From positions 1 to 31,229 of the IMG/VR virus record IMGVR_UViG_3300005529_000079: DNA of 31,229 nt; one strand, given 5' to 3'. This DNA is from a virus. The notes under the pieces were generated by a model, which made no database searches, was not told where the DNA came from, and saw only the letters and a program-made list of their open reading frames with translations. This document shows positions 1 to 31,229 of the stretch, piece after piece (the stretch's first letter is position 1; each line of letters opens with the position of its first letter). Both the position numbers and the translations under genes were made by a program.

Positions 1-154
1 CTCTGGCGAGTCACTGCCGCCACCGTCAGGGGCGCCCGTCGCGGTCTTACCTGGAAGAACCACCCTACTCCGCCCGATACGGCGCCGCGCGATGGCACCG
101 GCCGCGGCATGAATCGCATGGCCAAGCCGGCCCGAGTGCGCAGGAGTTATTTCC
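1..154. other. GC-rich left edge, no gene assigned
   Basis: This stretch is visibly more GC-rich than the rest. All three plus frames are open for long runs: one frame stays open until a TGA at 156-158 overlapping the HNH start, one until TGA at 160-162, and one ends at TGA 109-111. None of the translations resembles a known family, so this is probably the 3' end of a gene whose frame cannot be decided from here. A good AGGAG at 142-146 belongs to the next gene. Confidence 0.4.
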
Positions 155-925
155 GTGACTGAGCACATGCTGGCCGAGGAGCACTTAATGCCGCGGGTGA
201 AACAATGGCTTGCTGAGCGCATCGCTGGCGAGGAATGGCGCGCGATCGCCGACCGCGCTGGATTGAGCATTACCGTCATCAGGCACCACTGTTTCCGGGC
301 CGTGAAGCGGGGCGAAGCGACGTTTGAGCAGATCAGGTATCGCCCCACCAAAAGGAAGGGTCTGCCAGACGCTGCCTACAACGAACGATGGCTGGCTCGC
401 GTCCGCGCCAAATGCAAGGTGAGTGAATCCGGCTGTTGGCTATGGACAGGCGTGATCCACAGCATATGGGGCTACGCCTATACCGCCTACCGCGGGAAGG
501 CCAGACCCGTGCACCGCCAGACGTTCAAGCTGATTCACGGAGTCGAGCTCACTCGCGATCAGTACGTCTGCCACACATGCGATATCAGGCATTGCTGCAA
601 CCCAGATCATCTCTGGCTCGGCTCCAACTCTGACAATCAGAAGGATTCCAGCCAGAAGGGACGGCATTACGAGTCTCGGCGCGCCTATTGCGAGAGCGGC
701 CACGAATTCACCCCGGAGAACACTCGCACCAGGCCGACCAAGTCCGGAGGTTTCGCTCGTATCTGCAAGCAATGCGAGCGAGAGAAATACTACAGCGCGG
801 GATATCGCGAGGTGCTTGCGGAACGACGGCGCATTAGCGCTCGAATAAAACGGGGCTGGTCCCCTGACGAAGCGAAGAACAAACCGCCGCGAGTCTGGCG
901 AAGGAGGGAACTCAATGTCCGGTGA
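155..925 (+). CDS. HNH endonuclease with N-terminal HTH-like region and C-terminal zinc ribbon
   Basis: Likely a free-standing phage HNH nicking or homing-type DNA endonuclease. Residues about 15-60 look like a helix-turn-helix (EEWRAIADRAGLSITVIRHH). The HNH core follows: GCWLWTG near 93, His120 in the PVHRQTF segment, and CHTCDIRHCCNPDHLWLG at about 139-156, giving the Cys-rich metal loop plus Asn149 and His152. A tail with C179/H183 and C204/C207 looks like a second zinc ribbon, a common companion of phage HNH proteins. The start is GTG at 155, with AGGAG 8 bases upstream. The 3' end overlaps the next gene by 11 bases. Family assignment is firm; whether it is a selfish homing enzyme or serves the phage is not visible. 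Confidence 0.85.
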   Translation: MTEHMLAEEHLMPRVKQWLAERIAGEEWRAIADRAGLSITVIRHHCFRAVKRGEATFEQIRYRPTKRKGLPDAAYNERWLARVRAKCKVSESGCWLWTGVIHSIWGYAYTAYRGKARPVHRQTFKLIHGVELTRDQYVCHTCDIRHCCNPDHLWLGSNSDNQKDSSQKGRHYESRRAYCESGHEFTPENTRTRPTKSGGFARICKQCEREKYYSAGYREVLAERRRISARIKRGWSPDEAKNKPPRVWRRRELNVR

Positions 926-1283
926 GCAAACACAGAAAGAAGCGCTGGCCACTGAACCGAGCCTCGAAGGACGCACGGCCAAATGCGCGTACCACGGACA
1001 GAAAACCTCGACTCGAGGGAGTTACGGCGGCGGTAACGAGTGCAACTACGGCCAGCGGGACCATAAGGTATGCACCTGCGTGCAGCCTTCATCCAAGGAA
1101 CTGCCGTTCTTTGAATACTGCGGTCCAGGGTCTCGGCAGGCCGACGAACTGTGCAAACACTGTGGCTATCACAAGGTGGCGCACGACAAGGCCGATAGGT
1201 CACGACAGGTATGCGGCAAGTTCGAGCCGAAGGGCGATACAGGTTTCGACAAATTCTATTGCGGCTGCGCAGGATGGGACTGA
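915..1283 (+). CDS. Cys-rich small protein with CxxC/His/CxxF module
   Basis: The function is unknown. The 122-residue product has ten cysteines. Its clearest element is CKHCGYHKVAH at about 80-90, followed by CGKFEP at 100-105, a CxxC-His-CxxFxP arrangement typical of a small structural zinc site. The same arrangement recurs in other proteins of this block (see the genes at 2253 and 4908, and a permuted form at 4645). The start is well supported by AAGGAGGGAA at 901-910, five bases before ATG 915. It overlaps the HNH gene by 11 bases and is followed one base later by the next gene, so it is translated as part of the same operon. Confidence 0.75.
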   Translation: MSGEQTQKEALATEPSLEGRTAKCAYHGQKTSTRGSYGGGNECNYGQRDHKVCTCVQPSSKELPFFEYCGPGSRQADELCKHCGYHKVAHDKADRSRQVCGKFEPKGDTGFDKFYCGCAGWD

Positions 1284-1284
1284 C

Positions 1285-1500
1285 ATGACCGACGCTCATC
1301 GGACCGAAGATCCGCCGACCATTCTCAAGCGCCTAAAGAATTGGCCGAAGCTGGAGTTGGGCGGCGTGAACCTTGGAAGCATCCAAAAGGTGATGAAGGA
1401 GGCTGCGGTAGAGATTGAGAGGCAGCAGCGGGAGATCAAGCGCCTCGAAAAGACCGTTGAACGCTATGCCGATGCCTCGGTGGAGGATGGAAATGTCTGA
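1285..1500 (+). CDS. small coiled-coil protein, unknown function
   Basis: A 71-residue product whose second half, about 38-62, is rich in Glu, Arg, Gln and Lys with heptad-like spacing (VEIERQQREIKRLEKTVER) and should form a coiled coil. The frame is open further upstream, but ATG 1285 lies directly after the previous stop, has AGGA upstream and gives the tight packing seen in the rest of the block. The last codons overlap the next small gene by 8 bases (ATGTCTGA). No family was recognised. Confidence 0.65.
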   Translation: MTDAHRTEDPPTILKRLKNWPKLELGGVNLGSIQKVMKEAAVEIERQQREIKRLEKTVERYADASVEDGNV

Positions 1501-1579
1501 GCACAAGTCATCTGCAGATATCAGCGCCGACAGTACACAAGCGCCAACGCAGATGGAGGCAATCCTATGTTTGGGTTAG
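1493..1579 (+). CDS. very small ORF, 28 residues
   Basis: It starts at ATG 1493 inside an ATGTCTGA overlap with the preceding gene and has GGAGG at 1482-1486 with six-base spacing, so it is well placed for translation. The peptide begins MSEHKSSADIS, is Ser/Ala/Thr-rich and has no recognisable domain. Its end overlaps the next start by 13 bases and contains that gene's Shine-Dalgarno sequence, so it may act mainly as a coupling leader. No homology evidence is available. Confidence 0.45.
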   Translation: MSEHKSSADISADSTQAPTQMEAILCLG

Positions 1580-1767
1580 CTGTCATGGCGGCGGCCTTGG
1601 CCACCGAACGCCGCGAGAGATTCGGCGACGGGTGTCTAATCGTCTGGGGCGATCCAATCACGGGACCCTGCACTCGTGGTATGGCCGCACGTCATCCCAA
1701 GGTTTTCCCCGCCAGCGCCGAGTACTACCGCATCTGCGACCGGATCGCGCGAGGCTGGAAGCCATGA
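1567..1767 (+). CDS. small hypothetical protein
   Basis: A 66-residue protein of unknown function. The N-terminus (MFGLAVMAAALATERR) is mildly hydrophobic but too short and interrupted to call a membrane segment with confidence. GGAGG lies seven bases before ATG 1567. The gene ends in an ATGA overlap with the next gene at 1764, supporting translational coupling. No motif was recognised. Confidence 0.6.
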   Translation: MFGLAVMAAALATERRERFGDGCLIVWGDPITGPCTRGMAARHPKVFPASAEYYRICDRIARGWKP

Positions 1768-2048
1768 CATCGGACCAGATCGTACAACGCTTGCGCCCCT
1801 ATTACGTCGATCCCATCAAGCAGACTGGCCACAGTGCAACGATGGTCGGAAACCTTGAAGGCGGCTATGTCTCGTGGGAGGACTACAAGAGGCTGTGCGA
1901 CATCATTGCAACGATTATGGACATGATGAGCCCCGTAAGCCATCCAGAAACCAAGCAGTCTATTGGCTTCCACATGTGCTTCGTGCGCGACGCTGACGTG
2001 CCGCTACTTCAGCAGATCGCCCAAATGGGAGATGTTCGCCGTGCATAG
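1764..2048 (+). CDS. hypothetical protein
   Basis: A 94-residue product of unknown function, mixed helical in appearance (GGYVSWEDYKRLCDIIATIMDMM near the middle, in shortened form YVSWEDYKRLCD). ATG 1764 overlaps the previous stop by four bases and was preferred to the upstream ATG at 1632, which would make a long overlap with the gene at 1567. It overlaps the next GTG start by eight bases. No domain was recognised. Confidence 0.6.
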   Translation: MTSDQIVQRLRPYYVDPIKQTGHSATMVGNLEGGYVSWEDYKRLCDIIATIMDMMSPVSHPETKQSIGFHMCFVRDADVPLLQQIAQMGDVRRA

Positions 2049-2256
2049 CCCAGAGTGCCCTTTCTGTCATCGCGATCCCTACGAGTACGTCGATATTGGC
2101 GTTGGTTATGAACGTGCGGCGGTGAGTTGCTGTGGAGCCGGTATTGCTCTGATCCAGTACCACGATCCGAAAGCCTGCCGAGCTTACGACTTGATTCGAA
2201 GTAGTGATCCACGCCGCCAGCGTCATGGTTGGCGCCTCGTGGAGGCAATGCAATGA
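2041..2256 (+). CDS. small CxxC protein, unknown function
   Basis: A 71-residue protein beginning at GTG 2041, chosen because GGGAG at 2027-2031 is nine bases upstream; ATG 2032 in the same frame is the alternative but lacks a spaced ribosome site. It carries CPFC near the N-terminus and a CCGAG segment around residue 28, suggesting a small metal-binding fold of the kind common in phage early proteins. It ends in an ATGA overlap with the next gene. Confidence 0.6.
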   Translation: MHSPECPFCHRDPYEYVDIGVGYERAAVSCCGAGIALIQYHDPKACRAYDLIRSSDPRRQRHGWRLVEAMQ

Positions 2257-2804
2257 AAGAAGCGCCGACCAAGGAACAACAGTGCAACCCTCCCTGCCCC
2301 GCTCACCTGTGCGCTGAGCTATCGAAGGTAGGTATGTGTCAACACAAAGAGGCGCGGTCCTCAAAGGAGCGCTTATCGCCTAAGAAACTCGCCGAGTTTC
2401 GAGAGTTGGTCAAGTTTGGCTCTCACCTCGGCGTTGGCGGTCGCGCTCTCGCCCTACTGCTCGATGAGATCGAGGCATGCTGGGCAGAACGTAAACCGGA
2501 CGAGACGGCAGCAGGTGAGCCAACACTGTCCACGATGTACGTGAGTCGTATCTGCACGGCTTACGAATCTGGCTATGGGCGCGGGGAATCGAAGCGAGAC
2601 TTGGCACAGCCCTATGCCAGCGGAACGCCGGAAGCGCTCGCCTACTTCGAGGGATACACCCGCGCCATCGCTCGCCAAGTAAGCGCTGTGGAACCGTCCG
2701 CGCTATTGTGCGAAGCGTGCAATCAACCTGCGCATAGGCACCCAAGCGTCTCGTGCGAAGTATTCAAACCGTTGAACGGGTCCGAACAGCTCTCTAACAA
2801 GTGA
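2253..2804 (+). CDS. RMF-like segment plus zinc-type tail
   Basis: A 183-residue protein. Residues about 102-140 contain AYESGYGRG, then QPYASGT and ending YFEGYTRA. This spacing of GYxxG, PY and GY/GW-xx-A follows that of ribosome modulation factor (RMF), a small protein that dimerises and silences ribosomes in stationary-phase bacteria. The C-terminus has CEAC (153-156), His161/His163 and CEVFKP (168-173), a probable zinc knuckle. Additional cysteines near the N-terminus (about 11, 15, 20, 29) may form another site. GGAGG at 2241-2245 and an ATGA overlap support ATG 2253. RMF resemblance is judged by eye; ribosome binding is inference. Confidence 0.6.
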   Translation: MKEAPTKEQQCNPPCPAHLCAELSKVGMCQHKEARSSKERLSPKKLAEFRELVKFGSHLGVGGRALALLLDEIEACWAERKPDETAAGEPTLSTMYVSRICTAYESGYGRGESKRDLAQPYASGTPEALAYFEGYTRAIARQVSAVEPSALLCEACNQPAHRHPSVSCEVFKPLNGSEQLSNK

Positions 2805-2814
2805 CAGGTGACCA

Positions 2815-3033
2815 ATGAGAAAAGAATACGAAATGACTCCGGCCCAGCTCGATAAGCTGCTGGAGGCTTGCAAGCCGGTACCCTACCTGGTGGCCAACGG
2901 AACTGAGCCTGCATCACCCCAGGAGAACGCCAATCGAGCGTGGCAAGCCCTTGGTGAGGAACTTGGGTTCGACCATATGACCGTGCGACCTAACGGCAAG
3001 GGCGATCGGTTCTTCACGGCTGACGCGCTCTGA
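2815..3033 (+). CDS. conserved-looking small phage protein
   Basis: A 72-residue protein (MRKEYEMTPAQLDKLLEACK at the start) with a central AWQALGEELGF and a positively charged tail. It resembles short hypothetical proteins often found in early regions of proteobacterial phages, but no biochemical role is known to me. It is separated from its neighbours by 10 and 19 bases. An internal ATG at residue 7 is an alternative start. Confidence 0.65.
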   Translation: MRKEYEMTPAQLDKLLEACKPVPYLVANGTEPASPQENANRAWQALGEELGFDHMTVRPNGKGDRFFTADAL

Positions 3034-3052
3034 GCGAGTCGGAGAAACAAAC

Positions 3053-3412
3053 ATGAGCAGAACTAGCGAACACCATCACAGGCTCAACGAGCAAGGCGAA
3101 GGGAAATGTTCTGTACCGATGTGGTGCAACGGCATGCCGGCAGATTTCTGCGATCGGCCAGCTTACGGTGAGAGACCGCCAGGCCGAACCTATTGGAGTT
3201 ACGCTGCTAATCAAGAAATGCGCGTTGACGGTCGCTACAACGGAGTTGTTCCAGGATTGGCATGCCCTCTCCACGGTGGCCCAGAGGTGCGAACGTTCAT
3301 GGACGGCAACGCCTGGTGCGCGGTTGGTCCCGACTTCATCAACCTACAGGAGAGTCCTGCGGGATTCGGCGAGACGCGCGAAGCCGCGATAAGCGCTCTG
3401 GGCAAGACATGA
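3053..3412 (+). CDS. hypothetical protein with WCAVGPDFxNLQESPAGFG C-terminus
   Basis: A 119-residue protein of unknown function. The C-terminal third (NAWCAVGPDFINLQESPAGF, then GETREAAISAL) has the look of a conserved compact phage domain seen at the end of many small hypothetical proteins. The N-terminal part has four Cys and several His (KCSVPMWCNGMPADFCD) that could bind metal. GGAG upstream supports ATG 3053. It ends with an ATGA overlap to the next gene. Confidence 0.65.
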   Translation: MSRTSEHHHRLNEQGEGKCSVPMWCNGMPADFCDRPAYGERPPGRTYWSYAANQEMRVDGRYNGVVPGLACPLHGGPEVRTFMDGNAWCAVGPDFINLQESPAGFGETREAAISALGKT

Positions 3413-3618
3413 GCTACACAATCGAGCAGCTCGATGAGGCTGTTACCCGCGCAGTCAAACGCGAGCGCGAGAAGTGGCAGGCTACGCAGGTGTTCTGGTG
3501 TGACGAGCACGGTAATACGCACCCGGTACCGGTGCTTCATCGTGCCGAGTGGGGTGGCACCATCATGGTTCAGATAGAACGACCCGCTCCACAGCACTCG
3601 GGTGATGCAAGTGCTTAG
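3409..3618 (+). CDS. small hypothetical protein
   Basis: A 69-residue product, MSYTIEQLDEAVTRAVKRER at the start, with an amphipathic N-terminal helix followed by a probable beta-rich part (VFWCDEHGNTHPVPVLHR). ATG 3409 is in ATGA overlap with the preceding stop, and the 3' end overlaps the PAPS-reductase-like gene by 14 bases. No family was recognised. Confidence 0.6.
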   Translation: MSYTIEQLDEAVTRAVKREREKWQATQVFWCDEHGNTHPVPVLHRAEWGGTIMVQIERPAPQHSGDASA

Positions 3619-4447
3619 ATTGCTATCGTACGGAGGCGGCGTGCAAACGACAGTCGAGGCGCTGATGCACGCGAGTGGCGAGCTGCCACCAATCGATGGA
3701 GCGATATTCGCCGACACGCTCCAGGAGCCACGAGCGGTTTACCGGCAACTCGATTGGCTTCAGAAAGAAGTCGATAAGTCGAAACATCCGTTCCCGCTCT
3801 ACCGGGTGACCCGTGGTGATTTATGGAAGTCCGTCAGCACTGTGCGGACCACATTAGATGGACAGCGGCACTACATCAAAACTGCCATCCCGTTGCATTT
3901 CGTGAATTCAGATGGCGAGCCCGGTCGTGGCATGCGAAGTTGCAGCCAGGACTTCAAGATTAAGGTCGTCACAGCCAAGACGCGCGAACTGATTGGCCGT
4001 CGTCACAGACAGATCAAGGAATCAGACGGCGTTCTGGTGAGTATGCTGATCGGGTTTACCGTCGACGAAGTCCTGCGGATGAAAGACAACCCACTGCCGT
4101 GGATCCGCAATGTCTATCCCCTAATTGACGCTTCAATGAGCCGGGCCGATTGTCACGCTTGGGCTGAGCGCCGCGGATACCCGGAACTCGTCGGGTCCGC
4201 CTGCAAGTTCTGTCCGAACCGGACCGACTGGGGGGTGTTGGAGCCGGACGAGCTTCAGGAGTGCATTGACCGCGAGACTCAACTTCAGGCCGCGTATGCG
4301 CAGACCGAGATCAAAGGCGTGCCTTACCTTCATATCTCACGTATCCCTCTTTCACAGATCAAACATAGCGCCACGCGCCGCCGCAAGATGGCTGAGGAGC
4401 AATTGAACATGTTCATCAACCAATGCAACGGGGGCTGCGGTATATAG
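3605..4447 (+). CDS. PAPS reductase-family ATP-pyrophosphatase
   Basis: A 280-residue member of the adenine nucleotide alpha-hydrolase superfamily (PAPS reductase/DndC-like). The signature is a PP-loop variant SYGGGVQTTVEAL at residues 8-20. C113 (RSCSQDFK), CKFCP at 200-204 and a terminal CNGGCG (C274, C278) follow. Cys followed about 87 residues later by CxxC recalls iron-sulfur-binding APS reductases, and HSATRR near 254-259 may contact phosphate. Such proteins activate or reduce sulfate, or move sulfur or other groups onto nucleic acids; the substrate here is unknown. No DndD/E-like partner is visible. ATG 3605 was chosen; GTG 3602 is directly adjacent. It overlaps the preceding gene. Confidence 0.8.
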   Translation: MQVLRLLSYGGGVQTTVEALMHASGELPPIDGAIFADTLQEPRAVYRQLDWLQKEVDKSKHPFPLYRVTRGDLWKSVSTVRTTLDGQRHYIKTAIPLHFVNSDGEPGRGMRSCSQDFKIKVVTAKTRELIGRRHRQIKESDGVLVSMLIGFTVDEVLRMKDNPLPWIRNVYPLIDASMSRADCHAWAERRGYPELVGSACKFCPNRTDWGVLEPDELQECIDRETQLQAAYAQTEIKGVPYLHISRIPLSQIKHSATRRRKMAEEQLNMFINQCNGGCGI

Positions 4448-4475
4448 GCGCTCTTACATCCACACCGAGTCAAAC

Positions 4476-4655
4476 ATGAAACGCAAGCCTTTACCGCCGC
4501 GTGCCAAGGCGATCGAGTACGCCTCGCTGATGAAAATCGTACCCTTCGCTTCAGAGCGGCTGAGATTCAACGCGCTCACTTTGGCATGGCATGCGGGTTA
4601 CAGAGAGGGGCGCGCGGCAGCGAGACGCGCTCGTAGTGCGTCCGATGCTCAATAA
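4476..4655 (+). CDS. small basic protein, 59 residues
   Basis: An ORF from ATG 4476 to TAA 4653-4655. The product is basic (MKRKPLPPRAKAIEYASLMK at the start) and ends with an AWHAGYREGRAAARRAR segment. That tail's GYREG recalls the short helical C-termini of many phage early proteins and, more loosely, RMF-like GW/GY-xx-G motifs. It fills an otherwise empty gap and overlaps the next start by 11 bases, which favours it being real. Function unknown. Confidence 0.55.
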   Translation: MKRKPLPPRAKAIEYASLMKIVPFASERLRFNALTLAWHAGYREGRAAARRARSASDAQ

Positions 4656-4905
4656 ATACGCAGCCCGTTACAAGACCGTCTATCGCTTCCCGTTCTGGCG
4701 GGTGCGCATTGGCGATGGTACCGCGCTATATGGCCGCTACCTAACCCACACTGGCGCATTGCGGCAGGTATCGATGTTGGCGCAGGCATTCTATGACGGC
4801 AAGTTTGTCGGCGAGCGGCAAGGTAAAGTCGGATGCAAGAACTTCAAGATGCGCGATAGCAGAATGTTCTGTAAGAACTGCGGCTTTCACTACGATGAGC
4901 ACTGA
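4645..4905 (+). CDS. small protein with CKxCGxH zinc-type C-terminus
   Basis: About 86 residues from ATG 4645 (an in-frame ATG at 4591 would overlap the previous gene heavily). The N-terminal half is aromatic and basic (YKTVYRFPFWRVRIGDG). The end carries CKNF, then FCKNCGFHYDEH, i.e. CxxF preceding CxxCGxHxxxH. This matches CKHCGYHKVAH in the protein encoded at 915-1283 but with the CxxF half placed before rather than after it. Probably a structural zinc site; function unknown. Confidence 0.6.
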   Translation: MLNKYAARYKTVYRFPFWRVRIGDGTALYGRYLTHTGALRQVSMLAQAFYDGKFVGERQGKVGCKNFKMRDSRMFCKNCGFHYDEH

Positions 4906-4907
4906 CA

Positions 4908-5126
4908 ATGGATGAGCGTTGCGAAAACTGTCGGTTCTTCAAACGGCAAGAGGGCTTTTCTGGAGGCCACTGCCGCAGATTCCCGCCTACCATCGTGGGG
5001 AATTTGATCGAGAGTGAGCGCTATGGCAGGGAAATAACCTGGGATCAAGCCATGCCTTACACGCAGATCGCGGATTGGTGCGGAGAATGGTCCTCTGTCA
5101 GCGCAGACGAGAGTCAAAGTCCATGA
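4908..5126 (+). CDS. small zinc-type protein (CENCRFF...CRRFPP...WCGEW)
   Basis: A 72-residue protein with CENCRFFKR at 5-13, GHCRRFPP at 20-27 and a terminal WCGEW. This CxxC...CxxxPP...WCG pattern is a recurrent small hypothetical family in phages and proteobacteria, presumably one zinc site. It starts two bases after the previous stop and ends in an ATGA overlap with the next gene. No catalytic residues are visible; a binding role is the most that can be inferred. Confidence 0.7.
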   Translation: MDERCENCRFFKRQEGFSGGHCRRFPPTIVGNLIESERYGREITWDQAMPYTQIADWCGEWSSVSADESQSP

Positions 5127-5395
5127 ACAGACCAGAACACGCAGTCGAGATCAAATTGACCGGAGCCTTGAAAGCGGCGGTCGACCTAGGTAATGAGGTC
5201 AATCGGCTTCGGACCGCCATGCGCGAAATTGCTTTTGAAGTATCGGCAGTTGGTTGCGAAGGTGCGGACGATGCAATTTGCATCGAGACCGAGAGAGCGA
5301 AAGAGGATTGGTGTCCCTATTGCCGTATCGGGGTAATTGTTCGTGATGCTAGCTCACCGCCAACTGTGTCTAACAGCGCATCGGAGAAGCAATGA
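5123..5395 (+). CDS. hypothetical protein with CPYC motif
   Basis: A 90-residue product starting at ATG 5123 in ATGA overlap with the previous gene. An amphipathic helical N-terminus (KAAVDLGNEVNRLRTAMREI) is followed by a short Cys-containing C-terminal part (VGCEGADDAIC, then DWCPYCRIGV), which may bind a metal. It is joined by ATGA to the next gene. No family was recognised. Confidence 0.6.
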   Translation: MNRPEHAVEIKLTGALKAAVDLGNEVNRLRTAMREIAFEVSAVGCEGADDAICIETERAKEDWCPYCRIGVIVRDASSPPTVSNSASEKQ

Positions 5396-5727
5396 AACAC
5401 GGCGACTACTGCAATCTTTGCGGCGCCCCGCGCAAGCCAACGCAGGCTCCGGTGCACGTGTTCCGTAATAGCGTGGGCGCAGAATTCATTCGAATTCGCA
5501 GATTTCGCCCAAAGATCGGAAAGGCCATGATCGAGGAAAGTCCTGACCTGATGCTATCGATTTCACTGTATCGCAATGGCGGCGGTCTACCCGGCGAGCA
5601 TATCTGCGATGACTGCATCATCATTGGCTTGCGTCATGCCAAGCGGTTTGTGGATGAGACACTTACGGCCCTAGGTAGCCCATTGGAGCCTATCGGCGAT
5701 GCACCGCAGGAATGCGAAATTTCCTGA
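5392..5727 (+). CDS. two-CxxC protein, probable zinc-binding
   Basis: A 111-residue protein with CNLCGAPRK at 7-15 and HICDDCIIIGLRHAK at about 70-84. The two CxxC pairs are positioned like a single four-Cys zinc site bridged by a beta-rich middle section, as in many small phage regulators or interaction proteins. GGAGAAG precedes ATG 5392, which overlaps the previous stop by four bases. The gene ends the first run of the plus-strand block; a repeat-bearing intergenic gap follows directly. Confidence 0.6.
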   Translation: MKHGDYCNLCGAPRKPTQAPVHVFRNSVGAEFIRIRRFRPKIGKAMIEESPDLMLSISLYRNGGGLPGEHICDDCIIIGLRHAKRFVDETLTALGSPLEPIGDAPQECEIS

Positions 5728-5787
5728 ATAGGACTTGACGGCCTATAGGACACTATGGCCTAATAGAGCCACTGAAACGGAGGCTCT
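5728..5787 (+). promoter_or_regulatory. intergenic tandem repeat with TTGACG box
   Basis: Directly after the TGA at 5725-5727 come two 17-base copies, 5728-5744 and 5745-5761. Both read ATAGGAC, five variable bases, then GGCCT, and 13 of 17 positions are identical. A TTGACG at 5735-5740 resembles a sigma70 -35 box; no well-spaced -10 is convincing (TAATAG at 5761-5766 has a 20-base spacer). The next gene has GGAGG at 5779-5783. Equally spaced half-sites ahead of a small cluster that includes a helix-turn-helix protein suggest an operator or promoter. Confidence 0.4.
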
Positions 5788-6042
5788 ATGAACAAGCGTA
5801 CTGAACTGGCGATTGAGATCCTGAAGAATGGCGGCTACTTCCGTAAGCAGTTGGAGACCCAGTATCGTGGAGGCGAGAAGTTCCATACTCGCCTGCGCAA
5901 TGCGGACCGCCAGATCGTCAAGGGGGTGGGCTTCCAGACCTGGGCGGAGCTGGAGGACTCGGGAATGCTACAGCGTAGAGAGTGCCTCTCAAGCAGCGTA
6001 TGGCCCGAAGAGTGGGTACTGCGGGAAGAGGTGGCGGCTTGA
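5788..6042 (+). CDS. small hypothetical protein upstream of HTH gene
   Basis: An 84-residue product, MNKRTELAIEILKNGGYFRK at the start, rich in charged residues and probably a small alpha/beta fold (RNADRQIVKGVGFQTWAELE in the middle). GGAGG lies four bases from ATG 5788, directly after the repeat-bearing gap. Its stop overlaps the TTG start of the following HTH gene (TTGA), so the two are probably co-translated and may work together. Family not recognised; a short phage conserved protein is likely. Confidence 0.7.
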   Translation: MNKRTELAIEILKNGGYFRKQLETQYRGGEKFHTRLRNADRQIVKGVGFQTWAELEDSGMLQRRECLSSSVWPEEWVLREEVAA

Positions 6043-6218
6043 CCGCCGCCCAACTCCAGAAGCTGCTAGACCTCGCTGGGCTATCCCAGCGGGGGGCAGC
6101 AAAGGACCTTGGCATCAGCGAGCGGAACATGCGCCGCTACATTGCCGGCGATCTCCCGGTCCCGCGCGTTGTCGAGTACGCCCTGCGCTGGCTGATCTCG
6201 GAGAAAGATCACAAGTAA
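6039..6218 (+). CDS. small helix-turn-helix DNA-binding protein
   Basis: A 59-residue product, if started at TTG 6039 in a TTGA overlap with the preceding stop and preceded by AGAGGTGG. The longer open frame from 5982 would run out of phase inside the previous gene. Residues about 8-50 read as a compact HTH: LLDLAGLSQRGAAKDLGISE, then RNMRRYIAGDLPVPRVVEYAL. This is the RGAAK-LGISERxxRRYxxGxxPVPR pattern of small XRE/Cro-like phage proteins. It may regulate the repeat-bearing promoter region 250 bases upstream, which is inference from position. Confidence 0.7.
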   Translation: MTAAQLQKLLDLAGLSQRGAAKDLGISERNMRRYIAGDLPVPRVVEYALRWLISEKDHK

Positions 6219-6237
6219 CCGTGAGCGGTGAGCAGAC

Positions 6238-6528
6238 ATGATCCGCGACGAAATCAATTCCACACTCGCCAAGCAGATGGCCGCCAAACTCGATGGCGAG
6301 ATCGAGGGAGCGTTGAACGGCTTTTGGCCAGCATGGTCCCGAGATGATGTAAAACGCCGATGCCATCTCGTCAGTCGCGCCGGTAGTCCGATCCAGACTC
6401 TCTACGCTGATGGCATACCTATTCTGGAGATTCATCCTATCCAGATCGAGACAGTGAAGACTGAGACTGGGTGGACACTTCAGGCGACGCAGAACTATCG
6501 ACGCTTACATTCCCGAGCTGATCAATGA
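6238..6528 (+). CDS. hypothetical protein
   Basis: A 96-residue product starting at ATG 6238 with GGTGAG at 6226-6231 as a likely ribosome site. Mixed alpha/beta, with an N-terminal amphipathic helix (EINSTLAKQMAAKLDGEIEG) and a beta-like C-terminal half. It ends in ATGA overlap with the next gene. No family was recognised. Confidence 0.6.
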   Translation: MIRDEINSTLAKQMAAKLDGEIEGALNGFWPAWSRDDVKRRCHLVSRAGSPIQTLYADGIPILEIHPIQIETVKTETGWTLQATQNYRRLHSRADQ

Positions 6529-6719
6529 CCGACTGTATCGTGAAATGGGATGGAGGGTCCCAGACCATCAGAGACGCGCAACTGGGTGATCCACGCGTAG
6601 GTGCTCTGCTCGATCGATTGGCAAAGAACGGCGCCAAGAATCCCTCCGTGGAGTTCCTGGACGACTTTCTCGATGGAGACGCTGACCCCACGACGGATCC
6701 TACAAATGCCAATGTCTGA
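6525..6719 (+). CDS. small acidic hypothetical protein
   Basis: A 64-residue acidic product (VEFLDDFLDGDADPTTDPTN near the end). Start ATG 6525 lies in an ATGA overlap; its end overlaps the next start in an eight-base ATGTCTGA arrangement, the same junction seen at 1493-1500. Function unknown. Confidence 0.6.
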   Translation: MTDCIVKWDGGSQTIRDAQLGDPRVGALLDRLAKNGAKNPSVEFLDDFLDGDADPTTDPTNANV

Positions 6720-7023
6720 ACACGAGGCTCGTGAGCAAGAGCTACTCGGAGAGATCGAGCAGCTCCGTGGCAACCTCTCCCTCGCCGAGGAAGGGCTGGC
6801 CAACTACCACCGGGAGGCATTGTCACTGCATGAGCAGATTGCGGTTCTGCAGGGTGAGCGCGATAGGCTGAGGACGGCCATAGAGCGCGCCCACGCAGAG
6901 CTGGATGACATCCTGGAGGACTGGCAGCTCGAGGGGCGACATGGTCAGCCACGTTATGAGCGACTCAAGCGAGAGACTCAGGCGGCTGAAGATGCGTTTA
7001 GAGGCTCCGTACCACAGACATGA
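6712..7023 (+). CDS. coiled-coil protein
   Basis: A 103-residue product that is helical almost throughout, with long heptad-like stretches (LLGEIEQLRGNLSLAEEGL and LHEQIAVLQGERDRLRTAI) and no hydrophobic membrane segment. It probably forms a dimeric coiled coil. Start ATG 6712 (MSEHEAREQ) overlaps the previous stop; ATG 6706 is two codons upstream in the same frame. It joins the next small gene by ATGA. Function unknown. Confidence 0.6.
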   Translation: MSEHEAREQELLGEIEQLRGNLSLAEEGLANYHREALSLHEQIAVLQGERDRLRTAIERAHAELDDILEDWQLEGRHGQPRYERLKRETQAAEDAFRGSVPQT

Positions 7024-7109
7024 AACGCCGCTGGCGCGATACGCTCCGCAGCCCCGTGTTCTGGAAGGCGTTCTGGGACGGATTGACGCTCCGATGGAAG
7101 CGCGGTTAA
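7020..7109 (+). CDS. very small basic, Trp-rich ORF, 29 residues
   Basis: It starts at ATG 7020 in ATGA overlap with the previous stop and ends at TAA 7107-7109, one base before the last codon of the oppositely oriented late operon. The peptide is basic and aromatic: four Trp, two Phe, eight Arg/Lys (MKRRWRDTLRSPVFWKAFWD at the start). Such short F/W-rich proteins occur near lysis cassettes and could associate with membranes. Coding status is supported only by the junction. Confidence 0.5.
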   Translation: MKRRWRDTLRSPVFWKAFWDGLTLRWKRG

Positions 7110-7110
7110 C

Positions 7111-7266
7111 TCAGAGGAGTTTGGCGAGGATGAATCCGACCGCCAGTGCGATCACCGCTACGCCAATCACGAGCCCGCCGCTTGACTTCACGTCGGTCTG
7201 TGCCTTGGCCTCGAAGTCCTTTACCTCGGTCTTCACGTCCTGCTTGATCTTGTCGAATGCGCTCAT
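7111..7266 (-). CDS. small C-tail-anchored membrane protein
   Basis: A 51-residue product. The N-terminal 30 residues are charged and helical (MSAFDKIKQDVKTEVKDFEA at the start), and residues about 31-51 are hydrophobic (GLVIGVAVIALAVGFILAKL), ending at the membrane segment. That gives a single tail anchor, topology N-in. It is the last gene of the late operon, eight bases after the holin gene, with GAGGT before its ATG. Position suggests a lysis accessory or antiholin-like role, but the sequence alone does not show it. Confidence 0.65.
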   Translation of the reverse strand: MSAFDKIKQDVKTEVKDFEAKAQTDVKSSGGLVIGVAVIALAVGFILAKLL

Positions 7267-7273
7267 GACGACC

Positions 7274-7792
7274 TCATTTGTTGGCAATCACTTTGTTGAT
7301 GGCATCGGTCTTGGCGGCTGATCCTGCGGAACTACCATAGTAGTACTGGATGATGCCGGTCCATGCCGTTCCCAAGGCGCCCACCATGACGAGCATGACA
7401 TCTCCGCCAGTCTGGGGCTTGCCGTAGATAATCAGATACGCCAGGGTTGCAAAAAATCCGATCGTGATGAGATAGGCCATGTACTTGGGCGTGGTGTCCT
7501 TGGTGGCGATCTCCATCGCCCGGGCGTTGGCCCGATCATCGAAGGTGAGTTTCTCCTCGCTGATATCCAGGGCCTTCATCTGTGTCTGGAAGTCGTTATC
7601 CGCCTGTTTGAGCTTCAGCAGGATATCTGGATCGGTCGAGGTGATCGCTGCTTCCATGGCCTTGGGATCGCTCGTGCCGAGGGCTTTGGAGAGCAGACTT
7701 CCGGCGAGCCCTCCGAAGGGTCCGCCGAGGGCAGTACCGATCAGCGGTGCGACTGTGGCGAGAACGGATTTGGCTGTGGCTCCAAAGTTCAT
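7274..7792 (-). CDS. holin of the 3-TM (GTA holin) type
   Basis: A 172-residue protein that probably permeabilises the inner membrane to start lysis. It has an N-terminal Gly/Ala-rich hydrophobic stretch (about 8-38), a charged helical middle, and two clear membrane helices near 104-124 (YMAYLITIGFFATLAYLIIY) and 131-152. They are followed by the typical YYYGSSAGSAAKTDAI ending of the GTA_holin_3TM family. It overlaps the endolysin stop by four bases (ATGA), so holin and endolysin are co-translated. The family match is by recognised pattern; timing of lysis cannot be read here. Confidence 0.85.
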   Translation of the reverse strand: MNFGATAKSVLATVAPLIGTALGGPFGGLAGSLLSKALGTSDPKAMEAAITSTDPDILLKLKQADNDFQTQMKALDISEEKLTFDDRANARAMEIATKDTTPKYMAYLITIGFFATLAYLIIYGKPQTGGDVMLVMVGALGTAWTGIIQYYYGSSAGSAAKTDAINKVIANK

Positions 7793-8133
7793 GCGCGCAC
7801 CCCATCCGGTGTAATGCTGAAGTGGTCATAGTCCTTCAGGTGCTGAAAGTCTCCTCCGAAGCGGTATGAGGGCCCCAGCGTCTTCCACCAGGCGCCGAGC
7901 TCGATATACGGCTCTGGCGCGGTCACATACTCTCCATCCTTGAAGAGATTCAGGTCAATCGCAAGCCGATCGGTATGCAAGCTATGAGCGATTCCGGTGC
8001 CATGGGAAGCGTTCAGCGCAGCTTGCTCAGGTGAGCGCCAGGCCTCTCCCAGGGTGACACCGTAACCCAGCTCTGCCGCCTTCTGGATGAGTTTCGCTGC
8101 AGCTTGCGCAAATTCCTGTTGGAGTACGCTCAC
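7789..8133 (-). CDS. endolysin, M15-type D,D- or L-Ala-D-Glu peptidase
   Basis: A 114-residue zinc peptidase of the VanY/peptidase M15 type that cleaves peptidoglycan stem peptides. The signatures are GEAWRSPEQAA at 29-39, SLHTDRLAIDL at 51-61 with zinc ligands His53 and Asp60, GAWWKTLG near 80, RFGGDF at 91-96 and DHFS at 103-106 with His104 as third ligand. There is no signal peptide, as expected for a holin-dependent endolysin. The start is GTG at 8131-8133, in GTGA overlap with the spanin-like gene; the stop overlaps the holin start. Size is normal for compact phage M15 lysins. Confidence 0.9.
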   Translation of the reverse strand: MSVLQQEFAQAAAKLIQKAAELGYGVTLGEAWRSPEQAALNASHGTGIAHSLHTDRLAIDLNLFKDGEYVTAPEPYIELGAWWKTLGPSYRFGGDFQHLKDYDHFSITPDGVRA

Positions 8134-8414
8134 TGCTCGAGCCTCGAAAACTTCCCGGTCATGGCCAGCCCCTCGAGCCGGGCCGCTATCGCCCGCGTAG
8201 CCGCCGCATCCTCTCGGATCTCCTTTAGCTCCTCGTCCTGCCGCGTGAAGCGCCCGCCGCTTTCCTCGTGGCGCCTGTCTACCTTGCCATCCAGTTTCTC
8301 GATGGCTTCTTTCAACTCACCACGAGTCACGAAATATCTTTGGAGAACAGCCACGATCAAAGCTCCTACGATGGGGGTTGCCGCACACACTGCGGTGACG
8401 ATTGTCCAGTTCAA
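8130..8414 (-). CDS. membrane-anchored coiled-coil protein, possible spanin
   Basis: A 94-residue product with an N-terminal membrane helix (TIVTAVCAATPIVGALIVAV, about 3-22). A charged, helical periplasmic or cytoplasmic part follows (KEAIEKLDGKVDRRHEES and EELKEIREDAAATRAIAAR). This is the plan of i-spanins and of DUF2730-type phage proteins, and the place next to the endolysin fits. The start is taken as TTG 8412-8414 in a TTGA overlap with the spike gene; GTG at 8444 in the same frame is an alternative giving 104 residues. No embedded Rz1-like lipoprotein was seen. Confidence 0.65.
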   Translation of the reverse strand: MNWTIVTAVCAATPIVGALIVAVLQRYFVTRGELKEAIEKLDGKVDRRHEESGGRFTRQDEELKEIREDAAATRAIAARLEGLAMTGKFSRLEQ

Positions 8415-10294
8415 TTTGGAGTATCCGCAGCCGTGCGGCTGCACTCGTACCAGTTGCTGCCGTTGAACTCGAAGCGGATCGTGCGGTTGTTTCCGGTCGC
8501 GGGAGATACCCAGGCGCCGGCCAGTTTGTAACCGGCTGCGAATGTCACCGCTCCCAGAGCACCGCCTGAATTGTTGGCTATGCGGAAAGCGATCTCCTCG
8601 CCATCACCGACATTGGCGGCAGTGGGGACATTGATCGTGAAGGCCGTACCGTTGTTTGCCGTGATGTCGTAGAAATTCGATAGCCCATCAGGGGTCATGG
8701 ACGCAGAGTATGTGAGGGTGGTACGCCTGTTGATCATGCGAGTAGCCATCGTGGGAGATGATCCCGAAATGGGTCCACGGATGAGAAAAGAGCCTTCCTG
8801 ACGCGTGAAAGGCTGATCTGCGATTCCTCCATTGGTTGGATATCCTCCCACTCCATCGGAGAAATCTCCGATGCTGATCAGATTTGTAATCTGTACGGAA
8901 GTGTTGTGGATCTGGCCCGAAAGCGCGGTTGCACTACCTCCCCGCGTCACCGTATTACCGATGGAGGTCACATTGGTGGCCGGGCCATGAGCGATCCACG
9001 GTCCGTTGGGGCAATACACATAGTTCCCGCAAAACAGTGATGTGTTATTGGTAAGACCTGGACTGCCCGCGAACAAGTTGACATCGACGGTTGCATTGGC
9101 CTCGATGTGGCAGTTCGAGATTTCAAGCCCTGATACGCCTGTCAATGCGCAGGTTCCTCCTAACAATCCCTCTATCTCGCAACTGATGATCCGTAAGCCA
9201 TTGCATCCACGGCTGCTCGAATCGGCATTGTCTATCTTGATGAGCGTGCCGGAAGTCGCTCCATAGTTGGAGATTTCACAGCCGATGAACTCGACATCGT
9301 AGGAGCCGGTGCCATAGACGAAGTTTCCCGGATAGGGAGATGCCTTGATCAGGCAATGAGCGAACTTCCAGCTCTGCAGATAGTAAGACGCGTTGACACA
9401 TCTGATCTGGTAGAACTCACAGTGCAGGAACTTGATGCGCAGGAACTTTCCCGACATCACGAATGCGTTGTTCCCGGGCAGACTGCTCTCAAAACGGATG
9501 TTCTGGAATGTGACAAATTCCGACTTGGGATCGGTCGGAGCGGAAATGGAGGTATCGAACATTGTCACGGCACCGGTGACATAGAATCCGGCCTGGGGCC
9601 CCACTCCTTGTATCAGGAACTCTGACTGCATCGTCTGTACAAGTCGGTTGACGAACAGGGAGGAGCTGACCAGACACTTTCCCGGAATGATCAGCGATCC
9701 CCAATTGGTGCTGGCGGCACAGACAGAGATGGCCCGTTGAATGGCGGCTGTATCGTCAGTCACCCCATCGCAGGCAGCCCCATATCGACGCACATCCAGC
9801 CCTTGCAAAGGGTTGTAACTGTAGTTTGTCGGAGTGACAGCCGCGGAGATCTCAGTAGCGGTACGTGCGTAATATCCTATGTTCCCCGTGACCGTATCCA
9901 AAACCGGCGCGGCATTGGGTCCCAGATACAGATTAGCCCAGGAGAATGAGGAATTCCCTAGCGTCCGGGTATTGGTGGGCGTTGGGATCAATGAATTGGC
10001 GATCGGCAATATGCCGAAGCCACCAGGGATGTTATCGACCGTCCAGATGATGTTTCCGAATATATCCTTGAGAACCATCTTGTAAGAAAGCGTCGGATCG
10101 AGCCAAAGGTTACATTCTCCCCGGAAATTCAGATTGATCGGGTTTGTGTTCGGAGTGGTTTGGGTTGAATCAACGTACGTTGCTTGAGGTGTCGTCGTGC
10201 CTGCCGCGTAAGTCGTGAGCGTGCCGAGATACAACGGAAAACCATTGGCATCAAAGAATTTCTGAACCGGAACCGGTGCGAGCTGTGCCGTCAT
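8411..10294 (-). CDS. tailspike with pectate-lyase-type beta-helix
   Basis: A 627-residue receptor-binding protein. Residues 1-90 are a virion-anchor domain closely matching the N-terminus of the next gene upstream (LYLGTLTTYAAGT, TPNTNPINLNFRGEC, GNIIWTVDN). Residues about 165-205 carry the classic start of a Pectate_lyase_3/right-handed beta-helix (DVRRYGAACDGVTDDTAAIQ). Many short repeats of beta-helix type follow to about 500. The C-terminus (GAWVSPATGNNRTIRFEFNG, then SNWYECSRT) is a beta-rich terminal domain common to podophage spikes. Probably degrades or binds surface polysaccharide; substrate unknown. It overlaps neighbours by four bases on each side. Confidence 0.85.
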   Translation of the reverse strand: MTAQLAPVPVQKFFDANGFPLYLGTLTTYAAGTTTPQATYVDSTQTTPNTNPINLNFRGECNLWLDPTLSYKMVLKDIFGNIIWTVDNIPGGFGILPIANSLIPTPTNTRTLGNSSFSWANLYLGPNAAPVLDTVTGNIGYYARTATEISAAVTPTNYSYNPLQGLDVRRYGAACDGVTDDTAAIQRAISVCAASTNWGSLIIPGKCLVSSSLFVNRLVQTMQSEFLIQGVGPQAGFYVTGAVTMFDTSISAPTDPKSEFVTFQNIRFESSLPGNNAFVMSGKFLRIKFLHCEFYQIRCVNASYYLQSWKFAHCLIKASPYPGNFVYGTGSYDVEFIGCEISNYGATSGTLIKIDNADSSSRGCNGLRIISCEIEGLLGGTCALTGVSGLEISNCHIEANATVDVNLFAGSPGLTNNTSLFCGNYVYCPNGPWIAHGPATNVTSIGNTVTRGGSATALSGQIHNTSVQITNLISIGDFSDGVGGYPTNGGIADQPFTRQEGSFLIRGPISGSSPTMATRMINRRTTLTYSASMTPDGLSNFYDITANNGTAFTINVPTAANVGDGEEIAFRIANNSGGALGAVTFAAGYKLAGAWVSPATGNNRTIRFEFNGSNWYECSRTAADTPN

Positions 10295-11379
10295 GATAGT
10301 GGATACACAAAAACATTAGCGACTTGACTGGCCCCGCCATCTCCGATTCCCTTGGTCCCGACATTGGTCCAACCCGACGCGCTGCCGTTTTTATAGAAGC
10401 TGAAACTCGTTGTCCCTGGGGCGCCCTGAGCCACAAAACCCACTTGTGAATAAAGAGCCGCTCCGTTGTCCTGCATCGCTGCGCAGGCGACATACTGAGC
10501 GGTGACAATCGAAGGCCGGATAATCGAATTGCCCGTGAAAGTCAGCCCGAAAGTAGTCGCATTGCTGGTTCCTGAAATCTGCGGAATCCGGAGTACACAT
10601 AGATTGTTCAGGATGGTGTAAGTCGCAGTTACATTGACTGTCCCACTGACACCACTCAGTGTTCCGCCAGTCGTGCCTGTTGCGATGATGCCGGTCTGCA
10701 GCCCGCTGATTGCGACTCCGATCTGTCCAGTACCGGCATGGAATAATCCGGTACCGGTATCACCGATGAATGCAATCGAAGGGGCTGCTGCAGTACCTGG
10801 CACCGCCAGTACTCCGCCTGCGAATGATCCGGCCAGCAGAAGCCAATTTCCCCCTTTGTACATGACCTGGATGACCTGATTAGTGGCAATCTGTCCGGAG
10901 CGAAGTGCCGATCCATCCTGATTGAGAATGTTGACCACGCCCAGTCCATTCACATTCAGAGTGGAAGCGCCGGTGTTAGCGTTAGAGGCGATGAAGACCA
11001 CTATTACACCGTCGGTAAGCGCGGCAAAACTGGCGGTGAAATTCACCACATAAACATTCGCGCTGCCCGTATCTACTCCGCCATAGAGTGTTATGAGCTG
11101 ACTGTTGACTACATTATCGATAGTCCAAATGAGATTTCCGGCGGAATCCTTGAGTTGAAATTTGTAGGAGACGTTAGGCAACACCCAACAATCGCATTCA
11201 CCCCGTGTGTTCAGGACAATGGGGTTTGCATTGGGAGTGCTGCCGGTAGAATCTGTGTACGTGGCGATCGGTGTGACAGTGCCGGCCGCATAGGTGGTCA
11301 GCGTACCCAGGTATAGTGGGTTACCGTTGTTGTCATAAAACCGCTGCTTCAGGAGCGGGCTGAGAACGGCAGTCGTCAT
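10291..11379 (-). CDS. tail fibre, shares anchor domain with tailspike
   Basis: A 362-residue protein. The first ~90 residues are a duplicate of the tailspike anchor (NPLYLGTLTTYAAGTVTPIA, then DSTGSTPNANPIVLNTRGEC and GNLIWTIDN). The remainder is Gly/Thr/Ser-rich and beta-structured (ASNANTGASTLNVNGLG, GTGLFHAGTGQIGVA), as in short tail fibres, and it ends in a distinct C-terminal domain with no beta-helix signature. Probably a second receptor-binding protein, or an adaptor carrying the spike. The genes overlap by four bases, so both are made together. Confidence 0.75.
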   Translation of the reverse strand: MTTAVLSPLLKQRFYDNNGNPLYLGTLTTYAAGTVTPIATYTDSTGSTPNANPIVLNTRGECDCWVLPNVSYKFQLKDSAGNLIWTIDNVVNSQLITLYGGVDTGSANVYVVNFTASFAALTDGVIVVFIASNANTGASTLNVNGLGVVNILNQDGSALRSGQIATNQVIQVMYKGGNWLLLAGSFAGGVLAVPGTAAAPSIAFIGDTGTGLFHAGTGQIGVAISGLQTGIIATGTTGGTLSGVSGTVNVTATYTILNNLCVLRIPQISGTSNATTFGLTFTGNSIIRPSIVTAQYVACAAMQDNGAALYSQVGFVAQGAPGTTSFSFYKNGSASGWTNVGTKGIGDGGASQVANVFVYPLS

Positions 11380-13310
11380 TGTGGCAAATCCGACAGGCGC
11401 CCCAAGCCCGCTCCGGGCTTGAGCGCTTCCCGTGTGGCTTTCGCTTGCGCGCGATTGGCTGCAGCTTTGCGAACCAATGTCGCTATCGGAATGCCGGTAT
11501 GGATATTCGCCGCGCCTTCCAGAATATTGGCAGCATGCTGGCCTGCCTGCGCGACAAACGTGTTTGAATTGTTGACAAACGATCCGCGGGGCTGTGCCTG
11601 TGTGTAGCGCGCAACATTACCCAGAGTCTCCATCTGATCGGCTGTATCGGCATCTACCAGTGAGCGCATCTTGGGTGACAGAGACTGAAATGCTTTGTTA
11701 TATCGGGCTTGGCTGAAATTCCCATTGCCCAAGTCATCAATCCCGGCGGCACGCCTTAGATGATCGATTGCCGCCACACCCATTGTCTGTTGAGCCACTG
11801 CGTTATCTGCGAAATTCTCACGCATTCGAGCCACATTGTCCCGACTGCCGTTGATTACATATTTCTGCACGAACTGGTCTGGTGCTACGGTCCTATTTAC
11901 CGCCGCGTTGTAGGCAGGATCAGCCTCGAGAGCCTGGAAACGTGCGCGGGCCAATGTCCGAGCCTTGTCAAATGGCGCCTTGAATGACTCAGCTCCAGGC
12001 ATGAAGTCAGAATCTTCTACTGCTCCACGAATCAGATTCGCGGCAAACCTGGTACTTCCATCCCCATCACGAGCGAGTTCCGCTAGTCGGCTACGTAATC
12101 CCTCGAATTGTTTGGCGCTGATTGTGGCATCACCTGATCCCGCCAGTTTCTCCAGGCGCGCCATGATGTCCGGAGGACCATTTGCCCACCTGTCTTCCAA
12201 TATGGCATTTACACGTCCATAGAGATCGCGTGCATCCAGCACAGGCGCTTTCGGCGAGATCGACTTGCGGGCCTCGGCGAAAGCTGAATCAATTTCCGCG
12301 CGAGCTGCTGCGTCCTTAGCTTCATAGGCATCGATCAGAGTATCCCCGTGCTCGACTGTATTCGCGCTAAATACGTCTGGACCCACACGATCACGGAATG
12401 CCTGAATGTTTTGCTTCAATTGATCGTTCTGTTGATTGTACCGATCGGCAATATCCTTATTGACGCCTCGGCTGTTGACTTCATTCGATAAAACAGTCGG
12501 ATCCTGAGTAGCCTGCCCTTCAGTCAACTGAATCTTCACCGGCAGTGAATCGGCTTCTGCATGCCGCGCGAGTGCGGCTGAATTGACAGCACCTCCTGTG
12601 CGTTGCGCCTCCGCTGTTACCGCCTGACGCAGTTCCGGGCTCATTGCAGCAAGATTCGGCGCGGCCGCAGCGGCCCCCATGGATTGGGCTGATGCCTGAG
12701 CATTCAGAAGTTCCTGGGCAGATGGCTTTCCGCGGGCGACTGCCTCGCGATATGCGGTGAGTGGCGCCTTGGCGATATCGCCAATAGCTCCTGCAGTGCT
12801 CTTCGCGGCTGAAGAAGCAGCAGCGGCGACGCGAGAGGCTCCCAGTAATGGAGCCGCGGTTACAACATCCGCCACGGCTGGAACGTTTTCCTGACCTACC
12901 ACGGCCCCAGTTGCTTTGGAGAGCCCTTCAGCGATCGGCTGGACAATTTTGCCGATCTGATTGATTGCGTATTGACCTTCTGGTGTCCGGGGATCATAGG
13001 AAAACCTGTTCTCAATGGCGTCGATATTGCCTTTGACCTGTGCCCGGGTGTTATCCCAATCCGGAATCAATCGATTTGCCGTACGCGCCAGAGCTGCTAC
13101 AGGCGAGACGAGTACGCGGCTACCCAAGGCGGCTGCGGCATCCACATCTCCTTTGATCGCTCCCCACCAGGTGTTTTCAGGTTCATCCTCTCTGTGTGTC
13201 TTGGATGGCTGAGACTTGCGCGAGCTCAGATAGGCATCCGGATCGAATGCCTGTTCCGAACGCTGATCGGACTTGCTTGCCAGGTAGGCATCAGGATCAA
13301 AATCACTCAT
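11376..13310 (-). CDS. large internal/ejection-type virion protein
   Basis: A 644-residue, Ala-rich, mostly helical protein. The N-terminus has two copies of FDPDAYL (residues 4-10 and 22-28), a short motif seen at the start of several podophage ejection proteins. There is a probable hydrophobic/amphipathic stretch near 135-175 (AVADVVTAAPLLGASRVAAA), compatible with a membrane-penetrating helix. It lies third in a run of three large Ala/Gln-rich proteins between the tail and the fibres, the place of DNA ejection proteins. No muramidase motif was found. Function is inferred from order and composition. Confidence 0.65.
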   Translation of the reverse strand: MSDFDPDAYLASKSDQRSEQAFDPDAYLSSRKSQPSKTHREDEPENTWWGAIKGDVDAAAALGSRVLVSPVAALARTANRLIPDWDNTRAQVKGNIDAIENRFSYDPRTPEGQYAINQIGKIVQPIAEGLSKATGAVVGQENVPAVADVVTAAPLLGASRVAAAASSAAKSTAGAIGDIAKAPLTAYREAVARGKPSAQELLNAQASAQSMGAAAAAPNLAAMSPELRQAVTAEAQRTGGAVNSAALARHAEADSLPVKIQLTEGQATQDPTVLSNEVNSRGVNKDIADRYNQQNDQLKQNIQAFRDRVGPDVFSANTVEHGDTLIDAYEAKDAAARAEIDSAFAEARKSISPKAPVLDARDLYGRVNAILEDRWANGPPDIMARLEKLAGSGDATISAKQFEGLRSRLAELARDGDGSTRFAANLIRGAVEDSDFMPGAESFKAPFDKARTLARARFQALEADPAYNAAVNRTVAPDQFVQKYVINGSRDNVARMRENFADNAVAQQTMGVAAIDHLRRAAGIDDLGNGNFSQARYNKAFQSLSPKMRSLVDADTADQMETLGNVARYTQAQPRGSFVNNSNTFVAQAGQHAANILEGAANIHTGIPIATLVRKAAANRAQAKATREALKPGAGLGRLSDLPQ

Positions 13311-14800
13311 CGGGATTCAAACTCCCGGATTTGACTGCGGATGCGCGCCATCTGTTGTGCCGAAATTCCGTGTTTGGTCAGGAACTCTTCGGCTTCTTTC
13401 GGACTACGGGCAAGGCCGTATTCATAGCCCTCGATGAGATTGGGGATATTGCGGAAATCGGCCTCGTTACGCGCCAAAGATTGTCCATCACTGGTTTTCG
13501 CCTGGATCCGTGCATAGGCGGCGAGTGCTTTTTCTGTGGCCAGTGACTGGGTCACCATGCCTTTCAGCGCTGCCTGATCAACAGTCGTATTCGGGGATCC
13601 GTTATGGGCCAATTCCCTGGCTGCGTCTGTTCCTCCCAGACCAGCTTGTGTCGCGCGAGCTGCCTCATAGCGGGCCAGATTTTTCACCAGCGTATTGGCA
13701 TCCGTAGCACCCTGAGTGTCGATTCCGAGGGACGCCATGGCATTGCTGAGAGTGCGCCCGGTATCAAATCCTTTGCCTGTCTCGAGCGATGGATTGTCCA
13801 ACAGCGTCCGCGCTCGACTCAGTGCATCCTGAGCCTGAATCGTATTGTTTGCCGCCGACTGCGCCTGCTGGACACGCTGGGAAATCCCAGTCGCCGCGGT
13901 GTTCTGCACAGTCGCTTGGGCAGTCGTCGGATTGGCGCCACCGGACGCCCCCGAAGAACCAGCGGAAGGGGCTGGCGTGAGGGCTCCGCTAGGAGCTACG
14001 TTGACGATCTGTCCGGCCGCATTGGTCACCTGATGAGGCGCCATGCTCTTGTCGAAGCGCTGGCCTGTGAACTGCGGGATTCCGCTCGAGCGGGCAGTGA
14101 CAGTCGGATAAATCGCTCCTCCGGTATCAACCGATCCGGGCTGCGGATTCTGCTGTGCCTGCTGGCCTCCGACATCCTGGGCCTGCATCTGGAGCTGCTG
14201 GATCGCCTGAGGCAGCTTGCCCGGCGGGATATGATCAATCATGGGCTGATAGATCTGGGCCACTCGGGCCGCATCGGGCGAGAGTTTGGCGAAATTGCTG
14301 AAATACTGATCGATCTTGGCCCTGCCCGTGTTAACGCCTGTTCTCGGGTCAGTCTTATCCGCTGCAATATCAGGATCCTGCGCCAGAGCTCCGATCTGAG
14401 TACCAAGTTGATTGATCAGCGTGCCATTCAGTCCTGCGAGAGTCTGCTTGGCCGCCAATTGCTTCTGCTTGACCCCCAACAGACTTTCCATGATCGGTGT
14501 CTTGCCAGGGCCAGCCTGTTTGAACAGATCACTGCTCAGTGCGCTATTGAGATCGATCGTGCCGTCATCTCCAACATGATCCGCCGGATCCCAATTCTTG
14601 AAGAAATCCGCACTCTCCTGCTGCCCTTGGGTCGCCAAGAGATCACTTTGAGCCCGTGCGGCAGCGGATTTCTGTAGATACTGACCGGTCTGCAAAGCCT
14701 GCCGTTGCTGCTGCAGCCCGAGAATGCCCGACAAAGTATTCATCCCCTGCTGAGGATTCGGCGGGATGATCGTATTCGCGACGGGAGTCATATCCGGCAT
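13307..14800 (-). CDS. ejection-type virion protein, Gln/Ala-rich
   Basis: A 497-residue product rich in Gln, Ala and Gly with long helical blocks (LGLQQQRQALQTGQYLQKSA, LPQAIQQLQMQAQDVGGQQA) and a low-complexity Ser/Ala/Thr centre (about 265-310). Its N-terminus (NTIIPPNPQQGMNTLSGILG) resembles podophage internal proteins. GGAGG overlaps the preceding stop and lies close before ATG 14800; the 3' end overlaps the next gene by ATGA. Probably part of the extruded tail channel through which DNA enters the cell. No enzyme motif is visible. Confidence 0.65.
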   Translation of the reverse strand: MPDMTPVANTIIPPNPQQGMNTLSGILGLQQQRQALQTGQYLQKSAAARAQSDLLATQGQQESADFFKNWDPADHVGDDGTIDLNSALSSDLFKQAGPGKTPIMESLLGVKQKQLAAKQTLAGLNGTLINQLGTQIGALAQDPDIAADKTDPRTGVNTGRAKIDQYFSNFAKLSPDAARVAQIYQPMIDHIPPGKLPQAIQQLQMQAQDVGGQQAQQNPQPGSVDTGGAIYPTVTARSSGIPQFTGQRFDKSMAPHQVTNAAGQIVNVAPSGALTPAPSAGSSGASGGANPTTAQATVQNTAATGISQRVQQAQSAANNTIQAQDALSRARTLLDNPSLETGKGFDTGRTLSNAMASLGIDTQGATDANTLVKNLARYEAARATQAGLGGTDAARELAHNGSPNTTVDQAALKGMVTQSLATEKALAAYARIQAKTSDGQSLARNEADFRNIPNLIEGYEYGLARSPKEAEEFLTKHGISAQQMARIRSQIREFESR

Positions 14801-14803
14801 AAA

Positions 14804-15709
14804 TCAGCCTCCTTCTGAATTCGAGGCGGCCTGATAGATCCACGGAATCGCGTTGTTGATACCTCCGCTGATGGCATTCGCTGTACCGACCTGGCCGGCG
14901 GCAAGAGCGGTACCCACATTGGTCGCGCTTTGAGCCGCCTGGCCGGCAAGCGCAGTACCCTGCTGACCCGTATTCGCCGCCGAGGACTGCCCCAGTTGGG
15001 CAATGCCCGACAGTCGGCTGAAGATATTTCCCTGCTGGGTCTGGTACTGGTTGAACGCGTTGTTGAAGCTTGTATTGGCCTGATTCTGATTGAAGCTCGA
15101 CAGATCCTTGAGCGCCGCTCCGGAGAGCGCGCCCTGACCGGCGGCATCCGCATTTAATACATTCTGCTGGCCCTGCTGAAGCTGGAAATTGTAGGCCGGC
15201 GATAGTTGCTTGAAATTCTCCATCGTGAAGGGCGCAACCAATGAGCCGAACCCCAATCCGGTCCCTTGAGGTCCGCCTGTAGGTTGAGTGGAAGCACCTG
15301 TCGTTGGCTGTCCTGAGGCTGTCATGCCTTGAGTCGCCGTTGCCATCGGAGCGCCTACCAGATTTTGCGCACTGAGCGCAGCAAACGATGGATTGTTCCA
15401 ATACCCGCTCAGGCTCGCTGCAGGAGTTGCTGAGGTGGCACTCGCAGGCGCATTCGGTGCCGTTCCGGTTGCAGTCTGAGGGCTGATTCCCAATCCATAA
15501 TCCAACGCGCTCAGGGCTCCGTAGCCCGCCTGCATGTAGGGCTGTTCCTGCCCTGTGATGGTATTGAATTCCTGCAGCGAGATCTGTTGTGCATTCTCCG
15601 CCGCTGCGGCCTGTGTATTGGCAGCCGACTGTGCTCCCGAGGCCGCAATGGCGCTTCCGGCCACTCCAGCACCCACTACTGCCGCTGCTGCTGCCCATCC
15701 TTCAAACAT
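14804..15709 (-). CDS. DNA transfer/ejection-type protein
   Basis: A 301-residue product. It starts with MFEGWAAAAAVVGAGVAGSA, an Ala/Gly-rich hydrophobic N-terminal helix that could insert in the membrane. The rest is Gln/Ala/Asn-rich and helical (LQQGQQNVLNADAAGQGALS, FNNAFNQYQTQQGNIFSRLS), a pattern typical of podophage DNA transfer proteins. It is the first and smallest of three consecutive ejection-type genes and precedes the next by three bases. AGGTT lies upstream of its ATG. Confidence 0.65.
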   Translation of the reverse strand: MFEGWAAAAAVVGAGVAGSAIAASGAQSAANTQAAAAENAQQISLQEFNTITGQEQPYMQAGYGALSALDYGLGISPQTATGTAPNAPASATSATPAASLSGYWNNPSFAALSAQNLVGAPMATATQGMTASGQPTTGASTQPTGGPQGTGLGFGSLVAPFTMENFKQLSPAYNFQLQQGQQNVLNADAAGQGALSGAALKDLSSFNQNQANTSFNNAFNQYQTQQGNIFSRLSGIAQLGQSSAANTGQQGTALAGQAAQSATNVGTALAAGQVGTANAISGGINNAIPWIYQAASNSEGG

Positions 15710-15718
15710 GGTAATAAC

Positions 15719-16375
15719 CTAAATGTTGAAGTGACATACCCATACCATCCGACTGTCTTCAGGAGTGGTTCCGATTCCGATTCGAGGAATACGGGAGTGA
15801 AAGAGAGGCGCCTTGAAAATCACTGCACGATTGTAGAGACCATCAACGTAGTGGACCTGCTGCCAAGCGTCTTCCGAGGCTGAATCCATATCACGGTTCA
15901 GACTTTCGAATTGCTTACTACTCATCCAATGCGCATTGACTTGAGGATGCTCGCAACTGTCCGTTTCCAGGTGACGATAGAACGCAGTACCGGATTTATC
16001 CTTCTCCTTGGATAGATACACAATGCAGGAAAAGTCCCCGAACATGCGATCACTGTGAATTCGCGACGGATCGGATTTCTCACCAGTAACGCGGAAGATC
16101 ATGCTAGCCGGAAAGACTGGGCATCCCATGGCTTTGGTGAGGGCGCGCACCAAGGGAGAATGCATACCGTTGATGTTCACGCCATCATAGTTCTTGTAGC
16201 CCATGACAGTGTTGGTCGGATGCCAGGTACCGAATCCAGTCACCAAGGCTGACTGACGGATCTCATCCGGATTAGGTACAAATTGATCCACCACCATGAC
16301 CCATGGTTTGACCTCGGCCCCATCATCCAGGCGACGGGTATAGAGATTCATCGGGCTGATGCGTGCAGCTTTCAT
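15719..16375 (-). CDS. 2-oxoglutarate/Fe(II)-dependent oxygenase (DUF6445/prolyl-hydroxylase-like)
   Basis: A 218-residue protein that probably hydroxylates a protein, nucleic acid or small molecule using 2-oxoglutarate and O2. The iron triad is visible: HSD at 107-109 (RIHSDRMFGDFSCIVYLS), distal His193 in KAPLFHSRIP, and an Arg at 196 or 209 placed to hold 2-oxoglutarate. GTAFYRH at 129-135 and YNRAVIFKAP are typical strands of the double-stranded beta-helix fold. It is joined by ATGA overlap to the gene before and sits between tail and ejection genes, so it is made with virion proteins. Substrate not determined. Confidence 0.8.
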   Translation of the reverse strand: MKAARISPMNLYTRRLDDGAEVKPWVMVVDQFVPNPDEIRQSALVTGFGTWHPTNTVMGYKNYDGVNINGMHSPLVRALTKAMGCPVFPASMIFRVTGEKSDPSRIHSDRMFGDFSCIVYLSKEKDKSGTAFYRHLETDSCEHPQVNAHWMSSKQFESLNRDMDSASEDAWQQVHYVDGLYNRAVIFKAPLFHSRIPRIGIGTTPEDSRMVWVCHFNI

Positions 16376-16710
16376 CGGGGCACGAATGTCATGGTTGGAG
16401 CTGCCGAATAGGTTACTTTCAAGGTGTCGCCTTGAGATAAGGGGAACATTCCTGATGTCTGGCCCGTTCCATAGAAAGTAGAGCCATCGCGTGAGTACAG
16501 AATCTGGCTCACAGTGCCACCACTCACGATGACATTACCGCCAACTGGCGCGACGTAACTGAAAGGCGATCCCGACGGCGATATGGCACTTACCAGTCCA
16601 TTGGGTTGTCCGGAAAACAATCCTGCCCAGAATGCATACCAGCCGCGAGTCGTGACACCGTCAGTCTCGAGCGGCTCTTGATAGGTAGGCTGTCGATTAG
16701 GCGTTGTCAT
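16372..16710 (-). CDS. small virion-module protein
   Basis: A 112-residue product if started at ATG 16710, in ATGA overlap with the gp10-like stop; the frame is open further upstream. It contains TRGWYAFWAGLFSGQPNG near the middle and a Gly/Ser/Thr-rich beta part (PVGGNVIVSGGTVSQILYS). Its place, next to the P22 gp10-like protein, suggests a tail accessory or head-completion component. No family was recognised. Confidence 0.6.
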   Translation of the reverse strand: MTTPNRQPTYQEPLETDGVTTRGWYAFWAGLFSGQPNGLVSAISPSGSPFSYVAPVGGNVIVSGGTVSQILYSRDGSTFYGTGQTSGMFPLSQGDTLKVTYSAAPTMTFVPR

Positions 16711-18473
16711 GATGCGGTAGAGTTCTCTGACTCGCCGAACAGCGTGGCGCCTACGATATCCCGGGGCACCGGGTCGGAGAAATTGGCTTCCCAAACCCGA
16801 TCGCGCGCCTCACCGCATTGGTAGACGATGGCACGGTTTCGCGTGTCCCCAGCCAGTCCGATGGGCACATCAATCTCATTGCCCCAACTGAAGCCACCAT
16901 CGTCACTCCAACGCACCATGACGAGGGGATTGGATCCCTGTCCTGCCTGCAGGCCTACGCCCGGAGTGAATTCAATCTGCAAACTCGCCTGGAAAATGCG
17001 CTTTCTGGTCTCGGGCTGCCATAGATGTGGCGTACGTCGCTGACATCTCAGAGGCGCGCCGTTGTCGGCATAGATCGTGCGGCTCTGCATGTGGATCTGG
17101 CCGCTCTGGTAATCGCCCCACATGCGGACATTGGCGAAATTGACGTAGCAATTACCCAAGTGCCGATGATAGATACCGGTCGAGGCGTTCCAGGAGAGAC
17201 GCTGCCACCATCCATAGGCACCGTGGGAGGCGATATAAGTTGTGGCATCCAGCACCCAGGTCACATCCGCAGTCGGGAGAGTGAGCACGTAATGCACATG
17301 CCCGAGCTCCTCGTAGCAATCCCCAATGGCGTCGGATGTCTGCGGATAGCCGTTCAGGGCATTGTCGATGGCGTGAGTAGAGACGCGCTCGACAGCGTAT
17401 TGACTGGTGCGCACTACGAAATTCTGGCCTTGCTCGTTTTGGGCCAACCAACACAGTGAGGATCCTACCCGCGTAATGGAGTGTTGAGCGGCACATCCAT
17501 ATTGAGGTCCGATACCGGGTAAGCGCGCAAAGGCGAAATTGGTGCCGCCCGCGTTATACCAGACCTCACTGGTGCGTTCACCAATCAACCACAGCTCGCG
17601 GTTGTTCTCATGCAACGTCACCAAGTTATCGGTGCTCGAATCTTTGAGTGCGTAGAATGCACCAGCAAACGTGAGCGTATATGGCACCGGAGCATTCGTG
17701 TAGAAAGTCCGCGTACCGGGTTGATTGAAAATCAGCCATCCTTCGATGAACGCGACACGGGAAGCGCCGAGAAAAGCAGGATCCGTGATCTGACCAAACT
17801 GTGGAATCGACAACGTGAAGGTATCGCCAGTCTGATTGGAGGTCGCACTCGCATTGAAAGTGATCGTATTGCCTGTGAAGCTGATTGATTGAATCGTGGT
17901 GGCTGGGATGGCTCCGGCGCTGTCCGTAAGAGTCGCCGCGCTCGAGACAATCAGGTAATTGGGAACGATGTTTCCCGGGCTGAATGAGATCGTGGACTGG
18001 CCTGAGGTCAGATTACCGGTGAATGTGACGTTACGGGCGCCTCCGATCTGATAGAAGTATCCATACTGGCCATCCACCAATACGGCATATCCTCCCAACC
18101 CATTGAACAGCACACCGTTGTCACGGATGACGACTCGACCATTGTTGGTAAGCAGTGTGCCGACCTGAACAATGGAAAACTGCGCGATGCTGTTCTGGGT
18201 CGCCTGAACGGTAACGGAGGCGAGATAAACAATGTTTGCGGTGACGAAAAGGCACGTCAGATTGCCAGGCAATACCCAGGCGCCCCGCACGGCTCCGCTG
18301 ATGGTGTTCAAAATCGGGGATAGTCCTGGAGCCCCCAGTAATGCGACTGGCATCTTGGCCTTCGGACTATTGTCCAACTCCACGAACCAATTTATCAGTC
18401 GTTGGGCATCCTGAAGCAACATGGGTGCTTCATAAGCGGAGCCGACGAATCCGAAATCAGCGCCCTCGAACAT
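16707..18473 (-). CDS. P22 gp10-like tail hub / DNA stabilisation protein
   Basis: A 588-residue protein of the short-tail hub group that closes the packaged head (P22 gp10 type). The N-terminus has the family pattern QRLINWFVELDNSPKAKMPV followed by ALLGAPGLSP. Residues about 147-223 are an inserted beta domain with Gly/Thr/Ser repeats (FTGNLTSGQSTISFS, then IPATTIQSISFTGNTITFNA). The C-terminal half contains WSDDGGFSWGNE near 528-540, typical of such hubs. It overlaps the gp4-like stop by one base and the next gene by four. Confidence 0.75.
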   Translation of the reverse strand: MFEGADFGFVGSAYEAPMLLQDAQRLINWFVELDNSPKAKMPVALLGAPGLSPILNTISGAVRGAWVLPGNLTCLFVTANIVYLASVTVQATQNSIAQFSIVQVGTLLTNNGRVVIRDNGVLFNGLGGYAVLVDGQYGYFYQIGGARNVTFTGNLTSGQSTISFSPGNIVPNYLIVSSAATLTDSAGAIPATTIQSISFTGNTITFNASATSNQTGDTFTLSIPQFGQITDPAFLGASRVAFIEGWLIFNQPGTRTFYTNAPVPYTLTFAGAFYALKDSSTDNLVTLHENNRELWLIGERTSEVWYNAGGTNFAFARLPGIGPQYGCAAQHSITRVGSSLCWLAQNEQGQNFVVRTSQYAVERVSTHAIDNALNGYPQTSDAIGDCYEELGHVHYVLTLPTADVTWVLDATTYIASHGAYGWWQRLSWNASTGIYHRHLGNCYVNFANVRMWGDYQSGQIHMQSRTIYADNGAPLRCQRRTPHLWQPETRKRIFQASLQIEFTPGVGLQAGQGSNPLVMVRWSDDGGFSWGNEIDVPIGLAGDTRNRAIVYQCGEARDRVWEANFSDPVPRDIVGATLFGESENSTAS

Positions 18474-19447
18474 CAGACAAAGCCTCCATGCATGATCCAG
18501 CCCGCGTCGTGCTGCTGACTGCGCACGATGTCGGAGTCGTATCTGAGGGTAGTGACTGGCGAGGCGTTGAGTCCTTTGATGAAAGCGCGTGCTTCAGCAG
18601 CAGCTTTTATTAGCATTGCGCTGGGCGTCTTTCCATAGCCGGGGCAGAATTCCAGGGCGGCGAGCTTTTTGAGCGCCCTCGTATAGCCCTGTGGCAAGTT
18701 GTAATTGGTTGTGATCAGCGGAAAGGCAACAGTGTTGCCATTGTTCAGGATCGTATCCGTGAACAGATGGACTTCGCCGGCCTGTGTCGGATTGGGGTAG
18801 ATCCAGATCGTGCCCAACGGAAAGGTCGGCTGGTAGGCCAATACGGTAGGCCAGGGGCCTGGAACGCCCTTATATCCCAGCTCGTTGTAGCGCTCCATGG
18901 TGAGCGTGCAATCAAACCAGTAATCGAGCCCGGTATTGCCTGCGGAAGTGATCCTTGTGTATCCGCTACTGATCCTCAACGGTCGCGGAATATTGATGTT
19001 TCCGGGAGTCGTGTAGGTGAATTGCTCGGCCGGATTGACAGTGACGATGGCATTTGCGCTTAGCGTCACGGTGCCTGCGCCGGCATTGAACGATAGAATC
19101 GTCGTACCGGCCGGCAACGCCGCCTGTGTATCAGTGACTGTTCCGCCCGCGACAAGACCGGAGGGAACAGTAACGCCTGAAATCACTGGCGAACCACCGA
19201 CTAGAGTTCCGTTGAATGTCCCGGCTACCGGATTGCCGATGGTGTACTTGTACTGACCGGGGGTCCATCCCGTGAAGACATTCTCTGTCTGGCAATAGAT
19301 GAAATCCTTATCCACCGACAGCGAATCCATGAGGTCATTCAGCTTACGCAACGCCACCGCCCCGTTGTTGGGCGCTAGCACTTGTCCTGGCGAGAGCGCG
19401 TTGATGTCGATCAGCGCATCCGTGATGATTTCCGACGCGGTAGTCAA
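18473..19447 (-). CDS. P22 gp4-like head-tail adaptor
   Basis: A 324-residue protein resembling the P22 gp4 tail accessory factor that attaches to the portal after packaging. The N-terminal helical region reads EIITDALIDINALSPGQV then ALRKLNDLMDSLS, the recognised pattern for this family. Residues 75-148 form an inserted Gly/Thr beta domain (VSGL-AGGTVTDTQAALPAGT type). The start is TTG 19445-19447 in a TTGA overlap with the preceding stop; no in-frame ATG lies nearby. No cell-wall hydrolase motif was noticed, although P22 gp4 has such activity. Confidence 0.75.
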   Translation of the reverse strand: MTTASEIITDALIDINALSPGQVLAPNNGAVALRKLNDLMDSLSVDKDFIYCQTENVFTGWTPGQYKYTIGNPVAGTFNGTLVGGSPVISGVTVPSGLVAGGTVTDTQAALPAGTTILSFNAGAGTVTLSANAIVTVNPAEQFTYTTPGNINIPRPLRISSGYTRITSAGNTGLDYWFDCTLTMERYNELGYKGVPGPWPTVLAYQPTFPLGTIWIYPNPTQAGEVHLFTDTILNNGNTVAFPLITTNYNLPQGYTRALKKLAALEFCPGYGKTPSAMLIKAAAEARAFIKGLNASPVTTLRYDSDIVRSQQHDAGWIMHGGFV

Positions 19448-19770
19448 CCTGGCATCACTCCCACCAGTACTACATCCGCCACCGAAGCCGTCAAGGTCAT
19501 CGGACCCGCGCTGTTCTTCAGTCCAGGAAACGTATATGTCGTGTCAACGGTGGTAGATCCCGTCAACACGACATTGCGTGCAGTCCCATCCTCTCCCCGG
19601 AATCCTCCTATTGTCAGGGTCACCGCACTACCGTTCTTCAGGATTGTGACCGAGTATAGCCGGGTGTCGTTAGCCGCCCCGGCTGCACCGGCGCCGATCA
19701 GCCCTGCCTGCACCTGGATGACACTGGTCGAGTGCAGAAGTCGTGGGTCTTGAACGACAAAGACATCCAT
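19444..19770 (-). CDS. small virion protein of unknown role
   Basis: A 108-residue product from ATG 19770 (the frame is open upstream, but MDVFVVQDPRLL is the natural start, seven bases after the previous stop). Beta-rich, with an Ala/Gly-rich segment (AGLIGAGAAGAANDTRLYSV). It lies between the capsid-side protein at 19778 and the head-tail adaptor, so a head or neck component is likely. No family was recognised. Confidence 0.6.
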   Translation of the reverse strand: MDVFVVQDPRLLHSTSVIQVQAGLIGAGAAGAANDTRLYSVTILKNGSAVTLTIGGFRGEDGTARNVVLTGSTTVDTTYTFPGLKNSAGPMTLTASVADVVLVGVMPG

Positions 19771-19777
19771 AGCCCAC

Positions 19778-20101
19778 CTATTGAATCTGGGAAGGCAATG
19801 GCAACGTGCTGGGCCGGTCCACCGCAACCAGATATACCTCCGCTGCCGTGGGTACGATCGGTGAGGCGGTGGCATTGGCGAAGGTGATCGCCAACGTGTT
19901 GGCCGCCGAAACACGGGCGTTCACGATGCCTAATCCAGCTTGAGTGGTCGGTTTCGTGACATTGACGTAGTCGCTTGTCAGAAGACCGTTGACCGTGAAA
20001 GTCTGTTCGGCAGTCGTATTAGCGCCTACTGAACTCGGAGAAAGCGTTACACCCAGGAGCCAGGATCCCTGAATGTTGCCGCGAATTAGCGTCTGTTCCA
20101 C
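19778..20101 (-). CDS. small Ser/Thr/Ala-rich virion protein, possible decoration protein
   Basis: A 107-residue product with GTG start at 20099-20101 and AGGAG about seven bases upstream. Composition is beta-rich (SVGANTTAEQTFTVNGL, GIVNARVSAANTLAITFANA), matching small proteins found directly after the coat gene in many podophages. Those are often called head decoration or fibre-like proteins, though their role is unproven. It lies 39 bases after the major capsid gene, across a GC-rich hairpin. Confidence 0.6.
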   Translation of the reverse strand: MEQTLIRGNIQGSWLLGVTLSPSSVGANTTAEQTFTVNGLLTSDYVNVTKPTTQAGLGIVNARVSAANTLAITFANATASPIVPTAAEVYLVAVDRPSTLPLPSQIQ

Positions 20102-20114
20102 AAAGTTCTCCTGA

Positions 20115-20133
20115 AGGGGCGACAGCCGCCCCT
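20115..20133 (-). terminator. GC-rich hairpin after the capsid gene
   Basis: A perfect seven-base stem, AGGGGCG and CGCCCCT (minus strand), with a five-base loop starts seven bases after the capsid TAA at 20141-20143. No T-run follows; the next ribosome site AGGAG begins a few bases later. It would therefore act as a transcription attenuator or as an mRNA 3' stabiliser that sets capsid expression above downstream genes, rather than as a full terminator. Confidence 0.5.
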
Positions 20134-20140
20134 ATCGGGT

Positions 20141-21496
20141 TTAGCCGGCGATTCGCAGGCCCAGCGTTCGATAGATGCTGGCGGGTCCATACAACACATC
20201 CGCGCGAGTGGGCTCGGAATCGTTGTTGATGGTGTATTGCGTGACCACGCGGATGCTCATGCCGACATCCTCATCGTCATAGGCTCGGGCCGCGAATTCC
20301 ACGCCACGGGGCAACGGAAGATCCGCGAACGCAAGCGCGTACGCATACTTATGGAACACCAGACCCTGAGGGCTCACCTGGTTGGCATTCGCCGTACCGC
20401 CATTGACCGTGATCGCAGCCCCGGAGACCGGCGCTGCCGTGACGTTCTGGAACTGGCCGGCGGAGATGCAACAATCGCCGATGACCAGAGTCAGGGTACC
20501 GGTGTTGGAGCTCGTGTACTGGCCGGTTGTGGCATTGAAGGTACCCGCCGCAAGTGTGGCCGGTGCATAGGTGAGGCCCGGCGCCGCGGCACCGTTGGCC
20601 GGGGTCGCAAATCCACCCGGGGGCAGCACAACGAACTGTCGCAATGCCTTGCCGTATTGCAGACGGTTCTGCGGATTAACCGGAAAGACGCCTGCAAATT
20701 GGATGACATCGCCGACATTGATGACCGCAGTGCTTGCGGTCCAACCTTGAGTCGAGACGGTGCCGGATTGCGCCCACCCGGAAGTCAGGAAAGCCGTTCC
20801 CGCAATGGGGGTCGTCAGGACGGGCGTGCCGCCCTGAGCACCTGTGGTGAACACCGGGATATTCTGGTCTTCCCACCAGTCGAGGCCTGCGAATTCCTTC
20901 GCGATCATGCCGGCATCGATGTACTCACTGATCTTGGCCTGCGGATTGAACAGGCCCTGGACAGTTGCGACCATCGAGGACATGGAGATCGGATCCAGCA
21001 CCGCATTTTTCTCGCCGTCCCGCGGGCAGGCCTCGGCCGCCAAGGTCGCACGGGCGTCCGTGAACAACTTGAGCGAATTCGGCGTGACGCCTGGTGTGCC
21101 AAGCGAAGCCGCAGTGTTCAGATAGGCGTACTGGGCCGTGTCAGAGTCAACACGGTTCGCAACAGTGGCGATCTGGGGACGCAGAATGCGCTTCTTGAAC
21201 ATGTCCATGCTCAAGGCCAGATCCTGGGTGGTGAACTGCACGTCCACATGGAACTGATAATTCAGCACCACAGGGATGGACTGCTCGAACGTGTCTTCGA
21301 CGTTCAGGGGCGGTCCGTAGGTGCCCTTGTAGCGGGGCGGCCGGCGGATATTGACGGTGTTACCGATCTTCGCGCCCGTCTGGGCAAACTCATCCGAGTA
21401 CTGCCGCTCGACGCGGTTTGCGATGATCAGCTCGTTTTCAAGTACGACGAGAGCTTCATTCGTGATGTAGCTCATCGTCAGGAGCTGCTGAGTCAT
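20141..21496 (-). CDS. major capsid protein, P22 coat-like
   Basis: A 451-residue coat protein of the HK97 fold as found in P22-like phages. The N-terminal half carries the pattern SYITNEALVVLENELIIANR, then RRPPRYKGTYGPPLNVED, FHVDVQFTTQDLAL and AQYAYLNTAASLGTPGVTP. A Gly/Thr-rich insertion follows (about 240-370), and the C-terminus ends in YGPASIYRTLGLRIAG. An N-terminal ATG at residue 8 (MSYITNEAL) is an alternative start. AGGA lies nine bases before ATG 21496, partly inside a stem. The gene is bracketed by two hairpins. It follows the scaffold, the usual order. Confidence 0.85.
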   Translation of the reverse strand: MTQQLLTMSYITNEALVVLENELIIANRVERQYSDEFAQTGAKIGNTVNIRRPPRYKGTYGPPLNVEDTFEQSIPVVLNYQFHVDVQFTTQDLALSMDMFKKRILRPQIATVANRVDSDTAQYAYLNTAASLGTPGVTPNSLKLFTDARATLAAEACPRDGEKNAVLDPISMSSMVATVQGLFNPQAKISEYIDAGMIAKEFAGLDWWEDQNIPVFTTGAQGGTPVLTTPIAGTAFLTSGWAQSGTVSTQGWTASTAVINVGDVIQFAGVFPVNPQNRLQYGKALRQFVVLPPGGFATPANGAAAPGLTYAPATLAAGTFNATTGQYTSSNTGTLTLVIGDCCISAGQFQNVTAAPVSGAAITVNGGTANANQVSPQGLVFHKYAYALAFADLPLPRGVEFAARAYDDEDVGMSIRVVTQYTINNDSEPTRADVLYGPASIYRTLGLRIAG

Positions 21497-21506
21497 GTGT
21501 TGAGTT

Positions 21507-21528
21507 CCTGAAAAAGGTTACTTTCAGG
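21507..21528 (-). promoter_or_regulatory. inverted repeat covering the capsid ribosome site
   Basis: CCTGAAA at 21522-21528 (minus reading) pairs with TTTCAGG at 21507-21513 to make a seven-base stem with an eight-base loop. The three last stem bases are part of the AGGA ribosome site of the capsid gene (start 21496). The element could tune capsid translation, or be opened by ribosomes finishing the scaffold gene 16 bases upstream. Structure was read by eye. Confidence 0.45.
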
Positions 21529-21543
21529 AGCCCTACAACCATC

Positions 21544-22617
21544 TCAATGCCGTGCTTTCTCGCGTCGGCGATTGCGCTCGTATTCGCGAAGCTGTTTGAA
21601 GTCCATCTTCGCAGGATCGGTCACAATGCCGGTCGTACCTTCGCCTGACAAGGGAGTGATGGGAGTGGGGGCTCCACCGCGCTCGACGCGTGTCACCGGC
21701 TCTGCGGCTGCTACAGCAGGTTTTGCAGGGTCAGTGAGCCTCGCCTCGAGCTTGCCGAGTTCGGCCAACGCCAAAATCGGCTTCATCTTGGAAATCCGGA
21801 CCGTTTCCTCAGGGTTCTTCATCAAGTAATAGTGAAGTTCCCCGCCTTGTTCAGACTCAAACAGGTAGTTCAGCACGTGCTGCGGCACCTGATCAGCCGC
21901 TGTACCCTTGACGGACTCAACAACTTTGTCGAAGTCGGGATGGTCCCTGCGGACCTTCTCGAACCGTGACTTCATTCGCGCCTCGGCTTCGGATCTCTCC
22001 TTCGCCGCTTGTTCATCTGCCAGTTTCTTTCGCTCATCTGCAACAGCTTGCGCTGCTTCGAACTTTGCTACGTCCTTGGAATAGGTCTTCCAGTCAAACT
22101 GGCCGTTGACTTGATACTTCGGATCGGTCTCCGAAGGCTCTTTGAGCTCAGGTTCCGGCTCTTTCTTGGGAGCCTGAGCTTCAAGGGCCTTCGCACGCGC
22201 TTCAGCCTCTTCTGCGCGCTTCTCCGCGAGCTTGCGCTCGTTGAACTGCTGCTCGGCGAAGCGCTCGTTTTCCTCCGCCAACTCCTGCGCTTCCTTCATG
22301 GCGCGGTGTTTCTTGTTGAATTTCTCTTCCGCCTTGCGCCCGAGGATTCGGCGTTCCTCATCGGTGAAGTCTTCCCAACCCTCATTCGTCTGAGATTCTG
22401 TCTTTGCCTCGTTTTCGGCCTGCTTTTGCGGATTTTCCGCAAATTCGGGCTTCTTTTCGGCTTCCTGGGGCTGTTTCGTTACTTCCTCGACGCTCTTTGT
22501 AGCGGCAACGGGGGTTTCTGCCGGCCCGTTGGTCTTCGGTTTGTGGTCTGGAACGTGAGTGACCGTGCCATTCTGCACAAACTCGGTGAGACCCTGCGAA
22601 GTGACGACTTTACCCAT
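21544..22617 (-). CDS. scaffolding protein
   Basis: A 357-residue, highly charged helical protein directly upstream of the coat gene, as scaffolds of podophages are. An acidic, Gln/Glu-rich N-terminus is followed by a long coiled coil (about 80-225, with EERRILGRKAEEKFNKKHRA and AEKRAEEAEARAKALEAQAP). It then has RRDHPDFDKVVESVK, and a basic C-terminal end RREYERNRRREKARH-like (REYERNRRREKARH) that would bind coat protein. It directs procapsid assembly and should leave before DNA packaging. Assignment rests on composition, order and basic tail. Confidence 0.8.
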   Translation of the reverse strand: MGKVVTSQGLTEFVQNGTVTHVPDHKPKTNGPAETPVAATKSVEEVTKQPQEAEKKPEFAENPQKQAENEAKTESQTNEGWEDFTDEERRILGRKAEEKFNKKHRAMKEAQELAEENERFAEQQFNERKLAEKRAEEAEARAKALEAQAPKKEPEPELKEPSETDPKYQVNGQFDWKTYSKDVAKFEAAQAVADERKKLADEQAAKERSEAEARMKSRFEKVRRDHPDFDKVVESVKGTAADQVPQHVLNYLFESEQGGELHYYLMKNPEETVRISKMKPILALAELGKLEARLTDPAKPAVAAAEPVTRVERGGAPTPITPLSGEGTTGIVTDPAKMDFKQLREYERNRRREKARH

Positions 22618-22620
22618 GAC

Positions 22621-23178
22621 TTACTTCTTCGCCACCAGAGTGGCAACCAGATCCTGCGCGGCTTCTTTGTAGAATGTCGTCGAGAACGCGACTCGCTCCT
22701 GATTTTTGGTCAGTAGCTCCGGATGTAGCGTATGGCCCCACGTTGCCTCGAAATCACACTTATATCCGGCCGGATTCCATTCGATATCGTTGTCAGGCGC
22801 GTTCTGCAGCCGCCAGGTCTTGGACACGTAGAAATACAACATTTCCGAGACGGGCGGCCAGGCGTGCGTGAAATCGCCATAAGCTCGATTGCTACACCAG
22901 TGGGGCGTGGCAATCGTTGCCTTTCCACCCGGAACCAAGACGCGATACATCTCGTTGAAGATTTGTACGCGCTCCTGGCCAGTGAAGTGCTCGAGTACAT
23001 GACTCATGTTGATTTCGTCAACTGATGAATCTGCCCATGGCCAAACGGTCAGCAGATCGGTGACGACATCTACGCCCTCAAAGGTGCGGCGATCGACGCC
23101 CAGGAAGCCGGGCTTCTTGTTCTTGCCGCAACCCAGGTCGAGCTTGATCGGCTTTACTTCTTCAGCGACTGCATTCAT
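22621..23178 (-). CDS. class I SAM-dependent methyltransferase
   Basis: A 185-residue methyltransferase (Methyltransf_11-like Rossmann fold). Visible are motif I LDLGCGKNKKPGFLGVD at 13-29 (SAM-binding Gly loop and acidic end), SSVDEINMSHVLEHF at 51-65 and the VLVPGGKATIATPHW strand-loop at 80-94. ATG 23178 sits in a TAATG junction with the glycosyltransferase stop, so the two are translated together. Acceptor unknown; the pairing with a glycosyltransferase suggests modification of a sugar or virion protein. The frame extends further upstream, but the inner ATG fits the junction. Confidence 0.75.
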   Translation of the reverse strand: MNAVAEEVKPIKLDLGCGKNKKPGFLGVDRRTFEGVDVVTDLLTVWPWADSSVDEINMSHVLEHFTGQERVQIFNEMYRVLVPGGKATIATPHWCSNRAYGDFTHAWPPVSEMLYFYVSKTWRLQNAPDNDIEWNPAGYKCDFEATWGHTLHPELLTKNQERVAFSTTFYKEAAQDLVATLVAKK

Positions 23179-23924
23179 TACCACACCATGTCTTTCGGCC
23201 CGAAGGAGCCGTCGTAATCGAGATGACCAACCTTCACCGAGCAATCGATGGCGCACCGATAGCCGTATTTGTGTGCGTCGCTCCAGAAGGTCAGATCCTG
23301 AGTGCCCACCCCTTGTCCGTCCCGACCGTTATAAGTCTGGAACCAGGGCTTTTTGAGCCGCTCATCCTTGAACATGGAGAGTCGCCAGAGATTGAAACCC
23401 ATACCGGTGCCCCAGCACTCCACCAAGCCCCCCAGGGGATCGGGCAACTGAGGGCGGAAATTCGGCATGGGATCGCGGATATCACCCCAGATCTGGGCAA
23501 CACCGCCCTCGCCTTTCGTGAAGTAGAGCCCCCCGATACAAGCCAATTCAGGATGCTCTTCCATTCGCTCTACGAGTTTCACTACACCGTCTGGGGGCGG
23601 CAGATTGTCGTGCTCAATGGTCAGGATGTACTCCCAACCACCGAGCGTCTGATCCGCCAGGATCTGAGCAATCGCAGTCGAGTAGGCATCCCCAACTTCC
23701 ATTCCTTGGGCCAGAACTCGCACTACGCCGTTGTTGGGCGGAAACGCGAGATTCCAGTGTGACAACGAAGCTTTCGCCGGAAGCATGTCACCGGCTGGCA
23801 GGATCACGACAATGCGCTGCCGTTTCCAGCTTCCACCTTTCAACAGCCGCGCGCGCGTACCCTCCAGGTCCGCGTTATGCGCGCCAGCGAAAGTGTCCGT
23901 CATCACCAGTTGGGGTTTGGCCAT
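23178..23924 (-). CDS. GT-A type glycosyltransferase
   Basis: A 248-residue protein of GT2-like GT-A fold. After an N-terminal strand (RIVVILPAGDMLPAKASLSH) comes WEYILTIEHDNLPPPDGVV at about 97-115, whose EHDN is the metal- and nucleotide-sugar-binding DxD equivalent. GTGMGFNLWR near 172-181 and GTQDLTFWSDAHKYGYR near 207-223 match the acceptor side. The ATG at 23922-23924 overlaps the previous stop (TGATG) with AGGA eight bases before; a TTG lies one codon upstream. It may glycosylate capsid, tail or DNA; the target is unknown. Confidence 0.75.
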   Translation of the reverse strand: MAKPQLVMTDTFAGAHNADLEGTRARLLKGGSWKRQRIVVILPAGDMLPAKASLSHWNLAFPPNNGVVRVLAQGMEVGDAYSTAIAQILADQTLGGWEYILTIEHDNLPPPDGVVKLVERMEEHPELACIGGLYFTKGEGGVAQIWGDIRDPMPNFRPQLPDPLGGLVECWGTGMGFNLWRLSMFKDERLKKPWFQTYNGRDGQGVGTQDLTFWSDAHKYGYRCAIDCSVKVGHLDYDGSFGPKDMVW

Positions 23925-24784
23925 CAATAGTTCCTGAAGACGTAGGCGAACTGCGCCGCGGACTGGTTCGCGCCGGTCTGGTTGATCTGGGTCACCGGAA
24001 TCGATACGGGAATACCGGTCTGAGCGGAGCTCCAGATACCCATCGCACCATACAGACCGCTGTTGGCGGTGGTTGCCGCAGTGATCTCAGCGTAGTTCAA
24101 CGCAGACTGGTTGCTGTTCCAGCCTTGGACGGAGATGGTGTTACCGAGGTTCGTCGTCGCGGTGCCGATGCTGGATGAGTTTGTGGACCAGTTGAATGCG
24201 ACGAAATACTCGCCCGGCGTCATGCTGATGTTCATCGGCACGGAGATCGGCCGAATCGCACTGGCGCTCAACTGGCTTTGGCCTGAGTTGTTCGACGCGT
24301 AGGTATAGGTCGTCTGCGTGGAGCCTGAGGAGAGCGTCACGAGCGCCGAGCTACCTGTGTTGTTCGAATAGACCGCGCCATAGGCGGAGATCACCATCGC
24401 GGCAGTGGCCGCGGTGGCCGCAGTGGCCGCGGCAATGTTCACCAGCAGATCCATACGACTTGCGGTGACCGGCCACAGGCAATCCAGGTACTGGATGCTC
24501 AAGGAACCCTGGCCCGGGGCCGTGAGATTGGTGAAGCCAGTCTGGGCGATCAGGCGGGGTACTGCGCCCGCACTCTGGGGAATACCCAGAACAGCCCACT
24601 GGCCCGCGGTGGTGACATAGCACATGCCCTGGTCGGATGTGTTGGCGAGAAAGCCAGGGGCAAAGTTGCTGGCTGCTGGCAGTGTCGCGAAAGTATAGGC
24701 AGTCGTGGTGCCGGATTGAACGATCGCGGCCGGTTCACTGTTGGGGGTCGAAGCGGATGCCGGCCCCGGGTTAACGGTGGTCAT
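23924..24784 (-). CDS. structural-looking protein, Thr/Ser/Ala-rich
   Basis: A 286-residue protein with a low-complexity N-terminus (MTTVNPGPASASTPNSEPAA), many Ser/Thr/Asn/Gly strands, a tripled Ala-Ala-Thr segment (see repeat at 24404) and a regular beta C-terminal half (SVPMNISMTPGEYFVAFNWS). It looks like a virion surface or fibre-type protein between the portal and the glycosyltransferase. AGGAG precedes ATG 24784. Family not recognised; as the direct neighbour of the glycosyltransferase, its Ser/Thr/Asn-rich surface is a candidate acceptor. Confidence 0.6.
   Translation of the reverse strand: MTTVNPGPASASTPNSEPAAIVQSGTTTAYTFATLPAASNFAPGFLANTSDQGMCYVTTAGQWAVLGIPQSAGAVPRLIAQTGFTNLTAPGQGSLSIQYLDCLWPVTASRMDLLVNIAAATAATAATAAMVISAYGAVYSNNTGSSALVTLSSGSTQTTYTYASNNSGQSQLSASAIRPISVPMNISMTPGEYFVAFNWSTNSSSIGTATTNLGNTISVQGWNSNQSALNYAEITAATTANSGLYGAMGIWSSAQTGIPVSIPVTQINQTGANQSAAQFAYVFRNY
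24404..24430. repeat. three 9-bp in-frame tandem units
   Basis: Units AGTGGCCGC, GGTGGCCGC and AGTGGCCGC lie in tandem and encode Ala-Ala-Thr triplets within a virion protein on the minus strand. It is a short in-frame array that could change in copy number by slippage. Confidence 0.6.
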
Positions 24785-24811
24785 TACAAACTCCTGAATG
24801 GGGGTGATGGA

Positions 24812-27010
24812 TCATGCTGAGCCGTTGGGCCGTTTCTCGGCTTTCTCCGCCGCTTGGGCCGTCATTGCAGCGAGGTCTTTCTCGTGCGCACGGTCCTGAT
24901 TGCTGTCGATCAGCTTCGCCCCCGCATTGATCTCCGCCACGTCGCGCGCGGTAACGCTCCTGACGTGCGTATCGAATCTCTCGGTATCGGCCCGAACATC
25001 GGTGTCGCGCCGTTTGGTTGTATCGCGGATCTGCTCACGCTCGGTCTCGGCGCCCTGGCGCATCTGCTCGATGCCCGTCCTGTATTTGATCTCCAGCGCC
25101 TGCTGTTGAATGATCTGCTGGGCCTGCTGGACCTGGGTCATCAACGCCTGAACAATACCCTGAGCTTCCTTGGGGAGCGCCTGAATGGCCTTTTGCATAC
25201 CCTGAGGATTGGTGGGCAGCAGACGATCGGCCAGATCATCGGCACCAGTGATGTCCAGGTTTCGCACCACGATATCGGCGCCGGTCTTGACGATGGGCTC
25301 CGCCAGTGGAGTGCGGAGCAAATCGAGCAGTGTCTCAGCGCCCTCCTGGCGCTTGGTCTCGTAGCCTGGGCCCGTGTCCATCACGACATCGTATCGGCCG
25401 ACCGTCAGATTGTTCTTCACCTCGAGGATGGCGCGTGTCTGCGGATCAGAGACCTGCTGGTTAATCTGCACCATCTGGGGGACTCCATCCTCCCCGATGA
25501 TCCGCTGCATGCGCTGCGTCGAGTAGTAGTGCGGTATCAGATCCAGCAGGATCTCGCCCGTGTGGGCGATCGCCATCGTCTGGTTGTCGTAGTACTGAAA
25601 GTGACTCCGATCAGTCGAGGCCTGGCGCTCCCGCAACGCCTTGCCCGAGACCACCGTGCCGGGCGTGTCGGCGCGGGGCTCATGGGGCATACCGGCGAGC
25701 ATCATCAGGTCCTGGAGCGCACCTTGACGCGCGTTAACCACGCCGGCCGGGATCTGAACGGCCTCCTGGCGCTGCGGAGGCGGCAATACAGGGGAATTCT
25801 GGTCCTCGGGGTTAGCGTGGACTACTGCATAGACCAGCGCGCTGTAGGCCTTCTGGTTGGCGTCCTTCCATTCCGGATGCCCGTCGAGTTGGCCCTCGGC
25901 CGCGATGAAAGGTGCTCGAGGCGCCAATGCCACCAACTCGGTCTCGCATGTGGCCCAGTAGTTCAGCATGCGGTTGGTGTCTTTGAGGTCACGCACCATA
26001 CCGCGACGCCGGATCTGGCCATTCAGATCCAGCACGTTGCCTTCACAGCGCACGAGCGGGATCCAATAGCCCGGCAGTGGCCGCTGATCGCCTTTGCCAC
26101 CATAGCAGCGCCGGTCCACGACCTCGGTACCATTCAGCCGATACCACTCGATTACACGCCGGTGGCTCATGCGGCTGATTTCTTTGCCCTGCTCGTCTCG
26201 CGCGACCGCAATGCCCTTTTCCAACAGGACGGCGCGCAAGCGCTTCAAATCGCGCTCGTAAAGGGTGGTGCCATCGGTGAGTTGATAGAGTCGTTCCGGG
26301 ATCTTGCGCACCCGGTAGTACTCGGCCAGACGGACTTTGCTCTTTGATTCCCAGAGCTTGCCGGTATCGCCAGCCCCACCACCGCGGAACTCGACGTTCT
26401 TGGCATCCGGATATTTGCGCTTGTACTTCTGCCGGCTCATCTCCTCTGTGATGAGCGCCCACTCACGATCCGCTCCCGTCGGAAGTTGGGCGTAGGGATC
26501 GTCGTAGACCGTGAATGCATTGCGGATCGCACGTATCTTGAGCTCCTGGTCGAAGCTCTCAGGCGAGACGTACTCACCCAGAATGCGCCAGTAGCCCCAG
26601 CCGATCTTGACTGCGCTTTCACCGCCTGTGTCATAGGCGTGAGATGCCTTGGAAAGATTCTCGATGTGCCGGATGAGACCGGAAACGACCTTCGCATCCT
26701 CGATCCGTGCGCCATCGCCCACCGGATGCACTTTGATCCGGGGACGCTGCTGCCGCATGTTGTTGCAGACCTCGCGCACACAGCGACGGGTCATGTTGAT
26801 TGTCAGCGTTGGACGCTTCTGGATCTTGCGTAGATTGTAGAGGTCATCCGGCCACTGTTGGCCGTCCTCAAACTCCAGATCCTCAAGCGCGAGAGTGTTG
26901 TTCTCTCCATTCGCTTCCATCGAGATCCGCAGCCGCTCGTCCGCCTCGAGAAAAATCTCTTTGTCGGTAACGGCTGGGTATTCGTCGAATTCTTGTGGGA
27001 TCTGCGGCAC
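24812..27010 (-). CDS. portal protein, P22-like
   Basis: A 732-residue portal of the P22 gp1 type, the dodecameric DNA gate. The N-terminal region has WPDDLYNLRKIQKRPTLTIN, then NNMRQQRPRIKVHPVGDGAR and a GGESAVKIGWGYWRI block, and the centre contains RDLKDTNRMLNYWATCETEL. The C-terminal part is a long Gln/Glu/Arg helical barrel (MTQVQQAQQIIQQQALEIKY), as in P22-like portals with an extended barrel. The start is GTG at 27008-27010, preceded by GGGGCG. It lies 99 bases after the terminase gene. Confidence 0.9.
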   Translation of the reverse strand: MPQIPQEFDEYPAVTDKEIFLEADERLRISMEANGENNTLALEDLEFEDGQQWPDDLYNLRKIQKRPTLTINMTRRCVREVCNNMRQQRPRIKVHPVGDGARIEDAKVVSGLIRHIENLSKASHAYDTGGESAVKIGWGYWRILGEYVSPESFDQELKIRAIRNAFTVYDDPYAQLPTGADREWALITEEMSRQKYKRKYPDAKNVEFRGGGAGDTGKLWESKSKVRLAEYYRVRKIPERLYQLTDGTTLYERDLKRLRAVLLEKGIAVARDEQGKEISRMSHRRVIEWYRLNGTEVVDRRCYGGKGDQRPLPGYWIPLVRCEGNVLDLNGQIRRRGMVRDLKDTNRMLNYWATCETELVALAPRAPFIAAEGQLDGHPEWKDANQKAYSALVYAVVHANPEDQNSPVLPPPQRQEAVQIPAGVVNARQGALQDLMMLAGMPHEPRADTPGTVVSGKALRERQASTDRSHFQYYDNQTMAIAHTGEILLDLIPHYYSTQRMQRIIGEDGVPQMVQINQQVSDPQTRAILEVKNNLTVGRYDVVMDTGPGYETKRQEGAETLLDLLRTPLAEPIVKTGADIVVRNLDITGADDLADRLLPTNPQGMQKAIQALPKEAQGIVQALMTQVQQAQQIIQQQALEIKYRTGIEQMRQGAETEREQIRDTTKRRDTDVRADTERFDTHVRSVTARDVAEINAGAKLIDSNQDRAHEKDLAAMTAQAAEKAEKRPNGSA

Positions 27011-27109
27011 AACGCCCCGTCAAGCTTGACAAAGCGTACTGTATCAGTGGATCGGCAATAATGCCAGATTATGCCTTTATTGTTTCACCTGTGTTCCAGC
27101 GTGGAATCG
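27011..27109 (-). promoter_or_regulatory. terminase-portal gap with 12-bp palindrome
   Basis: The 99-base gap holds a perfect 12-base palindrome, GTCAAGCTTGAC at 27019-27030, nine bases before the portal GTG. A pair of similar 8-base words, GGCATAAT and GGCATTAT (minus reading), lies near 27057-27079. A palindrome so close to a start may bind a protein or fold in mRNA. No promoter with good -35/-10 spacing was identified. Confidence 0.3.
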
Positions 27110-28558
27110 TCAGCCCATCCAATCCAGTCCGTCATGGCGCGGCTGGCCAGCAAATTCAGGCTCTGGCAGCTTCTTGACGGGCTTGGTGATCGCGTAACGC
27201 TTCATCATTAGCGCGTACCGGCTGGCTGAGATCAGGTCGTCATTCAGCTTTACGATGAGGCCATCCTTGCGGTGGTAGAGATCGAACTCCTCGAACCAAT
27301 CGGTGAGGTGTGAGAAGACTTTCCACCGGCCAGTCTCCATGCGCTCGTACATGTCGGTGATTCCCGCCTCGACACCATTCGTGCCATCCTCGAACTGGGC
27401 ATGCTGAAAGAGCATCTTGAGCCCATGGCGCTTGTAGATCGCCTGGAGCTGCTGTTGGTCCTGGGTATCGAACTTGCCGCCGGACTGTTTGCCGTCGTGG
27501 GGCCAGGACCAGGGCAACCAGTCGGCCCAGGGTTTCACCGCGGCGGCGACATCTTTCGGCGGCTGCATGCGGGCTCGGTAGGCTGAGGTGACATAGATGC
27601 AGTCAGCGTCGCGATCCCACGCCAGGCGGGCTGCGCCGGTCGGATGGTCCCAGCCGAAGTCCAGGCCACCGATCTGCGGCCAGTGAGGCGGAATCGGAAA
27701 AGATTCGCAGGCGATGATCGAGCGTTCGAACGGGAACACACGGCCTGAGCCTAATTGAGGGATACCTTGCGTGCGCGCCTTGCGCTCGTGTTCTGGATAG
27801 CTTGCGATAATGGCTTCACGCTGCTCAGGCGTGTAGTGCTCGGCATCGTGGATGGTCATCGAGGTGACGTGCGTGCCAGGAGCTTTCTCAAGCAAGAAGC
27901 GCCGCACGACCTCGGTCATGCCCAGGAGCGGAGTGAACGTGATCAGCGTGATGCCGTTCGTCGCGTTCGTGCGCGTGAGGCCTTCGGAGTAGATGTCTGC
28001 CGGCGGCTCTTCGTCGAACCAGACGAAATCGAGGGTTTCCCCTTGCCACTTCTCGCGGCCTTTTTCGTAGCTCTTGAGCTGGATGGTGGATATATCGCCG
28101 GATACATGCCGGACCCTAATCGTATCCACAGCATCCGCAAGGCCGCGCGCGGAGCTCGTGTCGAGGATAGCGGCTTTCGGTATGGCGCCCGTTCCCCACG
28201 CACCAGGACGCCCGAGGAGGATGCGCTGCGGATTGTCTCGCGTGGATTCGCCAGTGACGCCAGCAGCCCATCCGACAATTGGACGATCCCAGCGCCGTCC
28301 TTGCCACCAATCGGGATATTGACCAGTGGCGTGCATGGCGAGTTCGAAACCGGCAGCCCACGTTTTGCCGACCTGGTTTGCAGCCATGAGCAGTCGCTGG
28401 CGATGCTGACTCCCCGCGTCATGGAATTCCTTCTGCTTACTGTACGGTCGGTAGCGAAGCAACTGGCGCTGGCTGTCCCGGGTCTGCAGTTCCCGTTCCA
28501 GCGCTTTGAGTAGCGAGGTAGCCTCTGATGGACTGAAGGGTAGCGAGGAGTTCGTCAT
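27110..28558 (-). CDS. terminase large subunit
   Basis: About 482 residues; the ATPase-nuclease that packages DNA. The N-terminal ATPase has AANQVGKTWA (Walker A-like) at about 59-68 and LDFVWFDEEPP (Walker B with catalytic Glu) at about 176-186. The C-terminal RNase H-like nuclease starts with GGLDFGWDHPTGAARLAW near 297-314 and includes the later acidic DDLISASRYAL. ATG 28558 overlaps the small subunit gene by 122 bases; a start further in would lose the RYRPYSKQKEFHD region that belongs to this family. Packaging strategy cannot be read from the sequence. Confidence 0.9.
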   Translation of the reverse strand: MTNSSLPFSPSEATSLLKALERELQTRDSQRQLLRYRPYSKQKEFHDAGSQHRQRLLMAANQVGKTWAAGFELAMHATGQYPDWWQGRRWDRPIVGWAAGVTGESTRDNPQRILLGRPGAWGTGAIPKAAILDTSSARGLADAVDTIRVRHVSGDISTIQLKSYEKGREKWQGETLDFVWFDEEPPADIYSEGLTRTNATNGITLITFTPLLGMTEVVRRFLLEKAPGTHVTSMTIHDAEHYTPEQREAIIASYPEHERKARTQGIPQLGSGRVFPFERSIIACESFPIPPHWPQIGGLDFGWDHPTGAARLAWDRDADCIYVTSAYRARMQPPKDVAAAVKPWADWLPWSWPHDGKQSGGKFDTQDQQQLQAIYKRHGLKMLFQHAQFEDGTNGVEAGITDMYERMETGRWKVFSHLTDWFEEFDLYHRKDGLIVKLNDDLISASRYALMMKRYAITKPVKKLPEPEFAGQPRHDGLDWMG

Positions 28559-28766
28559 CCGCCATGCTTTCGAGCGGCCGGCGCTCGACGGTCTGGGCAA
28601 TCATGTCAGGGAGAGTCTTGCGCAACAGAATGTTGGCAGCCTGCAACTGAGTCTTGGTCATCTCCAATCGACCAAGCACGTGATTCTGTAAGCGATTGAT
28701 CAACATACTGGTTCGGATCTTTTGCCGAACGACATCGGGTGTCCAATCGCGTTTACGAGCGGCCAT
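28437..28766 (-). CDS. small terminase-like protein
   Basis: A 109-residue product immediately before the large terminase. The central part is helical (LINRLQNHVLGRLEMTKTQL then QAANILLRKTLPDMIAQTVE), the pattern of short DNA-binding or terminase small-subunit proteins in BPP-1-like podophages. The C-terminus is Ala/Pro-rich and loose and overlaps the large subunit N-terminus in another frame. ATG 28766 is in TAATG junction with the preceding gene. No HTH is obvious, so the function is assigned by position and pattern. Confidence 0.65.
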   Translation of the reverse strand: MAARKRDWTPDVVRQKIRTSMLINRLQNHVLGRLEMTKTQLQAANILLRKTLPDMIAQTVERRPLESMADDELLATLQSIRGYLATQSAGTGTADPGQPAPVASLPTVQ

Positions 28767-28966
28767 TAACGAGCAGCTCCAGGCCACTGGGTGAATTGCG
28801 GCACATACTCAGGCTGTAACGGAGCAATGCGGCTCGCCACCATCCGCTTGTCGTGATCATCCAGGCGCAGGCGCAACTCAGTGATGTTGTCGGTCTGCTT
28901 CTCGATGATGGCCATGAGCGCGGTGAGTTTGGATTCCAGCGCGGAGATGCGGGCGTTGGGGTTCAT
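28766..28966 (-). CDS. small coiled-coil protein
   Basis: A 66-residue protein with a predicted coiled coil over residues 5-43 (ALESKLTALMAIIEKQTDNI, then ELRLRLDDHDKR) and a Pro-rich tail. It is tightly linked to its neighbours by ATGA and TAATG junctions. It may be a terminase or packaging accessory; no family was recognised. Confidence 0.6.
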   Translation of the reverse strand: MNPNARISALESKLTALMAIIEKQTDNITELRLRLDDHDKRMVASRIAPLQPEYVPQFTQWPGAAR

Positions 28967-29265
28967 GTCTTCACCACGTTGGACTTGATCAGCGCGAGGC
29001 GCACATGGGCTTTGACATCGCTGTCGGGTGTGGCCGGGATACCCATATCCCAGTTGGGATTGGCATGCATACCGAGCTTGAAGTGGTCGTATCCGCTATC
29101 GGCGTGAGCGTGCCTTTCAAGCCAGTCTTCGATGGTGCGGCGGTCCGAGACACGGTCATAGCCGGCGTTCTTGCGGCGCGCGAGCTCAAATGAATGCTGG
29201 GCCTCCGGGCCACAGATCGTGCAAACCAAGAAGAGCTTGTTGCCTTTGACCTGGGTGTGATTCAC
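28963..29265 (-). CDS. hypothetical protein with CxxC
   Basis: A 100-residue product starting at GTG 29263-29265, in a GTGA overlap with the GroES-like stop; the longer frame to 29406 would run antiphase through the co-chaperonin gene. It has FLVCTICGPEAQHSFELARR near the start, a CxxC and His that may bind zinc, then acidic and polar segments (DWLERHAHADSGYDHFKLGM). Function unknown. Confidence 0.6.
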   Translation of the reverse strand: MNHTQVKGNKLFLVCTICGPEAQHSFELARRKNAGYDRVSDRRTIEDWLERHAHADSGYDHFKLGMHANPNWDMGIPATPDSDVKAHVRLALIKSNVVKT

Positions 29266-29672
29266 GCCGCTTCCTCGACCACAATCGCCACATCCGCTTC
29301 GCGACAAATCACGCACTCGGTCGTGCCCCACATGAACGTCGTGAATAGATAACCGCGGATCTCGAGGCCTCCCAATTCCACTACGTCTCCGACTTTCACA
29401 TCGCATGGCCGGAAGTGCTTTGAGTCCCAGGACTTCGTACGCTTGCCCTTGGGGCCGTCATACTTCTTGGGATAGCAGCCGGGACCCACTGCCCTGACAA
29501 CCCCGCGTAAGGGCTTTCCGTGCCATTCGACGGCAATAATCGTCGATGGCTTCCACTGGAGCGGCTCGATGACAATCTGGTCTCTCAATGGCCGCACGTT
29601 CGCGCTGGCTGCAATGAAAGTGTTGGTCTCATTGCCGATGCGCAGCCCGCCATTGTCGTAAGTCTGGGTCAT
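29262..29672 (-). CDS. GroES-like co-chaperonin (Cpn10 fold)
   Basis: A 136-residue protein with a Cpn10 core. VRPLRDQIVIEPL at 26-38 matches the start of GroES. It is followed by a loop (about 39-56, with STIIAVEW) where GroES has its mobile, chaperonin-contacting loop, then LRGVVRAVGPG at 55-65, DVKVGDVVELGG at 91-102 and ECVICREADVAIVVE at 119-133, the final strand. An extra basic, polar insertion (about 66-89) replaces the roof-side turn. It may replace host GroES in capsid folding, as T4 gp31 does. It lies at the head of the morphogenesis cluster and overlaps its neighbours by four bases. Confidence 0.75.
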   Translation of the reverse strand: MTQTYDNGGLRIGNETNTFIAASANVRPLRDQIVIEPLQWKPSTIIAVEWHGKPLRGVVRAVGPGCYPKKYDGPKGKRTKSWDSKHFRPCDVKVGDVVELGGLEIRGYLFTTFMWGTTECVICREADVAIVVEEAA

Positions 29673-29812
29673 TTCTTTTTCTTGCGCCGGTATTCGGAAT
29701 AGGCCACCGCCGCGCGCTGCTTCTGATCAGGAAAGCTCTTGCGCGCTTCCTGCGATCCCATATAGCGGCCGACAAAACCGCTCAATGATTCGCCTTTCGA
29801 TGGCTCGGGCAT
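29669..29812 (-). CDS. small basic protein, 47 residues
   Basis: It starts at ATG 29812 and stops in ATGA overlap with the co-chaperonin start. The product contains GFVGRYMGSQEARKSFPDQK and QRAAVAYSEYRR, ending in a run of lysines. The F...FP-QR-AVA pattern is a short motif found in phage head-maturation and prohead-type proteins and at the C-termini of others. It is one base from the gene upstream. Function unknown. Confidence 0.6.
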   Translation of the reverse strand: MPEPSKGESLSGFVGRYMGSQEARKSFPDQKQRAAVAYSEYRRKKKK

Positions 29813-29813
29813 G

Positions 29814-30005
29814 TCAGTGATCCATCTTCCCACCAGGACCCTTCACATCGCACTTCTCAGGATGGTTGGGCACGTTGAAGCTGTGACTGCCGGCACCCTT
29901 GCCACCCACCCGCTCGATACTCTGAACGGTTTCGGTGCGACCAGGCTTGCCATGATCGGCACCCTGCTTCTTGCTTTGGGCGTTGCCTTGGTTCTTCTGG
30001 CTCAT
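29814..30005 (-). CDS. small hydrophilic low-complexity protein
   Basis: A 63-residue product with no hydrophobic core (MSQKNQGNAQSKKQGADHGK at the start), rich in Lys, Gln, Gly and Asn, probably disordered. AGGAGAG stands four bases before ATG 30005. It is the first gene after the 143-base gap, hence perhaps the first of a transcript. Function unknown. Confidence 0.6.
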   Translation of the reverse strand: MSQKNQGNAQSKKQGADHGKPGRTETVQSIERVGGKGAGSHSFNVPNHPEKCDVKGPGGKMDH

Positions 30006-30148
30006 GTAGCTCTCCTGAATAGATGGGGATTAGTTAAATGAGGCTTAATCATAATCGTCGCATGACGTCAAGTCACGGCCACCCTACTAGCAGCCGCATT
30101 TGGTATGAAACGGTATCCACTTCCTGATCCACGCAGGCCAGCCGCAGA
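30006..30148 (-). promoter_or_regulatory. 143-base gap, tentative late promoter region
   Basis: No gene was found here. On the minus strand a TTGACG (30066-30071) lies 12 bases before TATGAT (30048-30053); the spacer is too short for a normal sigma70 promoter. The related GTGACT/TGACTT words with 16-17 base spacing are weak. TGACGTCA near 30063-30070 is palindromic. The start of the following gene carries a strong ribosome site. Promoter status is a guess from location. Confidence 0.3.
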
Positions 30149-30154
30149 TCAGGA
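30122..30154 (-). terminator. 8-bp inverted repeat spanning a stop codon
   Basis: TCCTGATC (30122-30129) and GATCAGGA (30147-30154) form an eight-base stem with a 17-base loop. The stop codon of the gene at 30149-30502 lies in one arm. On the minus strand no T-run follows, so a terminator role is uncertain; it could mark the boundary before the 143-base gap. Confidence 0.35.
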
Positions 30155-30502
30155 CACAGTAGGGTTTTGGACGGGCCCCGGCGTGATCACGTTTTCGTAG
30201 TTCAGGACGGCCGTGGTCGATACGGCGTTACCCAGCGCGTCCTGGATCTCGAGGAAGTACGGCGTATCTGGAACGATCGTCACTTGCAGATCTGCGTCCG
30301 TGACCGTCACATGCCTTGAGCCGTTCGTATTCGCGACCGAGTTGCTGATGTTTGCGGCAGGCACCGGATACCTCTTCACCGGTGGATTCACGGTATCGAG
30401 CAGTACCACGTAACTCAGGGCAGCGATCTGAGCGGCCGTCAGCGTGACCGTATTGCCGTTCTGGTCTGTACCGGTCAGGGGCGTATCGAATTGGATTTTC
30501 AC
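30149..30502 (-). CDS. hypothetical beta-rich protein
   Basis: A 117-residue product with GTG start at 30500-30502 and GAGG close upstream. Sequence is beta-like (TVTLTAAQIAALSYVVLLDT, then RHVTVTDADLQVTIVPDTPY), with an Ig-like look that suggests a small virion or decoration domain, but there is no recognised family. It ends at an inverted repeat that covers its stop. Confidence 0.55.
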   Translation of the reverse strand: MKIQFDTPLTGTDQNGNTVTLTAAQIAALSYVVLLDTVNPPVKRYPVPAANISNSVANTNGSRHVTVTDADLQVTIVPDTPYFLEIQDALGNAVSTTAVLNYENVITPGPVQNPTVS

Positions 30503-30509
30503 GTGAGCC

Positions 30510-30914
30510 TCAAATCAGTTGAATGTGGATGCCGAATGCGTCTTTGACCTGGGCCCTTTTGAGGTTCCAGGCCTGAGTCTCGAATCCCTTCGCGTCGTAC
30601 CAGTGGACCATTCCGTCGTTCTCCACCACCATGAAATCGATGCGGATCCGCCGGTGGGTGCCGGGCAGTTGGAAGCTCACCTGGCGCACACACGCACGGA
30701 TCTGACCGGCGGCGCGCTGGAGCTCGAACTCCTTGAACTTCTCAAGTTCGCGCTTGCTGTCGAACCGGTGGCCTTGCCAGTCCACTTTCTCGTTGAAGTA
30801 TTTGCCGCGGCGCTTGTCGATTACCTCAAGCGCCGGACGAGGCTCCAACGGGGTCGCGATCCTCTGCCGAATCTGGCTGCTGATGCGCTGGTATTGTTCG
30901 GGAGTCAGGCGCAC
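30510..30914 (-). CDS. DUF1064 nuclease-like protein
   Basis: A 134-residue protein from GTG 30912-30914, in a TAGTG junction with the preceding stop (ATG 30962 in the same frame is an alternative). It has the DUF1064 pattern: GKYFNEKVDWQGHRFDSKRE at 37-56 with Glu56, GQIRACVRQVSFQL at 70-83, IDFMVVENDG at 92-101 with Asp93, and WYDAKG at 105-110 with Asp107 and Lys109. The E...D...DxK arrangement fits a PD-(D/E)xK nuclease fold. Phage members are thought to act on replication or recombination intermediates. Substrate unknown. Confidence 0.75.
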   Translation of the reverse strand: MRLTPEQYQRISSQIRQRIATPLEPRPALEVIDKRRGKYFNEKVDWQGHRFDSKRELEKFKEFELQRAAGQIRACVRQVSFQLPGTHRRIRIDFMVVENDGMVHWYDAKGFETQAWNLKRAQVKDAFGIHIQLI

Positions 30915-31120
30915 TACCCTGCTCTCTTCACGCTGTTGAGATATCGCTCGCGGTCTTCGCAAATCTCACGCGCGTCCCCGGCAGTCGGTCCCCACCCGAG
31001 ATCCTCGCCCGTCGTCGGCCCAAGTTGGTAGGCGATCCAATGGTCAGTCACCGCCTCAACGACACAGTAGTTGCCGCAGGAGGTGCGTTGAATCGAGCCG
31101 TCGGGAGGAAGCCATTTCAT
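30914..31120 (-). CDS. small hypothetical protein
   Basis: A 68-residue product, MKWLPPDGSIQRTSCGNYCV at the start, with TTGEDLGWGPTAGDAREICE later. Two Cys near the N-terminus may bind metal. ATG 31120 is in ATGA overlap with the gene upstream; the 3' end shares one base with the DUF1064 GTG start. Function unknown. Confidence 0.6.
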   Translation of the reverse strand: MKWLPPDGSIQRTSCGNYCVVEAVTDHWIAYQLGPTTGEDLGWGPTAGDAREICEDRERYLNSVKRAG

Positions 31121-31229
31121 CGGTATGCCGCCTCGGGCAGATAGCGGATCGCCTCATCCCACTGCCCCGGATGGAACTGGCGTTTATCACGGTGGAAAAA
31201 TCCCGTGATTTCACCGAGAGCGCCGAGCC
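31117..31229 (-). CDS. partial gene, C-terminal 36 residues
   Basis: An open minus frame enters from the right edge and stops at TGA 31117-31119, in ATGA overlap with the next gene. The visible end reads GEITGFFHRDKRQFHPGQWD followed by EAIRYLPEAAYR. No family can be assigned from so short a piece; the overlap supports that it is coding. Confidence 0.5.
   Translation of the reverse strand, partial: LGALGEITGFFHRDKRQFHPGQWDEAIRYLPEAAYR

Follow-up and report, generated by a model that had tools for sequence, protein, structure and literature searches.

Which virion component may be modified by a glycosyltransferase and a methyltransferase that are encoded among the head and tail genes of a phage? 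Few phages are documented to have glycosylated virions, and the protein modified by a given phage glycosyltransferase is usually unknown; for the locus described here comparative genomics points to a probable acceptor. The window, by which we mean the whole analysed stretch of 31,229 bases, is a virus contig of a P22-like podophage with a single minus-strand late operon. Its portal (P22_portal, E 7e-141) and coat protein (P22_CoatProtein, E 9e-35) were identified by Pfam search, and scaffold and Hc3/gp10-like proteins are encoded in the same operon. The genes of a Ser/Thr/Ala-rich protein (STA), the glycosyltransferase (GT), the methyltransferase (MT) and an oxygenase (OXY) all lie within this head/tail operon on the minus strand (Table 1). 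An earlier note had placed the three enzyme genes there and had proposed that OXY, GT and MT form one route which hydroxylates, glycosylates and methylates a virion protein. The coordinates, strand and operon context of the three reading frames were confirmed, and the enzyme types that it had named agree with motifs, Pfam matches and a model of OXY.

Table 1. Genes of the STA-GT-MT block, its borders and the oxygenase gene in the window
Feature	Coordinates	Strand	Description
STA	23924..24784	-	Ser/Thr/Ala-rich, lysine-free virion-type protein, 286 aa; probable acceptor
GT	23178..23924	-	GT-A / GT2-like glycosyltransferase, 248 aa, ATG at 23924
MT	22621..23178	-	class I SAM methyltransferase (Methyltransf_11), 185 aa, ATG at 23178
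OXY	15719..16375	-	DUF6445 protein, 2OG-Fe(II) oxygenase fold, HxD...H...R; outside the STA-GT-MT unit
P22-like portal protein	24812..27010	-	upstream border of the block
Head scaffolding protein	21544..22617	-	downstream border of the block

GT and MT had been described as joined stop to start. The joint is even closer, as the stop codon of GT and the start codon of MT overlap in TAATG, and STA and GT overlap likewise in TGATG. Therefore, the joined genes are three and not two. OXY is not adjacent to GT or MT; more than 6 kb with several genes separate it from MT. The match of GT to PF00535 was below the curated cut-off (E 0.0016), and 10 of 36 members of the GT family matched this profile at E <= 0.01. 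The GT profile also led to SpsA, a GT-A enzyme of the GT2 type with solved structures (1qg8 and others); the DxD region of SpsA aligns with it, whereas the match as a whole is weak and local only (E 0.007, 42 positions). The residues E105-x-D107-N108, Q210-D211 and H235 do not vary among 36 homologues and can be read as catalytic motifs of the GT-A type. Together with the weak but consistent PF00535 and SpsA matches, this suggests that GT is a phage-encoded glycosyltransferase with intact catalytic motifs. MT passed the cut-off of Methyltransf_11 (E 1e-8, 36.2 bits against 21.2), and its motif I (DLGCG), the acidic residue of motif II and an H..EH region are conserved in 26 homologues. On these grounds it is predicted to be a class I SAM methyltransferase.

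Relatives were gathered separately with GT, MT and an STA subfamily as starting points. In the 80 loci found with GT, MT adjoins GT in nearly every one. Clustering of the reading frames in the GT neighbourhood yielded an STA-like cluster in 75 loci and MT in 66, with the next cluster at about 17, and a profile of the STA domain matched in 67 of 81 GT-bearing loci. Similar results were obtained starting from MT: 79 of 80 loci contained GT within 3 kb, the remaining locus being truncated where its contig ends, and 68 of 80 contained the STA domain at a distance of up to 5 kb. For STA, a scan with the single protein returned two loci only, and an alignment of nine STA relatives was dropped as a scan profile because it was too divergent; the STA-based sampling used a tight five-sequence subfamily (A7). 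All 17 loci found in this way with at least 2.5 kb of downstream sequence contained GT and MT, in 16 cases downstream of the matched STA copy. Across 128 non-identical GT-MT loci, STA lies upstream of GT in 108 and MT downstream of GT in 125, the STA domain being undetectable in about 15% of GT-MT loci. Altogether, the three-gene unit STA-GT-MT was found in more than 100 uncultured phages. The earlier note had named the adjacent Ser/Thr/Ala-rich protein as one possible target, besides the coat; this part of its proposal stood, as a unit that recurs, and OXY fell outside the unit.

Distances between the proteins were weakly correlated (Mantel r 0.31 for GT-MT, 0.13 for GT-STA and none for MT-STA). 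Therefore, enzymes and acceptor do not co-diverge tightly, and the components have apparently been exchanged with their arrangement retained, which would fit a functional bond but is no proof of it. Cellular matches to the GT family numbered six among 84,980 genomes, all of them on contigs of Patescibacteria MAGs with 40-61% identity and mostly in the order STA-GT-MT. By these searches the GT family seems almost confined to viruses, and the cassette almost confined to uncultivated phages. Loci L185-L190, on contigs binned as Azambacteria, Yonathbacteria, Magasanikbacteria and Yanofskybacteria (Patescibacteria), carry a divergent GT, mostly with STA and MT, and are probably phages of Patescibacteria hosts.

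The distribution of the block was followed in contigs encoding a coat protein with 69-94% identity to that of the window; 35 of these contigs span the region from portal to gp4. STA, GT and MT are all present in 5 of these 35 contigs and all absent in 30. The window and L125/L126 have about 2.2 kb between portal and scaffold; in 51 relatives that lack the module, this gap does not exceed 507 nt. Elsewhere, the block precedes the portal (L151), separates the coat protein from g107 (L017/L018) or separates g107 from gp4 (L130, L163/L164). The block is all-or-none in related phages and occupies at least four slots. Genes for Endonuclease VII (PF02945) and GIY-YIG (PF01541) proteins were observed between GT and MT in some copies of the module (L024:8992-9570, L038:9404-10102), and homing by such enzymes is a possible vehicle that would aid movement of the block.

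The composition of the protein encoded upstream of GT agrees with what had been claimed: its 286 residues comprise 36 serines, 36 threonines and 45 alanines, and no lysine. STA-type proteins contain 27% Ser plus Thr and 0.3% lysine, compared with 15% and 4% in other reading frames of the same loci, and the STA-like neighbours of GT are Ser/Thr-rich and mostly 240-1,430 residues long. Conserved among them is a C-terminal domain of about 190 residues. In the STA of the window it starts at about residue 89 and makes up the bulk of the protein, and it is common to long fibre-like proteins beside GT-MT in other phages. In the longer members Ser/Asn-rich repeats separate the N-terminus from this domain, and these proteins look like a fibre with a stalk. 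Many STAs, including that of the window, have no repeat stalk. Therefore, if STA is the acceptor, the target would be in the C-terminal domain or in the short N-terminal part. N-x-S/T sequons were enriched in STA-type proteins (1037 versus 735 +/- 27 in shuffles), which we do not take as evidence of N-glycosylation because these proteins are repetitive. A second STA-domain gene besides the module copy was seen in several loci (L174:12414-14858, also L062, L071, L130 and L026).

The C-terminal domain was modelled as all-beta (pLDDT 72.6). A fold search against solved structures gave no match at E <= 0.001 (best E 2e-3), the weak matches being to the central fibre of a mycobacteriophage and to a capsid protein of a cyanophage, and the STA profile found nothing useful among PDB sequences. 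Predicted viral proteins gave better fold matches; these are mostly unnamed, and several carry a minor tail or collagen-like annotation. Linkage and synteny, together with a weak resemblance to fibre proteins and minor tail proteins of phages, suggest that STA is located in the virion. GT and MT thus appear to be genetically linked to a virion protein, and this linkage makes STA the probable acceptor of the glycan.

Further evidence comes from the sugar chemistry of the module. A nucleotide-sugar epimerase/dehydratase gene is located between GT and MT in 11 of the 128 loci and nowhere else in these loci; the five that were tested matched GDP_Man_Dehyd and Epimerase at E 1e-46 to 1e-54. Within the annotated phage collection, which gave no match to the window in a DNA-level search, GT occurs in one genome only, ctKR88 (Podoviridae sp., MW202524; three copies), which is uncharacterised and derives from an environmental sample. 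It shares with the window an STA-domain protein, GT (61% identical), MT (52%) and the podophage structural region, and differs in three extra annotated GT genes, which lie upstream of the STA-domain protein, MT, GT and MT in this order, and in the second methyltransferase. The epimerase copies and the GT genes of ctKR88 independently support the view that sugar transfer is the likely business of the module. In the enlarged glycan locus of MW202524 (L266, 3147-11978), the gene of the STA-domain protein is surrounded by four annotated GT genes and by two methyltransferase genes.

We interpret STA-GT-MT (22621-24784) as a mobile, self-contained cassette for virion glycosylation which travels with its probable acceptor, and we give this reading a probability of about 0.65. 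From the late operon, STA would be produced as a charge-poor, lysine-free, Ser/Thr-rich appendage of the virion, such as a head or tail fibre or a decoration protein. Before or in the course of assembly, the translationally coupled GT would attach an O-linked sugar to STA in the cytoplasm, with a nucleotide sugar of the host as donor or, in some relatives, with one from the cassette-borne epimerase/dehydratase. MT may then methylate the sugar or the glycosylated residue, and the glycan would be capped or altered. A likely benefit would be an altered particle surface with consequences for adsorption, stability or shielding. OXY would act separately, as a 2OG oxygenase that is encoded in the virion operon and has a different substrate.

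It is also conceivable, if unlikely, that GT and MT modify another virion protein (the coat, the tailspike or several) and that STA is a passenger or partner. In the mycobacteriophages Che8, Rita and others, glycans are reported on the subunits of the capsid and the tail tube (Freeman et al. 2023, as cited in PMC11256854 and PMC12619734), and several of our loci contain further structural-looking reading frames between STA and GT. However, phages with a coat protein 85-93% identical to that of the window lack GT-MT, so this coat does not need these enzymes, and it is STA that recurs as neighbour of GT-MT in unrelated phages. According to the citing papers, phage-encoded GTs are thought to put glycans on virion proteins in mycobacteriophages as well, with capsid and tail tube as acceptors in contrast to the lysine-free appendage-type probable acceptor of the window. 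Compared with that account, the module adds an MT partner, a nearly virus-only GT family and an acceptor gene in the same transcription unit. In mycobacteriophage Maravista the GT genes are found near the 3' end of the genome (PMC11256854), whereas the window encodes a single GT-A-type enzyme and MT directly behind STA, inside the head operon. No description of the STA-GT-MT gene set was found in the open-access full-text literature. Together with the differing acceptor, GT family, MT partner and gene layout, this suggests that the kind is known from mycobacteriophages and that the STA-GT-MT arrangement is a new variant.

Remodelling of host surface glycans by GT and MT, as in seroconversion or superinfection exclusion, is an improbable alternative. 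Although this is a common role of phage GTs (see also PMC12619734), the genes are coupled within the late operon of virion genes, and the protein to which they are linked is of a structural type. Moreover, GT is a single protein of 248 residues, gtr-type membrane partners are not beside it in the operon as we read it, and its family is nearly absent from bacterial genomes.

The route proposed in the earlier note, in which OXY hydroxylates, GT glycosylates the new hydroxyl and MT caps the product, is very doubtful. It draws on the presence of all three genes in one operon and on the fold of OXY. In Pfam OXY matched DUF6445 alone (E 5e-12), and 12 homologues show no variation at H107-x-D109, H193 and R209. 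The best 50 solved structures matched by the AlphaFold2 model (pLDDT 78.6) were 2OG-Fe(II)-type oxygenases (E down to 5.5e-6, TM about 0.5); the OXY profile returned nothing useful from PDB sequences. OXY is accordingly a predicted 2OG-Fe(II) oxygenase with a jelly-roll (DSBH) fold, an HxD...H triad and a basic residue. Nevertheless, OXY and GT are found apart in nearly all contigs. The homologues of OXY, on 23 P22-like contigs, immediately follow gp10 and, where this can be seen, precede the first ejection protein, and OXY holds this slot in P22-like phages without the module. Whole-contig searches, in which many contigs were fragments, found the window-type GT in 1 and not in the other 22 of the 23 OXY contigs, and a clear OXY homologue in 1 of 50 GT contigs, with three more weak matches. 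PF13640 oxygenases do not substitute for OXY, being present in 1 of the 50. Contig 3300050821_004113, a relative of the window with OXY (67% identical), STA, GT (73%) and MT, speaks for the route, and a hand count in the coat family gave OXY in 2 of 5 module carriers (window included) compared with 0 of at least 12 others, a weak association. In a collagen-type pathway the hydroxylase and the GT act on one residue and co-occur; here they are apart, and as STA has no lysine, a hydroxylysine-type route on STA is impossible. Serine and threonine accept sugar without prior hydroxylation. OXY therefore looks like an independent late gene, the product of which would act on another substrate. Cyanophages likewise encode 2OG-Fe(II) oxygenases, the role of which is unsettled (PMC3037559); OXY differs from these enzymes of other phages as a DUF6445/phrog_1644 protein whose position behind gp10 is constant across P22-like phages.

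DNA hypermodification, in which a 2OG oxygenase or hydroxymethylase makes hydroxymethylated bases that GT glycosylates, can hardly be the explanation: hypermodification of DNA by virus-encoded GTs does occur (Pyle et al. 2024, as cited in PMC12619734), but OXY matches DUF6445 only and not Tet/JBP, thymidylate-synthase-type enzymes occur in 3, C5 methylases in 7 and Tet_JBP in 0 of 39 GT contigs (the Tet_JBP positive control gave no match anywhere), and GT is linked to a structural-type protein, which disfavours a TET/JBP-dependent pathway with a Tet_JBP oxygenase and a C5-cytosine methylase.

Glycosylation of STA by a travelling cassette is thus the reading we prefer. Since the same three genes are found together across unrelated phages, substrate and enzymes are testable by simple co-expression. 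If the reading is true, glycosylated and methylated virion appendages would be common in environmental phages, which would bear on adsorption, particle stability and immune recognition. We see an even chance that a cassette of acceptor and enzymes, consisting of a fibre-like lysine-free protein, a virus-specific GT, an optional epimerase and MT, is widespread in tailed phages, uses one conserved beta-domain as substrate, moves between phages as a unit and was overlooked because hardly any cultured phage carries it.

Some other genes of the window deserve mention. Two overlapping tailspike-like genes (8411-10294 and 10291-11379) have closely similar N-termini, and the first encodes a pectate-lyase-like beta-helix (PF12708). 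The protein encoded at 3602-4447 has an N-terminal LSYGGGVQTT motif and is PAPS-reductase/ATP-pyrophosphatase-like, with no match in the Pfam search. A candidate HNH-type homing endonuclease is encoded at 155-925, and its relatives were found in the head operons of several related phages.
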